From Streptomyces formicae (lineage in GTDB: Bacteria > Actinomycetota > Actinomycetes > Streptomycetales > Streptomycetaceae), in the NCBI RefSeq assembly GCF_002556545.1, contig NZ_CP022685.1:2480001-2544000 (forward strand): 64,000 bases of DNA, given 5' to 3'. The notes below the pieces were generated by a model. That model was given only the letters and a program-made list of their open reading frames with translations. It made no database searches and was not told where the DNA came from. Positions 1-64,000 of this stretch are shown in pieces. A program made the position numbers and the translations under genes. Positions within the stretch are counted from its first letter, which is position 1. Every line of letters starts with the position of its first letter.

Positions 1-1104
1 GAGCTCGGCCATCTGACCGAGCACCGCCCACGTACGACGTCCCTTGCCCATGGCCACGAGCGCGCGCAGGGCGGCTCGCATGGACTCGGGGTTCGCGTTG
101 TAGGCGTCGTTGACGATAGTCACGCCGTCCGGGCGCTCGGTGACCTCCATCCGCCAGCGGGACAGCGTGCCCGCCTCGGAGAGCGCGAGGGCGATCTCGT
201 CCACGGACATGCCCAGCTCATGGGCGACGGCGGCCGCGGCAAGCGCGTTCGACACGTGGTGCTCACCGTACAGCCGCAAGGTCACGTCGCTGCACCCGGA
301 GGGTGTGTGCAGCGTGAAAGCGGGCTGTCCATTCTCCGTGAGACGGACATTCTCCGCTCGTACGTCGGCGTCGGCGGCCTCTCCGAAGAGCACGACGCGC
401 GCCTTGGTGCGTGCCGCCATCGCGCGCACCAGCGGATCGTCCGCGTTGAGGACCGCGGCGCCGTCCGCGGGCAGCGACTCGACCAGCTCGCCCTTCGCTT
501 CCGCGATCTGCTCGCGGCCGCCGAACTCGCCGATGTGGGCCGTGCCGACGTTCAGGACGAGCCCGATCTTCGGCGGCGTGAGGCCGGTGAGGTACCGGAT
601 GTGGCCGATTCCGCGCGCACCCATCTCCAGGACGAGGAACCGCGTCTCGTCGGTGGCGCTGAGCGCGGTCAGCGGCAGGCCGATCTCGTTGTTGAGCGAG
701 CCCGGCGTCCAGACCGTGGGCGCGTGGCGCCGCAGGACCTGCGCGAGCAGGTCCTTGGAACTGGTCTTGCCGACGGACCCGGTGAGCGCCACCAGGGTCG
801 CGCCGAGCCGCTCCACCACGTGGCGCGCCAGGGCGCCGAGCGCCGCCTGCACGTCGTCGACGACGATGGCGGGCACCCCGACGGGCCGCGACGCCAGGAC
901 GGCCACGGCACCCGCCGCGACGACGTCCGCGGCGTAGTCGTGGCCGTCCACGCGCTCGCCGACGAAGGCGACGAAGAGGCTGCCGGGCGCCACCTCGCGG
1001 GAGTCCCGGACCACGGGTCCGGTGACCGAAACGGCCGGATCCGGTATGTCGTACGTCTGCCCGCCGACGACGGTGGCGATCTCGGCGAGGGAGAGGGCGA
1101 TCAC
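1..1104 (-). CDS. murF: UDP-N-acetylmuramoyl-tripeptide--D-alanyl-D-alanine ligase MurF (3' end outside window)
   Basis: Cytoplasmic ATP-dependent ligase that adds D-Ala-D-Ala to UDP-MurNAc-tripeptide, the last soluble step of the peptidoglycan precursor. The visible 368 codons open with a MurF-type N-terminal domain (MIALSLAEIATVVGG) followed by the Mur-ligase P-loop GSVGKTSSKD near residues 108-117 and the central ENAxN-like NDAYNAN stretch near the edge. Family members are about 450-480 residues, so roughly the last 100 residues, the C-terminal domain, lie beyond base 1. I chose the GTG start because it lies 4 bp after the murE stop, with a purine-rich AGGGATGAAG inside the end of murE acting as ribosome site. 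The tight spacing implies translational coupling in the dcw operon. Confidence 0.95.
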   Translation of the reverse strand, partial: MIALSLAEIATVVGGQTYDIPDPAVSVTGPVVRDSREVAPGSLFVAFVGERVDGHDYAADVVAAGAVAVLASRPVGVPAIVVDDVQAALGALARHVVERLGATLVALTGSVGKTSSKDLLAQVLRRHAPTVWTPGSLNNEIGLPLTALSATDETRFLVLEMGARGIGHIRYLTGLTPPKIGLVLNVGTAHIGEFGGREQIAEAKGELVESLPADGAAVLNADDPLVRAMAARTKARVVLFGEAADADVRAENVRLTENGQPAFTLHTPSGCSDVTLRLYGEHHVSNALAAAAVAHELGMSVDEIALALSEAGTLSRWRMEVTERPDGVTIVNDAYNANPESMRAALRALVAMGKGRRTWAVLGQMAEL

Positions 1105-1108
1105 AACT

Positions 1109-2761
1109 TCATCCCTGGGTTTGCTGGATAGCTTCGCGAAGCACCTGGCGGTCGTCGAAGGGACGCACCACCCCGGCGATGTCCTGTCCCTGCTCGTGGC
1201 CCTTGCCCGCGACCAGGACGGTGTCGCCCGGTCCCGCGTGGGCGACGGCCGCGCGGATGGCCGCGGCACGGTCCTCGAAGACGGCGACCTCGGCGCGCTC
1301 GTGGGCCGGCACGTCGGCGGCGCCCGCGAGCATCGTGGCGAGGATCGCGAGGGGGTCCTCACCGCGGGGGTTGTCGGAGGTCAGTACGGCGGTGTCGGAG
1401 AGGCGGGCCGCGGCCGCGCCCATCGGCATCCGCTTGGTCTTGTCCCGGTCGCCGCCGCAGCCGAGCACGATGTGCAGCTTGCCCTCGGTGACCTTGCGCA
1501 GCGCGCGCAGGACCGATTCGACGGCGTCCGTCTTGTGGGCGTAGTCGACGACGGCCAGGTAGGGCTGGCCCGCGTCGATGCGCTCCAGGCGGCCGGGCAC
1601 GCCGGGCACCGCGGCGACGCCGTCGGCGGCCTGCTGCGGGTCGATGCCCGCGACGGCCAGCGAGACGATCGCGGCGAGCGTGTTGGCGACGTTGAAGGGG
1701 CCCGCGAGCGGCGACTTGGCGGTGATCCGCTCGCCCTTGGGGCCGACCGCGACGAACGTCGAGTCGAGCGGCCCGACCTCGACGTCCTCGGCGCGCCAGT
1801 CGGCGTCCGGGTGGCCCTCCGCGGAGAACGTGGTGACGGGGACCTCGGACTCGGTGATGAGCCTGCGGCCGTACTCGTCGTCGAAGTTGACCACGCCGAC
1901 CCGGGAGCGCCGCCGGGTGAACAGCTGCGCCTTGGCCTGGAAGTAGTCCTCCATGCCGGAGTGGAACTCCATGTGCTCCGGGCTCAGGTTGTTGAAGACG
2001 GCGACGTCGAAGACGCAGCCGTCCACCCGCCCGAGCACCAGGGCGTGGCTGGAGACCTCCATGGCGACCGCCTCGACGCCGCGCTCGCGCATCACCGCGA
2101 ACAGCGCCTGCAGATCGGTGGCTTCGGGGGTGGTGCGCTCCGACTTGATGCGCTCCTCGCCGATGCGCATCTCGACCGTACCGATGAGACCGGTCGCGCG
2201 CAGGCCCTTGAGCCCGCCCTCGACGAGGTACGCCGTCGTGGTCTTGCCCGACGTTCCCGTGATGCCGATCTGGAGGAGGTCGCGGCCGGGGTGGCCGTAG
2301 ACCGTCGCCGCGAGCTCGCCCATGCGGCCGCGCGGGTCGTCGACGACGAGCACCGGCAGGCCGGTCACCGCGGCGCGCTCGGCGCCGGTCGGGTCGGTGA
2401 GGATCGCTCCCGCACCGAGGTCGGCGGCCTGGGCGACGAAGTCGGCGCCGTGCATCCGCGCGCCGGGCAGCGCGGCGTAGATGTCGCCGGGGCGCACCGC
2501 GCGGGAGTCGTGCGTGATGCCGGTGATCTCCGCGTCGCCCTCGACGGCGACGCCCAGCTGGCTCCCGAGCTCCGTCAGTGAGGTCGGGGAGACCTGGACC
2601 GGCCGCGGCGGCCCCGGATATGTCACGGGAACGCCCTTCTGGGTGGTTTGGGACTGATCAGCGTGTGGCACGGCGGTGAGCGTACCGGGCGCACCCGCTT
2701 CAGAGCGAAGCGGGCGGTGTGGCGGGGGGCGGTTCCCCGGGTCAGGGGTGATCGTTGTCAC
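1109..2761 (-). CDS. murE: UDP-MurNAc-L-Ala-D-Glu--diaminopimelate ligase MurE
   Basis: Adds diaminopimelate (LL-DAP in Streptomyces) to UDP-MurNAc-dipeptide. It has the Mur-ligase P-loop GTSGKTTT (Lys near residue 173) and the DNPR motif near residues 462-465 that contacts the diaminopimelate side chain in MurE proteins. The start is uncertain. GTG at 2761 has AGGAA 6 bp upstream and gives 550 residues. GTG at 2782 would overlap the ftsI stop by 8 bp without a clear ribosome site. GTG at 2626 has a strong AAGGG and begins VTYPGPP, where conventional MurE homology starts. The roughly 45 residues between the upper starts and 2626 are Pro/Thr-rich and probably unstructured. Confidence 0.95.
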   Translation of the reverse strand: MTTITPDPGNRPPPHRPLRSEAGAPGTLTAVPHADQSQTTQKGVPVTYPGPPRPVQVSPTSLTELGSQLGVAVEGDAEITGITHDSRAVRPGDIYAALPGARMHGADFVAQAADLGAGAILTDPTGAERAAVTGLPVLVVDDPRGRMGELAATVYGHPGRDLLQIGITGTSGKTTTAYLVEGGLKGLRATGLIGTVEMRIGEERIKSERTTPEATDLQALFAVMRERGVEAVAMEVSSHALVLGRVDGCVFDVAVFNNLSPEHMEFHSGMEDYFQAKAQLFTRRRSRVGVVNFDDEYGRRLITESEVPVTTFSAEGHPDADWRAEDVEVGPLDSTFVAVGPKGERITAKSPLAGPFNVANTLAAIVSLAVAGIDPQQAADGVAAVPGVPGRLERIDAGQPYLAVVDYAHKTDAVESVLRALRKVTEGKLHIVLGCGGDRDKTKRMPMGAAAARLSDTAVLTSDNPRGEDPLAILATMLAGAADVPAHERAEVAVFEDRAAAIRAAVAHAGPGDTVLVAGKGHEQGQDIAGVVRPFDDRQVLREAIQQTQG

Positions 2762-2774
2762 GAGCGGTTCCTGG

Positions 2775-4730
2775 TCAGTCACCGGGTTTGAAGGTGACGG
2801 GGAGACGGGCCGGGCCCTTTCCTGTGGGGGGCTCCTGGAGGGTCTTCAGGGAGAACTGCATGACCTTCTTGTAGATGGGGCCGCAGATCTCGCCGCCGAA
2901 GTAGCTGCCCTTGGTGGAGTTCTGGATGGCGCAGTAGACGGTGATGCGCGGCTTGTCGGCGGGCGCGAAGCCCGCGAACGACGAGGTGTAGCCCTTGTAG
3001 CGGCCGGTCTCCGGATCGACCCGGTTGGCCGTACCCGTCTTGCCCGCGACGCGGTAGCCGGGGATCCGGGCGGAGTTTCCGGTGCCCTCCACGTCGTCGA
3101 CGACGGACTCCAGCATCTTGGAGACCGTGCGCGCGGTCTTGTCGCTCACGATCCGGGTCTTCTTCGGCTTGGGCGCGGGCGTGAAGCGGCCGTCGGGGCC
3201 CTTGGTGCCGCGCACGAGCGTGGGCTCGATGCGGACGCCTCCGTTGGCGATGGTCTGGTAGACCGAGGTCGCCTGCATGGCGTTGATCGACAGGCCCTGG
3301 CCGAAGGGGATCGTGAACTGCTGCGAGGTGGACCACTTCTGGGGCGGCGCGAGGATGCCGGGGGTCTCGCCGGGGAAGTCGAGCCCCGTCTCCTTGCCGA
3401 TGCCGAACTTGCGCAGGTAGGAGTAGAGGATCTCGTTGGACTCCCGCTGCGACTTGCCCATCTCGCCGGTGGCGAGGATGGTGCCGATGTTGCTGGACTT
3501 GGCGAGCACTCCGTTGAGCGTCAGGTGCCAGGTGGGGTGGTCGATGTCGTCCTGGAACAGGCGGTCGCCGCGGTGCAGCCGGTTGGGCACGGTGACGTGG
3601 GTGCCGGGCGTGGCCGCGTTCTCCTCGAGGACGGCGGCCATCGACATCACCTTGGAGGTGGAGCCCGGCTCGTACGCGTCCTGGAGGGCCGCGTTGCCCA
3701 GGGCCGCGCCGTTGGCCTGCGAGAGGTCGTTCGGGTCGAAGCCGGGGGCGTTCGCCATCGCGAGCACCTCGCCGGTCCTGGTGTCCTGGACCATCACGTA
3801 GCCGCGGTCGGCCTTGGACTTCTTCACCTGCTCGGTGATGGCGTCCTGCGCGGCCCACTGGATGTCGCGGTCGATGGTGAGCTCGACGTCGGAGCCGGGC
3901 ACCGCGGGCGTCTCCGTGCTGCCCGCCGTCGGCACCTGACGGCCGCCCGACTGCGCGTACTTGATCTTGCCATCCTCGCCCGCGAGCTGCTTGTTGAGCT
4001 GCTGCTCCAGGCCGCCCGCGCCCTTGCCGTCGGCGTTGACCCAGCCCAGTATCCCGGCGGCCAGGTCGTGGTTGGGGTAGACCCGCTTGCTGCTCGGGTC
4101 GGCGAGGACGCCTGCCAGCACGTTCGGCGACTTCGGGTCGGTGCCCGCCTTCTCGGCGAGCGCGCCGCGCAGGTCCTTGATCTGCTTCCAGACCTGGGGG
4201 GTCTGGCGGCGGGCGAGCAGCACGTAGCGCGTGTCGGGGGTCTTCAGTTTCTTGGTGATCTCGGCGGCGTCCTTGCCGAGGATGGGGGCGAGGAGCGCGG
4301 CCGCCTGTTCGGGCGCGTCCTCGACCTTCATCTCCTTCGGCGTGAACAGCGTGGGGTCGGCCGTGATGTCGTACGCGTCGACGCTGGCGGCCAGTTCGAC
4401 GCCGCCGCGGTCGGTGATGCGGCCGCGCTCGGCGGCCAGGGTGTGCGTGAAGTAGCGGTTCTTCTCGGCCTTGGCCGCGTACGCGTTCGCGTCCACCGCC
4501 TGCACCTGGAGCAGCCGTACGACGAAGGCCAGCATCACCAGTGTCAGGCCGAGGCTGACCATGCGCAGGCGGGGCCTCGGGCTGCCCAGGCGGATGGTGC
4601 GGGCCTTGGCGGAGGCGGGGCGGCGCGCGGCGGGGCGGGAGCCGCCCTGTCCCGGGCGCCGCGGGGCACCGGGACGCGCGGGCCTCGCGGGCCCCGGCAC
4701 CTTGCGCCGCGGGGGTTGGCGGTCCGTCAC
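2775..4730 (-). CDS. ftsI: Division transpeptidase FtsI (class B penicillin-binding protein 3)
   Basis: Septal peptidoglycan DD-transpeptidase. Residues 1-55 are a Pro/Arg/Gly-rich cytoplasmic tail, about 56-78 a single membrane anchor, then the class B dimerisation domain and a C-terminal transpeptidase domain. The three catalytic signatures are intact: STSK with the acylated Ser near residue 357, SSN near 412 and KTG near 561. Length 651 fits actinobacterial FtsI, which carries the extra basic N-terminal tail. The GTG start lies 4 bp after the ftsL-like stop, with AGGTGA as ribosome site. Neighbours rsmH, ftsL and murE give the standard dcw order. In Streptomyces this enzyme acts in sporulation septa rather than being essential for growth (family knowledge). 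Confidence 0.96.
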   Translation of the reverse strand: MTDRQPPRRKVPGPARPARPGAPRRPGQGGSRPAARRPASAKARTIRLGSPRPRLRMVSLGLTLVMLAFVVRLLQVQAVDANAYAAKAEKNRYFTHTLAAERGRITDRGGVELAASVDAYDITADPTLFTPKEMKVEDAPEQAAALLAPILGKDAAEITKKLKTPDTRYVLLARRQTPQVWKQIKDLRGALAEKAGTDPKSPNVLAGVLADPSSKRVYPNHDLAAGILGWVNADGKGAGGLEQQLNKQLAGEDGKIKYAQSGGRQVPTAGSTETPAVPGSDVELTIDRDIQWAAQDAITEQVKKSKADRGYVMVQDTRTGEVLAMANAPGFDPNDLSQANGAALGNAALQDAYEPGSTSKVMSMAAVLEENAATPGTHVTVPNRLHRGDRLFQDDIDHPTWHLTLNGVLAKSSNIGTILATGEMGKSQRESNEILYSYLRKFGIGKETGLDFPGETPGILAPPQKWSTSQQFTIPFGQGLSINAMQATSVYQTIANGGVRIEPTLVRGTKGPDGRFTPAPKPKKTRIVSDKTARTVSKMLESVVDDVEGTGNSARIPGYRVAGKTGTANRVDPETGRYKGYTSSFAGFAPADKPRITVYCAIQNSTKGSYFGGEICGPIYKKVMQFSLKTLQEPPTGKGPARLPVTFKPGD

Positions 4731-4734
4731 TTGG

Positions 4735-5265
4735 TCACCTGCCGGATGTCGTCGTGGGGCCGGACTGCGTGGCCTGCTGGGGCGCCGCCGACGGCGCGGA
4801 CGGGGTCGGGGACCGGGGCGGGGCGGGCGGCACCGAGACCGAGGCGGGCGGCGATGCCACCTCCTGCGGGCGCGGATCGGAGCGGTGCAGCCCGGAGGGC
4901 AGGGCGGCGGCGCCGGGGATGCCGCGCACGGTTCCGTCGGGGTCGAGGAAGGCCGGGTCGCCGCCGGGGACCATGCCGAGCTCGCGGGCGCGGCGCTGGA
5001 GGGCGTCCGGTTCGGCGTAGCCGTCCACGTCGCGCTGGAGCTCCTGCTCCTCCTCGGTGAGGTCCTTGGTCTCCTTCTTGAGCTCGCTCAGCTGGAAGGA
5101 GCCCTCGTTCAGCGAGGAGTTCAGGATGAGGAGGGTGATCAGTCCGCCGCCGAGGAGCAGGACGACAAGAAGCACGAAGGGGGTGCGCGCGGCCTGGCTG
5201 GGGCCCTGGGGCAGCAGCCGCGCGAGGCGGGCGGCCCTCCCCCGCAGCTCGGGCTTCTTGCTCAT
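4735..5265 (-). CDS. ftsL: FtsL-like septum formation initiator protein
   Basis: Small bitopic division protein: a basic cytoplasmic N-terminus (residues 1-28), one hydrophobic helix (about 29-50), a short charged coiled coil with heptad character (about 55-90), then a Pro/Ser/Ala-rich extracytoplasmic tail. This is the FtsL/DivIC layout, in which the helix and coiled coil bind the FtsB/DivIC partner and help position FtsI. Its place between rsmH and ftsI is diagnostic, since FtsL proteins show little sequence identity. A strong GAGGAGG lies 6 bp before the ATG. At 176 residues it is longer than E. coli FtsL because of the low-complexity tail. Confidence 0.88.
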   Translation of the reverse strand: MSKKPELRGRAARLARLLPQGPSQAARTPFVLLVVLLLGGGLITLLILNSSLNEGSFQLSELKKETKDLTEEEQELQRDVDGYAEPDALQRRARELGMVPGGDPAFLDPDGTVRGIPGAAALPSGLHRSDPRPQEVASPPASVSVPPAPPRSPTPSAPSAAPQQATQSGPTTTSGR

Positions 5266-5328
5266 GGAGCCTCCTCGCGGACTCTGGTCAGCGGACTCTG
5301 CTCGTGGGGCCTGGTCGCGGCGCCCGGC

Positions 5329-6288
5329 TCACCCGACGTCCTCGCGGACGCGCTGGGCGCCGCGCAGCCGCGCGGGGGCGGCTCTGCGGTTCTCCGCGAC
5401 CTCTTCCTCGGTGGGAAGTTCGGCGCCTCGGGTGAGGAGCTTGAGGCGCGGCTGGTAGCGCTCGGGGACGACGGGCAGTCCGGGCGGCGCCGTGTTCGCG
5501 GCACCGGCCGCGAAGACCTGCTTGACCAGACGGTCCTCGAGGGAGTGGTACGACAGGACGGCGATCCTGCCGCCGACGGCGAGGGCCTTCACGGCCGACG
5601 GAATGGCCTGCTCCAGGACGCTCAGTTCGCCGTTGACCTCGATGCGCAGGGCTTGGAAGGTGCGCTTGGCCGGGTTGCCGCCGGTGCGCTTGGCGGCCTG
5701 TGGCAGGGAGTCGCGGATGAGGTCGACCAGACGCGCGCTGTTGCTGAACGGCTCCTTGTCGCGCTCGCGCACGACGGCGCTCACGATGCGCTTGGCCTGC
5801 TTCTCCTCGCCGTACTGCCGCAGGATCCGCACCAGTTCGCCCGGGGCGTAGGTGTTGAGTACCTCGGCGGCGCTGATGCCGGTCGTCTGGTCCATGCGCA
5901 TGTCCAGGGGCGCGTCCTGGGCGTACGCGAATCCCCGGTCCGCCTCGTCGAGTTGCATGGAGGAGACGCCGAGGTCGAAGAGGACGCCCTGCACGCGCGG
6001 GACGTCCAGGCGCTTCAGCACGTCGGGGAGTTCGTCGTAGACCGCGTGCACCAGCGTGGCCCGGTCGCCGTAGGGCGCGAGGCGCTCGCCGGACAGGCGC
6101 AGCGCTTCCTTGTCGCGGTCCAGGGCGATGAGGCGGGCCGAGGGGAAGGTGGCGAGGAGGGCCTCGCTGTGGCCGCCGAGGCCGAGGGTGCAGTCGACGA
6201 CGACCGCTCCGGGCTCGGCGAGCGCGGGGGCCAACATGTCCAGGCACCGCTGGAGCATCACCGGGACGTGTCGGCTGTTGTCGCTCAA
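5329..6288 (-). CDS. rsmH: 16S rRNA (cytosine-1402-N4)-methyltransferase RsmH
   Basis: S-adenosylmethionine-dependent methyltransferase (formerly MraW) that methylates N4 of C1402 in the ribosomal P site. The N-terminal [14 protein letters not shown] block and the glycine-rich SAM loop [12 protein letters not shown] near residues 33-44 are hallmark sequences; [17 protein letters not shown] near residue 105-120 is also family specific. At 319 residues it has normal length. I took TTG at 6288 because GAGAGGG lies just upstream and no better in-frame start exists. It is the first gene of the dcw operon here; no mraZ precedes it, unlike in mycobacteria and E. coli. Confidence 0.95.
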
Positions 6289-6507
6289 GGGGCCCTCTCA
6301 GGTCCGGCGCGGCGTTCGCACGCACTGCCGGGTCCCCGCCCGCTCCGTGAAGGGGAACGGACCGCTGGCGCCGGGGAAGTGGCGTCAGCCGACCGGGAGC
6401 GGGAGGAGGCCGAGCCGTACGTACGCGCCGCGCACGTGGGGGGATTCCACGGAATCCCCGTGATGTTCAGTCCAGCAGGGAGCTGGTCACGCCTCCCGCT
6501 TCGCGTC

Positions 6508-6535
6508 ACTTTAGTCCACCGTGTCTCCCGGTCAA
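6508..6535 (-). promoter_or_regulatory. Predicted promoter of the rsmH-ftsL-ftsI-mur operon
   Basis: Read on the minus strand, TTGACC (6530-6535) is followed after 16 bp by TAAAGT (6508-6513), a good match to the vegetative sigma-70-type consensus and the only such pair I see upstream of rsmH. Transcription would start near base 6500, leaving an untranslated leader of about 210 nt. Inference from sequence only. Confidence 0.6.
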
Positions 6536-6570
6536 TCAACCGGCCTGCGCGTCGCCGCGCGGGTCCGGGC

Positions 6571-6618
6571 GGGGTCGGGACGGGGGTCGGGGCGAGGGTC
6601 GGAGCGGGGGTCGGAGCG
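6571..6618. repeat. Four tandem copies of a 12-bp G-rich repeat
   Basis: Four adjacent 12-bp units, consensus GGGGTCGGRRCG, occupy this stretch between rsmH and the carbonic anhydrase gene, followed by a partial fifth (gggagcg). Each unit carries runs of 3-5 G on the plus strand, so a G-quadruplex is possible. It lies just upstream of the predicted rsmH promoter. The remaining bases of the 6289-6757 gap hold that promoter and no gene I can support. Confidence 0.8.
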
Positions 6619-6757
6619 GGGAGCGAATCCGGCACGCTCACCCGTTCGGCCGAAGTCGCGTGACCCCCTGTGGGTTACCTCACAACAAGAGTCTTTGACG
6701 TTCTTTGTCCCTTCTCACAGCGGGCTCAGTCGATCAGCCCGCATTAACGTCATAGGT

Positions 6758-7315
6758 ATGTCGACTTCCGCATCTCCTTCGGGCAACACCCCCGTAGAGC
6801 CGATCGGCGACATAGTCGTCGGTTCCGTCACCGACCGTCTGGTCGAAGCGAACGAGAGGTACGCCGCCGGGTTCACCGATCCCGGCATGGACGCCAGGCC
6901 CGTGCTGCACGTCGCCGTGGTCGCCTGCATGGACGCCCGCCTCGACCTGCACGACGCGCTCGGCCTCGAGCTGGGCGACTGTCACACGATCCGCAACGCG
7001 GGCGGCGTGGTCACCGACGACGTCATCCGCTCCCTGACCATCAGCCAGCGCGCCCTCGGGACCCGCAGCGTCGTCCTCATCCACCACACCGGCTGCGGCC
7101 TGGAGTCCCTCACCGAGGAATTCCGCCAGGACCTGGAGAACGAGGTCGGCCAGCGGCCGACGTGGGCGGTGGAGTCCTTCCGCGACGTCGACCAGGACGT
7201 GCGGCAGTCGATGCAGCGCGTGCGGACCTCGCCGTTCCTCCTGCACACCGACGACATCCGCGGATTCGTGTTCGATGTGACGACCGGTCTGCTGCGAGAG
7301 GTCGACCCTGCGTGA
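6758..7315 (+). CDS. Beta-class carbonic anhydrase
   Basis: Zinc enzyme interconverting CO2 and bicarbonate. The beta-class zinc and active-site residues are all present: C57-x-D59-x-R61 in the ACMDAR motif and H110-x-x-C113 in HHTGC. At 185 residues it is a compact beta enzyme. The ATG at 6758 is chosen because the conserved domain begins about 20 residues later; upstream codons in frame encode a repetitive Gly/Ser/Arg peptide from the G-rich repeat and look non-coding. A TTGACG at 6695 could be a -35 element, but no convincing -10 follows. Its neighbours do not suggest a specific partner, so a general bicarbonate supply role is likely. Confidence 0.93.
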   Translation: MSTSASPSGNTPVEPIGDIVVGSVTDRLVEANERYAAGFTDPGMDARPVLHVAVVACMDARLDLHDALGLELGDCHTIRNAGGVVTDDVIRSLTISQRALGTRSVVLIHHTGCGLESLTEEFRQDLENEVGQRPTWAVESFRDVDQDVRQSMQRVRTSPFLLHTDDIRGFVFDVTTGLLREVDPA

Positions 7316-7353
7316 CTGACAAACGGTCGTAAGACCCGACAAATCGGCGCCAG

Positions 7354-7362
7354 TTATCCACA
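7354..7362 (+). promoter_or_regulatory. Isolated DnaA-box match (TTATCCACA)
   Basis: An exact TTATCCACA, the classical DnaA 9-mer, lies between the carbonic anhydrase stop and the moxR start. It is a single box, so it is not an origin. It could be a regulatory DnaA site or a chance match. Nothing else in 7316-7504 is recognisable apart from the moxR ribosome site. Confidence 0.35.
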
Positions 7363-7504
7363 GGCGAGTGACACGACCCTCCATGCCCAACAACAATGCG
7401 GGGGTGGCATCACGCGGAACCACACGCGAGGTGCCGGGTAATTCGGGGTGGACCGGGCCGCGCGCGTGCAGCGACGGCCCGGAGAACGGGCCGAGGAGGG
7501 CCGG

Positions 7505-8524
7505 GTGACGACCTATGACGATCGAGCGAGCCTCACTGATCTGACCACGACCGCGGAGCGTGTGCGCGCGTCGGTGGAGGGTGTGATCGAGGGCAAGCCA
7601 GAGGTCGTACGGCTTTCGCTGACCGTGCTGCTCGCCGAGGGGCACCTGCTGATCGAGGACGTGCCGGGCGTCGGCAAGACCATGCTGGCCAAGGCGCTCG
7701 CACGGTCCATCGACTGCTCGGTCCGGCGCATCCAGTTCACGCCGGACCTGCTGCCTTCGGACATCACCGGTGTGTCGATCTTCGACCAGCAGCGCAGGGA
7801 CTTCGAGTTCAAACCGGGCGCGATCTTCGCCCAGATCGTGATCGGCGACGAGATCAACCGCGCGTCTCCGAAGACGCAGTCCGCGCTCCTGGAGTCCATG
7901 GAGGAGCGCCAGGTCACCATCGACGGACAGACGTACGAACTGCCCAGTCCCTTCATGGTGGTGGCCACGCAGAACCCCGTCGAGATGGAGGGGACCTATC
8001 CCCTGCCCGAGGCGCAGCGCGACCGCTTCATGGCGCGCGTCTCGATCGGCTATCCCAGCCCGGAGGCCGAGCTGCAGATGCTGGACGTCCACGGCGGCGT
8101 CTCGCCCCTCGACGACCTCCAGCCGGTGGCACACGCCCACGACATCGTGAAGCTCATCGACGCGGTGCGCACGGTCCACGTCGCCGACTCCGTGCGGCGG
8201 TACGCGGTGGACCTGGTCGCCGCCACCCGCAACCACCCGGAGCTCAGACTCGGGGCCTCGCCGCGCGCCACGCTGCACCTGCTGCGGGCCGCCAAGGCCT
8301 CCGCCGCGCTCAGCGGCCGGGAGTTCGCGCTGCCCGACGACGTGCAGGCGCTCGCCGTCGCCGTCCTCGCCCACCGCCTGCTGCCCACCGCGCAGGCCCA
8401 GTTGAACCGGCGTACGGCCGAATCGGTCGTCCTGGAGATCCTGCAGCGCACCCCGGTGCCCGCCGCCGCACAGCCCAACAACGGCTACTTCGGTCAGCAG
8501 CCGCCCGGCGCACGGAGGCTGTGA
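7505..8524 (+). CDS. MoxR-family AAA+ ATPase
   Basis: AAA+ chaperone-type ATPase of the MoxR family, which typically remodels or activates proteins whose genes lie next to it. Walker A is GVGKT at residues 55-59, Walker B GDEINRAS near 114-121, and the family sequence ATQNPVEMEGTYPLPEAQRDRF follows the sensor region. The GTG start has GAGGAGGG 6-13 bp upstream. The stop overlaps the DUF58 start, and a transglutaminase-like gene follows, giving the classical MoxR-DUF58-transglutaminase cassette. Family function in Actinobacteria is not settled; envelope maintenance is the usual suggestion. Confidence 0.93.
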   Translation: MTTYDDRASLTDLTTTAERVRASVEGVIEGKPEVVRLSLTVLLAEGHLLIEDVPGVGKTMLAKALARSIDCSVRRIQFTPDLLPSDITGVSIFDQQRRDFEFKPGAIFAQIVIGDEINRASPKTQSALLESMEERQVTIDGQTYELPSPFMVVATQNPVEMEGTYPLPEAQRDRFMARVSIGYPSPEAELQMLDVHGGVSPLDDLQPVAHAHDIVKLIDAVRTVHVADSVRRYAVDLVAATRNHPELRLGASPRATLHLLRAAKASAALSGREFALPDDVQALAVAVLAHRLLPTAQAQLNRRTAESVVLEILQRTPVPAAAQPNNGYFGQQPPGARRL

Positions 8525-9891
8525 TGACGGCCGGGGGGAGCCCGTCTGCCGCCACCGAGGACGAGAAGGGCGGACTGCGCACGGCTCTCGCGGGCCTGAC
8601 CACACGCGGACGTTCCTTCCTCTCCGCCGGCATCGCCGCCGCCGTCTGTGCCTACGTACTCGGCCAGAGCGATCTGCTGCGCGTCGGGCTGCTGCTCGCG
8701 GTCCTTCCGCTGGTCTGCGCCCTCGTGCTCTTCCGCACCCGCTACCGCGTCGCGGGCAGCCGCAGGCTCTCCCCCGCGCGCGTGCCCGCGGGCTCGGAGG
8801 CCCGCGTCCACCTGCGCATGGACAACGTCTCGCGGCTGCCCACGGGCCTGCTCATGCTCCAGGACCGGGTGCCCTACGTGCTGGGGCCCCGGCCCCGCTT
8901 CGTGCTGGACAGGGTCGAGGCGGGCGGCCGCCGAGAGGTGTCCTACCGCGTCCGCTCCGACCTGCGCGGACGCTATCCGCTCGGCCCCTTGCAGCTGCGT
9001 CTGACCGACCCGTTCGGCATGTGCGAACTGACGCGCTCCTTCTCGACGTACGACACCCTGACGGTCATCCCACGCGTGGAGGCGCTGCCTCCGGTGCGCC
9101 TGACGGGTGAGGCCAAGGGGTACGGAGACGGGCGCAACCGCTCGCTCGCGCTGGCCGGCGAGGACGACGTCATCCCGCGCGGCTACCGGCACGGCGACGA
9201 CCTGCGCCGGGTGCACTGGCGCTCCACCGCGCGCTACGGCGAGCTGATGGTGCGCCGCGAGGAGCAGCCCCAGCGGGCCCGCTGCACGGTGCTCCTGGAC
9301 ACCCGGGGCGTCGGCTTCCGCGGCGCGGGCCCCGACTCGGCCTTCGAGTGGGCGGTGTCGGGCACCGCGTCCGCCCTGGTGCACATGCTCGAACGGGGCT
9401 TCTCGGTGCGCCTGTTGACCGACACCGGCACCTCCGTGCCCGGCGAGGGCTCGGACGGCTTCGCGGGCGCCAGCCAGGAGTCGGCGGACGCGGCAGGACT
9501 GATGATGGACACCCTCGCGGTGATCGACCACTCGGAGAGCACCGGGCTCTCCCGGGCGTACGACGTGCTGCGCGGCGGGAACGAGGGCCTCCTCGTCGCC
9601 TTCCTGGGCGATCTCGACGAGGAGCAGGCCACGGTGGTCGCCAAGATGCGGCAGCGCAGCGGCTCGGCGGTCGCCTTCGTCCTGGACAGCGAGGGCTGGG
9701 CGCGGGGAGCGGGCGGTGAGCCGTCCGGCGCGGGCGACGCGCGCGTGCGGATGCTGCGCGAGGCGGGCTGGACGGCCCTGCTGGTCCCGCCGGGGGCGGG
9801 CTTCGGTGACCTGTGGCGCCAGGCGGACCACGCGCGCGCCAGCGCGGGCCCGGCGCCCGCGACGGGCACGACCACCGGGGGCTGGGGATGA
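8524..9891 (+). CDS. DUF58 domain membrane protein
   Basis: 455-residue protein with two hydrophobic segments near the N-terminus (about residues 38-70) and a large soluble portion. The RRVHWRSTARYGELMVRREEQP block near residue 227 is the DUF58 signature, followed by a von Willebrand factor A-like fold. Its start overlaps the moxR stop (GTGATG); I prefer ATG at 8524 because GGAGG is then 5 bp away, whereas GTG at 8521 would be too close. MoxR and DUF58 proteins commonly act as a pair, the DUF58 protein being the likely client or adaptor. The Gly/Ala/Thr-rich C-terminus appears disordered. Confidence 0.92.
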   Translation: MTAGGSPSAATEDEKGGLRTALAGLTTRGRSFLSAGIAAAVCAYVLGQSDLLRVGLLLAVLPLVCALVLFRTRYRVAGSRRLSPARVPAGSEARVHLRMDNVSRLPTGLLMLQDRVPYVLGPRPRFVLDRVEAGGRREVSYRVRSDLRGRYPLGPLQLRLTDPFGMCELTRSFSTYDTLTVIPRVEALPPVRLTGEAKGYGDGRNRSLALAGEDDVIPRGYRHGDDLRRVHWRSTARYGELMVRREEQPQRARCTVLLDTRGVGFRGAGPDSAFEWAVSGTASALVHMLERGFSVRLLTDTGTSVPGEGSDGFAGASQESADAAGLMMDTLAVIDHSESTGLSRAYDVLRGGNEGLLVAFLGDLDEEQATVVAKMRQRSGSAVAFVLDSEGWARGAGGEPSGAGDARVRMLREAGWTALLVPPGAGFGDLWRQADHARASAGPAPATGTTTGGWG

Positions 9892-9952
9892 CGGGCTCGC
9901 ACACGGGCGTCGCGCCGGTGCGTGGGAGAACGACGACAGTGGGGGGACGGTC

Positions 9953-12388
9953 ATGAGTGGACGCACGCGACTCGCGCTGTGTGCCACCGCGGCCACGCTG
10001 ATGGCATCGAGCGCGCTGCTGCCGCTCGTCGATCCTGCGACGTGGTACCTACAGGCGGTGATCCTGCTCGCGCTGCAGAGCGGGGTGGGCGCGCTGACCC
10101 GGCGGATCCCGCTGGCCAGGCCGGTCACCGTGGCCGTGCAGGCACTGGTGACGCTGCTGCTGCTCACGCTGGTCTTCGCCCGCGAGCAGGCGATCGCGGG
10201 AGTGCTTCCCGGCCCCGAGGTGTTCCAGCGGTTCGGTGTGCTGCTGCAGGCGGGCGGCGAGGACGTCGGGCGGTACGCGATCCCGGCGCCGCTCAGCGAC
10301 GGCATCCGGCTGATGCTGGTCGGCGGCGTCCTGGTGATCGGCCTCGCGGTGGACGCGCTCGCGGTGACGTTCCGTACGGCGGCCCCGGCCGGGCTCCCGC
10401 TGCTCGCGCTGTACTCGGTCGCGGCGGGCCTCTCCGGAGACGGCGCCGGATGGCTGTGGTTCCTGCTCGCTTCCGCGGGCTATCTGCTGCTGCTCCTGGC
10501 CGAGGGCCGCGACCGGCTCTCCCAGTGGGGCCGGGTCTTCGGCGGCGCGGCGCGCGCACCCGGACGGGTCTCCGGCGGTCTGGAGAGCAATACGGGAGCG
10601 ATCGCGCCGATCCGCACGGGGCGGCGCATCGGCGCCGTCGCGCTGGGCATCGCCCTGGTGGTGCCGCTCGGCCTGCCCGCCCTCGACGGCGGCCTCCTGG
10701 ACGGCCCGGGCGGTGGCGGGGTCGGCGGCCGGGGCGGTGGCGGCACGATCTCCGCCGTCAATCCGCTGGTCGCGCTCCAGGACAGCCTGAACCAGCCGGA
10801 GGACCGCGAGGTCATCTCCTACCGGACGAACGCCGAGCAGACCGACGAGATGTATCTGCGGATCGTCTCGCTCGACCAGTTCGACGGGACGACGTGGAAG
10901 ACGACCGTCCGGAGCATCGAGGACGTGCCCACACCGCTTCCCGACCCCCGGGGCCTCAACCCCGACGTGCGCAGGACCGAGGTCCAGACGAACATCTCGG
11001 CCGCCGAGAGCTACGCGCAGAACTGGCTGCCCATGCCGTTCCCCGCCAGCCAGGTGGAGATCGACGGCCGCTGGCGGTTCGAGCCGGTGGGCCGCGCCCT
11101 GGTCGGTGACCGCGGCCAGACCACCAGCGGCGCGCAGTACAAGGTCAAGAGCCTGATCGTGGAGCCCACGGCCGAGCAGCTCGCGGACGCGCCCGCTCCC
11201 CCGCCGGACCTGGCCCGCGAGTTCACCAAAGTGCCCGACTCGCTGCCCGGGGTGGTCGCGAACACGGCCCGCAAGGTCACCAAGGGCGCCGCCAATCCGT
11301 ACGAGCAGGCGGTCAAGCTCCAGGACTACTTCGCCTCGGACGGCGGGTTCACGTACAACACCCAGGTGCGGGCGGGCAGCGGTCCCGCCGCGATCGGCCG
11401 CTTCCTGGAGCAGAAGGAAGGCTTCTGCGTCCACTTCTCGTTCGCGATGGCGTCGATGGCGCGGACGCTGGGGATCCCGGCCCGCGTCGCGGTGGGCTTC
11501 ACGCCGGGGTCCTCACAGGCCGACGGCTCGATGTCGGTCGGCCTGCGGGACGCGCACGCCTGGCCCGAGCTGTACTTCGAGGGCGTGGGCTGGACCCGTT
11601 TCGAGCCGACGCCGACTCGTGGCTCGGTGCCCGACTACACCCGCTCGGACAGGCCGTCCGGCGACGCGAGCGACCCGGACACCCCGGAGCCCTCCACATC
11701 CGCCGAGCCCTCCACGGCTCCCTCGGCGTCCGACAGCTGCCCGCCCGACCAGCGCAAGCAGGGCGGCTGCTCGAGCGCGGCCCCGCAGGTCGTGGCCGGT
11801 TCGGGCGGTGAAGGACCGCCTCTCGCGATGATCGTGGGGGTGGGGCTCGCGGCCCTGGTGCTCCTCGCGGTGCCCTTCCTGCCGCTGCTGTGGCGGACCA
11901 GGGTGCGGGCCGTCCGCCTGGGAGCCACCGGGCGCACCGACGCGGACGCGGCCGCGCGGACCCTGGCCGCCTGGCTCGAGGTGATCGACACGGCCTGGGA
12001 CCACGGCATTCCGCCGGACGAGTCACAGACGCCCCGGAAGGCGGCGGCGCGGATCGTCCGCATCGGGGAGCTGTCCGGCGCTCCGGCGGAGGCCGTGCAC
12101 CGGGTGGCGGCCGCGGTGGAGCAGGTGCTCTACGCTCCGCGGCCGCAGCTCCCCGCGGGCCTCTCCGATGACGTACGACGGGTACGCGACGGGCTGCGGG
12201 CCTCGGTGAACCGGTCCGCCAGGCTGCGGGCGACGCTCGCGCCGCGTTCGGCCGCTCGGGTGGTGTGGGCGGCGTCGGACCGCTGGGCGGCGTTCAGCAC
12301 GCGCTGCGGCGAGCGTCTCGCCTCGTGGTCGGCGGCGTTGCTGAAGCGCAGGCCGTCGCGGCGGGCGCAGGCGGAGCAGCAGGGCTGA
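9953..12388 (+). CDS. Transglutaminase-like membrane protein (TgpA type)
   Basis: 811-residue membrane protein: five to seven helices in the first 220 residues, an extracytoplasmic region, a transglutaminase core, a Pro/Ser/Thr-rich linker (about 575-610), another helix (about 625-645) and a cytoplasmic DUF4129-like tail. Core residues are C492 in EGFCVHFS and H535 in RDAHAWPELY; the third position sits in FEPTP, with Glu where many family members have Asp. Such proteins may cross-link, cleave or bind cell-wall peptides; the substrate is unknown. ATG at 9953 follows GGGGGGA by 5 bp. Third gene of the moxR operon, ending before two strong terminator hairpins. Confidence 0.92.
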   Translation: MSGRTRLALCATAATLMASSALLPLVDPATWYLQAVILLALQSGVGALTRRIPLARPVTVAVQALVTLLLLTLVFAREQAIAGVLPGPEVFQRFGVLLQAGGEDVGRYAIPAPLSDGIRLMLVGGVLVIGLAVDALAVTFRTAAPAGLPLLALYSVAAGLSGDGAGWLWFLLASAGYLLLLLAEGRDRLSQWGRVFGGAARAPGRVSGGLESNTGAIAPIRTGRRIGAVALGIALVVPLGLPALDGGLLDGPGGGGVGGRGGGGTISAVNPLVALQDSLNQPEDREVISYRTNAEQTDEMYLRIVSLDQFDGTTWKTTVRSIEDVPTPLPDPRGLNPDVRRTEVQTNISAAESYAQNWLPMPFPASQVEIDGRWRFEPVGRALVGDRGQTTSGAQYKVKSLIVEPTAEQLADAPAPPPDLAREFTKVPDSLPGVVANTARKVTKGAANPYEQAVKLQDYFASDGGFTYNTQVRAGSGPAAIGRFLEQKEGFCVHFSFAMASMARTLGIPARVAVGFTPGSSQADGSMSVGLRDAHAWPELYFEGVGWTRFEPTPTRGSVPDYTRSDRPSGDASDPDTPEPSTSAEPSTAPSASDSCPPDQRKQGGCSSAAPQVVAGSGGEGPPLAMIVGVGLAALVLLAVPFLPLLWRTRVRAVRLGATGRTDADAAARTLAAWLEVIDTAWDHGIPPDESQTPRKAAARIVRIGELSGAPAEAVHRVAAAVEQVLYAPRPQLPAGLSDDVRRVRDGLRASVNRSARLRATLAPRSAARVVWAASDRWAAFSTRCGERLASWSAALLKRRPSRRAQAEQQG

Positions 12389-12396
12389 GGCACTGG

Positions 12397-12425
12397 TCGG
12401 CGCCGGTCCCGCTCCGGGACCGGCG
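12397..12425 (+). terminator. Intrinsic terminator hairpin after the transglutaminase gene
   Basis: A 13-bp perfect stem (GGCGCCGGTCCCG and its complement) with a 3-nt loop begins 9 bp past the stop codon. There is no T tract, as usual in Streptomyces terminators. Confidence 0.75.
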
Positions 12426-12486
12426 CCGTCGGGTGCCGCTGCCAGGGCCGGGCGGGCCGGTCACGGCTGCGGTGCGGGATACGAAG

Positions 12487-12534
12487 ACATGTGTGAGGGG
12501 TGACCGCCCGTGGGCGGTCACCCCTCACACATGT
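12487..12534. terminator. Bidirectional terminator, 23-bp perfect inverted repeat
   Basis: The arms 12487-12509 and 12512-12534 are perfectly complementary over 23 bp with a 2-nt centre. It lies between the convergent transglutaminase and DUF3040 genes and should stop transcription from both sides. It is the second hairpin in 140 bp. Confidence 0.8.
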
Positions 12535-12576
12535 ATGTCGGGTCGGGACCCTCGGCTCAGCGCGGAAGCGCCAGCC

Positions 12577-12987
12577 TCACTGGCCTCCCTGCTCGTCTCG
12601 GCGGCGCTGCCAGCGCTGCTCGATCCGGTCCATCACGGAGCGGCGCTGCCTGGTCCCCCGACGGGGCTGTGCCCCACCCTGCGCCGCGGCCGCGCCCGAA
12701 GGCTGTTCGCCCGGCTTCGGCGCTTTGCGCCAACCGGTGACGGCGAGCACCGCGCAGCCCAGCATGACGAGGAATCCCACCACGCTGATCCAGATCTGCT
12801 GGGCGACCATTCCGGCCATGAGAAGGGCGATGCCCACCAGGAAGCCCGCGACCGCTTGGTAGACCCGCTTCCGGGTGTACGTACGCAGCCCGCTTCCCTC
12901 AAGCGCTGTCGCGAACTTGGGATCTTCGGCGTACAGCGCTCGCTCCATTTGCTCGAGCATGCGCTGCTCGTGCTCCGAGAGCGGCAC
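12577..12987 (-). CDS. DUF3040 small membrane protein
   Basis: 136-residue protein starting PLSEHEQRMLEQMERAL, the DUF3040 signature: an acidic amphipathic N-terminal helix (residues 1-30), two adjacent transmembrane helices (about 48-90) and a basic, Gln/Arg-rich cytoplasmic tail. The function of the family is unknown; it is common in Actinobacteria, often near the mraW/dcw region. GTG at 12987 is chosen because GAGGAGGA sits 6 bp upstream and homology starts exactly there; codons upstream in frame look non-coding. It converges on the transglutaminase gene. Confidence 0.88.
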   Translation of the reverse strand: MPLSEHEQRMLEQMERALYAEDPKFATALEGSGLRTYTRKRVYQAVAGFLVGIALLMAGMVAQQIWISVVGFLVMLGCAVLAVTGWRKAPKPGEQPSGAAAAQGGAQPRRGTRQRRSVMDRIEQRWQRRRDEQGGQ

Positions 12988-13263
12988 GGAGTCCTCCTCA
13001 TCGTGCAGTCGCCGGGGCGACCGGGGGTCCCCTTCAGGATAGGCAGGGAATCGCCCCCGTGAAACCCGCCCCTCTGCGCCAACTTCGCCAAACCGGACCC
13101 TGCACATCGCTCCGGCTCGCTGAAGCGTGCATTCCCCAGCGGCCGAACCGTCATGCAGGACGGTGTCCCTCGATCATACGGCGCCGGTAGCCCGTTCGGG
13201 GGGCCTGTGGCGTACTCCATGTGCGGCTGCGTCGCTGATCAGCGGGGCAGCCGCACACGCACC

Positions 13264-14100
13264 TCATGCCTCGGCGGGCTCCCGCGCCTCACCGAGCACA
13301 TGCAGCTGGGTGGCCACGGAGTGGAACGCGGGCAGTTCGGCGGCGGCGGCCTCCAGCGCGAGGAGGGCCTCCAGGGCGCCCGGCTCGGTGTCCACGAGGA
13401 CGCCGGGGACCAGGTCGGCGAAGACCCGCACCCCGTGCACCGCGTCGACGCGCACGCCCGCCGCCTCGACCAGCTCGGTGAGCTGGTCGGCGGTGAAGCG
13501 CCGGGGCACGGGGTCGCCCACGCCCCAGCGTCCCGCCGGGTCGGTGAGGGCGGCCTGCGCCTCCTTGAAGTGCCCGGCGAGGGCGCGCGCGAGCACGGCG
13601 CCGCCGAGGCCCGCGCCGAGCAGGCTGAGCACACCGGAGGGGCGCAGCGCGTCGACGGCGAGGCGGACGCCCTCGGCCGGGTCGTCGACGTACTCCAGGA
13701 CGCCGTGGCACAGGACGGCGTCGAAGCCACCGCGCTCGACGACGTCGAAGAGGCCGAGGACATCGCCCTGCACGCCGCGTACGCGATCGGCGACACCCGC
13801 CTCGGCGGCCCTGCGCTCCAGGGCGAAGAGCGCGTTCGGGCTGGGGTCGACGACGGTGACGCGGTGGCCGAGCAGGGCCACCGGCACCGCGAAGTTGCCG
13901 CTGCCGCCTCCCGTGTCCAGCACGTCGAGCTCGGTGCGGGACTCCCGGCCCGTGACCTTGACCCGACGGTCCAGGGCGTCCTTCAGGACGTCCCAGACCA
14001 CGGCGGTCCGCAGCGAGGCGCGCGGACGAGGGGGGTCGGAGCGCTGCGACGCCGCTTGCGGGCTGTGGTGAGAGGCGGGCGGGCGCATCGGGTCCGACAC
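13264..14100 (-). CDS. Class I SAM-dependent methyltransferase
   Basis: 278-residue Rossmann-fold methyltransferase. Motif I is LDTGGGSGNFAVP near residues 60-72, the acidic ribose-binding Asp follows in VVDPSPNA, and motif IV is FDAVLCHGVLEYVDD. These resemble UbiE/CmoA-type enzymes, but the substrate cannot be told. The first 35 residues are Pro/Ser/Arg-rich and likely disordered. The GTG start has GAGGAG about 10 bp upstream. The SAV_6107 HEPN gene lies 96 bp upstream in the same orientation and may be co-transcribed. Similarity to CmoA/SmtA-type tRNA methyltransferases is possible but unproven. Confidence 0.88.
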   Translation of the reverse strand: MSDPMRPPASHHSPQAASQRSDPPRPRASLRTAVVWDVLKDALDRRVKVTGRESRTELDVLDTGGGSGNFAVPVALLGHRVTVVDPSPNALFALERRAAEAGVADRVRGVQGDVLGLFDVVERGGFDAVLCHGVLEYVDDPAEGVRLAVDALRPSGVLSLLGAGLGGAVLARALAGHFKEAQAALTDPAGRWGVGDPVPRRFTADQLTELVEAAGVRVDAVHGVRVFADLVPGVLVDTEPGALEALLALEAAAAELPAFHSVATQLHVLGEAREPAEA

Positions 14101-14196
14101 GGCAGTTGACTCCTCGGCGCGTGGGATTCGGTTGCCCCCACCTTATTGCCTGGTGCCCGGTGCCCCGGCCACCGTCCCGCGGCGCGCACGCGCCGG

Positions 14197-14724
14197 TCAG
14201 CCCACGTCCGGCGGCTCCTGCCTGGGCTGGGGCAGCACGGGCTGCAGCACCAGCATCCGCTCGACGATGCGCAGGAACATCGCGACGTCACGGAGCAGGT
14301 CGTCGGCGTCGCGGACGGTGGCCGCGCCCTGGATGCCCGCCTCCGCGCGGGCCCTGCGGGCGGCGCCGGAGGCGAACAGGGCGCTCCACTCGGTCAGTTC
14401 GGGGGCTATCTCGGGGAGCACTTCCCAGGCGCTTCGGATGCGCTGCCTGCGGCGTGGGGTGGTCTCCGGCCTGCCGCGGGCGGCGAGCACGGCGGCCGCG
14501 GTGCGCAGGGCGGCGAGGTGGGCAGTGGCATAGCGCTCGTTCGACGTGTCCAGGCGGGCGGCCTCGTCGAGTCCGGCGCGGGCCTGGGCGAGCAGTTCGA
14601 GGGCGGCGGGCGGGGCGGTCGCGCGGCGCAGGACGGGGTGGACATCGCTCGCCGGGCCGGTCAGTGAGGAAACAGGGCCGACGGCGCTGTGCCGGTGTGC
14701 GGCTGCTGTGGAACTCCTGGCCAT
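14197..14724 (-). CDS. SAV_6107-family HEPN-domain protein
   Basis: 175-residue soluble, mostly alpha-helical protein of the SAV_6107 family, named from Streptomyces avermitilis and assigned to the HEPN superfamily. The helical block ALELLAQARAGLDEAARLD (about residues 41-59) and the following RYATAHLAALRTAAAVL are family hallmarks. The canonical HEPN RNase motif RxxxxH is not obvious, so nuclease activity cannot be assumed. AGGAGG lies 6 bp before the ATG. It is divergent from the ABC/YhgE operon and upstream of a methyltransferase. No function is established for the family. Confidence 0.82.
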   Translation of the reverse strand: MARSSTAAAHRHSAVGPVSSLTGPASDVHPVLRRATAPPAALELLAQARAGLDEAARLDTSNERYATAHLAALRTAAAVLAARGRPETTPRRRQRIRSAWEVLPEIAPELTEWSALFASGAARRARAEAGIQGAATVRDADDLLRDVAMFLRIVERMLVLQPVLPQPRQEPPDVG

Positions 14725-14813
14725 GACGAACCTCCTGTCGTCGTGTGACGGCGCAGTGGCCGTATGTGCCCATCGTGGAGTACGCCACTGACAATCGGCC
14801 CTGACCTGCGGCT

Positions 14814-14842
14814 TTGCCTCGATCGAGGGTTCGGGCTTATTT
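14814..14842 (+). promoter_or_regulatory. Predicted promoter of the ATPase-YhgE-tetR operon
   Basis: TTGCCT (14814-14819), 17 bp, then TTATTT (14837-14842). The -10 box touches the TetR operator that starts at 14841, so repressor binding would block initiation. Confidence 0.5.
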
Positions 14843-14866
14843 TTGAACTGACCAGTCAGTTCAAAA
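14841..14866. promoter_or_regulatory. Predicted TetR-family operator, 26-bp perfect palindrome
   Basis: TTTTGAACTGAC (14841-14852), CA, then its exact complement GTCAGTTCAAAA (14855-14866). It lies over the end of the predicted -10 and the start point, 20 bp before the first gene of an operon whose third gene encodes a TetR regulator. ACTGACCAGTCAGT-type cores are typical of TetR/AcrR operators, so autorepression is the obvious reading. Confidence 0.85.
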
Positions 14867-14885
14867 GGAGGGGCAGGGGGGAACT

Positions 14886-15680
14886 GTGGACGGTCCGACC
14901 GACGGCGTGCGCGGAGCCGCCGTCACAGCCGAGGGGTTCGGGCTCAAGGGCCCGCGCGGCTGGGCGTTCCGAGGCATCGACATCGACGCGGAGTCCGGCT
15001 CGCTGATCGCGCTGGAAGGCCCTTCGGGATCCGGCCGCACCTGCCTGCTGCTGGCCCTGACGGGACGCATGCGCGCCACCGAGGGCAGGGCGTCCGTCGG
15101 CCGCCTGCGGCTGCCCAAGCAACTGGCCGGGGTGCGCCGGATCAGCGGGCTCGGGCCCGTGCCCGGCGTCACCGATCTCGACCCCGCGCTGACCGTCGCC
15201 GAGCACCTGCGCGAACGGGCGCTCCTGGAGCGGCGGTTCAGCGGTTCGCTGCGGGGACTCCTGCGGCCGCGCGCCGAGCGCGCGAACGAGGCGAAGCTGC
15301 GGATCGACACCGCGCTGATCGCCGCCGGGCTCGACATGGAGAAGCTCCCCAAGGGGCGGCGGACCTCCGTGCGCGACCTGGAGCGCCTTGAAGCCCTGCG
15401 GCTCTCCATCGCCCTCGCCCTGATCGGCAGGCCGCGCGTGCTCGGCGTCGACGACACCGACCTGAAGCTCTCGGACGCCGAACGGGCCGAGGCGTGGGCC
15501 CTGCTGAAGTCCCTGGCCGACAGCGGGACGACCGTCGTGGCCGTGTGCAGCGAGGCGCCCGACGGCGCGGTCGTGGTGCGCACCGGCGCTCAGGACGCCG
15601 CGGACCGGAACAGCACCGAAGAACGCACCGACGACGACAAGGAGACGGCGGATGCGCTCGCCGAAGCTGGCCGCGCTTGA
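14886..15680 (+). CDS. Degenerate ABC-type ATP-binding protein
   Basis: 264-residue protein with the fold pattern of an ABC ATPase, but with several changed catalytic features. Walker A reads GPSGSGRT at residues 45-52, with Arg51 in place of the catalytic Lys. The LSGGQ signature position reads LERLEALRLS, Walker B ends in DD (189-190) instead of DE, and no switch His is evident. GTG at 14886 has a G-rich ribosome site directly upstream. Its end overlaps the YhgE-type gene by 29 bp. It may bind nucleotide without normal hydrolysis, or serve as a structural partner of the YhgE protein. Confidence 0.8.
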   Translation: MDGPTDGVRGAAVTAEGFGLKGPRGWAFRGIDIDAESGSLIALEGPSGSGRTCLLLALTGRMRATEGRASVGRLRLPKQLAGVRRISGLGPVPGVTDLDPALTVAEHLRERALLERRFSGSLRGLLRPRAERANEAKLRIDTALIAAGLDMEKLPKGRRTSVRDLERLEALRLSIALALIGRPRVLGVDDTDLKLSDAERAEAWALLKSLADSGTTVVAVCSEAPDGAVVVRTGAQDAADRNSTEERTDDDKETADALAEAGRA

Positions 15681-17736
15681 GCTCAGGCGCTTCGGCAGGG
15701 GGAAGCTGCCGCGCGCCGCGCTCGTCGCGCTCCTGCTCCTGCCGCTGCTGTACGGCGCGCTGTACCTGTGGTCCTTCTGGGACCCCTACGGCCGCCTCGA
15801 CCGCATCCCCGTGGCGCTCGTCAACGACGACAAGGGAGCGTCCGCCGCGGGCAAGAAGCTCGCGGCGGGCGACAACATCGTCGAGAAGCTGCGCGACAGC
15901 AAGACCTTCGACTGGCACGAGGTGAGCGACGAAGAGGCGCGCAAGGGCGTCGAGGACGGCACGTACTACCTCTCGCTGACCATGCCGTCGGACTTCAGCA
16001 AGCGCATCGCGTCCAGTTCGGGGGACTCTCCGGAGACGGGTGCCCTTCGGGTCCGTACGAACGACGCCAACAACTACATCGTCGGGCAGATCTCCCGGAC
16101 GGTCTTCTCCGAGGTGCGCTCCGCCGCGTCCACGAAGGCGTCCCGCGGCTTCCTCGACAAGATCTTCGTCTCGTTCTCCGACATCCACGGCGCGACGCAG
16201 AAGGCCGCCGACGGCGCCGAGAAGCTCGACGGCGGCATCGGCAAGGCGAAGAAGGGCTCCAAGGACCTCGCGAACGGCCTCAAGGACGCCAAGGACGGCA
16301 GCGGCGACCTGGCAGGCGGCGTCAAGAAGCTGCACAAGGGCGCGGGCGATCTGGAGGTCGGCGCCAAGAAGGTCTCGGACGGCACACAGAAGCTCGCCGA
16401 CAAGGTGAACGGCACCGCGGACCAGGTGCGGCCCTTCCTGAAGGACAACGGCAAGACCATCGGGGACAGCGCACAGCTCGCCGCCGACTCCTCCAAGGCG
16501 ATGCGCCGCAACCTGGCCGACTGGGTCAGGCTCGCGCCGGAGGCCGCCAAGGGGGCCAAGGACGGTCAGCGGGTCATCAACCGCTTCTACGCGGAGCAGT
16601 GCGAGCAGGCGCCCGTGGCCGCCCCCTTCTGCCCCAAGCTCAAGGACGTGAAGGCGGCCGCCGCGAACGTCTCGACCATCGCGGACGACCTCGACACCCT
16701 GGTCAAGGACCAGAACAGCGACGTCAAGCAGCTCGACAAGAACCTCGCCGCGCTGCAGAAGCAGTCGCAGCGCCTCGCCGACCGGGCGCCGCACCTCGAC
16801 GAGGACCTGGAATCGGCCGTCACCCAGATCAACGACCTCAACAAGGGCGCGGGCAAGGTCACCAAGGGCGCCGCGAAGCTGCACACGGGTCTCGGCACCG
16901 CCCAGACCGGTGCCAGCGACCTGGACGCGGGCGTCGGCAAGCTGGAGACGGGCGCGAGCGACCTCAAGGGCGGCCTGTTCAAGCTGGCCGACGGCTCCGC
17001 GGAGCTGTCGGGCGGGCTGCACGACGGCGTCAAGAAGATCCCCGACTACGACAAGAAGGACCGTGACGCGCGCACCGACGTCATGGCCGACCCCGTGCAA
17101 CTGGCCTCCCAGTCGATGCACAAGGCGCCCAACTACGGCACGGGCTTCGCGCCGTACTTCATCCCGCTGTCCCTGTGGGTCGGCGCGATGGTGGCGTACA
17201 TGCTGATCCAGCCGCTCAACCGGCGCGCGCTCGCCGCGGGCGCCTCCGCGTGGCGCATCGCGCTCGCGGGCTGGCTCCCGGTGGCGGCGCTCGGCGTGCT
17301 CCAGACGGCGGCGCTGCTCTCGGTCCTGCACTGGGGCCTCGGCCTCCAGATGGCGCGGGCGGCCGGGACGGTGGGCTTCCTCTGCCTGGTGACGGCGTGC
17401 TTCGCGGCGATCGTGCAGTGGCTGAACGCCCGCTTCGGAGCGGCGGGACGGATCCTCGTGCTCGCCGTCCTGATGCTCCAGCTGACCTCGGCGGGCGGTA
17501 CGTATCCGGTGCAGACGAGCCCCGGCTTCTTCAGCGCGATCCATCCCTTCTTGCCGATGAGTTACGTCGTCGAGGCTCTCCGGAGACTCATCACGGGCGG
17601 CGGCCTCGGCCCGGTCTGGCAGGGCTGTGCGGTCCTCGCGGCCTTCACCCTGGGCGCCCTGGCGCTCACCGCGCTCTCCGCGCGCCGCAAGCAGGTGTGG
17701 ACCCTGGACCGGCTGCACCCGGAGCTGAGCCTGTGA
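15652..17736 (+). CDS. YhgE/Pip-family membrane protein
   Basis: 694 residues: one N-terminal helix (about 19-40), a roughly 450-residue extracytoplasmic region, then about five helices resembling an ABC-2 permease (about 500-680). The N-terminal domain (PVALVNDDKGA near residues 53-63) and the repeated short motifs such as KLADGxxxLxxG are typical of YhgE/Pip and type VII secretion EsaA/EssA-like proteins. These repeats predict long extracytoplasmic helices. AAGGAGA precedes the ATG. The pairing with an ABC-like ATPase and TetR regulator suggests export of a lipophilic compound or envelope-associated function, but the substrate is unknown. Confidence 0.9.
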   Translation: MRSPKLAALELRRFGRGKLPRAALVALLLLPLLYGALYLWSFWDPYGRLDRIPVALVNDDKGASAAGKKLAAGDNIVEKLRDSKTFDWHEVSDEEARKGVEDGTYYLSLTMPSDFSKRIASSSGDSPETGALRVRTNDANNYIVGQISRTVFSEVRSAASTKASRGFLDKIFVSFSDIHGATQKAADGAEKLDGGIGKAKKGSKDLANGLKDAKDGSGDLAGGVKKLHKGAGDLEVGAKKVSDGTQKLADKVNGTADQVRPFLKDNGKTIGDSAQLAADSSKAMRRNLADWVRLAPEAAKGAKDGQRVINRFYAEQCEQAPVAAPFCPKLKDVKAAAANVSTIADDLDTLVKDQNSDVKQLDKNLAALQKQSQRLADRAPHLDEDLESAVTQINDLNKGAGKVTKGAAKLHTGLGTAQTGASDLDAGVGKLETGASDLKGGLFKLADGSAELSGGLHDGVKKIPDYDKKDRDARTDVMADPVQLASQSMHKAPNYGTGFAPYFIPLSLWVGAMVAYMLIQPLNRRALAAGASAWRIALAGWLPVAALGVLQTAALLSVLHWGLGLQMARAAGTVGFLCLVTACFAAIVQWLNARFGAAGRILVLAVLMLQLTSAGGTYPVQTSPGFFSAIHPFLPMSYVVEALRRLITGGGLGPVWQGCAVLAAFTLGALALTALSARRKQVWTLDRLHPELSL

Positions 17737-17783
17737 GCACGGCGGGTCCTGGCGGCCCGGCGAGACCTGTGAGAATCAGGGCC

Positions 17784-18404
17784 ATGGACAGCAGCGCAGG
17801 CAGCACCCGCCGCGAGGCCACCCGGCAGAAGCTCTACGAGGCCGCCGTCACCCTCATCGCGGAACAGGGCTTCTCGGCCACGACGGTCGACGAGATCGCC
17901 GAACGGGCCGGGGTCGCGAAGGGCACGGTCTACTACAACTTCGCGAGCAAGTCGGTCCTCTTCGAAGAGCTGCTGCGGCACGGCGTCGGCCTGCTGACCG
18001 CCTCCCTGAAGGAGGCGGCCGACGAGGCCGACAGGAACGACGGCACCAAGGTCGACGCGCTGGACGCGATGATCAGGGCCGGTCTGGTCTTCATCAACCG
18101 CTACCCGGCCTTCACCCAGCTGTACGTGGCCGAGCTCTGGCGGACCAACCGGGCCTGGCAGTCCACGCTCCTCGTGGTCAGGCAGCAGGCCGTCGCGGTG
18201 GTCGAGGACGTCCTTCGGGCGGGCGTCGAGAACGGCGAGCTGAGCGAGGAGATCGACATCCCGCTGACGGCCGCCGCGCTCGTCGGCATGGTGCTCGTGG
18301 CCGCCCTCGACTGGCAGGCGTTCCAGCCGGAGCGCTCGCTCGACGATGTGCACGCGGCGCTCTCCCGGCTGCTCCAGGGCCGGGTCAGCGGCACGCGCGC
18401 GTAG
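17784..18404 (+). CDS. TetR-family transcriptional regulator
   Basis: 206-residue one-component regulator with an N-terminal TetR helix-turn-helix (TTVDEIAERAGVAKGTVYYNF, about residues 34-54) and a helical C-terminal ligand and dimerisation domain. It is the last gene of the ATPase-YhgE operon, 47 bp after the membrane protein stop. The natural target is the perfect palindrome at 14841-14866 in front of that operon, giving negative autoregulation relieved by an inducer, perhaps the substrate of the membrane complex. A strong terminator follows. Confidence 0.93.
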   Translation: MDSSAGSTRREATRQKLYEAAVTLIAEQGFSATTVDEIAERAGVAKGTVYYNFASKSVLFEELLRHGVGLLTASLKEAADEADRNDGTKVDALDAMIRAGLVFINRYPAFTQLYVAELWRTNRAWQSTLLVVRQQAVAVVEDVLRAGVENGELSEEIDIPLTAAALVGMVLVAALDWQAFQPERSLDDVHAALSRLLQGRVSGTRA

Positions 18405-18450
18405 GTCCCTCACGGCCCCTCGAAGCCCCCTCGACGCCTCCGGGGAACGA

Positions 18451-18496
18451 CACCGGCCCGGTGCCTCCTGGTTCTCCAGGTGGCACCGGGCCGGTG
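18451..18496 (+). terminator. Terminator hairpin after tetR
   Basis: Stem of 15 bp (18451-18465 with 18482-18496), one mismatch, then a 5-bp upper stem and a 4-nt loop. It ends the ATPase-YhgE-tetR transcript. The rest of the 18405-18790 gap shows no gene, only weak -10-like sequences near 18720 and 18777. Confidence 0.8.
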
Positions 18497-18790
18497 CTCT
18501 TCTCTTGTTCCCCCGTGACCCCCGTGCGACCCCCGTGTGGTCGTCCCCCGAGTCACCCCCGTGTCTCGCTCCCACCTTTCGGCGGGAGGAGCGGCCAAGG
18601 GCGCCGCACCGTTCCGCCGCCCCGTGTCGGCGGTACCGGCGCTGCGCCCTTCTCCGTGCCCCACACTCTTCCGTCTTCGCAGGTGGGGGCCTATCCGCGC
18701 AGCTACTCATCTCCTTCACTAGGTACGGATACTCAGGCCCAGGCACTCAACCCCAGGCCGATGGATCCTCAACTGGTTACGATCGCGTCC

Positions 18791-19405
18791 GTGTCCGTAC
18801 TCCCCCTGGTGTTCACCAGCGGCTGGGCGAGCGGGATCAACGCGTACGCCGTGGTCCTGCTGCTCGGCGTCTTCGGCGCGACCGGGCTCACCGACGAGGT
18901 GCCCGAGTCGCTCCAGCGTCCCGACGTGCTGATCGTCGCCGGTGTGCTCTTCCTCTGCGAGGCCGTGGCCGACAAGATCCCGTACGTCGACTCGGTGTGG
19001 GACACCGTGCACACCGTGATCAGACCGGTGTCCGGCGCCGTGGTCGGCGCGCTGCTCGCGGGGCAGAGCGGGTCTCTCCCGGACCTGGCGGCGGGGGCGG
19101 TGGGCGGGTCGACAGCCCTGGCCAGCCATGCCGTGAAGACCGGCACGCGGATGGCGATCAACACCTCGCCCGAGCCGTTCAGCAACCTCGTGATGAGCAC
19201 GGCCGAGGACCTGGGGGTCGGCGGGATCATCACCTTCGCGATGTTCTATCCGGAGGCGGCGGCGATCATCGCGGCCGTGCTGCTGCTGATCGGCCTGGTC
19301 CTGCTGTTCTTCCTGGTCTCGCGGATCCGGCGGTTCCTGCGGCGCAGGGCGCAGCGGCGCGAGGAGAAGCTGCTCGCGGGCCGGACCGGGCCGCCGCCGC
19401 CCTGA
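18791..19405 (+). CDS. DUF4126 membrane protein
   Basis: About 204-residue integral membrane protein with four or five helices and a conserved N-terminus VLPLVFTSGWASGINAYAV, followed by a re-entrant-looking GGSTALASHAVKTGTR segment. This is the DUF4126 family; its function is unknown. Start choice is uncertain: GTG at 18791 begins exactly at the conserved region and TACGAT at 18777 could make the message leaderless, whereas ATG at 18761 would add ten residues with no obvious ribosome site. The C-terminus is strongly basic (RRFLRRRAQRR), predicting a cytoplasmic location. Confidence 0.85.
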   Translation: MSVLPLVFTSGWASGINAYAVVLLLGVFGATGLTDEVPESLQRPDVLIVAGVLFLCEAVADKIPYVDSVWDTVHTVIRPVSGAVVGALLAGQSGSLPDLAAGAVGGSTALASHAVKTGTRMAINTSPEPFSNLVMSTAEDLGVGGIITFAMFYPEAAAIIAAVLLLIGLVLLFFLVSRIRRFLRRRAQRREEKLLAGRTGPPPP

Positions 19406-19465
19406 CGACCGCCTCGGGCCGGGGCTCCGGCGTGACTGTCAGTGGCGGCCGATACAGTCCCTGGC

Positions 19466-20992
19466 ATGGCACGGATTGTGGTGATCGGCGCCGGGATAGG
19501 CGCGATGACGGCCGCCGCCCGGCTGGCCGTCGCGGGCCACCGGGTGGTGGTGTACGAACGCGGGCGGACGTACGGCGGCGCGCTCGGCCGCGTCGAGCGG
19601 GACGGCTTCGCCTTCGACACGGGACCGGCGCTGCTCCAGCTCCCCGCGGTCTACCGCGACTTGTTCGTCAAGACCGGCAAGGAGCCCCTGGAGAAGTGCG
19701 TCGAGCTCTCCCAGGTCGAGCCCGCCGCGCGCCACGTCTTCGCCGACGGCACCACGGCCGACCTGCCGAACGCCTCACGCGCGGGCGTGGGAGAGGCCCT
19801 GGACGCGGCGCTCGGGGACGGCGCGGGCGCCCGCTGGGCGGCCTTCATGAACCGCGCGCGGGACGCCTGGGACCGCACCCGGCGCCCGCTCCTCGAAGAG
19901 CCGCTGTGGGCGGACTGGAAGGTGTTCGCCGAGCGCGAGCCCTACCCCTCGGTGGCCAGGAAGCGGCTGCTGCGCCGCGAGCGGCGTGCGGTCACGCTCG
20001 GCGAGATCGCCGAGTTCGAGCTGGGCGGCGACGCCCGACTGCGCGCCCTTCTTGAGCACTTCGCGCTCGGGGCGGGCCTCGATCCGCGGACGGCACCGGC
20101 GAGCGCGGCGATCCTGCCGTATCTGGAGCAGACCTTCGGCGTCTGGTCGGTGGCGGGCGGCATGCGCGCCCTGGCCCGGGCCGTGTACGAGCGGTGCCTG
20201 GCCCGCCGGGTCGAGTTCGAGTTCGGTGCCGCGGTGACGCGGATCGTGGAGAAGGACGGCCGGGCCGCGGGCGTCGAGCTCGCGGACGGCAGCGTGACCG
20301 ACGCGGACTTCGTCGTCGCGGGTGTCGCCCCCGCCGCCCTGGAGGGGCTGCTGCCCGGCGTGGACCCGCGCGCGGCGGACGACGCACCGGCCCGGTCCGG
20401 CATGCCCAGCCGCCTGACGGTCCTGCTCGCCCTGTCAGGATCCCGCCCCGAGGGCACCCCGCATCGGACCGTGGTGCACGCGGCGGACCGCGCCGCCGAG
20501 CTGGCGGCCCTGTTCGGCGGCGGCGACGCCATGGCGGACCGGCCCACGGTCGCCGTGACGCGTCCCGACGACCCGGCAGCGGTGCCGGACGGGGCGCACG
20601 AGGCGGTGACCCTGACCGCGACGGTGCCCGCGCACCGTGCCGCCGCCGACGACCGGGCCTCGCGAGAGGTCTTCGCGGCGCGTGCCGAGCAGCTGATCAC
20701 CCACGCAGAGCGGGCCGTGCCCGGTCTGCGCGAGCGGCTCCTGTGGCATGAGGTCCGCACCCCGTCGGACATCGCGGAGGCCACCGGCGCCGACGGCGGA
20801 GCGGTGCCCGCCCCGACGCTCGCCGCGGCCGACGGCAGGCACCTGCACCCGGCCAACAGCACGCGCGTGCAAGGGCTCTACGCCGTCGGCGGCTGGTCCC
20901 ACCCCGGCGGCGGCCTGCCGCACGCGGGCATGTCGGGCACGCTGGTGGCCGGTCTGATCGTCGAGGGACCGGAGTTCCGCGGCTCGCAGTGA
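19466..20992 (+). CDS. FAD-dependent oxidoreductase, phytoene desaturase-like
   Basis: 508-residue flavoprotein of the phytoene desaturase/amine oxidase superfamily. The dinucleotide-binding GAGIGAMTAAARL is at residues 8-20 and the FAD-contacting C-terminal block GLYAVGGWSHPGGGLPHAGMSG near 470-491 is typical of CrtI-like and CrtO-like proteins. No carotenoid gene lies nearby, so the substrate is open. The sequence TACAGT sits 7 bp before the ATG, where a -10 box of a leaderless transcript would be, and no ribosome site is visible. It ends 18 bp before the convergent Y/Q-rich membrane protein gene. Confidence 0.87.
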   Translation: MARIVVIGAGIGAMTAAARLAVAGHRVVVYERGRTYGGALGRVERDGFAFDTGPALLQLPAVYRDLFVKTGKEPLEKCVELSQVEPAARHVFADGTTADLPNASRAGVGEALDAALGDGAGARWAAFMNRARDAWDRTRRPLLEEPLWADWKVFAEREPYPSVARKRLLRRERRAVTLGEIAEFELGGDARLRALLEHFALGAGLDPRTAPASAAILPYLEQTFGVWSVAGGMRALARAVYERCLARRVEFEFGAAVTRIVEKDGRAAGVELADGSVTDADFVVAGVAPAALEGLLPGVDPRAADDAPARSGMPSRLTVLLALSGSRPEGTPHRTVVHAADRAAELAALFGGGDAMADRPTVAVTRPDDPAAVPDGAHEAVTLTATVPAHRAAADDRASREVFAARAEQLITHAERAVPGLRERLLWHEVRTPSDIAEATGADGGAVPAPTLAAADGRHLHPANSTRVQGLYAVGGWSHPGGGLPHAGMSGTLVAGLIVEGPEFRGSQ

Positions 20993-21010
20993 GCCACCCC
21001 GGGACCGGGC

Positions 21011-21889
21011 TCAGTACCGGTACTGCTGCTCGTTGTAGCCGGAGTTGTCGTAACCGCCGGTGTTCCCGCCCTGGTACGGATAGGGCTGCTCCGGCGGGAG
21101 TTCGCCGCCGTAGGGGTCGTCGGTGCTGCGCTGCTGCGGCACCCAGACCCCGCCGGGCGGCGTCTCCTGGTAGGTCTCGCCGAGCCCGCCGTAGGTGTCG
21201 CCGCCGTACGGCGCGTACTGCTGCTGGTCGCCGTAGGCGTCGTAGCCCTGCCCCGCGCCGTAGGTCTGCGTGCCGATGTAGGGGTCGGAGTACGCGGCGT
21301 ACTGCTGCTGCCCGGTCTCGTCGTACCCGTACGCCTGCTGGTCGTACCCGGCGAAGGCCGCGGCGTCGTACCCGTAGCCGTCGCCCTGGTGGGCCCCGTC
21401 CGTGCCCGCCTGGCGCTCGTACGCCGCGTCGCTGTACACCCCGTACTGGCCGGTGTCGTCCGGCAGCGGCTCCGGCTCGTATATCCCGGGGTCGCCGAGT
21501 CCCCCGGGGTCGTGTGCGGGCGGCGGCGGTACCTCGAACTCCAGGTCGGAGACCTGGAGTGTCGGGTCCTTGGCCTCCGCCCCCTGCGCGGCGGCGCCCC
21601 GCGAGGAACCCCTGCGGCGCTTGCTGAGACCCGGCTGGCCGCCGAGCGCCCAGCCGGTGGAGAAGCCCTTGCGGAACGACAGCGTCACATAGGTCTGGCC
21701 GGTGGCGAAGGCAATGGCGCCGAGGCCGATCACCCACACCGACGGCATCAGCACGCCGAGGACGACACCGAGGAAGCCCACGAAGGCCAGCAGCCGCCAG
21801 CGCAGCCTGGCCTTGTACTGCAACAGCACCTCGCCCAGCAGCCACAGCGCGACGAATCCGAACGCGATGTAGAGGACCGCCCAGCCCAT
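21011..21889 (-). CDS. Membrane protein with Tyr/Gln/Gly-rich tail
   Basis: 292 residues. The first 75 carry about three transmembrane helices (AVLYIAFGFVALWLLGEVLL; AFVGFLGVVLGVLMPSVWVI; LGAIAFATGQTYVTL). A basic patch follows, then about 190 residues of low-complexity sequence dominated by Tyr, Gly, Gln, Asp and Pro, with recurring units such as YGYD, QQQYA and DPYGG, ending QQYRY. I do not recognise a functional domain. The tail resembles prion-like disordered regions and could mediate clustering at the membrane or be phosphorylated on Tyr. It sits immediately upstream-adjacent to metF on the opposite side, reading the same way but with its own start. Confidence 0.83.
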   Translation of the reverse strand: MGWAVLYIAFGFVALWLLGEVLLQYKARLRWRLLAFVGFLGVVLGVLMPSVWVIGLGAIAFATGQTYVTLSFRKGFSTGWALGGQPGLSKRRRGSSRGAAAQGAEAKDPTLQVSDLEFEVPPPPAHDPGGLGDPGIYEPEPLPDDTGQYGVYSDAAYERQAGTDGAHQGDGYGYDAAAFAGYDQQAYGYDETGQQQYAAYSDPYIGTQTYGAGQGYDAYGDQQQYAPYGGDTYGGLGETYQETPPGGVWVPQQRSTDDPYGGELPPEQPYPYQGGNTGGYDNSGYNEQQYRY

Positions 21890-21941
21890 GTACGCCCCTC
21901 TCCCCTACCGCTGTTCCCCGTGGGTACCGGGGTACGGCCGT

Positions 21942-22859
21942 TCAGGCCTGGTGGTGCAGGCCCAGATTTTCGTAGATCTCCAGCGTCGCCGTGGAGTTGT
22001 TGAGCGTGATGAAGTGCAGTCCCGGCACGCCTTCGGCCAGCAACCGCGCGCAGAACTCCGTGGCGAACTCGATGCCAATGGAGCGTACAGCGGCGGGATC
22101 GTCTTTGACCGAGAGGATGCGCTCTTTCAACTCGGCCGGGACCACGGCGTTGCTGAGCTGGGGCAGCCGTTCGAGCTGGCGGACGTTGGTGACCGGCATC
22201 ATCTCGGGGATGATCGGAGTGTGGCAGCCCGCGGCCTCGACGCGGTCGCGCAGCCGCAGGTACTCCTCCGGGTCGAAGAACATCTGGGTGATCGCGTAGT
22301 CCGCCCCGGCCCGGCACTTGTCGATGAAGTGGCGGGTGTCGGACTCCCAGTCGGGCGAGCGCGGGTGCATCGCGGGGAAGGCCGCGACGCCCACGCAGAA
22401 GTCGCCCGACTCCTTGATGAGTTCGACCAGTTCGGCGGCGTAGGTGAGGCCCTCGGGGTGGGCGATCCAGTCACCGAGGGGGTCGCCGGGCGGGTCGCCG
22501 CGGACCGCGAGCATGTTCCTGATGCCCGCGTCCGCGTACTGCCCGATGATGTTGCGCAGTTCGGCCACGGAGTGGTCGACCGCGGTCAGATGGGCGACCG
22601 GCGTCAGCGTCGTGTCGGCGACGATCTGCTGGGTCTCCTTGACCGTCCCCGTGCGGGTCGAGCCGCCCGCCCCGTACGTCACGGAGACGAAGTCAGGCGC
22701 GACCGCCTCGACCCGGCGCAGCGCGTTCCACAGGTTCCGCTCGCCCTTCGGCGTTTTCGGCGCGGAGAACTCGAAGGAAAACGTCGTCTTACCGGTCGCG
22801 AGCATGTCGCGCACCGTGCGCGCACGGTCAGTCCTGGTCGAAGCTGTGCCTAGGGCCAT
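21942..22859 (-). CDS. metF: 5,10-methylenetetrahydrofolate reductase
   Basis: FAD-dependent reductase forming 5-methyltetrahydrofolate for methionine synthesis. The 305-residue TIM-barrel protein has the MetF sequence [18 protein letters not shown] (residues 27-44), the catalytic Glu in [16 protein letters not shown] near 60-69, and the HLTAVD folate-site stretch near 89-94. Length matches bacterial MetF, lacking the eukaryotic regulatory domain. A short gap of 103 bp separates it from thiE upstream on the same strand. No S-box or B12 riboswitch is visible in that gap; it contains an 11-bp direct repeat (CCGGGCTGTTG at 22922 and 22951). Confidence 0.95.
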
Positions 22860-22962
22860 ACCCGCAGGTTAGCCAGGCTGCGCCGGTCCCCCAACCACGC
22901 ATCCGCGAATTGTCCGCTTTGCCGGGCTGTTGTCCACGGATCGGACACTCCCGGGCTGTTGC

Positions 22963-23631
22963 TCACACAGACGTTCGTGCGCGCAGCCGCTTGGCGAGAT
23001 CGGCGGCGGCCGCGCCGGGATCGTCCGCCTCGGTGATCGCGCGGACCACCACGACCCGGGTGGCGCCCGCGTCGAGCACCTCGTCGAGATTGCCCGCGTC
23101 GATGCCGCCGATCGCGAACCACGGGCGGTCCGTGCCCAGCGAGGCCGTGTACCTGACCAGGTCCAGCCCGGGGGCGTGGCGCCCCGGCTTGGTCGGCGTG
23201 GGCCAGCACGGCCCGGTGCAGAAGTAGTCCACGCCGTCCTGCGTGGCGGCCGCCGCGGCCTCGGACTCGGCGTGCGTGGAGCGGCCCACGAGCACGTCGT
23301 CGCCGGTGGCGCCGAGGATGGCGCGGGCGGCGGGGACGGGCAGGTCGCCCTGGCCCAGGTGCAGCACGTCGGCGCCGATGGCGTGCGCGACGTCAGCGCG
23401 GTCGTTCACCGCGAGGAGCTTGCCGTGCCTGCGGCAGGCGTCGCGGAAGACCTGGAGGTGCTCCAGCTCCTCGCCCGCCTCCATGCCCTTGTCGCGCAGC
23501 TGCACGATGTCGACGCCGCCCGCGAGGACGGCGTCGAGGAACTCCGGGAGGTCTCCCTGGCGCTTGCGGGCGTCCACGCACAGGTAGAGCCGGGCGTCGG
23601 CGAGCCGTGCGGGCGCGGGCTTGGTGGCCAT
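22963..23631 (-). CDS. thiE: Thiamine-phosphate synthase ThiE
   Basis: Joins hydroxymethylpyrimidine pyrophosphate and thiazole phosphate to thiamine phosphate. The 222-residue barrel shows the ThiE signatures [14 protein letters not shown] (pyrophosphate/metal binding, about residues 43-56), [24 protein letters not shown] (about 74-97) and WFAIGGI near 170-176. It reads away from the thiO-thiS-thiG operon 2 kb downstream and has no TPP riboswitch in front of it that I can recognise, so its control differs. GGGGGGA about 8 bp before ATG serves as ribosome site. Confidence 0.95.
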
Positions 23632-23727
23632 GGAGAGGTCCCCCCGTTGTCGGTTTCGGTGCGCACGGGGCCGCGGGCGGTGCGGTGCGCACCTCCCTCG
23701 GCCCCCGCGTCGAACGGTTCGTTCAGG

Positions 23728-24093
23728 TCAGACGGCAAGCGCCTGGGCTCGACGCTTCACCTCCGTGCCGCGATTCTCGCTCAGGGCCTGCGCGGGGGTG
23801 CCGGGCAGGGTCGGGTCGGCGGTGAAGAGCCACTCGAGCATCTCTTCGTCGGAGAAACCGTCGTCCCTCAGGAGCGTCAGGGTGCCGGCGAGGCCCTTGA
23901 CGACCTTGTCGCCGTCGATGAAGGCGGCCGGCACCTGGAGCGCGCGGTTCTCACCACGGCGTACGGCGATCAGCTGGCCCTCCTTGACCAGCTGGCGCAC
24001 ACGCGTCACCTCGACATCGAGCATTTCGGCGATGTCGGGGAGGTGGAGCCAGGCGGGGACGAGAGCATCGGTCTTTGCGTCAATCTCGGTCAC
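23728..24093 (-). CDS. Rv2175c-family DNA-binding protein
   Basis: 121-residue soluble protein with an N-terminal winged helix-turn-helix (LHLPDIAEMLDVEVTRVRQLVKEGQL, about residues 16-41) and a C-terminal conserved FSDEEMLEWLFTADPTLPGTPAQAL. This is the Rv2175c family; in M. tuberculosis the protein is phosphorylated by the neighbouring kinase PknL. Here the PASTA kinase lies 4 kb away with the thi operon between. Target sites are unknown. I chose GTG at 24093, where homology starts; a longer reading frame upstream is Pro/Gly-rich and contains a dispersed repeat. Confidence 0.87.
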   Translation of the reverse strand: MTEIDAKTDALVPAWLHLPDIAEMLDVEVTRVRQLVKEGQLIAVRRGENRALQVPAAFIDGDKVVKGLAGTLTLLRDDGFSDEEMLEWLFTADPTLPGTPAQALSENRGTEVKRRAQALAV

Positions 24094-24190
24094 GTGGTCA
24101 AGCCTGCCATCTCTGGCCGGGGGCCGGAAACCGGGCCGCATCTGGTCGGGGGCGAGGGCTTGCCTGGGGCGTCGCTTTCGGCTGCGGGTC

Positions 24191-24230
24191 GTGGGGGCTG
24201 GGCGCGCAGTTCCCCGCGCCCCTTGCGGGG
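24191..24230. repeat. Dispersed intergenic hairpin repeat, family A copy 1
   Basis: GTGGGGGCTGGGCGCGCAGT followed by TCCCCGCGCCCCTTGCGGGG. The same core (GCGCAGTTCCCCGCGCCCCTT) recurs at 37861-37905 and 52345-52390 in this window. It sits immediately past the end of the FAD reductase gene, where it may terminate transcription. Such elements are common between Streptomyces genes. Confidence 0.8.
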
Positions 24231-25448
24231 CTACAGCTGGGCCTTCTTCAGGGGGGTCGACGGGTCCGCCGCCAGGGTCGGGTCCAGGTGGGCTGATGCC
24301 TCGATGAGTTTGCGGCCCTGGGCCAGGTCGCGGGGGCGGCCCACTGCCAGGACCGCCACCAGGGCGCCTTCGCGGAGCCAGCACACGGACCAGGCCGCGG
24401 TCGTCGGGTCACCGCGCCACACCAGCTGGTCGGCGGACGCGTGATGACCGGCGTACTGCACGAAGCGGCCGAACTGCTCCGACCAGAAGTACGGCACGGG
24501 GTCGTACGCGGCGGGGTCCTCGCCGACGATGTTCGCCGCCACCGTGCGCGGGCCCTGGAGCGCGTTGTCCCAGTGGTGGACGAGCAGGCGTTGGCCGTAC
24601 CTGCCCGAGGGGAAGGAGGCGCAGTCGCCGACCGCGTACACGTCGGGCGCGGAGGTGCGCAGGCGCTCGTCGGCCAGGACCTCGCGGTGGGCGCCGAGCT
24701 CGATGCCGGAGTCGGTGAGCCAGTCGGTCGCGGGGCGCGCGCCGATGCCGACCACCACGGCGCCCGCGGGCAGCCGCGTGCCGTCGGAGAGGACCACGAC
24801 GCCGGGCTCGACGCGCTCCACGCGCGCGTGGGTGCGCAGCGTGGCTCCGGAGTCCGCGTACCAGCCCTCCATGGGAGCGGCGACCTCGGCGGGCAGCGCG
24901 CCCGCGAGCGGCCGCTCCGCCGCCTCGACCACGGTGACCCCGCAGCCCGCCTCGCGCGCGGCGGTGGCGAACTCGGCGCCGATCCAGCCCGCGCCGACGA
25001 CCACGACGTCGTGCTGCTCGGCGAGGACGGGGCGCAGCCGCTCGGCGTCGTCGAGGGTGCGCAGGAGGTGGACGCCGGGAACGCCCTCGGTGCCGGGCAG
25101 CCTGACCGGGGCGGCGCCGGTCGCGAGGACCAGGACGTCGTAGGCGACGGGACCCGTGGCGGTGTCCAGTTCGTGGTCGGCGGGGCGCACCCCGGTGACC
25201 TCGCGGCCCAGGTCGAGGGCGATGCCGAGCGCCTCGAAGTCGATGTCGAACGCGGAGCCCTCCGCCTTGCCGAGCAGCACCGCCTTGGACAGCGGCGGCC
25301 TGTCGTACGGCTGATGGGGTTCCGCGCCGATCAGGGTCACCGTTCCCGCGAACCCTTGCTCGCGCAGGGCGACGGCGGTCTGCACACCGGCCATCCCCGC
25401 ACCGACGATGACGACGTGCCGCTCTGCGTGCCTCTGCTGCTCGCTCAC
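24231..25448 (-). CDS. FAD/NAD-dependent ferredoxin-type reductase
   Basis: 405-residue pyridine nucleotide-disulfide-type oxidoreductase. It has an FAD-binding VIVGAGMAGVQTA (residues 13-25), a second dinucleotide loop VVVGAGWIGAEFATAAREAG near 149-168 for NAD(P)H, DVYAVGDCASF near 268-278, and a C-terminal reductase-C-like domain. The layout matches ferredoxin/rubredoxin reductases that feed P450s or dioxygenases; no redox-active CxxxxC is present. No obvious partner oxygenase or ferredoxin adjoins it. GTG at 25448 is preceded by AAGGTGATC. It is divergent from the thiO operon. Confidence 0.9.
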   Translation of the reverse strand: MSEQQRHAERHVVIVGAGMAGVQTAVALREQGFAGTVTLIGAEPHQPYDRPPLSKAVLLGKAEGSAFDIDFEALGIALDLGREVTGVRPADHELDTATGPVAYDVLVLATGAAPVRLPGTEGVPGVHLLRTLDDAERLRPVLAEQHDVVVVGAGWIGAEFATAAREAGCGVTVVEAAERPLAGALPAEVAAPMEGWYADSGATLRTHARVERVEPGVVVLSDGTRLPAGAVVVGIGARPATDWLTDSGIELGAHREVLADERLRTSAPDVYAVGDCASFPSGRYGQRLLVHHWDNALQGPRTVAANIVGEDPAAYDPVPYFWSEQFGRFVQYAGHHASADQLVWRGDPTTAAWSVCWLREGALVAVLAVGRPRDLAQGRKLIEASAHLDPTLAADPSTPLKKAQL

Positions 25449-25564
25449 CCGATCACCTTAGGACCGCGCCCCCGCCCGGCCTCAGAGGGCACGGAGGAGA
25501 TCTTTGACACACCGTCACTGCGCATACCCGGACAGCTCCCCTACTGCGGCCGGAAGCGACGGGC

Positions 25565-25570
25565 TAGGCT
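25565..25570 (+). promoter_or_regulatory. Predicted -10 box of the thi operon
   Basis: TAGGCT lies about 15 bp before the conserved 5' part of the TPP riboswitch, so a transcript starting near 25577 would include the whole aptamer. No good -35 is visible. Confidence 0.4.
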
Positions 25571-25580
25571 GGCGGTGCAG

Positions 25581-25678
25581 AGCACTCGCGGGAGCCCGGA
25601 CGCACCGGGCTGAGAGGGAGGCTGGGACGGCCTCCGACCGTACGAACCTGATCCGGGTCATGCCGGCGAAGGGAGGGG
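25581..25678 (+). ncRNA. TPP riboswitch (THI element)
   Basis: The universal TPP aptamer sequences are present in order: GGGAGCCCGG, the P2/P3 junction GGGCTGAGAGGG, a variable P3 hairpin (gaggctgggacggcctc), then GAACCTGATCCGGGTCATGC and CGGCGAAGGGAG. The 3' strand of P1 merges with the purine-rich AGGGAGGGG about 10 bp before the thiO start, so ligand binding probably hides the ribosome site, the usual mechanism in Actinobacteria. Thiamine pyrophosphate would shut down thiO-thiS-thiG. Confidence 0.96.
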
Positions 25679-25688
25679 CTGGACGCCC

Positions 25689-26920
25689 ATGCATTCACCT
25701 ACGACACCACCGCCCGCGACACCGTCCGCCACCGCTGACGTCCTCGTCGTGGGAGGCGGCATCATCGGCCTGGTCACGGCCTGGCGGGCGGCCCAGCGCG
25801 GCCTGTCCACCGCGGTCGTGGACCCCGCACCCGGCGGCGGCGCGGCCCAGGTCGCCGCGGGCATGCTGGCCGCCGTCACCGAGCTGCACTACGGCGAGCA
25901 GACCCTGCTCGGCCTCAACCTCGCGTCGGCGCGGCGCTATCCGGACTTCGCCGCCGAGCTGACCGAGGCGAGCGGTCACGACATCGGCTACCGCGCGTGC
26001 GGCACGCTCGCCGTGGCGCTCGACTCCGACGACCGCGCCCATCTGCGCGAACTGCACGCGTTGCAGCGCGATTCGGGGCTCGCGTCGGAGTGGCTGACCG
26101 GCCGCGAGTGCCGCCGCCTCGAACCGATGCTCGCCCCGGGCGTGCGCGGCGGGCTGCGGGTCGACGGCGACCACCAGGTCGACCCGCGTCGGCTGACCGC
26201 GGCCCTTCTGGTGGCCTGCGAGCGGGCCGGTGTCGTCTTCCACCGCGCCTGGGCCGAGCGCCTCTCCGTCGTCCGCGACCGGGCCCGCGGCGTCGTCACC
26301 GCGGACGGCACCGAGCTGACCGCGGGGCAGGTCGTGCTCGCCGCGGGCAGCCTCAGCGGGCGCCTCGCGGGCGTTCCCGACGACGTCCTGCCGCCCGTGC
26401 GCCCCGTGAAGGGGCAGGTGCTCAGGCTGACGGTGCCGAGGGCGTACGCGCCGTTCCTCAGCCGCACCGTGCGGGCCGTGGTGCGCGGCAGCCACGTCTA
26501 TCTGGTGCCCCGGGAGAACGGCGAGCTCGTGGTCGGCGCGACCAGCGAGGAGCTGGGCTGGGACACCACGGTCACCGCGGGCGGCGTCTACGAGCTGCTC
26601 AGGGACGCCCACGAGCTCGTCCCCGGCATCACGGAACTGCCGCTCACCGAGACCCGCGCGGGCCTGCGCCCCGGCTCCCCCGACAACGCGCCGATGCTCG
26701 GCCCGACGCGCCTGCCCGGGCTTCAGCTGGCCACCGGCCACTACCGCAACGGCGTCCTGCTGACGCCCATCACGGGTGACGTGCTGGCGCACGCCCTGGT
26801 CACCGGTGAACTGCCGGACGAGGCCCGCCCGTTCACACCACGGCGCTTCGCCGACTCCCCCACCGCGCCTCCTCCCGCCACCTCTGCCGCCACTTCTGCC
26901 GCCCTTACGGAGCAGCCCGC

Positions 26921-26924
<4 letters not shown>
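25689..26924 (+). CDS. thiO: Glycine oxidase ThiO
   Basis: FAD enzyme oxidising glycine to iminoacetate for the thiazole ring of thiamine. The 411-residue protein opens with a low-complexity TPPPATPSATAD and then VLVVGGGIIGLVTAWRAA, the FAD-binding loop of the DAO family; the C-terminal ETRAGLRPGSPDNAPMLGP near residues 320-338 and the GHYRNGVLLTPITG block complete the FAD site. It is directly under the TPP riboswitch and its stop overlaps thiS (ATGA). The final 25 residues are Pro/Ala/Thr-rich and probably dispensable. Confidence 0.95.
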
Positions 26925-27944
<1,020 letters not shown>

Positions 27945-28066
27945 GGGGCCCGGCCGCTCAGGGGCCCGGCCGCCGGGAGGCCCGGCTCCCCGGGGGGCCT
28001 GTTACAGCTCGGCTGCATTACTGCTGTGAATCCCCCCGGACGGGACGGCGTGTCGGTGGTGGCTCG

Positions 28067-28072
28067 TAGACT
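28067..28072 (+). promoter_or_regulatory. Predicted -10 box of a leaderless kinase transcript
   Basis: TAGACT ends 7 bp before the GTG start of the kinase gene and no ribosome site is present. In Streptomyces this geometry usually means transcription starts at the first base of the start codon. The -35 region (GGGACG at 28042) is weak. Confidence 0.5.
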
Positions 28073-28079
28073 CCCCTCC

Positions 28080-30026
28080 GTGGACACGACCCTTCAGGAC
28101 CCGCTCGTCGGGCAGCTGCTCGACGGCCGTTACCGGATCGACGGGCGCATCGCGGTCGGCGGGATGGCCACGGTCTACCGGGCCGTGGACACCCGCCTCG
28201 ACCGCGTGCTCGCGCTCAAGGTGATGCACCCGACGCTGGCCGCCGACGCCACCTTCGTCGACCGCTTCATCCGCGAGGCCAAGTCGGTCGCCCGCCTCTC
28301 CCATCCGAACGTGGTCGGCGTCTTCGACCAGGGCACGGACGGTTCGTACGTCTATCTGGCGATGGAGTACATCGCGGGCTGCACCCTGCGTGACGTCCTG
28401 CGCGACCGCGGAGCCCTGCGCCCCCGGGCCGCGCTCGACATCCTGGAGCCGGTCCTCGCGGCGCTCGGCGCCGCGCACCGCGCCGGGTTCGTGCACCGCG
28501 ACATGAAGCCGGAGAACGTGCTCATAGGGGACGACGGCCGGGTCAAGGTCGCCGACTTCGGGCTCGTGCGCGCGGTGGACACCGTCACGAACACGACCGG
28601 CACCGTCCTCGGGACCGTCTCCTACCTCGCCCCCGAGCAGATCGAGCACGGCACGTCGGACACCCGCGTCGACGTGTACGCCTGCGGGGTCGTGCTCTAC
28701 GAAATGCTGACCGGCGCCAAGCCGCACTCCGGTGACTCCCCGGCCCAGGTGCTCTACCAGCACCTCAACGAGGACGTGCCGCCCCCGTCGGCCGCCGTCC
28801 CCGGCCTCGCCTACGAACTCGACGAGCTGGTCGCGTCCGCCACCGCCCGCACCCCCGACGTCCGTCCGTACGACGCGGTGGCGCTGCTCGCGCAACTGCG
28901 GCAGGCCCGGTCCGCCCTCACCGAGGAGCAGCTGGACGCGGTGCCGCCGCAGGCGCACGCGGACCACGACAACGCCGACGACCGTACGCACGTGATCCCG
29001 CGCGCGGCGCGCTCCGTCCAGCTGGCGCTCCCCGAGGAGAGCGGGCAGGACGACCAGGACGCCCTCAACCGCACCAGCGTCCTGCCCACCCCGCCGCCCG
29101 CGCCGCCCGCCCCCGCGCGGGCCTCGCGAAGGCGGCTCGACCCGCGCCGCCGGACGGTCGCGGTGATCACCGCCGTGCTCCTCGTCCTGGGGCTCGGCGC
29201 GGGCGTCTGGTACATCAACTCCGGCCAGTTCACGAAGGTCCCGCCGCTCCTCACGAAGACCGAGGCGCAGGCCAAGAAGCGCCTCGACGAGGCCGGGCTC
29301 GACGTGAAGGAGGTCAAGCACGCGTACAGCGACACCGACAAGCGCGGCACCGTCATGGCCACCGATCCGGCGGCCGGTGAGCGCATCCGTGACAACGGCA
29401 GGGTGACGCTGACCGTCTCGCGAGGGCCGGAGACCGTGAAGGTCCCCGACGTCAAGGGCATCGCCCTCGCGACGGCGAAGAAGGAGCTGAAGAGCTCCGG
29501 GCTCGAACCGGGCATGGTCACCGAGAAGTTCAACGAGGACGTCAAGAGGGGCACCGTGATCAGCACGGAGCCGCGGGCCGGGTTCACGCGCAAGGCGGGT
29601 TCGGCCGTCGCCCTCGTCGTCTCCAAGGGCGCCCCGATCTCGGCCCCTGACGTGACGGGCGACTCCGAGGAGGACGCCGTCTCCGAGCTGGAGGAGGCCG
29701 GTCTCAAGGTCGAGATCGCGGAGAAGCGGGCCTTCTCCGACGAGGACAAGGGCAGCGTCGCCAAGCAGTCCCCCGTCGAGGGCACGGAGCTCGCCGAGGG
29801 CGACACGGTCACCCTGACGATCTCCAAGGGCCCGGTGATGGTCGAGGTCCCGGACGTGACCGGCATGAGCGTCGGCGAGGCCACCTCCAAGCTGGAGGGC
29901 GCGGGCTTCGAGGTGGACAAGGACCGCGGGCTGCTCGGCCTCTTCGGGGACACCGTGAAGGAGCAGTCGGTGGAGGGCGGCGACGAGGCGCCCAAGGGCT
30001 CGTCGATCACCATCACGATCCGCTGA
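28080..30026 (+). CDS. PASTA-domain Ser/Thr protein kinase
   Basis: 648-residue transmembrane Hanks-type kinase. The cytoplasmic catalytic domain (residues 14-280) has a Gly-rich loop, Lys47 in ALKVM, HRDMKPEN with Asp141, DFG with Asp159 and a Thr-rich activation loop before APEQ. A Pro/Ala-rich juxtamembrane stretch precedes one helix at about 360-382. Four extracytoplasmic PASTA repeats follow (starting VPPLLT, VPDVKG, APDVTG and VPDVTG), which bind muropeptides or lipid II in relatives. It resembles PknB/PknL of Actinobacteria and lies near the Rv2175c homologue and DAHP synthase, as pknL does. GTG 28080 starts translation, probably leaderless. Confidence 0.95.
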   Translation: MDTTLQDPLVGQLLDGRYRIDGRIAVGGMATVYRAVDTRLDRVLALKVMHPTLAADATFVDRFIREAKSVARLSHPNVVGVFDQGTDGSYVYLAMEYIAGCTLRDVLRDRGALRPRAALDILEPVLAALGAAHRAGFVHRDMKPENVLIGDDGRVKVADFGLVRAVDTVTNTTGTVLGTVSYLAPEQIEHGTSDTRVDVYACGVVLYEMLTGAKPHSGDSPAQVLYQHLNEDVPPPSAAVPGLAYELDELVASATARTPDVRPYDAVALLAQLRQARSALTEEQLDAVPPQAHADHDNADDRTHVIPRAARSVQLALPEESGQDDQDALNRTSVLPTPPPAPPAPARASRRRLDPRRRTVAVITAVLLVLGLGAGVWYINSGQFTKVPPLLTKTEAQAKKRLDEAGLDVKEVKHAYSDTDKRGTVMATDPAAGERIRDNGRVTLTVSRGPETVKVPDVKGIALATAKKELKSSGLEPGMVTEKFNEDVKRGTVISTEPRAGFTRKAGSAVALVVSKGAPISAPDVTGDSEEDAVSELEEAGLKVEIAEKRAFSDEDKGSVAKQSPVEGTELAEGDTVTLTISKGPVMVEVPDVTGMSVGEATSKLEGAGFEVDKDRGLLGLFGDTVKEQSVEGGDEAPKGSSITITIR

Positions 30027-30086
30027 GCCCCCGGCCGGGGTGGACCGCTGGCGGGATCACCCCGCGCGCGTGCCACCCTGGACGGC

Positions 30087-31001
30087 GTGAGCAGCGACAA
30101 GTCCCCCAGCACGCCGTCCCCGAACAGCACACCGCCCCAGGGCGCGTCCCGCAATCCCGTCGGCGGCCACGTCCCGGTGGCCGGAGGGCTCGCGTCCGTC
30201 GGCCTCTCGTACGCCCGTGAGCTGGCCGCGGAGACCGTCCAGGTCTTCGTGGCCAACCCGCGCGGCTGGGCGACACCGCCCGGCAACCCGAAGCAGGACG
30301 AGGAGTTCCGCGCGGCCTGCGCCGCCGAGAACATCCCGGCGTACGTCCACGCGCCCTACCTGATCAACTTCGGCTCGCACACCGAGGCCACCGTCGAGAA
30401 GTCCGTGGAGTCCCTGCGCCACTCGCTGCGCAGGGCCAGGGCGATCGGTGCCCTCGGCGTCGTCGTGCACACCGGCTCGGCGACCGGCGGCCGGGAGCGC
30501 GCGGTGGCCCTGCGGCAGGTGCGCGACCGCATGCTGCCGCTGCTCGACGAGCTGACGCACGACGACGACCCGTTCCTGCTCCTGGAGTCGACCGCGGGCC
30601 AGGGTTCCTCGCTCTGCTCCCGCACCTGGGACTTCGGACCGTACTTCGAGGCGCTGGACTCCCACCCCAAGCTGGGCGTCTGCCTGGACACCTGCCACAT
30701 CTTCGCGGCGGGCCACGACCTGGCGGGCCCCGGCGGCATGAAGCAGACCCTGGACCTGCTGGTGGACACGGTCGGCGAGGGCCGTCTGAAGCTCGTGCAC
30801 GCCAACGACTCCAAGGACGTGGTCGGCGCCCACAAGGACCGCCACGAGAACATCGGCACCGGCCACATCGGCGAGGAGCCGTTCCGCGAGCTGATGACCC
30901 ACCCCGCCACCGAGGGCGTGCCGCTGGTCATCGAGACGCCGGGCGGCAAGGAGGGGCACGCGGCGGACGTGGCGCGCCTGAAGGAGCTGAGGGGGCGCTA
31001 G
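30087..31001 (+). CDS. Deoxyribonuclease IV (endonuclease IV-type AP endonuclease)
   Basis: 304-residue TIM-barrel metallo-endonuclease of base-excision repair, cutting 5' of abasic sites. Metal-binding stations of the AP-endonuclease 2 family are visible in order: HAPYLINFGS near residues 92-101, VVHTGSATGG, LLESTAGQGSSLC near 171-183, CLDTCHIFAAGHD near 202-214, and VHANDSKDVVGAHKDRHENIG near 239-259. The first 30 residues are Ser/Pro-rich. GTG at 30087 begins 60 bp after the kinase stop, and the two may be co-transcribed. Confidence 0.93.
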   Translation: MSSDKSPSTPSPNSTPPQGASRNPVGGHVPVAGGLASVGLSYARELAAETVQVFVANPRGWATPPGNPKQDEEFRAACAAENIPAYVHAPYLINFGSHTEATVEKSVESLRHSLRRARAIGALGVVVHTGSATGGRERAVALRQVRDRMLPLLDELTHDDDPFLLLESTAGQGSSLCSRTWDFGPYFEALDSHPKLGVCLDTCHIFAAGHDLAGPGGMKQTLDLLVDTVGEGRLKLVHANDSKDVVGAHKDRHENIGTGHIGEEPFRELMTHPATEGVPLVIETPGGKEGHAADVARLKELRGR

Positions 31002-31026
31002 AGGGCCCGCGAAGATCCCTTGAGGA

Positions 31027-31043
31027 ATACCCCTGGGGGGTAT
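31027..31043. promoter_or_regulatory. CsoR-like metal-sensor operator
   Basis: ATACCCC (31027-31033), TGG, GGGGTAT (31037-31043): an inverted repeat with arms of 7 bp and G/C tracts flanked by TA, the format of CsoR/RcnR-type operators. It overlaps TATACG (31041-31046), a possible -10, about 50 bp before the His-rich DUF4396 gene. Copper control is the best guess; nickel, cobalt or sulfur sensors of the same family use similar sites. Confidence 0.6.
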
Positions 31044-31093
31044 ACGGTTCTTGCCAGGCGGCAGGAACCGCTATCCGACGTTGGGGGATCCTC

Positions 31094-31588
31094 ATGGAGC
31101 ACGACACGCACGCCGAGCACGCGCACCACGGCCACGCGCACGGCATCGGCAAGGTCAGCTGGCGCATGGCCGCTCAGGCCACGCTGCACTGCCTCACCGG
31201 CTGCGCCATCGGCGAGGTGCTCGGCATGATCATCGGCACCGCGCTCGGCTGGGGCAACATGCCCACGATGATCCTCGCGATCGTCCTGGCCTTCGCCTTC
31301 GGCTACGCCCTCACGCTGCGCGGCATCCGCAAGGCGGGCGTCGACTTCAAGACGGCGTTCCGGGTGGCGCTCGCCGCCGACACCCTGTCCATCGCCGCGA
31401 TGGAGCTGATCGACAACGGCGTGATCGCACTCTGGCCCGGCGCCATGGACGCGCACCTCGGGGACGCGATGTTCTGGTGGGTCCTGGCCATCGCCCTGGC
31501 CGCCGCGTTCGTGATCACGACACCGGTGAACAAGTGGATGATCGGCCGCGGCAAGGGCCACGCCGTGGTGCACCAGTACCACCACTGA
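31094..31588 (+). CDS. DUF4396 membrane protein with His-rich N-terminus
   Basis: 164 residues with seven histidines in the first sixteen (EHDTHAEHAHHGHAH), then four transmembrane helices of the DUF4396 family, and VVHQYHH at the C-terminus. The His clusters strongly suggest metal binding, and the CsoR-like operator upstream points to copper or a related metal. The family function is unproven; a metal transport or buffering role is inference. GGGGGATCCTC precedes ATG. Helices are near residues 31-51, 56-77, 88-112 and 121-143. Convergent with the molybdopterin oxidoreductase gene. Confidence 0.88.
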   Translation: MEHDTHAEHAHHGHAHGIGKVSWRMAAQATLHCLTGCAIGEVLGMIIGTALGWGNMPTMILAIVLAFAFGYALTLRGIRKAGVDFKTAFRVALAADTLSIAAMELIDNGVIALWPGAMDAHLGDAMFWWVLAIALAAAFVITTPVNKWMIGRGKGHAVVHQYHH

Positions 31589-31624
31589 CCTGGCACGACA
31601 GCGCCGCGCGAGACTAGAGCGGGA

Positions 31625-32257
31625 CTAGAGCTCGGGGCCGTCCCCGGGCTCCTCCTGGTAGGAGTAGCGCTGCTCGCGCCAGGGATCGCCGACGTTGTGA
31701 TAGCCGCGCTCCTCCCAGAAGCCGCGGCGGTCGGCGGTCATGTACTCGATGCCCCTGACCCACTTGGGGCCCTTCCAGGCGTACAGGTGCGGCACCACGA
31801 GCCGCAGCGGGAAGCCGTGCTCGGCGGTGAGCAGCTCGCCGCCCTTGTGGGTGGCGAAGATCGTGCGCTCGGACCGGAAGTCCGCCATCCGCAGGTTCGA
31901 GCTGAAGCCGTACTCGGCCCAGACCATCACATGGGTGGCGGTGGGCGCGGGCGGTGCGATCTCCAGGAGCGCGCGGGCCGGTACACCACCCCATTCGGCG
32001 CCCAGCATGCTGAACTTCGTCACGCAGTGCAGATCGGCCACGACCGTGTCGTACGGCAGGCCGGAGAACTCCTCGTGCGTCCAGCAGTGCTTCTCGCCGT
32101 CGGCGGTGGCCCCGAAGACCCTGAACTCCCAGCGCTCGGCGCGGAATTTCGGCACGGGCCCGTAGTGCGTGACCGGCCAGCCGCGCTGCAGCCGCTGACC
32201 CGGCGGAAGCTCCGGCTCCGCTGCCTCTCCAGATGCGCGTTCCGCCGGCTGACCCAT
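31625..32257 (-). CDS. Sulfite oxidase-like molybdopterin oxidoreductase
   Basis: 210-residue, single-domain protein of the oxidoreductase molybdopterin-binding family. The Cys that ligates molybdenum is in DLHCVTKFS (about residues 77-85), followed by GVPARALLEIAPP and GFPLRLVVPHLYAWKGPKWV, typical of sulfite oxidase/MsrP-like catalytic domains. No signal peptide or haem domain is present, so it is cytoplasmic and needs a redox partner. Substrate unknown. ATG at 32257 is placed by homology; the GGAGG just upstream is rather close, so a slightly different start is possible. Confidence 0.88.
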   Translation of the reverse strand: MGQPAERASGEAAEPELPPGQRLQRGWPVTHYGPVPKFRAERWEFRVFGATADGEKHCWTHEEFSGLPYDTVVADLHCVTKFSMLGAEWGGVPARALLEIAPPAPTATHVMVWAEYGFSSNLRMADFRSERTIFATHKGGELLTAEHGFPLRLVVPHLYAWKGPKWVRGIEYMTADRRGFWEERGYHNVGDPWREQRYSYQEEPGDGPEL

Positions 32258-32422
32258 GCCTCCATCCTGACAGACCCGGGGCGGTGGACGTGACCAGGCG
32301 AAGCCCGGCATAGGCGGATTCGGGCAACTCCTACTAAGCGTGCACTTACTGGACGGCTTCCGAACGCCGGTGCAAGGATGCGCGCTACCTGCCCAGTCAC
32401 CCGCGTGGAAGGAGCCTCTGCG

Positions 32423-32902
32423 ATGCAGGGCGACCCCGAGGTCATCGAGTTTCTGAACGAGCAGCTGACCGCCGAGCTGACGGCGATCAACCAGTACTTT
32501 CTCCACGCCAAGATGCAGGAGAACTTCGGCTGGACCAAGCTCGCCAAATACACCAGGTCCGAGTCGATCGACGAGATGAAGCACGCGGAGGTGCTCACCG
32601 ACCGGATCCTCTTCCTCGACGGCCTGCCCAATTACCAGCGGCTCTTCCACGTCCGCGTGGGCCAGACGGTCACCGAGATGTTCCAGGCCGACCGGCAGGT
32701 CGAGGTCGAGGCGATCGACCGCCTCAAGCGCGGGATCGAGGTGATGCGCGGCAAGGGAGACATCACGTCCGCGAACATCTTCGAGTCGATCCTGGCCGAC
32801 GAGGAGCACCACATCGACTATCTCGACACCCAGCTGGAACTGGTCGAGAAGCTGGGCGAGGCCCTCTACATCTCGCAGCTGATCGAGCAGCCGGAGGGCT
32901 AG
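32423..32902 (+). CDS. bfr: Bacterioferritin
   Basis: Iron-storage protein of 159 residues forming a 24-mer shell with haem between subunits. All ferroxidase residues are in register with E. coli Bfr: E18, E51, H54, E94, E127 and H130; the haem ligand is Met52. AAGGAG lies 8 bp before the ATG. It is divergent from the molybdopterin oxidoreductase gene and converges with the ferredoxin gene bfd, its partner in iron release. No iron box is apparent directly upstream, so it may respond to iron differently from bfd. Confidence 0.97.
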   Translation: MQGDPEVIEFLNEQLTAELTAINQYFLHAKMQENFGWTKLAKYTRSESIDEMKHAEVLTDRILFLDGLPNYQRLFHVRVGQTVTEMFQADRQVEVEAIDRLKRGIEVMRGKGDITSANIFESILADEEHHIDYLDTQLELVEKLGEALYISQLIEQPEG

Positions 32903-32913
32903 CCCGTCGGCGG

Positions 32914-33138
32914 CTAGGCCGCCTCGTCGAGCCCGGAGAGCACCGGCTCGCCCTGCTCCACGAGCTCCCTGCGGGGGCACGCGCCACGGCCGAGCAGCGC
33001 CTGGATGCGTCGTACGCACGAACCACAGTCCGTGCCCGCCTTGCAGGCCGAGGCTATCTGGCGGGGGGTGCAGGCACCGTCCTCCGCGTGCTTCTTCACC
33101 TGCGCCTCGGTGACCCCGAAGCAGTTGCAGACGTACAC
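32914..33138 (-). CDS. bfd: Bacterioferritin-associated (2Fe-2S) ferredoxin
   Basis: 74-residue Bfd-type ferredoxin that delivers electrons to bacterioferritin so that stored iron can be mobilised. Four Cys arranged C4-x-C6 and C38-x2-C41 hold the 2Fe-2S cluster. GGGAGG lies 8 bp before GTG 33138 (MYVCNCFG), but it abuts GTG 33147, so I chose the inner start; family members also begin near MYVC. An iron box 52 bp upstream predicts induction under iron starvation, the time when stored iron is needed. Confidence 0.93.
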   Translation of the reverse strand: MYVCNCFGVTEAQVKKHAEDGACTPRQIASACKAGTDCGSCVRRIQALLGRGACPRRELVEQGEPVLSGLDEAA

Positions 33139-33190
33139 GCGGTTCACCTCCCGGACAGCACTTATCGGTGGCGCCGTCCCGATTGATCGG

Positions 33191-33209
33191 TGAGGCTAAC
33201 CTAACCTTA
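33191..33209. promoter_or_regulatory. Iron box (DmdR/IdeR-type operator)
   Basis: TGAGGCTAACCTAACCTTA matches the actinobacterial iron-box consensus TTAGGTTAGGCTAACCTAA at 15 of 19 positions when read on the minus strand. It precedes bfd. Fe(II)-loaded DmdR1 (DtxR/IdeR family) would repress the gene when iron is plentiful. Confidence 0.85.
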
Positions 33210-33247
33210 CCCGCGACATCGGGCACACAAAAGCCCCGGGTACGACG

Positions 33248-33280
33248 GTGGGGCGCGGATCACATGGATCCGCGCCCCAC
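33248..33280 (-). terminator. Terminator hairpin after the DAHP synthase gene
   Basis: GTGGGGCGCGGATC (33248-33261) pairs perfectly over 14 bp with 33267-33280 around a 5-nt loop, about 47 bp past the DAHP synthase stop on the minus strand. Confidence 0.75.
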
Positions 33281-33326
33281 TCGTACGTACGAAGAGAACC
33301 GTACGAAGAGAACCCTCCGAAGCGAC

Positions 33327-34829
<1,503 letters not shown>

Positions 34830-34842
<13 letters not shown>

Positions 34843-34890
34843 CTGCGCGTACCCACAGACTCGCGAAGGCCGCCCGAGAGGGCGGCCTTC
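34830..34890 (+). terminator. trp attenuator: terminator 34865-34890 with competing antiterminator
   Basis: The terminator is an 11-bp perfect stem (GAAGGCCGCCC / GGGCGGCCTTC) with a GAGA loop. The segment GGCGGCC at 34830-34836, at the end of the leader peptide frame, is complementary to GGCCGCC (34868-34874) in the terminator's left arm, so it can form a competing antiterminator. Stalling at the Trp codons would leave it free to do so. Confidence 0.85.
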
Positions 34891-34941
34891 CGCGTTCCAC
34901 GCCCCGGGCCGTTCCTCTCCCCGTGAGAAGGAACCACACCG

Positions 34942-36831
34942 ATGCAGCTGACAGAACTCCTTGCCGACGACCGCCCGTTCGCCCTGCTCCGCCGCCGCAC
35001 GCCGGGGCGCGACCACGACACGGTCGAGGTCCTGACCGGTCCGACGGCCACCTACGAACGGCTCGCCGACATCCCCGAGGGCCTCGCCCTCGTCCCCTTC
35101 CGGCAGATCAGGGAGCGCGGCTTCGACGTCCGCGACGACGGCACGCCGCTGACGGTCCTGGCCCCCGAGCAGACGTACGAACTCCCGCTCGACGAAGCCC
35201 TCGACGCGCTGCCCTCCCACGAGGTGCGGGTCGAGGGCGGGGCCTTCGACGTGGACGACGAGCACTACGGGCGCATCGTCGAGCGCGTCCTGCGGGACGA
35301 GATCGGCCGGGGCGAGGGGGCCAACTTCGTCATCCGCCGCACGTACGAGGGGGAGATCCCCGGCTTCGGCAGGGCCGACGCCCTCGCGCTCTTCCGGCGG
35401 CTGCTGCTCGGCGAGCGGGGCGCCTACTGGACGTACGTCGTGCACACCGGGGAGCGCACGCTGGTGGGCGCCAGCCCCGAGGTGCACGTGCGGATGTCCG
35501 GCGGGACCGTCGTCATGAACCCCATCAGCGGAACCTACCGCTACCCCGCCGAGGGGCCGACCCCCGAGGACCTGCTCGCCTTCCTCGCCGACGGCAAGGA
35601 GATCGAGGAGCTCTCGATGGTCGTCGACGAGGAGCTCAAGATGATGTGCACGGTGGGCGACATGGGCGGTGTCGTGGTCGGCCCCCGCCTCAAGGAGATG
35701 GCCCATCTCGCGCACACCGAGTACGAGTTGAGGGGCAAGTCGTCGCTGGACGTGCGCGAGGTCCTCAAGGAGACGATGTTCGCGGCGACCGTCACCGGCT
35801 CTCCCGTGCAGAACGCCTGCCGGGTCATCGAGCGCCACGAGGCAGGGGGCCGCGGCTACTACGCGGGGGCCCTCGCCCTCATCGGCCGTGACGCGGGCGG
35901 CGCGCAGACCCTGGACTCCCCCATCCTGATCCGTACCGCCGACATCTCCCCTGCCGGGCGCCTGCGGGTCCCGGTCGGCGCGACGCTGGTGCGCGGCTCG
36001 GATCCGGCGGGCGAGGTCGCCGAGACGCACGCGAAGGCCGCGGGGGTGCTCGCGGCCCTGGGCGTACGTCCCGGCAGGCCGCGGCACGAGGACGCGCGCC
36101 CCGCGCTTGCCGACGACCCGCGCGTGCGGGCGGCCCTGGACGGGCGGCGGTCCGGGCTCGCGCCGTTCTGGCTGCGGATGCAGGAGCCGTCGCGCGAGCT
36201 GGCCGGGCACGCGCTCGTCGTGGACGGCGAGGACACGTTCACCGCGATGCTCGCGCACGTCCTGCGCTCGTCGGGGCTGACCGTCTCCGTGCGCCGCTAC
36301 GACGAGCCGGGGCTGCGCGAGGAGGTCCTCGCGCACGAGGGGCCTGTCGTGCTCGGTCCGGGCCCCGGCGACCCGTCCGACCTCACCGATCCGAAGATGC
36401 GGTTCCTGCGCTCGCTCGCGGCGGAGGTGATCGGGAAGCACCGGCACGGCGTTCTCGGCGTCTGCCTGGGCCACGAGCTGATCGCGGCCGAGCTCGGCCT
36501 GGAGATCGTCAGGAAGGACGTGCCCCACCAGGGCGCGCAGACCCGCGTCGACCTGTTCGGGCGGCCCGAGACGGTCGGGTTCTACAACAGCTTCGTGGCG
36601 CGCTGCGACGACGAGGCGGCGGCCGAGCTGGCCGCGCACGGCGTCGAGGTCAGCAGGGACGCGGCGAACGGCGAGGTGCACGCGGTGCGCGGTCCCGGCT
36701 TCGGAGGCGTGCAGTTCCATCCGGAGTCGGTGCTCACCCTGCGCGGCGCGGCGATCGTGCGGGAGCTGCTCGGTCAGCTCTTGGGCGCCGCGGGGACCAG
36801 CACGTTCTCCGAGCGGCGGCCCGCCCGGTAG
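34942..36831 (+). CDS. trpE: Fused anthranilate synthase (TrpE-TrpG)
   Basis: Converts chorismate and glutamine to anthranilate. At 629 residues it is a TrpE domain (1 to about 420) fused to a TrpG glutamine amidotransferase domain (about 430-620). TrpE signatures include NPISGTYRYPAEGPTPEDLLAF near 193-214 and the metal-binding EELKMMCTVGDMG; TrpG has the catalytic Cys508 in GVCLGHEL and His593/Glu595 in VQFHPES. Related fused enzymes include PhzE-type ADIC synthases, but the trp attenuator upstream points to tryptophan. The 3' end overlaps the convergent dehydrogenase gene by 58 bp. Confidence 0.93.
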   Translation: MQLTELLADDRPFALLRRRTPGRDHDTVEVLTGPTATYERLADIPEGLALVPFRQIRERGFDVRDDGTPLTVLAPEQTYELPLDEALDALPSHEVRVEGGAFDVDDEHYGRIVERVLRDEIGRGEGANFVIRRTYEGEIPGFGRADALALFRRLLLGERGAYWTYVVHTGERTLVGASPEVHVRMSGGTVVMNPISGTYRYPAEGPTPEDLLAFLADGKEIEELSMVVDEELKMMCTVGDMGGVVVGPRLKEMAHLAHTEYELRGKSSLDVREVLKETMFAATVTGSPVQNACRVIERHEAGGRGYYAGALALIGRDAGGAQTLDSPILIRTADISPAGRLRVPVGATLVRGSDPAGEVAETHAKAAGVLAALGVRPGRPRHEDARPALADDPRVRAALDGRRSGLAPFWLRMQEPSRELAGHALVVDGEDTFTAMLAHVLRSSGLTVSVRRYDEPGLREEVLAHEGPVVLGPGPGDPSDLTDPKMRFLRSLAAEVIGKHRHGVLGVCLGHELIAAELGLEIVRKDVPHQGAQTRVDLFGRPETVGFYNSFVARCDDEAAAELAAHGVEVSRDAANGEVHAVRGPGFGGVQFHPESVLTLRGAAIVRELLGQLLGAAGTSTFSERRPAR

Positions 36832-37778
36832 TCCAGGACGTTCCGCACCGTGGTGTCGATGATCTGGCCGACCGCGTCCACGGTGTAGTACGCCTGGTGC
36901 GAGGTCACCACGACGTTGGGGAAGGTGACGAGGCGGGCCAGGGTGTCGTCCTCGACGACCTCCAGGGACTTGTCGAGGAAGAAGAGCCCGGCCTCCGCCT
37001 CGTACACGTCGAGGCCCACGCCCGTGAAGCGCCCCGCGCGCAATTCGGCGACCAGCGCCTCGGTGTCGATCAGACCGCCTCGGCTGGAGTTCACGAGGAT
37101 CGCGTCGTCCTTCATCATGCGCAGCGCGTCGGCGCCGATGATGTGCTGCGTCGCGGGGAGCAGCGGGACGTGCAGGCTGATCAGGTCGGCCTCGGCGAAG
37201 AGCTTGTCCTTCTCGACGTACGTCATGCCGAGCTCGACGCAGGCCGGGTTCCGCGCGACGTCCCAGCCGAGCAGGTTCATGCCGAAGCCGTGCGCGATCC
37301 GGGTGAACGCCTCGCCGATCTTGCCGGTGCCGAGCACGCCGACGGTGCGGCCGCGCAGATCGCGGCCCATCAGGCCGTCGAGGCGGAAGTCGAAGTCGCG
37401 GGTGCGGTTGCTCGCGCGCACGATGCGGCGGTTGACGGCCATCGCGAGGGTCCAGGCGAACTCGGCCACCGAGTACGGCGAGTAGGACGAGACGCGGGCG
37501 ACGGTCAGGCCGAGGCGCTCGGCGACCTGGAGGTCGATGTTGTTGAACCCGGTGGAGCGCTGGGCGATCAGCTGCGTGCCGCCGGCCGCGAGGGTCTGGA
37601 GCACCCGGTTGTTGAGGGTGGCGTTGACGCTGGAGGAGACGATCTCGTAGCCGGCGGCGATGGGAGCGGTGTCCTCGTTGAGGAAGACGTCGAGGCAGCG
37701 GACCTCGTGGTGGCCCGCGAAAGCCTTCTCGATCAGCGGCTTTTCGTCCGACTGCACACCAAATGCGAGGATCTCCAT
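36774..37778 (-). CDS. D-lactate dehydrogenase-like 2-hydroxyacid dehydrogenase
   Basis: 334-residue NAD-dependent D-2-hydroxyacid dehydrogenase, closest in pattern to fermentative D-lactate dehydrogenases (LdhA). The GTGKIGEAF dinucleotide loop (about residues 150-158), NSSRGGLIDTEAL with catalytic Arg, and the catalytic His in TSHQAYYTVDA near 296-306 are conserved. It starts MEILAFGVQSDE at ATG 37778; a longer reading frame upstream has no support. The last 58 bp overlap the end of trpE on the other strand, so the two transcripts must read into each other. Likely role: pyruvate/D-lactate under low oxygen. Confidence 0.92.
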   Translation of the reverse strand: MEILAFGVQSDEKPLIEKAFAGHHEVRCLDVFLNEDTAPIAAGYEIVSSSVNATLNNRVLQTLAAGGTQLIAQRSTGFNNIDLQVAERLGLTVARVSSYSPYSVAEFAWTLAMAVNRRIVRASNRTRDFDFRLDGLMGRDLRGRTVGVLGTGKIGEAFTRIAHGFGMNLLGWDVARNPACVELGMTYVEKDKLFAEADLISLHVPLLPATQHIIGADALRMMKDDAILVNSSRGGLIDTEALVAELRAGRFTGVGLDVYEAEAGLFFLDKSLEVVEDDTLARLVTFPNVVVTSHQAYYTVDAVGQIIDTTVRNVLDYRAGRRSENVLVPAAPKS

Positions 37779-37860
37779 GGGCGGGAGTCTAGGTAATCGC
37801 CTCCGGGACGGCACCTGGAGCCGGGGTGCCGTCCCTGCGTGGTTCTTTCGACTGCGGGGC

Positions 37861-37905
37861 GCTGGGGGCTGAGCGCGCAGTTCCCCGCGCCCCTTGCGGG
37901 GCGCC
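37861..37905. repeat. Dispersed intergenic hairpin repeat, family A copy 2
   Basis: Shares the core GCGCAGTTCCCCGCGCCCCTT with 24191-24230 and the left half of 52345-52390, again between two genes. It follows the phosphofructokinase stop on the minus strand, where it can act as terminator. Confidence 0.8.
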
Positions 37906-37927
37906 CGGCCTTACGGGGCCGCCACGC

Positions 37928-38956
37928 TCAGCCGAAGAAGACCCCGACCTCCTTGTACAGCGCCGGGTCCACCGTCTTCAGCTTCGCCGTGGCCTGGGCG
38001 ATCGGGACGCGGACGACGTCCGTGCCCTGGAGCGCCACCATCTTCCCGAAGTCGCCGTCCTTGACGGCCTCGATCGCGTGCAGCCCGAAGCGGGTGGCGA
38101 GCCAGCGGTCGAAGGCGCTGGGCGTGCCGCCGCGCTGGACGTGGCCGAGCACCGTGGTGCGCGCCTCCTTGCCGGTGCGGCCCTCGATCTCCTTGGCCAG
38201 CCACTCGCCGACGCCGGAGAGCCTGACGTGCCCGAAGGAGTCCTGCGTCCCGTCCTTGAGGACCATCTCGCCGTCCTTGGGCATCGCCCCTTCGGCGACG
38301 ACCACGATCGGGGCGTACGACGCCTTGAAGCGCGAGGTCACCCAGGCGCAGACCTGGTCGACGTCGAAGCGCTGCTCGGGGATGAGGATGACGTTGGCGC
38401 CGCCCGCGAGGCCCGAGTGCAGCGCGATCCAGCCCGCGTGGCGGCCCATGACCTCGACGACCAGGACGCGCATGTGGGACTCGGCGGTGGTGTGCAGGCG
38501 GTCGATCGCCTCGGTCGCGATGCCGACCGCCGTGTCGAAGCCGAACGTGTAGTCGGTGGCGGAGAGGTCGTTGTCGATGGTCTTGGGCACGCCGACGACC
38601 GGTACGCCGTACTCGTCGGTGAGCCGGGCCGCGACGCCGAGCGTGTCCTCGCCGCCGATCGCGATGAGGGAGTCGACCTCGTACTTGGTGAGGTTCTCCT
38701 TGATGCGGCGGACCCCGTTCTCCGCCTTGAAGGGGTTGGTGCGCGACGAACCGAGGATGGTGCCCCCGCGCGGCAGGATGCCGCGGACCGCGGGGATGTC
38801 GAGCTGGACGGTGTCGCCCTCCAGGGGACCGCGCCAGCCGTCCCGGAAGCCGACGAAGTCGTAGCCGTACTCCTGCACGCCCTTGCGGACGACGCCCCGG
38901 ATGACGGCGTTGAGCCCGGGGCAGTCGCCGCCTCCGGTCAGTACTCCGACCCGCAT
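37928..38956 (-). CDS. pfkA: 6-phosphofructokinase
   Basis: Glycolytic kinase of 342 residues. The N-terminal GVLTGGGDCPGLNAVIRG and the catalytic PKTIDNDLSATDYTFGFDTA near residues 124-143 are intact. At positions 101-105 it reads GGEDT, with Asp104 where classic ATP enzymes have Gly, and Lys125 in PKTIDND; this pair is typical of the actinobacterial group III enzymes, some of which use pyrophosphate while Streptomyces and mycobacterial ones use ATP. GAAGGGA lies 6 bp before ATG 38956. The name pfkA2 is used for one Streptomyces copy; which paralogue this is cannot be told here. Confidence 0.93.
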   Translation of the reverse strand: MRVGVLTGGGDCPGLNAVIRGVVRKGVQEYGYDFVGFRDGWRGPLEGDTVQLDIPAVRGILPRGGTILGSSRTNPFKAENGVRRIKENLTKYEVDSLIAIGGEDTLGVAARLTDEYGVPVVGVPKTIDNDLSATDYTFGFDTAVGIATEAIDRLHTTAESHMRVLVVEVMGRHAGWIALHSGLAGGANVILIPEQRFDVDQVCAWVTSRFKASYAPIVVVAEGAMPKDGEMVLKDGTQDSFGHVRLSGVGEWLAKEIEGRTGKEARTTVLGHVQRGGTPSAFDRWLATRFGLHAIEAVKDGDFGKMVALQGTDVVRVPIAQATAKLKTVDPALYKEVGVFFG

Positions 38957-39002
38957 GGAAAAGTCCCTTCGCCTCAGTGACCTGATGCGAGTCACGCTAA
39001 TG

Positions 39003-39016
39003 GTGATCCAGGTCAC
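39003..39016 (+). promoter_or_regulatory. Candidate Crp site upstream of phosphofructokinase
   Basis: GTGATCCAGGTCAC fits the Streptomyces Crp motif GTG(N6)GNCAC exactly and is nearly palindromic. It lies 47 bp before the phosphofructokinase start. Short motifs of this type occur by chance in GC-rich DNA, so this is a candidate only. Confidence 0.35.
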
Positions 39017-39110
39017 TCAGGGACAGGGCGAATGGTCAATTCCTGGGCGGTACAGGGCAGTTGATCACGTGTGTTCACTCGTACGAGGGGTCGCGCGTCG
39101 GCACGGAGGG

Positions 39111-39881
39111 TCACGCGTCGTCGAGGCCGCGCTCTATCGCGTACCGCACGAGCTCCACCCTGTTGTGCAGCTGGAGCTTGCCCAGGGTGTTCTGGACGTG
39201 GTTCTGCACGGTGCGGTGCGAGATCACCAGGCGCTCGGCGATCTGCTTGTAGCTCAGGCCCTTGGCGACCAGGCGCAGCACCTCCGTCTCGCGGTCGGTG
39301 AGCTGCGGGGCCTTCTGCTCCTCGGGGGTGCCAGGCGAGGAGTCGGAGGCCAGCCTGCGGTACTCGCCGAGGACCAGGCCCGCGAGGCCCGGGGTGAAGA
39401 CGGCGTCGCCGACCGCCGTGCGGCGCACCGCGTCGATCAGCTCCTCGGTGGACGCCGACTTCAGGAGATAGCCGGTGGCGCCCGACTTGACCGCCTCCAG
39501 GACGTCGGCGTGCTCTCCGCTCGCGGACAGGACGAGGACGCGCAGGGCCGGGTTGGCGCCGACGAGTTCCTTGCAGACCTGGACGCCCGGCTTCAGCGGC
39601 AGGTTCAGGTCGAGGACCAGGACGTCGGGGGCGGCGGCCTGCGCGCGGCGGACCGCCTGCTCGCCGTCGCCCGCCGTCGCGACCACGTCGAGGCCCGCCT
39701 CCGCCAGGTCGCGGGCGACCGCGTCGCGCCACATCGGGTGGTCGTCGACGACCATGACCTTGATCGCGCCCGCGCCGCCATGGGCGCGCGCACCCGCGCT
39801 CTCCTCAGCGCCCGTGCCCGCGCTCCCCCCGGCGCCCGCCACCTGCTCCACCGGCTTTCCCCGCTCTCGCTCGCTCGTCAT
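39111..39881 (-). CDS. macR: NarL/LuxR-type response regulator, MacR-like
   Basis: 256-residue response regulator. After a 40-residue Gly/Ala-rich tail the receiver domain has the acidic pair D46-D47, phospho-acceptor D91 in VLDLNLP, and a Lys in GYLLKSAS; a LuxR-type helix-turn-helix (LTDRETEVLRLVAKGLSYKQ) ends the protein. Its ATG overlaps the kinase stop by 4 bp. Position between phosphofructokinase and PlsC and the partner kinase match MacRS, the pair reported to control morphogenesis genes in S. coelicolor; identification by context only. Confidence 0.9.
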   Translation of the reverse strand: MTSERERGKPVEQVAGAGGSAGTGAEESAGARAHGGAGAIKVMVVDDHPMWRDAVARDLAEAGLDVVATAGDGEQAVRRAQAAAPDVLVLDLNLPLKPGVQVCKELVGANPALRVLVLSASGEHADVLEAVKSGATGYLLKSASTEELIDAVRRTAVGDAVFTPGLAGLVLGEYRRLASDSSPGTPEEQKAPQLTDRETEVLRLVAKGLSYKQIAERLVISHRTVQNHVQNTLGKLQLHNRVELVRYAIERGLDDA

Positions 39882-41125
39882 GGTCTTCCCGCCTTCCCCC
39901 GTGCCTCCCGCGCCACGCGCGGGACCTGCAATTCCACTTCCGTGCCCTGGCCCGGTACCGAGATCAGCTCGGCCGTGCCCCCGATGTCCCGCAGCCGCCC
40001 CCGGATCGACAGGGCGACCCCGAGGCGCCCCTCCCCCTCGGCCTCGGCGAGCCGTCCCTCCGGGATGCCGGGGCCGTCGTCGCGCACCGTCACGATCACC
40101 GCGTCCGGCTCGTCCTCGACGAGGATCCAGGCGTGCGCGTCCGCTCCCGCGTGCCGGTGGACATTGTCCAGTGCGGCACTGACAGCGGCCGCCAGCTCCC
40201 TGGCCGCGCGGGGCGGGAGGTGGACCGGTGCCCCGGGCTCCGAGAGGGTCACCTTCGACCCCGCGTACGGGAAGAGCAGGGAGCGCAGGTCGCAGGGGGC
40301 CGCGTCGTCCTGCTCCCCGTCCGGCCCTCCGTCCGGTTCCTCGACCACGCGCACGAGAGCGCCCTGCGAGGCGTCCTCCGACGCGTGCGAGGTGCGCACC
40401 AGGCCCCCGGCGACCAGGGCGCGCAACGCGACCTCCTGCTCCCCCGCCATCCGGCCGAGCTCGGCGGCCTCGCCGCCCATGGCGCTGCCGCGCCGCTGCA
40501 CCATCGCGAGGACCTGGAGGACGCTGTCGTGGATGTCGCGGGCGAGCCGTTCGCGCTCGCGGGTCGCTGCCTCGATCTCCAGGGCGCGGGCGAGGGTGCG
40601 CTCGGAGGCGCGGGCCACCTCGACGACGTAGCCGATGGCGATGGAGGCGATGCAGACGAGCAGGACGTTGTGCACGGTGGACTGGGTGAGCTCGCCGCGC
40701 TGCACGATGTTGGCGACGCCGACGAGCGCGGAGGCGCAGGCCGCCCACCGCCAGCCACCCTTGATCGCGTACGCCAGGACGGCGCCCGCGGTCCATATGG
40801 AGGGCAGCGTCGGGCCCTCGCCGACGACCTGCTGGCGCGAGTCGGCGAGCGGGGTGAGCAGGATGCCGGTCAGCGCGACGGCCAGGTCCACGACGAGGAA
40901 CCGCTTGGTGCAGCTCGCCGCGTTCGCCACCCGGGGCAGCGTGCCGAGCGTCCAGGCGGCGAGCACCGTGAAGTACGCGCAGGCCACCCAGGGGCGGTCG
41001 AACTCGTCGTACGCCCGCACGAAGAGCGCGATCGCGTAGAGCATCGTCAGGACGCGGTAGCCGGTGAGCGCGCGCCACAGCGGCTGCTCGACCGACATCC
41101 TCATGACTCTCTCGCGCTTGGCCAT
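39878..41125 (-). CDS. macS: Sensor histidine kinase, MacS-like (DUF5931 type)
   Basis: Membrane histidine kinase of the NarX/DesK class: four to six N-terminal helices (the DUF5931-type sensor, about residues 15-160), then the dimerisation box RERLARDIHDSVLQVLAMV with phospho-acceptor His199, and an ATPase domain with the N box AALDNVHRHAG and G box DDGPGIPEGRL. No large extracytoplasmic sensor is present, so the signal is probably sensed in the membrane. ATG 41125 follows GGGGGA; GTG 41137 is an alternative but has its ribosome site too close. Confidence 0.92.
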   Translation of the reverse strand: MAKRERVMRMSVEQPLWRALTGYRVLTMLYAIALFVRAYDEFDRPWVACAYFTVLAAWTLGTLPRVANAASCTKRFLVVDLAVALTGILLTPLADSRQQVVGEGPTLPSIWTAGAVLAYAIKGGWRWAACASALVGVANIVQRGELTQSTVHNVLLVCIASIAIGYVVEVARASERTLARALEIEAATRERERLARDIHDSVLQVLAMVQRRGSAMGGEAAELGRMAGEQEVALRALVAGGLVRTSHASEDASQGALVRVVEEPDGGPDGEQDDAAPCDLRSLLFPYAGSKVTLSEPGAPVHLPPRAARELAAAVSAALDNVHRHAGADAHAWILVEDEPDAVIVTVRDDGPGIPEGRLAEAEGEGRLGVALSIRGRLRDIGGTAELISVPGQGTEVELQVPRVAREARGKAGRP

Positions 41126-41153
41126 GTCGTCCCCCACCCCTGAACGGACGCGG

Positions 41154-41933
41154 CTAGGAGCCGGACCGTTCCTTTGCCTCGGCCTGTTCCGCGGCGGCCT
41201 TCTCCGCGGCCTTCTCGGCGGCCTTCTCCGCCGCCTTGGCCGCCTTGGCCTCCTCGGTGATCTGGCGCTTCGCGGCCGTCGCGTACACGTCGACGTACTC
41301 CTGGCCGGACAGCTTCATGATCTCGTACATGACCTCGTCGGTCAGCGCGCGCAGCACGAAGCGGTCCTGCTCCATGCCCTGGTAGCGCGTGAAGTCGAGG
41401 GGCTTGCCGATGCGGATGCCGGGGCGCATCAGCTTCGGCATCACCTTGCCGGGGGGCTGGATCTTCTCGGTGTCGATCATCGCCACGGGCAGCACGGGGG
41501 CGCCGGTGGCGAGCGCCACGCGCGCGAGGCCGCCGGGCTTGCCGCGGTACAGCCGGCCGTCGGGCGAGCGCGTGCCCTCGGGGTAGATGCCGAAGAGCTC
41601 GCCGCGCTCCAGGACCTCGATGCCGCTCTTGATGGCCGCCTCGCCCGCGCCGCGCGCGCCGGAGCGGTCCACGGGGAGCTGGCCCACGCCCTTGAAGAAG
41701 GCGGCCGTGAGCTTGCCCTTCACACCGGGCGTCGTGAAGTACTCCGCCTTGGCGATGAAGGTGACCTTGCGGTCGAGGACCGCGGGGAGGAAGAAGGAGT
41801 CCGAGAAGGACAGGTGATTGCTCGCCAGAATCGCGGGGCCCTCGGCGGGAACGTTCTCAAGGCCCTCCACCCAGGGCCTGAAGCCGAGCTTCAGGGGCCC
41901 TCCGATGGCAACCTTCATTGCGCCGTAGATCAA
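41154..41933 (-). CDS. 1-acyl-sn-glycerol-3-phosphate acyltransferase (PlsC family)
   Basis: Makes phosphatidic acid by acylating lysophosphatidate. The catalytic HX4D is NHLSFSD (H40, D45) and the phosphate-binding motif is PEGTR near 118-122. The last 35 residues are an Ala/Glu/Lys-rich heptad stretch (repeated AEKA), a probable coiled coil not needed for catalysis. TTG 41933 is chosen because AGGAGG lies 8 bp upstream; ATG at 41918 is a weaker alternative. It resembles Rv2182c of M. tuberculosis and sits beside an esterase gene transcribed divergently. Confidence 0.9.
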   Translation of the reverse strand: MIYGAMKVAIGGPLKLGFRPWVEGLENVPAEGPAILASNHLSFSDSFFLPAVLDRKVTFIAKAEYFTTPGVKGKLTAAFFKGVGQLPVDRSGARGAGEAAIKSGIEVLERGELFGIYPEGTRSPDGRLYRGKPGGLARVALATGAPVLPVAMIDTEKIQPPGKVMPKLMRPGIRIGKPLDFTRYQGMEQDRFVLRALTDEVMYEIMKLSGQEYVDVYATAAKRQITEEAKAAKAAEKAAEKAAEKAAAEQAEAKERSGS

Positions 41934-42086
41934 ACCGAGTGCCTCCTGTGTCTGTGGATCAGACCTTAACCCGGGGCGCGGGCAATGGGCCCGACGACCC
42001 TGGTCGGTGTCAGTCCGGTCGCGTACGGTGAAGTACTCCTCGATTCGCCATGAACCCCCCTCCCCCTCTCACGAAGGAGACCGAAG

Positions 42087-42866
42087 GTGCCGGTCCTCCC
42101 CGGAGCCGAGCCGTACCGCCACGAAGGCGGCGAGGTCGGCGTCCTCCTCTGCCACGGCTTCACCGGATCCCCGCAGTCGCTGCGCCCCTGGGCCGAGTAT
42201 CTGGCGGAGCGCGGCCTCACCGTCTCGCTGCCCCTGCTGCCGGGGCACGGGACCCGCTGGGAGGACATGCAGGTCACCGGCTGGCAGGACTGGTACGCGG
42301 AGGTGGAGCGCGAGCTGCGGGTGCTGCTCGAGCGGTGCGAGCGGGTCTTCGTCTTCGGGCTCTCCATGGGCGGGGCGCTCGCGCTGCGCCTCGCGGCCAA
42401 GCACGGGGACGCGATCAGCGGCCTCGTCCTGGTCAATCCGGGGAACAAGGTGCACGGCCTGGCGGCGCACGCGCTGCCCGTCGCGCGGCACCTCATCCCC
42501 TCCACCAAGGGCATCGCGAGCGACATCGCGAAGCCCGGCTCGAAGGAGCTCGGCTACGACAGGGTGCCGCTGCACGCCGCGCACTCCCTGCGCCGCTTCT
42601 TCCGCCTGGTCGACGCCGAACTGCCGCAGGTGACCCAGCCGTTGGTGGTGCTGCACAGCCCGCAGGACCACGTGGTGCCGCCCGCCGACTCGGCCCGGGT
42701 CCTCAGCCGGGTGTCCTCCACGGACGTCCGGGAGGTCCTGCTGGAACAGAGCTACCACGTCGCGACGTTGGACCACGACGCGGACCGGATTTTCGAGGAG
42801 AGTCACACGTTCATCGGCCGGCTCGCCCCCAGCGTCGGTAAGGAAGGGACGGCCACCGGTGGCTGA
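42087..42866 (+). CDS. Alpha/beta hydrolase (carboxylesterase/monoacylglycerol lipase type)
   Basis: 259-residue serine hydrolase resembling Bacillus Est30 carboxylesterase. The catalytic triad is Ser93 in GLSMGG, Asp195 in SPQDHVV and His225 in SYHVATLD; HGFTGSP near residues 23-29 forms the oxyanion region. AAGGAGA lies 7 bp before the GTG start. Its stop overlaps the next gene by 8 bp. Activity on short acyl esters or monoacylglycerol is expected; the real substrate is unknown. It is divergent from plsC, which may hint at lipid recycling. Confidence 0.9.
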   Translation: MPVLPGAEPYRHEGGEVGVLLCHGFTGSPQSLRPWAEYLAERGLTVSLPLLPGHGTRWEDMQVTGWQDWYAEVERELRVLLERCERVFVFGLSMGGALALRLAAKHGDAISGLVLVNPGNKVHGLAAHALPVARHLIPSTKGIASDIAKPGSKELGYDRVPLHAAHSLRRFFRLVDAELPQVTQPLVVLHSPQDHVVPPADSARVLSRVSSTDVREVLLEQSYHVATLDHDADRIFEESHTFIGRLAPSVGKEGTATGG

Positions 42867-43518
42867 GCACGAGGCGGACCGCGACGAGAGCCGCGAGGAG
42901 AAGACCCCCAAGGGCGAGGGCGGCGAGGAGCAGCCGCGCGAGCCCGAGCAGGGCCCCGAGCAGAGCGAGGCGCCCGACGACGGGCTGCCGATCGACGAGG
43001 ACGCCGCCTGGCAGGCGATCGTCGCGGGGTACGGCGAGGAGCCCGCGGACCCGCCGGGTGCCAAGCCCTTCAAGTCGGTCGAGGACCTGGCACTGCTCGA
43101 ACCGGAGACGAACGGCTCGGCGAGCGGCCCCGGCAAACCGGACCCCGACGCCAAGTCCGGCACCGACAAGCCGCTCGGCAGCTCCGTCTCCTTCGCGCCG
43201 GGAGTCGGCGGCCCGCGCGACTACTCCACGCCCGAGCCCTCCGAGACGGACTTCGACGCGGACGACGAGGGCCACTTCGTACCGCCGGAGCCGCCCCCGC
43301 TGCCCCCGGCGGACGTGACGGCCAAGTTCGCCTGGCTCGCGGTGATCGGCGGGCCGCTGCTGATCCTGCTCGCCGTGCTGCTCGGCTGGCAGATGACGTG
43401 GTGGCTCACCACCCTCGGCATCGGCGGCTTCCTCGGCGGCTTCGCCACGCTCGTGATGCGGATGGGCGGCGAGGACGACGAGGACGAGGACGACCCGGGG
43501 CGCGGCGCGGTCGTCTGA
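42859..43518 (+). CDS. Acidic membrane protein of unknown function
   Basis: 219 residues: a strongly acidic, Glu/Pro/Gly-rich and probably disordered N-terminal region of about 150 residues, two adjacent transmembrane helices (AWLAVIGGPLLILLAVLLGW and WLTTLGIGGFLGGFATLVM, about 156-204), and a short Glu/Asp tail. I do not recognise a named domain. The GTG start lies inside the end of the esterase gene (8-bp overlap), so the two are translationally coupled and may act together at the membrane. The central LPIDEDAAWQAIVAGYGEEP segment near residue 43-62 looks like the only ordered soluble part. Confidence 0.83.
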   Translation: MAEHEADRDESREEKTPKGEGGEEQPREPEQGPEQSEAPDDGLPIDEDAAWQAIVAGYGEEPADPPGAKPFKSVEDLALLEPETNGSASGPGKPDPDAKSGTDKPLGSSVSFAPGVGGPRDYSTPEPSETDFDADDEGHFVPPEPPPLPPADVTAKFAWLAVIGGPLLILLAVLLGWQMTWWLTTLGIGGFLGGFATLVMRMGGEDDEDEDDPGRGAVV

Positions 43519-43534
43519 CACCACCGACACCCCC

Positions 43535-43571
43535 GAAGGGCCCGTCCGGACACTCTCCGGGCGGGCCCTTC
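43535..43571 (+). terminator. Terminator hairpin after the esterase pair
   Basis: A 16-bp stem (43535-43550 with 43556-43571, one G-T type mismatch) and a 5-nt loop, 17 bp past the stop. Direct copies of ccttcggcat follow. No gene lies in the rest of the gap up to 43695. Confidence 0.75.
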
Positions 43572-43604
43572 GGCATCCCTTCGGCATCCCTTCGGCAGCG
43601 CGAT

Positions 43605-43630
43605 GGAACCCGATCCCGGCGAGCGGCGAA
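43605..43630 (+). promoter_or_regulatory. Candidate ECF-type promoter upstream of the sigma factor gene
   Basis: GGAACC at 43605-43610 resembles the ECF -35 element and CGAA follows 16 bp later where the -10 would be. Many ECF sigma factors recognise their own promoter. The -10 is not a good match, so this is weak. Confidence 0.3.
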
Positions 43631-43695
43631 GGAGAGGTGAACCACCCGCACGAGCCCAAGCCTTCGAGGCGTTCAGACGAACGAAAGGAGCCCCG

Positions 43696-44316
43696 ATGAC
43701 CGTCGAACCCGGCGTCCCCCTCCGCGCGGGCAGTCGCGAGCAGAGTGACGCCTGGTCAATCGAGCGGTCCCGGGACGAGCCCGAGCGGTTCGCCGTCCTC
43801 TTCGACCGGCACGCCGACTCCGTGTACCGGTACGCGGCACGTCGGCTCGGTCCCGAGGCGGCGGAGGACCTGATGGCGGACACCTTCGCCACCGCCTTCA
43901 AGCAGCGCCACCGCTACGACCTGGCGCGGGCCGACGCCCGCCCCTGGCTGTTCGGCATCGCGACCAACCTCATCGGCAGACACCGCAGGGCCGAGGCCCG
44001 CCGCTTCAAGGCGCTGGCCCAGGTGCCCGCGCCGGTGCAGCACGATGAGCCGGTCGCCGAGCGCGCGGTCGCCCGGGCGGGCGCCCGGGGCATCCGCCAC
44101 GAACTGGCGGCGGCCCTGGCCTCCCTCTCCCCGCGCCACCGCGACGTGGTCCTGCTCGTGGCGTGGGCCGACCTCAGCTACGAGGAGGCGGCCCAGGCCC
44201 TCGGGGTGCCCGTCGGCACCGTGAGGTCCCGGCTGCACCGGGCCCGCAGCACATTGCGCGAAGCACTGGGCGGATCCGATCCGACAGCGTTCCAGGAGGC
44301 ACACGCCCATGAATGA
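43696..44316 (+). CDS. ECF-family RNA polymerase sigma factor
   Basis: 206-residue sigma-70 family protein with region 2 (RFAVLFDRHADSVYRYAARRLG and PEAAEDLMADTFATAFKQRHRYD) and region 4 (LSPRHRDVVLLVAWADLSYEEAAQALGVPVGTVRSRLHRAR). GAAAGGAG precedes ATG 43696. The following CU044_5270-type gene overlaps by 8 bp, so its membrane protein is probably the partner that controls sigma activity, replacing a standard zinc anti-sigma. The stimulus is unknown. A GGAACC box upstream might permit autoregulation. Confidence 0.92.
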   Translation: MTVEPGVPLRAGSREQSDAWSIERSRDEPERFAVLFDRHADSVYRYAARRLGPEAAEDLMADTFATAFKQRHRYDLARADARPWLFGIATNLIGRHRRAEARRFKALAQVPAPVQHDEPVAERAVARAGARGIRHELAAALASLSPRHRDVVLLVAWADLSYEEAAQALGVPVGTVRSRLHRARSTLREALGGSDPTAFQEAHAHE

Positions 44317-45304
44317 GCTCGATGAACTGCGCGACTGGGAGGCGGGGGCTCCCCCGCTCGACGACGACACGCGCCACCGCGCGCGGGTGCGTCTGTTCGC
44401 CGCGATGAACGAGACGGCCGCCCCGCCGCGCCCGGCGTGGCGCCGCCCGGGGCTGCGCCTCGCCGTCGCCGGAGCCGTCGCGGCCGCGGTGACGGGCACG
44501 GTCCTGGTCGCGGTGAACGGCGACGACCAGGAGGAGCCCCGCGCCAACCCGCCCGCCAGCAGCGCCCCTTCGATGCGCAACGTCAGCGCGCGCGCCGTGC
44601 TGAACGGCGCGGCGGCGTACGAGCGCGCGCACGAGAGGACCGTCGCCCCGCACGACGACCAGTTCATCTACACGAAGGAGATCATCAAGGAGACCGAGGA
44701 CAAGACGGGCAAGGTCACGCGGCACGTCGACGAGAACTGGCGTTCCGTGGACGGCTCGAAGCGCTCCTGGGTCATGGAGATCGGGAAGGGGTGGTGGGCA
44801 GAGCCCCTCAAGGAGAACGAGTCGTCGTGGCCCCCGCAGGACTGGGGCACCCTCAAGAAGCTGCCGAAGGACCCGGAGAAGCTGATCCTCTCGCTGCTCC
44901 ACAAGACGGGTCCGCACGACAAGAACGACTCCCTGGACGAGATCACGGACCAGGAGTGGTCGGACATCCACTTCAGCCTCGCCGGGCTCCTCAAGCTCGT
45001 CCCCGTGATGCCGGAGGGCCTGCGCCCGGCCGCGTACGAAGCGCTCGGCATGGTCCCCGGGGTGAAGGCGGTCCCGAACCAGAAGGACGCGAAGGGCCGC
45101 ACGGGCGTCGCGATCACCTACGACGACCCGACGGTGAAGGGCACCCCGTACGGCGGCTTCTTCATCTTCGACGCCCGGACGTACCAGTTCCTGGGCTTCC
45201 GCGACGAGCGGTCCTCGGGTGACGGCAAGGACAGGAAGGTGTACACCCAGCTCTCCTACCTGGACAGCTGGGCGATCACCGACAAGGCCAAGCAGCGGCC
45301 CTAG
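44309..45304 (+). CDS. CU044_5270-family membrane protein, probable sigma-factor partner
   Basis: 331-residue protein: a short cytoplasmic N-terminus (LDELRDWEAGAPPLDDDTRH, about residues 4-23), one helix (about 50-70) and an extracytoplasmic domain of about 250 residues containing several Trp and charged loops. The layout is the CU044_5270 family, commonly next to ECF sigma genes in Actinobacteria. The 45-residue cytoplasmic segment would be the sigma-binding part; no HxxxCxxC zinc anti-sigma motif is present. Its stop codon shares the CTAG with the convergent EEP gene. Confidence 0.87.
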   Translation: MNELDELRDWEAGAPPLDDDTRHRARVRLFAAMNETAAPPRPAWRRPGLRLAVAGAVAAAVTGTVLVAVNGDDQEEPRANPPASSAPSMRNVSARAVLNGAAAYERAHERTVAPHDDQFIYTKEIIKETEDKTGKVTRHVDENWRSVDGSKRSWVMEIGKGWWAEPLKENESSWPPQDWGTLKKLPKDPEKLILSLLHKTGPHDKNDSLDEITDQEWSDIHFSLAGLLKLVPVMPEGLRPAAYEALGMVPGVKAVPNQKDAKGRTGVAITYDDPTVKGTPYGGFFIFDARTYQFLGFRDERSSGDGKDRKVYTQLSYLDSWAITDKAKQRP

Positions 45305-46062
45305 GCCGCGGGCACCCTGAGGGCGGCCAGGACCGGCAGATGGTCCGTGGCCGCCCTCAGGTCCGTCCCGGTCACCCCAGGCAGGTCCGACGGCACGCCG
45401 CAGCCGAGGACTTCGACGTCCGAGGTGGCGAAGAGCGCGTCGATGCGCTGGTGCGGGTCGACGGGCGTCGAGGTCTGCTCGCCGCCCCAGGGCCGCACGG
45501 CCCAGCAGTCCTGGAGCGCCGAGGCGAGACGGCGGAACGTCCGTCCCTCGGGGCGTTCGTTGAGGTCGCCGCCCGCGACCGCGTGCGCCACGCCCAGCTC
45601 CGCGAGCCGGTCGAGCAGCAGCCCGCCCTGCGCGTACCGCTCGTCCTTCTGCAGGCTCAAGTGACAGCTGAGGACGCCGATCCTGGCCCCGCCGAAGCGG
45701 ACGACGGCGGTGGCGAAGCCGCGCCGGTGCAGGCCGGGGGTGAGCGGGAGCAGTACGTCCTCGGTCCGCTCGACGGTCGCGCGCAGCGAGCAGAGCAGCG
45801 CGGGGCCCGCCGCGCTGCCGCCGCCGGAGAGGATCACCAGGTCCGCCGCGCGCGCGAGCCTGGCCAGCTTCTTGCGCCAGCGGAAGAACCTCGGCGCCTC
45901 CTGGATCAGGACCAGGTCAGGGGAGCAGGCGGCGATGACCCTGGCGAGCGCGTCGGTGTCGTCGCGCATCGAGCGGATGTTGTAGCTGAGCACCCGGATG
46001 ACGGCCGAACCGTCTGCTTCGGTGCGGGAGTTGGGAAGCGAGGAGGTCGAGCTCGTCGGCAT
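45301..46062 (-). CDS. Endonuclease/exonuclease/phosphatase-family protein
   Basis: About 253-residue metal-dependent EEP hydrolase. Active-site blocks are in order: VLSYNIRS (about residues 24-31), DLVLIQEAP with catalytic Glu (about 49-57), VLSCHLSLQ, AGGDLNERPEGR near 161-172, and the final TDHLPVLA with catalytic His near 239-246. No signal peptide is evident; the N-terminal 20 residues are Ser/Thr-rich. Substrates in this superfamily range from DNA and RNA to sphingomyelin and inositol phosphates; the short length gives no clue. ATG 46062 is used; no good ribosome site exists for it. Confidence 0.88.
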   Translation of the reverse strand: MPTSSTSSLPNSRTEADGSAVIRVLSYNIRSMRDDTDALARVIAACSPDLVLIQEAPRFFRWRKKLARLARAADLVILSGGGSAAGPALLCSLRATVERTEDVLLPLTPGLHRRGFATAVVRFGGARIGVLSCHLSLQKDERYAQGGLLLDRLAELGVAHAVAGGDLNERPEGRTFRRLASALQDCWAVRPWGGEQTSTPVDPHQRIDALFATSDVEVLGCGVPSDLPGVTGTDLRAATDHLPVLAALRVPAA

Positions 46063-46079
46063 GGCGATCAAGATACGCG

Positions 46080-46119
46080 AACGCCGGACGGGCTGGGGAG
46101 AACCAGCCCGTCCGGCGTT
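46080..46119. repeat. Dispersed intergenic hairpin repeat, family B
   Basis: AACGCCGGACGGGCTGG pairs perfectly over 17 bp with CCAGCCCGTCCGGCGTT around a 6-nt loop, followed by TGAGGACGAG. This exact element type recurs between genes in many Streptomyces chromosomes. It lies between glkA, whose minus-strand transcript runs into it, and the EEP gene start. Confidence 0.85.
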
Positions 46120-46164
46120 TGAGGACGAGCGCGCGGCGCGATGGGCGGCGCCCCCGTCACAGAG

Positions 46165-47118
46165 TCACATGACCGGATCGGGCTCCCGCGCCAGGTCCGC
46201 CGCGCCGACCAGGCCCGCCTTGTTGCCCAGCTGGGCGGCGATGACCTGGGCCTCGGGGCGCCAGTTGCTGCCCACCAGCCAGCGCTTGAAGGACTTGCGG
46301 ATCGGGTCGAGGACCAGCTCGCCCTCGTCCGAGAGGCCGCCGCCGATGATGAAGGCGGACGGGTCAAAGAGCGAGGCCAGGTCGGCGAGACCGGCACCGG
46401 CCCAGCGGGCCAGCTCGCGGTAGGAGTCGACGGCGACCGCGTCGCCCTGCCGTGCGGCCATCGAGATGTGCTTGCCCTCGATGCCGTCGGGGGTGCCGTC
46501 GCCGAGCGAGAGCAGGTACTCGGCGTTCTCCGGGGTGGCGTTGGCGCGCTGCTTCGCGTACCGCACGAGGGCGCGGCCCGACGCGTACTGCTCCCAGCAG
46601 CCCTGGCTGCCGCAGCCGCAGAGCAGGCCGTCCGGGACCATCCGGATGTGGCCGAACTCGGCGGCCACGCCGAAGTGGCCGCGGCGCAGCTTGTTGCCGA
46701 TGATGATGCCGCCGCCGAGGCCGGTGCCGAGCGTGATGCAGATGACGTTGCGGTGGCCCTTGCCGCCGCCGAACCGGTACTCGCCCCACGCGGCGGCGTT
46801 GGCGTCGTTCTCCACGACGACCGGGAGGCCGACGCGCTTCTCGACCTCGTCCTTGAGCGGTTCCTGGCGCCAGTCGATGTTGGGCGCGAAGTAGACCGTG
46901 GAGCGCTGGCGGTTGACGTAGCCGGCGGCGCCGATGCCGACGCCGACGATCTCGTGACCGGCCCGCGCGCCCTCCACGGCGGAGGCGATCGCGTCCACGA
47001 TGGCCTCGGAAGTACCGGGGGTCGGCACCTTGAAGGTCGAGAGGATGGTGCCGTCCTCGTCGACCACGCCGGCCGCGATCTTCGTGCCGCCGATGTCGAC
47101 GCCGATGGTGAGTCCCAT
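46165..47118 (-). CDS. glkA: ROK-family glucokinase GlkA
   Basis: ATP-dependent glucose kinase and, in Streptomyces, a key player in carbon catabolite repression. The 317-residue protein has the phosphate loop DIGGTK (residues 8-13), catalytic Asp105 in ENDANAAAWGEY, GLGGGIIIG, and the ROK zinc site with His157 and Cys167, Cys169 and Cys174 in CGCGSQGCWEQYASG. This is exactly the length and pattern of S. coelicolor GlkA. ATG 47118 follows GAGGGA. DUF5304 and the ArsA-like gene follow upstream on the same strand. Confidence 0.97.
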   Translation of the reverse strand: MGLTIGVDIGGTKIAAGVVDEDGTILSTFKVPTPGTSEAIVDAIASAVEGARAGHEIVGVGIGAAGYVNRQRSTVYFAPNIDWRQEPLKDEVEKRVGLPVVVENDANAAAWGEYRFGGGKGHRNVICITLGTGLGGGIIIGNKLRRGHFGVAAEFGHIRMVPDGLLCGCGSQGCWEQYASGRALVRYAKQRANATPENAEYLLSLGDGTPDGIEGKHISMAARQGDAVAVDSYRELARWAGAGLADLASLFDPSAFIIGGGLSDEGELVLDPIRKSFKRWLVGSNWRPEAQVIAAQLGNKAGLVGAADLAREPDPVM

Positions 47119-47170
47119 GAATCCCTCAGTTCGATCGAGCCCCGCTACGGCCCACCGTACCCGAGGGGGG

Positions 47171-47650
47171 TCAGTCCAGATCGATGTGTTCGCCCGACGA
47201 GGGCCCCTCGTCGGGGCGGTCGTCGCCGCGCGCGCCGCCCCGTGCGCCGCCGCTCGCCTCGTCGTCGTCCCGGGTCCAGCGGCCCTCCTGTCCCGTGACC
47301 GCCGAGCGGTAGGCGGCGAGCAGCTCGGAGCCCGCGGCGGCGAGGTGGTCGAAGACGTCGGGGTTGCGCTCGATGACCGGCTCGACGACGGCCTTCGCCT
47401 CTCTGACGACCTGCTTCAGGGTCTGCTCGACGGCCCCCTGCGCGACGGCGCCGAGCAGCGGCGCCTGGAGCCCGGAGAGCTTGTCGGACACGGCGTCAAC
47501 GAGCTTGCGCAGCTCCTCGGCGGCCGACCCGGGCGGCGGGCCGTACTGCGCGCGGCGCCGGGCCTTCTCCGCCGCGAGGTCCTCGGCGCACGCCTTCTCC
47601 CAGGCGTCGGCGTCGACTTCGGGGGTGTCCCGCTCGGTGGCATCGCTCAT
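47171..47650 (-). CDS. DUF5304 protein
   Basis: 159-residue soluble protein starting MSDATERDTPEVDADAWEKACAEDLAAEK, the DUF5304 pattern found in Streptomyces next to glkA. It is helical with charged N-terminal half (residues 10-40) and amphipathic helices (about 45-115), and ends in a Gly/Asp/Glu-rich disordered tail. Function is unknown. Genomic position between glkA and the ArsA-like gene is conserved in the genus; involvement with either is unproven. Confidence 0.85.
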   Translation of the reverse strand: MSDATERDTPEVDADAWEKACAEDLAAEKARRRAQYGPPPGSAAEELRKLVDAVSDKLSGLQAPLLGAVAQGAVEQTLKQVVREAKAVVEPVIERNPDVFDHLAAAGSELLAAYRSAVTGQEGRWTRDDDEASGGARGGARGDDRPDEGPSSGEHIDLD

Positions 47651-47684
47651 GTCTTACGACGTTACCCGAATGGCGGTAGCACGT

Positions 47685-48848
47685 TCACCGGTCGCGCGGC
47701 CACAGGTCCGGGTCGGGCGTGAACCGCACGCGCAGCTCGCCCTCGCGGAGCCCGGCGCCCGCGACGGTGCAGCGGCGCAGCGCGGACGGCAGGGTGACGA
47801 TGCGGCGGAAGGGGCCCGCGGTGACGACGAGTTCGTCGCCGCGCCTGATGAGGCCGAGCTCCTCGCGTACGACACCGGGGAGCGGGATGTGCCACACGAA
47901 CACGCGCCCGCCGCCGTCCTCGGCCGTGGCCTCGGTGACGGGCCAGGCGACGGGGCCGGGGGCGGCGTCCGGCGCGGGCACGCCGAGGGCGGCGAGCTCG
48001 TCGGCGCCGCGCGGGTCACGGCCCAGGTGCGGGACGCGGACGACCCGGTCGTACGCCGTCTCCCACTCCGCGAGCGTCTTGTGCTGCTGGGCCGCGAGCG
48101 CCGCGAGCCAGGTGTCGGCGGACGCGTCGGGCAGGATCCGGTTGGCGATCACGAGGTCGGTGCGCAGGCCGTGCAGGGCGAGTCCCGCGGTGGCGGCGCG
48201 CAGCGCGTCGGCGCCGCCGGGGCCCGGCCCCGCGACCAGGCGGACGGTGGTGTCCGGCGCCTCGACCAGGGCCTGGACGGCGGCGAGTTCGTCCTCCCAG
48301 CGGGCGGCCGTCTCGTACAGCCAGGCGGCGGGCATCGGGACGCCCGCGAGGCGGCCGAGCATCGGGCGCAGCGCGCGGGCCGCCTGCCGCTCGGGCGGGA
48401 GCAGCCTGCGCAGGTAGCGGCGGAGCTGCTCGGGAAGGGCGAGGGCGGCGAGGGCCTTGGGGGCGGCGGGCAGGTCGACGACCACGGTGTCGTGGGCGTC
48501 CTCGCGCGCGGCGTCCCGCAGGGCGCGCAGCAGGGCGAGCTCGTCGCCGCCGGGCAGCGGGGTCAACTCCTCGCCGTCGAGGCGGTCGGCGCCGAGCAGC
48601 TCGAAGACGGATCCGGCCCGCTCCTGGAGGGCGACCAGGTCGTCCCTGAACCGGTCGTCGGGGGTGAGCCGCAGCGCGGTGAGGCCGGGGTGCGCGTCCG
48701 GGGCGCCGAGCGCCGCACCGAGGGTGTCGGTGCGGTCGGCGGAGATCACCAGGGTCCTGCGGCCCGCGCGGGCGGCGGCGAGCGCGGTGGCGGCGGCGAC
48801 GGTGGTACGCCCGGCGCCGCCGGGGCCGGTGACGAGGAGGGTGCGCAT
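47685..48848 (-). CDS. ArsA/Get3-like ATPase with altered P-loop
   Basis: 387-residue member of the SIMIBI ArsA-like ATPases. The P-loop at residues 8-16 reads GPGGAGRTT; both lysines of the usual KGGxGKT motif are replaced, the second by Arg14. The DTVVVDLPAAPKAL switch II block is also altered. In M. tuberculosis, Rv2184c lies at the corresponding place next to the SRPBCC gene Rv2185c. Tail-anchored-protein targeting or a lipid-linked role is possible, but the P-loop change makes ATP hydrolysis doubtful. No arsenic gene is nearby. Confidence 0.88.
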   Translation of the reverse strand: MRTLLVTGPGGAGRTTVAAATALAAARAGRRTLVISADRTDTLGAALGAPDAHPGLTALRLTPDDRFRDDLVALQERAGSVFELLGADRLDGEELTPLPGGDELALLRALRDAAREDAHDTVVVDLPAAPKALAALALPEQLRRYLRRLLPPERQAARALRPMLGRLAGVPMPAAWLYETAARWEDELAAVQALVEAPDTTVRLVAGPGPGGADALRAATAGLALHGLRTDLVIANRILPDASADTWLAALAAQQHKTLAEWETAYDRVVRVPHLGRDPRGADELAALGVPAPDAAPGPVAWPVTEATAEDGGGRVFVWHIPLPGVVREELGLIRRGDELVVTAGPFRRIVTLPSALRRCTVAGAGLREGELRVRFTPDPDLWPRDR

Positions 48849-48897
48849 AAGGGTGAACCGTACGTCAGCGGTGTCGGAGGACGCCGAGGGCGTCAGC

Positions 48898-49338
48898 TCA
48901 CGCCTTGCTCGTCTCCACCCGCTGCTTGAGGCCCGCCAGGGCGCGGTCGATGATGACCTTCTCGGCCTTGCGCTTGATCATGCCGAGCATCGGGATCTTG
49001 ACGTCGACGGTGAGCCGGTAGGTGACCTCGGTGCCGGAGCCCGCGGGCTTCAGGAGGTAGGAGCCGTCCAGGGAGCGCAGCATCTGCGACTTGACGAGGG
49101 TCCAGCTGACCTCGTCGTCGCCGGTCCAGGTGTAGCCGAGGGTCTGGTCGTCCTTGATCGCGCCCGCGTCCATGACGAGGCGGACCTGCTTGGCGCGGCC
49201 CTGCTCGTCGGTGGCGAGGACCTCGGCCTCCTTCACCTCTCCCGTCCAGTCCGGGTAACGCGCGAAGTCGGCGATCACTCCCATGACCTCGGCCGGTGCC
49301 GCCTCGATCGTGATGCTCGAGCTGGTGTGTTCCGCCAT
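48898..49338 (-). CDS. SRPBCC (START-like) family protein
   Basis: 146-residue single-domain protein with a START/Bet v 1-like ligand-binding fold, recognised from ITIEAAPAEVMGVIADFARYPDWTGEV (about residues 9-35), typical of SRPBCC and polyketide-cyclase proteins, and GSYLLKPAGSGTEVTYRLTVDVKIPM near residues 92-117. Such proteins bind hydrophobic ligands in a central cavity. Its M. tuberculosis counterpart is Rv2185c. GGAGGAG precedes ATG. It is upstream of the ArsA-like gene on the same strand and they may work together. Confidence 0.9.
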   Translation of the reverse strand: MAEHTSSSITIEAAPAEVMGVIADFARYPDWTGEVKEAEVLATDEQGRAKQVRLVMDAGAIKDDQTLGYTWTGDDEVSWTLVKSQMLRSLDGSYLLKPAGSGTEVTYRLTVDVKIPMLGMIKRKAEKVIIDRALAGLKQRVETSKA

Positions 49339-49411
49339 CGCTGTGGCTCCTCCAGATGCGGTACGGGATAAGACGGTGTGTACCGCGTGAAGGCTACCGC
49401 GCGCCGCGGTG

Positions 49412-50182
49412 TCACCACTCCAGGGCCCAGGGCCTGCCGGACCCGGCGAAGTGCCCGACGTTCACGCACTCCGTCGCGCCGACCCGCATGCGCCGGACGA
49501 GGGGTTGGTGCACATGGCCGAAGAGCGCGTACTTCGGACGGGTGCTGCGGATGGCGTCGAGCAGCGCGACGCTGCCCCGCTCGAAGCGGCGGGCCACGGT
49601 GTCGTAGAGGAGCTCGGGGATCTCCGGCGGGATGTGGGTGCAGAGCACGTCGACCTCGCCGACGGCCTCGATCTTGGCCGCGTACTCCTCGTCGCTGATC
49701 TCGTAGGGCGTCCGCATGGGGGTGCGCAGGCCGCCGCCGACGAAGCCGAAGACGCGGCCGCCGATCTCCACGCGCTCGCCGTCCAGGACGGTGGTGCCGG
49801 GCCCCGCGTACTCCGGCCACAGGGTCGGCATGTCGACATTGCCGTAGGTGGCGTACGTAGGCGTGGGGAAGGCGGCGAACATCTCGGCGTACTGCTTGCG
49901 CACCGCGCGCTCGATCGCGGGCCGCCGGTCGACGCCCGCCCAGAGCTCCGCGCCGAACGCCCTGGCCTCCTCGAAGCGCCGCGCGGTGCGCAGCTCCACG
50001 AGGCGGCCCGCGTTCCGGGCGCCGAACAGGTCGGGGAAGATCCCGCGCGAGTGATCGGCGTAGTCGAGGAAGAGCACGAGGTCGCCGAGGCAGACGAGCG
50101 CGTCCGCGCCGTCCCCCGCGCGGGCGAGGTCCGCCGCGTTGCCGTGCACGTCACTGACCACATTGACCCGGAAAGCTGGCAT
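49412..50182 (-). CDS. Calcineurin-like metallophosphoesterase
   Basis: 256-residue two-metal phosphoesterase. Metal-binding motifs are in order: VVSDVHGN (about residues 8-15), CLGDLV near 32-37, a YGNVD with the family's GNHE-type Asn, CTHIPPEIP near 183-191, and FGHVHQP near 224-230. Such enzymes hydrolyse phosphodiesters or nucleotide phosphates; the exact substrate is not apparent. The ATG start is placed by homology, although no clear ribosome site is visible. It is divergent from the acyl-CoA synthetase gene. Confidence 0.9.
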   Translation of the reverse strand: MPAFRVNVVSDVHGNAADLARAGDGADALVCLGDLVLFLDYADHSRGIFPDLFGARNAGRLVELRTARRFEEARAFGAELWAGVDRRPAIERAVRKQYAEMFAAFPTPTYATYGNVDMPTLWPEYAGPGTTVLDGERVEIGGRVFGFVGGGLRTPMRTPYEISDEEYAAKIEAVGEVDVLCTHIPPEIPELLYDTVARRFERGSVALLDAIRSTRPKYALFGHVHQPLVRRMRVGATECVNVGHFAGSGRPWALEW

Positions 50183-50346
50183 GCCGATCACCCTAGGACG
50201 GGCACCGCGCGACGGGTAGGGGCCCTGGGCAGCGGCCGGACCTGCGGTTACTTCCGAGTCGGGAAGACGGTGGCGTACTGTGCGATTCAGACCACAACGA
50301 CGTGTGACGCACCGAACATCTGGGCCTGCCCCCCTATCGAACAAGC

Positions 50347-50362
50347 CATACCGATGGGTAAC
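50347..50362. promoter_or_regulatory. Candidate operator upstream of the acyl-CoA synthetase gene
   Basis: CATACCGATGGGTAAC contains the dyad TACC-GATG-GGTA (50349-50360). It lies in the divergent gap upstream of the acyl-CoA synthetase gene, about 120 bp before its start, where a lipid-responsive repressor might bind. The rest of the 50183-50480 gap shows no gene or clear promoter. Confidence 0.3.
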
Positions 50363-50480
50363 GTCCGGGCAGTCCAGTAGTGCTCGGCCCTCCCCCCGCT
50401 CGAGCACCTGCCCGATCTTGGACCGCACCGTCGCAGCACACAACGTCGTGGCGCCGGCGCCCTATGTAGGAGCAGCAGTC

Positions 50481-52277
50481 TTGCGCGAGTTCAGCCTTCC
50501 GGCCCTGTACGAGGTCCCTGCGGACGGCAATCTGACCGACATCGTCCGCAGAAATGCCGCGCAGCACCCGGATGTCGCCGTCATCGGCCGCAAGACCGAA
50601 GGCCGCTGGCAGGACGTCACCGCCAAGACCTTCCTCGCCGAGGTGCGCGCCACCGCCAAAGGTCTGATCGCCTCCGGCGTCGCGCCGGGCGACCGCGTGG
50701 GCCTGATGTCCCGCACGCGCTACGAGTGGACCCTCCTCGACTTCGCCATCTGGTACGCGGGCGCGGTGACCGTGCCGGTGTACGAGACGAGTTCGGCCGA
50801 GCAGATCCAGTGGATCCTCGGCGACTCGGGCGCCGTGGCCTGCTTCGTCGAGCTGGACGTGCACGCCGCGGCCGTCGAGTCCGTGCGCGACCGGCTGCCC
50901 TCGCTCGCCGACGTCTGGCAGATCGACAAGGGCGGCATCGAGGAGCTGAACCGCGCGGGCGCCGACGTCACGGACGAGGCCGTCGACGAGCGCGGCGCGG
51001 TCGCGGGCGCCGACGACCCGGCCACCATCGTCTACACCTCGGGCACCACGGGCCGCCCCAAGGGCTGCGTCCTCACGCACCGCAGCTTCTTCGCCGAGTG
51101 CGGCAACGTGGTGGAGCGCCTCAAACCCCTGTTCCGCACGGGCGACTGTTCGGTCCTCCTCTTCCTTCCCGTCGCGCACGTCTTCGGACGGCTCGTCGAG
51201 GTCGCCGCGCTGATGGCGCCGATCAAGCTCGGCCACGCGCCCGACGTCAAGAACCTCACGGACGAGTTGGCGTCGTTCCGGCCGACCATGATCCTCGGCG
51301 TCCCGCGCGTCTTCGAGAAGGTCTACAACTCGGCGCGCGCCAAGGCGCAGGCCGACGGCAAGGGCAAGATCTTCGACAAGGCCGCGGACACGGCGATCGC
51401 CTACAGCCGCGCGCTCGACACCCCCGCGGGGCCCTCGCTCGGCCTGAAGATCAAGTACAAGGTCTTCGACAAGCTCGTCTACAGCAAGCTGCGCGCGGTG
51501 CTCGGCGGCCGCGGCGAGTACGCGATCTCCGGCGGCGCCCCGCTCGGCGAGCGCCTCGGCCACTTCTTCCGCGGCATCGGCTTCACGGTCCTCGAGGGCT
51601 ACGGCCTGACCGAGTCCTGCGCCGCCACCGCCTTCAACCCCTGGGACCGCCAGAAGATCGGCACGGTCGGCCAGCCGCTGCCGGGCTCCGTCGTGCGGAT
51701 CGCCGACGACGGCGAGGTGCTGCTCCACGGCGAGCACCTGTTCAAGGGGTACTGGAACAACGAGGGCGCCACCGAGGAGGCCCTCGCCGACGGCTGGTTC
51801 CACACGGGCGACATCGGCACGCTCGACGAGGACGGCTATCTGCGCATCACCGGGCGCAAGAAGGAGATCATCGTCACCGCGGGCGGCAAGAACGTCGCCC
51901 CGGCCGTGATCGAGGACCGCATCCGCGCGCACGCGCTGGTCGCCGAGTGCATGGTCGTCGGCGACGGCCGCCCGTTCGTGGGCGCGCTCGTCACCGTCGA
52001 CGACGAGTTCCTCGGCCGGTGGGCCGCCGAGCACGGCAAGCCCGCCGACGCCACGGCGGCCTCGCTCCGTGACGACGCGGACCTGCTCGCGGCGATCCAG
52101 AGCGCGGTGGACGACGGCAACGCGGCGGTCTCCAAGGCGGAGTCCGTACGCAAGTTCCGGATCCTCGGGTCGCAGTTCACGGAGGAGTCCGGCCACTTGA
52201 CGCCTTCGCTGAAATTGAAGCGGAATGTGGTGGCGAAGGACTACGCGGACGAGATCGAGGCGATTTACCGCGGGTAG
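50481..52277 (+). CDS. Long-chain acyl-CoA synthetase (FadD15-like)
   Basis: Activates fatty acids to acyl-CoA through an acyl-adenylate. The 598-residue protein has the AMP-binding P-loop YTSGTTGRPKG near residues 187-197, the LEGYGLTESCAA block near 372-383, and the C-terminal hinge ITGRKKEIIVTAGGKNVAP with the catalytic Lys further on. TTG 50481 (LREFSLPAL) is chosen because AGGAG lies 8 bp upstream; longer in-frame starts run into non-coding-looking sequence. Synteny matches fadD15 of M. tuberculosis next to pimB'. A 46-bp palindrome lies past its stop. Confidence 0.93.
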   Translation: MREFSLPALYEVPADGNLTDIVRRNAAQHPDVAVIGRKTEGRWQDVTAKTFLAEVRATAKGLIASGVAPGDRVGLMSRTRYEWTLLDFAIWYAGAVTVPVYETSSAEQIQWILGDSGAVACFVELDVHAAAVESVRDRLPSLADVWQIDKGGIEELNRAGADVTDEAVDERGAVAGADDPATIVYTSGTTGRPKGCVLTHRSFFAECGNVVERLKPLFRTGDCSVLLFLPVAHVFGRLVEVAALMAPIKLGHAPDVKNLTDELASFRPTMILGVPRVFEKVYNSARAKAQADGKGKIFDKAADTAIAYSRALDTPAGPSLGLKIKYKVFDKLVYSKLRAVLGGRGEYAISGGAPLGERLGHFFRGIGFTVLEGYGLTESCAATAFNPWDRQKIGTVGQPLPGSVVRIADDGEVLLHGEHLFKGYWNNEGATEEALADGWFHTGDIGTLDEDGYLRITGRKKEIIVTAGGKNVAPAVIEDRIRAHALVAECMVVGDGRPFVGALVTVDDEFLGRWAAEHGKPADATAASLRDDADLLAAIQSAVDDGNAAVSKAESVRKFRILGSQFTEESGHLTPSLKLKRNVVAKDYADEIEAIYRG

Positions 52278-52344
52278 CGTTGGCGGGGCGCCCACTCGCC
52301 GTGGGGCGTTGGCTGTGCTGCGACCGCGGGTCCGTCGTGGTCGC

Positions 52345-52390
52345 TCGCGCAGTTCCCCGCGCCCCTTAAGGGGCGCGGGGAACTGCGCGA
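52345..52390. terminator. 46-bp perfect palindrome, bidirectional terminator (repeat family A)
   Basis: TCGCGCAGTTCCCCGCGCCC followed by its complete complement, 23 bp per arm with no unpaired centre. It lies between the convergent acyl-CoA synthetase and glycosyltransferase genes. Half of it is the family A repeat found at 24191 and 37861. Confidence 0.85.
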
Positions 52391-52445
52391 TCAGCCCCAT
52401 GCGGCAGTCAGCCGCGCGACCAGCGGAGTGGCAGCCCAGTAGGCG

Positions 52446-53588
52446 TCACAGCAGATCCTTGAGCCGCTGCGCCAGCAAGTCCCAGCGCCACTTCTCCTCG
52501 ACCCACTCCCGCCCCCGCTGCCCCATGCGCTGACGCAACTCAGGGTCTTCGAGGAGCGCGGTGATCCGGTCGGCGGCCTCCTCCGGGGAGCCGCCCCGGA
52601 CCACCCAGCCCGTCTCACCGTCAAGCACCGCGTCCGGTGCCCCGCCGGAGTCGCCGGCGACGACCGGCAGGCCCGTCGCCGACGCCTCCAGGTAGACGAT
52701 GCCGAGGCCCTCCACGTCCAGGCCGCCGCGCCGCGTCCGGCAGGGCATGGCGAAGACGTCGCCCGCGCCGTGGTGCGCGGGGAGTTCCTCCCAGGGCACC
52801 GCGCCCGTGAAGCGCACGGAGTCCGCGACCCCGGTCTCGACCGCGAGCTTGCGCAGGTCCTTCTCGTAGGGGCCGCCCCCGACGATCAACAGCACCGCTT
52901 CGGGCGACCGCGCCAGAATCCTCGGCATGGCGAGGATCAGCGTGTCCTGGCCCTTGCGCGGCACGAGGCGCGAGACGCAGACGACCACGGGGCGGTCGGT
53001 CAGGCCGAGCCTGGCCCGCACGGCGGCGCCGCCCGAGTCCGGGTGGAAGGTCTTCTCGTCGACGCCGGGCGGCAGTTGGACCATGCGGTCCGCGGCGGCG
53101 GGCGTCAGCGCGGGGGCGATCCGCGAGCGCGTGTACTCGCCCAGATAGGTGATCGTGTCCGTCGACTCGCCGATCCTGCGCAGGAGTTGGCGGGACGCGG
53201 GCAGCTGGGCCCAGCCCGCCTCGTGCCCGTGCGTGGTGGCGACGAGCCGGGTCGCCCCGGCGCCGCGCAGCGCGGAGCCCATCAGGCCGAGCGGCGCCGC
53301 CGCACCGAACCACACCGACGTACAACCGTGTTCGCGCAGCAGGGAGACCGCGCGGCGGGTGACGCGCGGCGTGGGGAGCAGCATCGTCGTGGGGTCGCGT
53401 ACGACCGGGAAGGGCTGCTCGGCGTCGAAGGCGGCGGTGGCCTCCGCGCCCTCGCGGCCGCGCTTCCAGGTGGAGGCGTAGACGACGATCTGCTCGGGGT
53501 CCAGGCGCAGCGCCATGTTGTGCAGGAACGCCTGGATGCCACCGGGCCTGGGCGGGAAGTCGTTCGTGACGATCAGGGTCTTGTGCAT
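52446..53588 (-). CDS. GT4 glycosyltransferase, PimB'-like
   Basis: 380-residue GT-B glycosyltransferase with VTNDFPPRPGGIQAFLHNMA (acceptor-side N-terminus, residues 8-27), the nucleotide-binding VCVSRLVPRKGQDTLI near 202-217, and EGLGIVYLEASATGLPVVAGDSGGAPD near 293-319 with the conserved E-x7-E. It resembles mycobacterial PimB' (Rv2188c), which adds the second mannose to phosphatidylinositol monomannoside. Streptomyces makes PIM-type lipids, and the synteny with fadD15 supports this reading. A sugar donor of GDP-mannose is inference. Confidence 0.92.
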   Translation of the reverse strand: MHKTLIVTNDFPPRPGGIQAFLHNMALRLDPEQIVVYASTWKRGREGAEATAAFDAEQPFPVVRDPTTMLLPTPRVTRRAVSLLREHGCTSVWFGAAAPLGLMGSALRGAGATRLVATTHGHEAGWAQLPASRQLLRRIGESTDTITYLGEYTRSRIAPALTPAAADRMVQLPPGVDEKTFHPDSGGAAVRARLGLTDRPVVVCVSRLVPRKGQDTLILAMPRILARSPEAVLLIVGGGPYEKDLRKLAVETGVADSVRFTGAVPWEELPAHHGAGDVFAMPCRTRRGGLDVEGLGIVYLEASATGLPVVAGDSGGAPDAVLDGETGWVVRGGSPEEAADRITALLEDPELRQRMGQRGREWVEEKWRWDLLAQRLKDLL

Positions 53589-53716
53589 CGCGCCCGACAG
53601 TACCGAAAGCCGCCGGTACGCACCGAACGGCCCAGCCTCTTGGCCCTCGGTCGGTTCCCCCCGGCATCATGACGTCCTGAATCACACGTAAGTATGTGAA
53701 AAGGGGCGAGGCACGC

Positions 53717-54955
53717 ATGGCGCGCATCCTGACCGTCTGGGTCCTGACCAGGACCGTCCTGCTGCTCTGCGTCCTCCATGTGTTCACGGCCCCTGGCCCC
53801 GACGTGACGAGCGACGTCTCCGTCATCTACCAGGGCTGGTACGAGGTCCTGCGCACCGGCACCTTCCCGCTCGACGACGTCACCTGGCAGTACCCGCCCG
53901 CCGCCGCCCTGGCGATCCTCTCCCCCGCCCTGCTGCCCTTCCTGAGCTATGCCACCGCCTTCTTCGTGCTCTGCCTGCTCGCCGACGCCGCCGTGTGCGG
54001 GCTGCTCCTGTACACGGGCCGACGGCCCGGCAAGTCGCCGCGGGGCGCCTGGTTCTGGGTGGTGGGCGTCGCGCTGCTCGGCCCCATCGTGTACGCCCGC
54101 TACGACGTCCTGGTGACCGCCGTCGCCGTCGCCGCCCTGCTCGCGGGGGCCAGGCACCCGCGTGCCATGGGGGCGCTCGCCGGGTTCGGCGCGCTGCTCA
54201 AGGTGTGGCCGGTGCTGCTGCTCGTCGGCACCCCGCGCGGCCGGGCGACCCGCCGCTCCTGGACCGCCGCCGCGGGCACCGCCGTCGGGGTCACCCTGAC
54301 GTTCCTGGTGGCGATGCCGGGGGCGCTCGCCTTCCTCACCTTCCAGCGGGACCGGGGCACCGAGGTGGAATCACTCGGCGCCCTCGTCTTCCACCTCGCG
54401 CGGCACCTGGGCTGGCAGGGCGAGGTGCGGCTCAACTACGGCTCGGTGGAGTTCCTCGGCCCCTACGTCCCGCTGGTCAGCACGGTGGCGCAGGTCCTGT
54501 CGGCGGCGGCCTTCGGCTGGCTCCTGGTGTGGCGCCTTCGCGCCAGGGCCAGGTCGGCGAGCACGCTCGCGGACGCGGCCTTCGTGGCGGTGCTCCTGTT
54601 CACGACGACGAGCCGGGTGATCAGCCCGCAGTACCTGCTGTGGCTGGTCGGGGCCGCCGCCGTCTGCCTGGCCTTTCGCACCAGCCGGATGGAACGGCCC
54701 GCCCGGCTGGTCCTGGTGGCCACCTTCGTGACGTTCCTGGAGTTCCCCGTGTGGTTCTCCCACGTGGTGGCGAGCGATCCGCTGGGCATCGCGCTGCTCC
54801 TCGTACGCAACGGTCTGCTCGTGGCGGCAACGCTGCTGGGCTGCCGCACCCTCTGGCGGCAGACGGTGTCCGAACCGCGCGCCGAGGAGCGGCGGTCGAT
54901 GCCGGGGCAGGTCAGCCGAGCTCCGAGCGGAGATACGTACGCCAGCGCGCCGTGA
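53717..54955 (+). CDS. GT87/GT-C-type membrane glycosyltransferase
   Basis: 412-residue integral membrane protein with about ten helices, an early extracytoplasmic loop with acidic residues (PDVTSDVSVIYQGWYE, about 26-41) containing the GT-C metal or donor site, and WQYPPAAALAI near 54-64 typical of GT87 family polyprenyl-phosphate-mannose-dependent transferases. Its counterpart in M. tuberculosis is Rv2181, an alpha-1,2-mannosyltransferase of lipomannan. GCGAGG lies 5 bp before ATG 53717. Its end overlaps the convergent lipoprotein gene by 44 bp. Donor and acceptor are not proven. Confidence 0.87.
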   Translation: MARILTVWVLTRTVLLLCVLHVFTAPGPDVTSDVSVIYQGWYEVLRTGTFPLDDVTWQYPPAAALAILSPALLPFLSYATAFFVLCLLADAAVCGLLLYTGRRPGKSPRGAWFWVVGVALLGPIVYARYDVLVTAVAVAALLAGARHPRAMGALAGFGALLKVWPVLLLVGTPRGRATRRSWTAAAGTAVGVTLTFLVAMPGALAFLTFQRDRGTEVESLGALVFHLARHLGWQGEVRLNYGSVEFLGPYVPLVSTVAQVLSAAAFGWLLVWRLRARARSASTLADAAFVAVLLFTTTSRVISPQYLLWLVGAAAVCLAFRTSRMERPARLVLVATFVTFLEFPVWFSHVVASDPLGIALLLVRNGLLVAATLLGCRTLWRQTVSEPRAEERRSMPGQVSRAPSGDTYASAP

Positions 54956-56114
54956 AGTCCCCCTGCGTGGTGTCCAGGACGTCCCGCAGCGCGTCCTCGA
55001 CCGCCCCCGGCCGCTGCTTGTGCTCGCCCACCGCCCGGTAGAAATCCGTGAGCTTCCGCTCGCCCCACCGCTCCGCGATCATCCGGCAGGCCAGCCACGC
55101 CCCTTCGTACGACTGCGCGAGAGCGTCCGCGTCGCCCCCGAAGCCGAAGTCGTCGTCCTCGGGGAGCTCCTTCGGCAGCCGCCCGGCCAGGACCGCGCGC
55201 CGCAGCTCGGGCGCGGCCTGCGCCGCCGTGCGCCCGGTGCCCCGGTAGCCCACCCAGTCCGCGAAGCCCTCGGAGAGCCAGAGCGGGGTGGCCGCCGAGG
55301 TCTGCGCGCGGGTCGCGACGTGGGTCGTCTCGTGGGTGAGGACGACCTGCTTGCCGAAGTCGCCGAGGACGCCGTACGCCTCGGGGTTGACGATGATCCG
55401 GTCGGCGGGCGAGCGCCGCGAACCGCCCGCCTCGCCCGTGGTGACCGCGGCGATCCCCCGATACCCGGAGGCGGGCGCCCCGAGGAGCCCCGCCATGCCG
55501 TCGAGGGACCGGGGCACCAGGACGACGACCCGCTCGGGCCAGTCGCCCGGCCAGGCGGCGCGCACCGCGGGCACCGCGCGGTCGGCGACCTCGCGGTGGG
55601 TGCGCAGCTCCGCGGCGCTCCGGCCGACGCCGAGCACCAGGCTCCGCTCACCCCGCGCGGCCGTCACCCGCCCCTGGTCCCAGAGCTGCTCGCCCGACTT
55701 CTTCGCGGGCCGCTCCGCGGTGACGTACCACCGACCGTCGTCCCGCTCCAGGGAGAGCGTGCGCTCGGCGGTGAGCGGGGCGCGGTCGTAGCCCTTGACG
55801 CGGTAGCGGAGTTGGGCACTCGCCGTGGCCTTCGCGCCCGAGTCGTCGAGGCGGGTCAGGCGGTACTCCCAGGAGCTCAGCGGCACGTCGCGGACGTTCT
55901 CGAAGAGGTCGGGCGCGCCGGCCGTCGGCCGCTCGGTGCGCTCGTACGCCGGTTCGTCCCCGGTCAGGACGGCGTGCGCGCGCTGTTCGAGCAGCGCCCG
56001 CACCTCGCGTCCCGCGGCGTCCGGGACCGGATCGCCGCCGCATCCGGCGAGCACGGCGAGGCAGAGCGCGAAGCACAGCGCCACCCTCCCCGACCCACGC
56101 CCGTGACCAGCCAC
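54912..56114 (-). CDS. Lipoprotein with gluzincin-type metallopeptidase motif
   Basis: 400-residue secreted lipoprotein: signal peptide with lipobox LAGC (Cys25), an NTF2-like region (about 30-150), and a metallopeptidase-like region with HETTH at 261-265 and a third ligand Glu282 in WLSEGFADWVGY. That spacing is the gluzincin pattern (HExxH then E about 17-20 residues later), as in M1/M4/M61 peptidases. I cannot place it in a named peptidase family. GTG 56114 starts the protein. Probable location is the outer membrane face, perhaps on cell-wall or secreted peptide substrates. Confidence 0.87.
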   Translation of the reverse strand: MAGHGRGSGRVALCFALCLAVLAGCGGDPVPDAAGREVRALLEQRAHAVLTGDEPAYERTERPTAGAPDLFENVRDVPLSSWEYRLTRLDDSGAKATASAQLRYRVKGYDRAPLTAERTLSLERDDGRWYVTAERPAKKSGEQLWDQGRVTAARGERSLVLGVGRSAAELRTHREVADRAVPAVRAAWPGDWPERVVVLVPRSLDGMAGLLGAPASGYRGIAAVTTGEAGGSRRSPADRIIVNPEAYGVLGDFGKQVVLTHETTHVATRAQTSAATPLWLSEGFADWVGYRGTGRTAAQAAPELRRAVLAGRLPKELPEDDDFGFGGDADALAQSYEGAWLACRMIAERWGERKLTDFYRAVGEHKQRPGAVEDALRDVLDTTQGDFTARWRTYLRSELG

Positions 56115-56151
56115 GTTCCGATCGTACGGTGCGCCGCCTCCGGGCCGCGGG

Positions 56152-57189
56152 TCAGACCCGGGTCACGGACGACACCGGCATCATGCCCACCGGGTCGTAG
56201 CGCACCGCGGCGCCGGGGTAGGGGGCGTGCACCACCTGGCCGTTGCCCACGTACATCCCGATGTGGCTGGCGTCGTCGCGGTAGGCGACCAGGTCGCCGG
56301 GCCGCGCCTGGGACAGCGGCACCTGGCGTCCCGCGTACCGCTGGGCCTGCGAGGTGCGCGGCAGGCCGACCCCGGCCTGGGCGTACGACCACTGCATGAG
56401 GCCCGAACAGTCGAATCCGGACGGGCCGTTGGCCCCCCACACGTAGGGGCGGCCGACCGCGCTCCGTGCGGCGGCGATGGCCGCGGCGGCGCGCGAGGAG
56501 GACGCGGCGTCCGCGCCCGCCAGGTCGGGCAGCTCGGCGCGTCCCTCGCCGGAGCGCGACGACCTGTCGTACTCCTCGCGCTCCTTGCTCGGCATCGAGT
56601 TGAGCAGCCGCCTGGCCTTGGCGAGCTTGTGCTCGACGGTGCGCTTGTGGCGGGCGACGGCGGTGCGGCTCTTCTCCAGTTCGGCCAGCTTGCGGGTGGC
56701 CTCCGCGCGCTGCTGCGAGAGCGCGCGCTGGGCCTGCTGGAGGTCCTTGAGCGCGCCCGCCTGCCGGGAGCCGATGCGGTCGAGGGCGGCGGCCTTCTCC
56801 AGGTAGCCGTCCGGGTCGGAGGAGAGCATCAGGGCCAGGGACGGGTCGATGCCGCCCTCGCGGTACTGCGCGCCCGCCAGCGAACCGAGCGCACCGCGCA
56901 TCGTGTTGATGCGCTCCTGGCCGCGCGCGACGCTGTCCTTGGTCCGCTCGACCTGCGCGTGCAGCTTGTCCGCGCGCTCGTCGGCCTTGTTGTACGACTC
57001 GGTGGCCTGCTCGGCCTGTTCGTAGAGCCGGTCCACCTGGGCCCGGGTGTCGGACGGCTTGTCCTGCGGCGCTGCGCCGGCGGGCGCCGCGCCGAAGGCC
57101 ACTGCCGCGGTGGCCGCGGCAGCGGAAAGAACGGTGACGCGCGTGCTCCGGTCGAGACCGGGCTGTGCGGGACGGCGATGGGACCCCAC
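56152..57189 (-). CDS. NlpC/P60 cell-wall endopeptidase (RipA-like), copy 1
   Basis: 345-residue secreted peptidoglycan DL-endopeptidase. A signal peptide (about 1-40) precedes a long coiled coil (about 45-205) and an NlpC/P60 domain with catalytic Cys261 in FDCSGL, His309 in SHIGMY and a third polar residue in VVHAP. The coiled coil probably autoinhibits or anchors the enzyme, as in mycobacterial RipA. GTG 57189. A second, very similar gene sits directly upstream on the same strand, a tandem duplication that has diverged in the coiled-coil region. Confidence 0.93.
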   Translation of the reverse strand: MGSHRRPAQPGLDRSTRVTVLSAAAATAAVAFGAAPAGAAPQDKPSDTRAQVDRLYEQAEQATESYNKADERADKLHAQVERTKDSVARGQERINTMRGALGSLAGAQYREGGIDPSLALMLSSDPDGYLEKAAALDRIGSRQAGALKDLQQAQRALSQQRAEATRKLAELEKSRTAVARHKRTVEHKLAKARRLLNSMPSKEREEYDRSSRSGEGRAELPDLAGADAASSSRAAAAIAAARSAVGRPYVWGANGPSGFDCSGLMQWSYAQAGVGLPRTSQAQRYAGRQVPLSQARPGDLVAYRDDASHIGMYVGNGQVVHAPYPGAAVRYDPVGMMPVSSVTRV

Positions 57190-57415
57190 GGGACGCCGCT
57201 CTCCCTTCCGCTGAAGGACCCCCGCCTGTCCGGGGGAATGCGCGCCGACAGTAGCCGTGCGACTACGGAGGGGCCAAAGACCTCGCGGGGTGCGGAAAGC
57301 GCGCGGACAGCCCGACGCCCCGCCTCAGACGCAGGTCATCAACGGGGCGCGGGGTCAGCGGGAGTTGCCGGAATTCGCCCGTTTGGGCGGTGTCGGCAGC
57401 GCGTTGACGTCGGGG

Positions 57416-58450
57416 TCAGGCGACGCGGACGCCGAACTGGAAGGTGCCCAGGTACGCCATCGACTCGTAGCGCACCACGGCGCCGGGCTTGGGGGCGTGC
57501 AGCACCTGGCCGTTGCCCGCGTAGAAGCCGACGTGCGCGAGGTTGTTGAAGAACACCAGGTCGCCGGGCTTGAGCTCGCTGCGGCCTATCTTGGTGCCGT
57601 CGTTCTGCTGGGTGTACGTGGTCCGGGTGATGGACACGTCGGCCTGGGCGTACGCCCACTGGGTGAGCCCGGAGCAGTCGTAGGAGTTGGGGCCCGAGCC
57701 GCCGGAGACGTACGGCTTGCCGAGCTGGGTGGCAGCGGCGGCCAGGGCGGCGGCGCCGCGGTTCGAGGCCGGGGCCTCCTTGCCGAGGTCCGCGCGGTTG
57801 TCGGCGGCGCGGCTCGCGCGCTTCTGCTCCTTGGCGGCGAGGGCCTGCTTCTCCTTGGCCGTCAGCGTGTTGAGGAGCTTCTGCGCCTCGCCGAGCTTGC
57901 CCTGGACTTCCTGCTTCTTGCGGCCGAGCTCCTTGCGGGTGTCCGCGAGGTCGTCCAGCTTGCCCGCGGCCTCCTTGCGCTGCTGCGCGAGGTCCCGCTG
58001 CTTCTCCTGGATCTTCTTGAGCGACTCGACCTGCTTGCTGCTCAGCTGGTCGAGGGCGGACGCCTTGTCGAGGTAGTTGTCCGGGTCGGAGGAGAGGAAG
58101 AGCTGCAGGGAAGGGTCGATGCCGCCGGAGCGGTACTGGGCGCTGGCCATCGAACCGAGGCCGCCGCGCAGGTCGTTGAGCTCCTCCTGGCCGCGGGCGA
58201 CCTTGTCCTGGAGGTCGCCGATCTGCTTCTCGAGCTTCTCCTGCTTCTCCTTGGCCCCGTTGTACTTGTCGGTGGCCCGGCCCGCGTCTTCGTAGAGTGC
58301 GTCGACCTTGGACTTGACCTCGTCCTTGCTCGGCTTCGGTGCGGCCTGGGCGGCGCCCTGCGAGGTGAGGGCTACGGCAGCGGCGGCGGTCGCGGTCAGC
58401 ACGCTCACGCGGGTGCGGCTCGGCTGCTTGGGTCGACGGTGGGACGCCAC
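57416..58450 (-). CDS. NlpC/P60 cell-wall endopeptidase (RipA-like), copy 2
   Basis: 344-residue paralogue of the neighbouring gene: signal peptide (to about residue 37, ending AAQAA), coiled coil (about 45-215) and NlpC/P60 domain with Cys259 in YDCSGL and His306 in AHVGFY. AAGGAG lies 9 bp before GTG 58450. The leader contains two short hairpins near the start, one enclosing the ribosome site. Its M. tuberculosis counterpart is Rv2190c. Probable role: splitting septal or hyphal wall peptides during growth and sporulation. Confidence 0.93.
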   Translation of the reverse strand: MASHRRPKQPSRTRVSVLTATAAAAVALTSQGAAQAAPKPSKDEVKSKVDALYEDAGRATDKYNGAKEKQEKLEKQIGDLQDKVARGQEELNDLRGGLGSMASAQYRSGGIDPSLQLFLSSDPDNYLDKASALDQLSSKQVESLKKIQEKQRDLAQQRKEAAGKLDDLADTRKELGRKKQEVQGKLGEAQKLLNTLTAKEKQALAAKEQKRASRAADNRADLGKEAPASNRGAAALAAAATQLGKPYVSGGSGPNSYDCSGLTQWAYAQADVSITRTTYTQQNDGTKIGRSELKPGDLVFFNNLAHVGFYAGNGQVLHAPKPGAVVRYESMAYLGTFQFGVRVA

Positions 58451-58453
58451 GAA

Positions 58454-58529
58454 GGCGGCTCCTTCTTCCTCCAGCCGCCTACCGAAGACCCGGTGGGCGG
58501 GTACCGCCGCCGTCACCCCGGATGGGTGA
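58454..58529 (-). promoter_or_regulatory. Structured leader of NlpC/P60 copy 2
   Basis: On the transcript, GGCGGCT and AGCCGCC (58473-58479 with 58454-58460) form a 7-bp stem whose 12-nt loop contains GGAGGAAGAAGG, so the ribosome site lies in or beside a hairpin. Upstream, TCACCC/GGGTGA (58513-58529) forms another stem. This resembles an RNA regulator controlling initiation, but I do not see the conserved core of the ydaO/c-di-AMP class. Confidence 0.45.
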
Positions 58530-58720
58530 TCAACCGAGCGGAGGTTCGAGGCGAGACATTAGTGACCTTCTTGTGATCAGTTCAAATCCTGACCAGGAAA
58601 AAGTGGCCCACCGAATGCATTCTTTACCGACAACCCACAGCCAGTAATGATCTTTTGACGCTACGTCGCGTGCGGCGCGCCTCAATCCGGGCATAGGGCA
58701 CAGGAGTTACGTGCGCACCC

Positions 58721-60070
58721 TTAGCCCCGCGAAAGCCGCTTGAGGAGCACCACCGAAGCCACCGGGCGCGCACCCGCCTTGGCGATCCCGTCGGCCACCT
58801 CGCGGTCGGTCGAGACGACCACCACGGGCCGCCCCGGCGGCTCCGCGCGCACCAGTTGGCGGATCAGCTCGTCCGCCGTGACGCCGGGCTTGGAGAAGAG
58901 CACCCTGACCCCGCGCGGCGGCGCGAGCAGCACCGGCGCGGCCAGCTCGGCGCCGTCGAAGACGCAGGTGACCTCGGCGCCCGACTGCAGGGCCAGCTGC
59001 GAGAGCGAGCCGAGCAGGCGCAGCCGCTGCTTCTCCAGCGGCATCGTGGGGTAGCCGGTCTTGGTGACGTTGTAGCCGTCCACGACCAGGTGGGCCTGGG
59101 GCAGGGCGAGCAACTGGTCGAGGATCGCCGGGTCGTTCTCCGAGAGCGCGCGCGCCGCGATGTCCTTGGGCGACATCCGGCCCGGCTCCACGGCGTCCAC
59201 GGTCTCCGCGGGCCGCACCGACACGGGCGGCAGGGCCAGCTCGCGGCGCAGCCCCTGAGCGGACTCCAGGACCGTGTCGAGCAGCAGCCGCACCCGCATG
59301 TCCTCGACGCTGCGCCCCTCGCGGGCGGCCCTGCGGCTGGCCTCCAGGGCGGCCTCGGTCTCGGCGAGCCGCGCCTTGACGCGCCGGGTCTCGCTCTCCG
59401 CGGCGGACACCTGGGCCTGCCCCTCGGCGCGCACCGACTCGATCTCACCGGCCACCTTACGCAGCGCGGCCTCGCCCCGCTTGACGTCGCTGAGGGCCCC
59501 GCGCAGCTTGCGGTGCATCGATTCGGCTTCCCTGCGCGCCGATTCGAGTTCCGTGCGCAGCCGCTCGGTCTCCGCCCTCGTCTGGTCGCGGGCGGCGGCG
59601 AGTTCCTCGCGCAGCCGCTCCAGCTCGGCCCTGGTCTCCTCGTCGACGCGCTCGGCGTCGGCCCGCTGGGCCTCCTCGCCCGCCGCGGTGACCAGCTTCA
59701 CCCAGCCCGTGGGGCGCAGCACGTAGGCCGCGGCCGCGACGTCGAGGGGGTCGGCGGCGGGGGGCGGTGAGCCCGCGTCCAGGGCGCCCGCGAGCTCGGG
59801 CTGGGCCTCTCTGAGACGTTCGGCGATGCGCTGCCGGAAGAGCGTGTCGCTCTCCAGCGCCGCCGCCATGGCGTTGCCCGCGAACTTCGCGCGCCGCGTG
59901 GGCGTGAAGCGGGCGTACTGCCGCAGCTGTGCGGGCAGTTCGGTCAGGGTGAGCCCGCCGAAGCCGTCCGACGCGATCTGGACGACCCGCCGACGCACCC
60001 CGTCGGGCAGCGGGCGGTCGAGCACCTCAGCGGCGCCGTCGTCCGGCTCCCCGCTCGCGCTCTCCACCAT
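58721..60070 (-). CDS. NYN-domain RNA-binding/nuclease-like protein
   Basis: 449-residue soluble protein. A N-terminal helical region (about 1-135) precedes a long charged coiled coil (about 145-260) and a C-terminal NYN (PIN-like, YacP/Zc3h12a-type) domain with acidic residues in AHLVVDGYNVTKTGYP (about residues 325-340), CVFDGAE near 366-372 and VVVSTDREVADG near 416-427. NYN domains have a metal-dependent nuclease fold. Target unknown; ribosome- or mRNA-associated roles are inference. The start is placed by the codon pattern; a GTG or ATG further down is possible. Confidence 0.85.
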   Translation of the reverse strand: MVESASGEPDDGAAEVLDRPLPDGVRRRVVQIASDGFGGLTLTELPAQLRQYARFTPTRRAKFAGNAMAAALESDTLFRQRIAERLREAQPELAGALDAGSPPPAADPLDVAAAAYVLRPTGWVKLVTAAGEEAQRADAERVDEETRAELERLREELAAARDQTRAETERLRTELESARREAESMHRKLRGALSDVKRGEAALRKVAGEIESVRAEGQAQVSAAESETRRVKARLAETEAALEASRRAAREGRSVEDMRVRLLLDTVLESAQGLRRELALPPVSVRPAETVDAVEPGRMSPKDIAARALSENDPAILDQLLALPQAHLVVDGYNVTKTGYPTMPLEKQRLRLLGSLSQLALQSGAEVTCVFDGAELAAPVLLAPPRGVRVLFSKPGVTADELIRQLVRAEPPGRPVVVVSTDREVADGIAKAGARPVASVVLLKRLSRG

Positions 60071-60104
60071 CCGTCACCCCACTAGCTGTGCGGGCCCCGC
60101 TCCC

Positions 60105-60344
60105 TCAGGAGTCGGTGCCCGGCCTGTCCACGAGTTCCACCTGATCCACTGCGTTGCACCAGCGGCAGCGCACGGACTCGATGGTCTCACTGACCACCTC
60201 GCGTTCCTCGACGTTCGACTCACCGGCCAGGTCGAGATGGACATACTCGACGACCTTCGACGTGCGGGTCACGTCGAAACGCGTGAGATTGCCGCACAGC
60301 GTGCAGCGCCACCGGGTGGAGTCGGTCGGCAGGGGAACCGTCAT
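60105..60344 (-). CDS. Small zinc-ribbon protein
   Basis: 79-residue protein with two paired cysteine motifs, C14-x2-C17 (WRCTLCGN) and C60-x2-C63 (VRCRWCNA), consistent with one structural zinc. Between them is an acidic, beta-rich stretch. Family common in Streptomyces near the NYN and rhomboid genes; function unknown. It ends 34 bp before the NYN gene start on the same strand and is divergent from the rhomboid gene. RNA or protein binding would be typical of ribbons of this size, but no direct evidence exists. Confidence 0.83.
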   Translation of the reverse strand: MTVPLPTDSTRWRCTLCGNLTRFDVTRTSKVVEYVHLDLAGESNVEEREVVSETIESVRCRWCNAVDQVELVDRPGTDS

Positions 60345-60472
60345 CGTGGCTGTTCGCTTTCGTCGGCTACGTATTGCCCGTAACCCTAAGGCCTGTAAGG
60401 GGTGCCACGCGGCGGCCTCCGGCGCGGCATGGCGGTCTGTGCAGGTAGCGCCCGTTACGTCATGCTCTGTTC

Positions 60473-61204
60473 ATGATCAACACATGGGGTTCGAAGGCGG
60501 GCCGGATGCTCCGGGGGCAGTCCGCCCCCGTGACGTACGGACTGATCGTCGTCTGCTGCCTGGTCTTCGTTCTCTCCCCGGTGTCCGGGCTCAACCCCGG
60601 GTACGGCGACGGCGCCCGGCTGCTCGCCGCGGAGCAGACCTACTTCGAGCGCTGGGGAGTGGTACCCGTCGAACTGTTCAGCGGTGTCCCGCGTGCCGCC
60701 CTGGGACCGCTGACCGCTCTTTTCGTGCACGGAAGCTGGCTTCATCTGCTCGGGAACATGCTCTTCTTGTACGTCTTCGGTGCGATGGTCGAGGACCGCA
60801 TGGGCCACCTCCCGTACGCGCTCTTCTACGTCGTCTGCGGATACTTCGCGCTCCTGGCCTACGCGGCCGCGCACGCCGGATCCGACAAGACGCTGGTCGG
60901 GGCGTCGGGGGCGATCTCGGCCGTCCTCGGCGCCTTTCTCTATCTCTTCCCGAAGGCACGCGTCACCAGCCTCTTCCCGTTCCTCTTCTTCCTGCCACTG
61001 CGCTTTCCGGCCTGGCTGGTGCTGCCGTTCTGGGTGGCGATCCAGTGGCTCGCGGCGGGGCAGGGCGGCCAGGGCACGGGAGTGGCCTATCTGGCCCACC
61101 TGGTGGGCTTCTCCCTCGGTTTCCTGTACGCGTGGGGTGTCTATGGGTGGAGGGCTAAGGTGAAGGGCACAGCACCGGCCACCGAGGGAGACAGCCAGCC
61201 GTGA
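60473..61204 (+). CDS. Rhomboid-family intramembrane serine protease
   Basis: 243-residue membrane protease. The catalytic dyad is Ser145 in GASGAISA and His209 in LAHLVGF, both inside helices; N95 in HLLGNMLF supports the oxyanion hole. About six helices are seen, the minimal rhomboid core. Rhomboids cleave transmembrane substrates; no substrate is recognisable here. The AsnC-domain gene overlaps its stop by 4 bp (GTGA), so the two are co-expressed. No ribosome site is visible, so the message may be leaderless. Confidence 0.9.
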   Translation: MINTWGSKAGRMLRGQSAPVTYGLIVVCCLVFVLSPVSGLNPGYGDGARLLAAEQTYFERWGVVPVELFSGVPRAALGPLTALFVHGSWLHLLGNMLFLYVFGAMVEDRMGHLPYALFYVVCGYFALLAYAAAHAGSDKTLVGASGAISAVLGAFLYLFPKARVTSLFPFLFFLPLRFPAWLVLPFWVAIQWLAAGQGGQGTGVAYLAHLVGFSLGFLYAWGVYGWRAKVKGTAPATEGDSQP

Positions 61205-61482
61205 TCACCGCGATCGTGCTCATCAAGACCAGCGTGGACCGGATTCCGGAGATCGCCGAGTCGATCGCCGCGCTCGACTGCGTCAGCGAGGTCTTCTCCG
61301 TGACCGGTACGTACGACCTGATCGCGATGGTCCGCGTCACGCGCCACGACGACCTCGCGGACGTCATCCCCGGCCGGATCAGCAAGATCCCCGGCGTGGA
61401 GGGCACGGACACGCATGTCGCGTTCCGCACGTACTCCCAGCACGACCTGGAAGCGGCGTTCGCGATCGGCCTCGACTCGTAA
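61201..61482 (+). CDS. Stand-alone Lrp/AsnC ligand-binding (RAM) domain
   Basis: 93-residue protein consisting only of the amino-acid-binding RAM domain of Lrp/AsnC regulators (TAIVLIKTSVDRIPEIAESI, about residues 2-21, and GTYDLIAMVRV near 37-47). The DNA-binding half is absent, as in other free-standing RAM proteins. It may sense an amino acid or modify another regulator. GTG overlaps the rhomboid stop. Its conserved link to rhomboid genes in Streptomyces is unexplained. Confidence 0.92.
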   Translation: MITAIVLIKTSVDRIPEIAESIAALDCVSEVFSVTGTYDLIAMVRVTRHDDLADVIPGRISKIPGVEGTDTHVAFRTYSQHDLEAAFAIGLDS

Positions 61483-61575
61483 CCACCGCTCCTCGGGCCG
61501 CCGGGCCGTCCGCATGAGGGTTTCTTCATCCGCCGCTCATCCTGGCGCCCCGGTACGTCGGCCACCCTCACTGTC

Positions 61576-61878
61576 ATGGTCTTCTCCCACCGCATGGCCG
61601 CCCTGGCCGCCGTCGTCGCGATCCCGCTGGGCATCGCCGCGACCAGTTACGCCTTGACCGACAGCCCCGAGTCCCCCAAGGCACCGCCCAAGGTGCAGCT
61701 GGAGAGCGGCTCCCCGTCGTCGAAGCCCACCACGCCCCGGCCGACGCCGAGCGACGAGAAGGTCTCGCCGCCGCCGGTGAGCGAGAATTCCTCGGGCGAT
61801 GACCACGACGACGACGGCAACGAAGGCGGCGAAGGCCGGGGCGACAACGACGACGACGGCCCCGGTGACGACGGCTGA
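61576..61878 (+). CDS. Small secreted Asp-rich hydrophilic protein
   Basis: 100-residue protein with a signal peptide (MAALAAVVAIPLGIAATSYA, about 7-26), a Pro/Ser/Thr-rich middle and a tail composed largely of Asp, Gly and Glu. It has the features of the small hydrophilic secreted proteins annotated in Streptomyces; function unknown, with calcium binding by the Asp-rich tail a guess. It ends inside the start region of the two-component kinase gene. No recognisable domain. Confidence 0.72.
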   Translation: MVFSHRMAALAAVVAIPLGIAATSYALTDSPESPKAPPKVQLESGSPSSKPTTPRPTPSDEKVSPPPVSENSSGDDHDDDGNEGGEGRGDNDDDGPGDDG

Positions 61879-63313
61879 GCGCCCGCACCGCTGGATATCG
61901 GCCCGTGTCCGCATCCTGCTCTGGCTCCTCGTGGTGATGACCGTGGCGCTGACCGCGGTCGCCGCCACCACCCGTTCCGTCCTGCTGCGCGACGTCGACC
62001 ACCGCATCGACGGGCTCCTCGCCCAGGAGACCGGGGAGTTCACCAACCTGGCCCGCGAAGGCGTCGACCCGCACACCGGCGAGCGGTTCACCGCCCCCGA
62101 CCCCCTGCTCAGGCTCTTCCTGTCCCGGCAGTACGCCGACCCCGACGAGGAGCTCCTCGGCCTGGTCGGCAGGCCCGGCGGGGCGCCCGCGAAGAAGGAG
62201 CAGGCGCGCGAGCCGAGGATCGCCCATCCGCTCGCCGAGGACCCCGCCGCGCTGCGGACGGTCTTCGAGTCCCCCGACGCGACCGGCACCCTCCACCGCG
62301 ACCGGGGCGAGGTCCGCTGGGCGAAGGTGGAGATCGCGCCGAGCGGCGGCCACCCTGCGGCCGCGTTCGTCGTCGCCTTCCACCCGGCGGGCGAACAGGC
62401 CAAGGCCGGTGACGTGTTCACCATGCTGCTCGCGATCTCCGGGGTGGCGCTCCTGATGACGACGGGCATCGGCTGGGCCGTCGCGGGCCGCATCCTCAAA
62501 CCGGTGCGCCTGGTGCGTACGACCGCGGCCCAGCTCACCGAGCAGGACCTGACCCAGCGCATCCCGGTCCAGGGCAGGGACGACATCGCGGCCCTCGCCG
62601 AGACGTTCAACGGCATGCTGGACCGCCTGGAGCGGGCCTTCGCCGCGCAGCGCGAGTTCGTCGACGACGCGGGCCACGAGCTGCGCACCCCGATCACCAT
62701 CGTGCGCGGCCATCTGGAGCTCATGGGCGACGACCCCGGCGAGCGCGAGGAGACCGTCCGCATCGTGACGGAGGAGCTGGACCGGATGAGCCGGATCGTG
62801 GAGGACCTGCTGCTGCTCGCCAAGGCCGAGCGCCCCGACTTCGTCACCCCGGAGCCGGTGCAGCTCGCCGAGCTGACCGCGGACGTCTTCGTCAAGGCGC
62901 GGGCGCTCGGCGAGCGCGACTGGGCCCTCGCCGAGGTCGCCGACGCCGAGACCGACCTCGATCCCCAGCGCATCACCCAGGCGATGGTGCAGCTGGCCCA
63001 GAACGCCGTCCAGCACACCGCTCCCGGCCAGCGCGTCAGCATCGGCTCGCGGGTGTGCGAGGGACGCGTCGAGCTGTACGTCGCCGACACGGGACCCGGC
63101 GTACAGCCGCAGGACGCCGCGGTGATCTTCGAGCGGTTCCGGCGCGGCACCGCGCGGCGCGGCTCCCGTGCCACCGGGGCGGGGCTCGGCCTCGCCATCG
63201 TGAAGGCGATCGCCGAGGGCCACGGCGGGCGCGTGGAGCTGCGCCCGACGGACGGCGGCGGCGCCACCTTCGTCCTCGTGAGGCAGTCGCAGGAAGGGAC
63301 AGCGCACCCGTGA
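61865..63313 (+). CDS. OmpR-class sensor histidine kinase
   Basis: 482-residue membrane kinase: N-terminal helix (about 13-36), extracytoplasmic sensor (about 37-178), second helix (about 179-201), HAMP region, phospho-acceptor His271 in DDAGHELRTPITIV, N box QNAVQHTAPG and G boxes ADTGPGVQ and GAGLGLAIVKAI. GTG 61865 is chosen because it avoids encoding a Thr-rich peptide in the same DNA as the Asp-rich tail of the previous gene; ATG 61799 is also possible. Its stop overlaps the regulator start, so the two proteins form one system. Signal unknown. Confidence 0.93.
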   Translation: MTTAERPHRWISARVRILLWLLVVMTVALTAVAATTRSVLLRDVDHRIDGLLAQETGEFTNLAREGVDPHTGERFTAPDPLLRLFLSRQYADPDEELLGLVGRPGGAPAKKEQAREPRIAHPLAEDPAALRTVFESPDATGTLHRDRGEVRWAKVEIAPSGGHPAAAFVVAFHPAGEQAKAGDVFTMLLAISGVALLMTTGIGWAVAGRILKPVRLVRTTAAQLTEQDLTQRIPVQGRDDIAALAETFNGMLDRLERAFAAQREFVDDAGHELRTPITIVRGHLELMGDDPGEREETVRIVTEELDRMSRIVEDLLLLAKAERPDFVTPEPVQLAELTADVFVKARALGERDWALAEVADAETDLDPQRITQAMVQLAQNAVQHTAPGQRVSIGSRVCEGRVELYVADTGPGVQPQDAAVIFERFRRGTARRGSRATGAGLGLAIVKAIAEGHGGRVELRPTDGGGATFVLVRQSQEGTAHP

Positions 63314-63972
63314 ACCGGATCCTGATCGTGGAGGACGAGGAGCGCATCGCCTCCTTCGTCGAGAAGGGCCTGCGCGCCAACGGCTTCACCACCACCGTGG
63401 TCGGCGACGGCGACAGCGCCCACGACTACGCCCTGACGGGCGGCTTCGACCTGGTCGTCCTGGACATCGGGCTGCCGGGCAAGGACGGCTTCACGGTCCT
63501 GCGGCAGTTGCGCGAGGCCCGGGTGACCACCCCCGTCATCGTGCTCACCGCGCGCGATTCGGTGCGGGACACCGTGGCGGGCCTGGAGGGCGGCGCGGAC
63601 GACTGGATGACCAAGCCGTTCCGCTTCGAGGAGCTGCTCGCCCGGGTCCGGCTCCGGCTGCGCACGGCGGCGCGGGCGCCCGAGGTGACGGTGCTGCGCA
63701 GCGGGGAACTCACGCTGGACCTGCGCACCCGCAGGGCCCGTTCGGGCGAGCGGACGGTGGACCTGACGGCACGTGAGTTCGTGTTGCTCGAACTCTTCCT
63801 GCGCCACCCCGGGCAGGTGCTCTCGCGGGAGCAGATCCTGTCGCACGTCTGGGGGTACGACTTCGATCCCGGCTCCAACATCGTGGACGTGTACGTACGC
63901 GCGCTGCGCAAGAAGCTGGGCGCGGAGCGGGTGGAGACGGTGCGGGGCATGGGCTATCGGCTTCCGGAGTGA
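63310..63972 (+). CDS. OmpR/PhoB-family response regulator
   Basis: 220-residue regulator: receiver domain with D52 (in LDIGLPG) and switch Lys102 (TKPF), then an OmpR-type winged helix DNA-binding domain ending in VETVRGMGYRLPE. GTG overlaps the kinase stop by 4 bp (GTGA). Its nearest recognised pattern is the OmpR/PhoB class; target genes cannot be read from the sequence. A short hairpin follows at the very end of the window. Confidence 0.95.
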   Translation: MNRILIVEDEERIASFVEKGLRANGFTTTVVGDGDSAHDYALTGGFDLVVLDIGLPGKDGFTVLRQLREARVTTPVIVLTARDSVRDTVAGLEGGADDWMTKPFRFEELLARVRLRLRTAARAPEVTVLRSGELTLDLRTRRARSGERTVDLTAREFVLLELFLRHPGQVLSREQILSHVWGYDFDPGSNIVDVYVRALRKKLGAERVETVRGMGYRLPE

Positions 63973-63986
63973 GCGGGAGGGGCGGG

Positions 63987-64000
63987 GCCCCGTAAGGGGC
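63987..64000. repeat. Start of an intergenic hairpin at the window edge
   Basis: GCCCC-GTAA-GGGGC at the last bases resembles the loop region of family A repeats (GCCCCTTAAGGGGC at 52361). It probably terminates the two-component operon, but the copy is cut by the window end. Confidence 0.5.

Follow-up and report, generated by a model that had tools for sequence, protein, structure and literature searches.

The 26-bp palindrome in front of a three-gene operon of Streptomyces formicae is very probably the operator at which the product of the third gene, a TetR protein, binds. At this position TetR would block P1, the promoter of the ABC-YhgE genes, until released by a small molecule, and in Streptomyces tetR would also be read from an element of its own, P2. 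On comparison across families, the predicted site and this TetR are near-exclusive partners, the site overlaps a predicted promoter, and a conserved P2 element precedes tetR. From these patterns we infer that the TetR binds the site, that it represses rather than activates, that P2 is active and that a ligand exists; the latter may be an amphipathic or acyl-CoA-like compound that the membrane complex handles. The features of the window, the whole 64,000-nucleotide stretch that was analysed, are listed in Table 1.

Table 1. Positions of the operon, its predicted control elements and the neighbouring gene in the window
Feature	Position	Strand	Remarks
HEPN_SAV_6107 protein gene	14197-14724	-	126.7 bits
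P1 -35-like box TTGCCT	14814..14819	+	TTG 16-19 nt 5' of the -10 in 57/74 genomes
P1 -10-like box TTATTT, overlapped by the operator	14837..14842	+	TANNNT at the left edge of the operator in 71/74 genomes
Predicted TetR operator, perfect 12+2+12 palindrome TTTTGAACTGAC-CA-GTCAGTTCAAAA	14841..14866	.	Before gene 1 in 74 distinct genomes of the genus and in other families
Gene 1, degenerate ABC ATPase-like protein	14886..15680	+	Pfam ABC_tran 37.8 bits
Gene 2, YhgE/Pip family membrane protein	15652..17736	+	TIGR03061 and TIGR03062 over cut-off
P2 extended -10 element TGTGAGAAT, probable leaderless tetR promoter	17768..17776	+	7 nt 5' of ATG
Gene 3, TetR/AcrR regulator, 206 aa, recognition segment RAGVAKGTVYYNF	17784..18404	+	
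GC-rich hairpin 3' of tetR, where the transcription unit may end	18451..18496	+	Arms 21 nt, 95% complementary

The palindrome and the P1 promoter

A preliminary description of this DNA reported a perfect palindrome with 12-bp arms and a CA centre, the first two bases of which are also the final two of a -10 box. Both observations were confirmed. The arms (14841-14852 and 14855-14866) are 100% complementary, the core ACTGACCAGTCAGT occupies positions 14847-14860, and 17 nt separate TTGCCT from TTATTT. A simple consensus scan found no promoter at the palindrome. In the 74 distinct genomes of the genus with the site before gene 1, most of which were selected for having the site or the operon, the TANNNT hexamer abuts or overlaps the left edge of the site in 71.

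The perfection of the arms is weak evidence by itself, because perfect 12-nt arms with a gap of 0-6 occur at six distinct places in the window (0.23 expected from base composition with independent bases). What goes beyond chance is the sequence of the palindrome, which is unique in the window and the genome and conserved elsewhere. No further match to the 26-mer with up to three mismatches was found in the window (0.00 expected), and none to a 22-mer with up to three mismatches across the 9.6 Mb chromosome. The operator consensus, TTTTTGnACTGACyrGTCAGTnCAAAA, was derived from 83 of 84 loci, one being cut; its inner part CTGACnnGTCAG (CTGAC..GTCAG) was demanded by the consensus script and is invariant by construction.

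The window's five further perfect inverted repeats are GC-rich and hairpin-like, and a scan reported a terminator-like stem directly upstream of the palindrome (14818-14835), both of which would suit a terminator or RNA element instead of a protein site. For the palindrome itself we consider this extremely improbable: its centre has only 2 nt, it keeps a near-fixed distance from the -10-like hexamer in those 71 genomes, its sequence and not merely its pairing is conserved, and it tracks a DNA-binding protein.

The P1 spacer also contains a LexA-like box, TCGATC-GAGG-GTTCGG (14819-14834). A box with at least 10 of 12 positions is present in the P1 spacer of 36 of 83 loci, as compared with the S. 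venezuelae motif in a passage of PMC9380542. Similar letters persist in several genomes that keep tetR without the operon.

Co-occurrence of the site and TetR

The 22-bp site was found with up to two mismatches in 186 of 246 genomes of the genus, and this TetR in 233. The 13 genomes without the TetR all lack the site (0/13; Fisher p 3.7e-9, a value that ignores relatedness, related species not being independent). No such site was found in 60 genomes, 17 of which carry gene 1; the site is present with more changes in 12 of these 17, and the other five are cut at a contig end. At one of the 12 loci (L067) the site stands 210 bp 5' of gene 1. One genome (G237; loci L017 and L081) keeps the operator next to a broken operon, with gene 1 scattered over frames and a gene 2 match limited to the last 46 residues.

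When gene 2 was searched for across the class, 86 of 296 genomes proved to have a relative. Among 30 loci picked through gene 2, the core is present with at most one mismatch in 17/17 where gene 2 is followed by this TetR (two of them from the genus, 15 from beyond it) and in 0/11 where it is not; counted by family, the figures are 6/6 and 0/6. Two of the 30 were left uncounted, one with the core and a TetR elsewhere in the genome (L201) and one whose stretch starts within gene 1 (L204). Two of the 11 loci (L217 and L227) have other TetR-like matches nearby.

A second set was collected from named genomes through TetR peptide patterns only and comprises the best 80 loci among the matches listed, 29 of them from Streptomyces and possibly overlapping with the genus set. 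Here the core precedes the operon in 70 of 73 loci with YhgE upstream of tetR and in none of seven without it, one of the seven (L305) having 635 bp of upstream sequence only. Two of the three misses are truncated where the contig stops (L297 and L299), while the third, in Actinocatenispora (L306), is real. The named loci come from genera such as Amycolatopsis and Kutzneria, Arthrobacter and Pseudarthrobacter, Actinoplanes and Micromonospora, and Streptomyces, which we take to represent the families Pseudonocardiaceae, Micrococcaceae, Micromonosporaceae and Streptomycetaceae.

In a class set of 394 genomes the site occurs in 55, at most once in each, and the reversed-pattern control in none. 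The TetR profile matches 69 of these genomes at E<=1e-30 and 72 at 1e-25. It is present at the stricter threshold in 54 of the 55 genomes with the site; the 55th (G582) has a divergent TetR adjoining the operon. The 15 TetR genomes without an exact site match comprise eight with the core and other flanks or one mismatch (G247, G511, G328, G298, G489, G529, G537, G599), six genus genomes with neither the pair nor the core (G133, G192, G223, G464, G507, G539; a 44-residue scrap of gene 2 remains in G539), and one (G574) with the pair, a diverged TetR (29% identical) and no core. Overall, the core is present in 62 of the 63 class TetR genomes with an ABC-YhgE pair, the pair being inferred in 10 of them from the spacing between site and TetR. 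That distance is 2.6-3.4 kb on a single contig in 52 of 54 genomes. Of the remaining two, G421 has a contig that stops inside gene 2, and in G436 the operator precedes an ABC-YhgE pair without TetR; the only TetR found there follows another, operator-less pair on a different contig, so that it would have to act in trans.

G436 (L201, L381, L389) belongs to a family, f17, in which some genomes have two ABC-YhgE pairs. Its two pairs lie on two contigs, one on each; elsewhere in f17 they stand in tandem around one tetR (L202, G359).

TetR and site are not inseparable, since 30 of the 246 genomes of the genus retain the TetR and have no site, and in G130 (L120) a core with other flanks adjoins a different TetR gene. 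Both facts would suit a palindrome bound by another regulator, with this TetR a bystander. That reading is nevertheless highly unlikely: every genome with the site has the TetR (186/186 in the genus; 55/55 in the class, one as a divergent copy), and where an ABC-YhgE pair has no such TetR, the site is missing as well (11/11 loci). Two operon-bearing TetR loci, those of Actinocatenispora and G574, are counter-examples in lacking the core. The preliminary description had placed a TetR operator over the ABC-YhgE promoter and proposed looking for the palindrome before orthologous operons, where its absence would speak against the idea; it is present there, and co-occurrence and promoter geometry both support the placement. 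A palindromic site over the promoter of the adjacent operon that co-occurs with the TetR is the pattern looked for in a TetR repressor at its own locus, and this locus shows it.

Some TetR proteins are activators, and searches of the 13 genus genomes that have no TetR detected no gene 1 and no gene 2, as might be expected if TetR activated P1. The site, however, covers the start region and lies 3' of the -35 box, so a bound protein should block the polymerase. It is this position, and nothing else, that points to repression, and activation appears very improbable.

The tetR promoter element and tetR without the operon

Immediately 5' of its ATG, tetR of Streptomyces has the conserved sequence (TGT)GA(G/C)AATC, a -10 element that is mostly extended and has leaderless spacing. 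A (G/T/A)ANAAT hexamer lies 6-7 nt 5' of the ATG at 66 of 68 operon-bearing loci and at 29 of 30 loci where tetR stands without the operon (95/98 in total), preceded by TGn at 60 and 21 of them, respectively. In shuffled upstream bases the hexamer appears in 0.4%, with the reservation that the script could pick among in-frame starts and the shuffles could not. The element is present at 25 of 31 named Streptomycetaceae loci and was found at none of the named loci of Pseudonocardiaceae (0/14), Micrococcaceae (0/24) or Micromonosporaceae (0/10). Two Micromonosporaceae loci (L307 and L316) have a similar TGTGAGGAT 6 nt 5' of a GTG.

Because of this conserved element, Streptomyces tetR is probably independent of the promoter that TetR would repress. 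The preliminary description had suggested self-repression. Repression is well supported, while the prefix has to be qualified for Streptomyces: as tetR has its own -10-like element 6-7 nt before the ATG, only read-through into tetR would be under the operator. In Pseudonocardiaceae and Micrococcaceae the classical self-repression reading may hold. The mechanism that we propose is that TetR at the operator would cover the P1 -10 box and the start region and thereby block initiation of the ABC-YhgE genes, and that a small molecule in the TetR pocket would release it. With Streptomyces tetR also read from the leaderless P2, the repressor would always be made, and induction would add only read-through to tetR. 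Instead of self-repression in its pure form, the result would be a repressor that is permanently present and subject to some feedback.

The operon was also described as self-contained. No second strong site was found, in agreement with this, but in 30 of the 246 genomes of the genus tetR is retained with the operator missing and no gene 1 at E<=1e-15, so TetR may do something else too. All 30 orphan loci retain at least one of the usual neighbours (the HEPN, methyltransferase, DUF4126 and FAD protein genes), and at one of them (G077) the contig ends directly 5' of tetR. Several orphan genomes (G022, G160, G239, and G539 of the class set) contain remnants of the lost genes or operator. A quick TetR tree gives 11 changes between the operon-bearing and orphan states, at least five of them on well-supported branches. 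The alternative that tetR is older and that the ABC-YhgE pair was inserted next to it at a later time is disfavoured, since other families hold the full operon with the same operator and the remnants in orphan genomes show loss.

Quite possibly the orphan tetR genes are leftovers on their way to being lost, with no second function, as tetR is also absent from 13 of 246 genomes. The ratio dN/dS (Nei-Gojobori, codon bias uncorrected) was calculated for orphans against the nearest operon-bearing TetR. It is 0.11-0.46 for 19 recent orphans, three of which exceed 0.26, and 0.33-0.84 for 11 deep ones; between operon-bearing TetRs the median is 0.11 and the maximum 0.26. The higher orphan values would fit decay. 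The six closest orphan pairs, however, give 0.05-0.32, and taken together the values indicate that selection on orphan TetRs is weaker but not gone. Also at odds with decay, all 30 reading frames are intact, the P2 element is retained at all but one of these loci, and the recognition residues 41-53 are unchanged in 30/30 orphans, as in all 98 aligned TetRs of the genus, although the most diverged orphan proteins are only about 51-67% identical to the TetR of the window.

A search for a second TetR target yielded 58 core-like sites with up to one mismatch in the 30 orphan genomes, where the reversed control gave 41, as against 27 in the 13 TetR-less genomes (control 15). For such core-like sites the orphans thus have no per-genome excess, which again fits the idea of leftovers. 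Individual candidates were rejected. A second exact core in the genome of the window lies inside a reading frame, and exact cores in G115, G022 and G130 have different flanks, the one in G130 being next to the different TetR gene. In orphan genomes the sequence ACTGACAAT in the HEPN promoter had the look of a TetR half-site, but it belongs to TTGTCAGTG-N8-NANNNT, which is kept in 8/8 TetR-less genomes examined (a HEPN match was obtained in nine of the 13, the fragmented one being left out).

In the window the HEPN promoter reads TTGTCAGTG-N8-CACGAT (14772-14794, minus strand) and resembles the RecA-independent DNA-damage motif (RecA-NDp/PafBC). Judged from this promoter, the HEPN gene is possibly DNA-damage-inducible. 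This genome contains 65 matches to the pattern TTGTCRGTG-N9-ANNNT and five to the reversed control. Among 30 of these loci, some downstream frames resemble, from their translations, DinB, UvrA, UvrB, RarA, a RecB-type nuclease and a helicase. According to a passage of a 2022 study of S. venezuelae (PMC9380542), a first search in that species pointed to a lack of conservation of the PafBC motif known from M. smegmatis.

We tentatively entertain a broader scenario, possible though somewhat doubtful. The TetR would have a second, operon-independent job in Streptomyces, having gained its own leaderless promoter before the operon was lost repeatedly, with the repressor and its frozen DNA-reading helix remaining under selection. 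Its main partner, YhgE with a conserved non-canonical ABC subunit, would constitute a novel type of membrane complex that handles lipids or amphiphiles, and the TetR-operator pair would have been kept across several actinobacterial families.

The operon proteins and related systems

The three genes are as previously described, a degenerate ABC ATPase, a YhgE-type protein and a TetR, according to profile matches, and the closest named proteins come from Streptomyces. Genes 1 and 2 overlap by 29 nt. In the gene 1 protein the Walker A lysine is replaced by arginine (GPSGSGRT), LSGGQ is missing, VDD takes the place of the usual DE, and the H-loop histidine is absent. Across 83 aligned genus rows from 74 genomes, the arginine is present in 83/83 and LSGGQ in 0/83, the catalytic glutamate position holds Asp in 81 and Gly in two, and no His was found in the four H-loop columns read. 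The protein thus has none of the four features looked for in an active ABC transporter ATPase (Walker A Lys, LSGGQ, catalytic Glu and H-loop His). Outside the genus the arginine is also usual, with lysine in two of seven pairs without this TetR. Going by these motifs, the protein may bind ATP and is unlikely to be an ordinary motor. Gene 2 scores 197.1 bits with TIGR03061 (cut-off 96.15) and 240.3 bits with TIGR03062 (cut-off 102.2), which places it in the YhgE/Pip family.

The gene 3 protein scores 66.2 bits for the TetR_N DNA-binding domain (cut-off 24), and its AlphaFold2 model is all-helical (pLDDT 88.8). The best Foldseek match is FadR of Bacillus subtilis (3whb, TMq 0.81, 22-23% identity), of which 3whc is the stearoyl-CoA complex; the FadR-like fold is unspecific, 575 chains matching at E<=0.001. 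Other top matches are Rv0078, EthR2, Thermus FadR, KstR2 and FasR, several of them solved with acyl-CoA. Judging from the fold model, the putative ligand may be a long-chain acyl-CoA or some other amphiphile, which is a sensible starting guess and no more.

To our knowledge, the ABC-YhgE pair has no assigned substrate. Passages of published studies mention YhgE mutations in Enterococcus faecalis under lipophilic agents (PMC8754111, PMC9634178), a YhgE entry of 2.65 after smoke extract (PMC6200755) and a log2 value of -1.31 under lauric acid (PMC5816558). As these passages stand, the link between YhgE and lipophilic agents is weak and mixed, and serves as a lead only. Among the publications listed for YhgE and associated TetR regulators none dealt with this operon, and among the matches to the operator letters none concerned bacterial regulators by title.

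The proposed switch, a TetR repressor on a neighbouring membrane operon, would be of an ordinary kind, and the comparative support for it is unusually good. Two traits are unexpected, namely the apparently independent promoter element of the repressor and its repeated survival after operon loss. An unnamed three-gene operon thereby becomes a testable regulatory unit with a defined predicted operator across four named actinobacterial families, and the operator model predicts the presence or absence of the site in genomes. Genomes with the repressor and no operon, together with G436, where repressor and operator are on separate contigs, offer a natural experiment on a local TetR that has lost its target. 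The TetR ligand would be the shortest route to the substrate of the ABC-YhgE pair.

FadR of B. subtilis, an acyl-CoA-responsive member of the TetR family, is the known regulator closest to this TetR, both in fold and as the best NCBIfam match. FadR is also a repressor that works through a palindrome, the letters of which differ from those described here. Unlike FadR, this TetR adjoins an ABC-YhgE pair rather than fatty-acid degradation genes, and its score for the FadR equivalog NF053878 (69.4 bits) is far below the cut-off of 200. Gene 2 passes both family cut-offs as YhgE/Pip proteins do, while its score for EsaA, a type VII secretion protein related to YhgE/Pip, stays below the cut-off (58.6 versus 122); in contrast to both, it is partnered here by a degenerate ABC ATPase and a TetR. 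The DrrAB-type ABC-2 exporters resemble the pair in that gene 1 matches DrrA at 48.6 bits and gene 2 has an ABC-2 membrane domain. They differ in that the DrrA score is far under its cut-off of 312 and the catalytic motifs of gene 1 are altered in all aligned genus rows.
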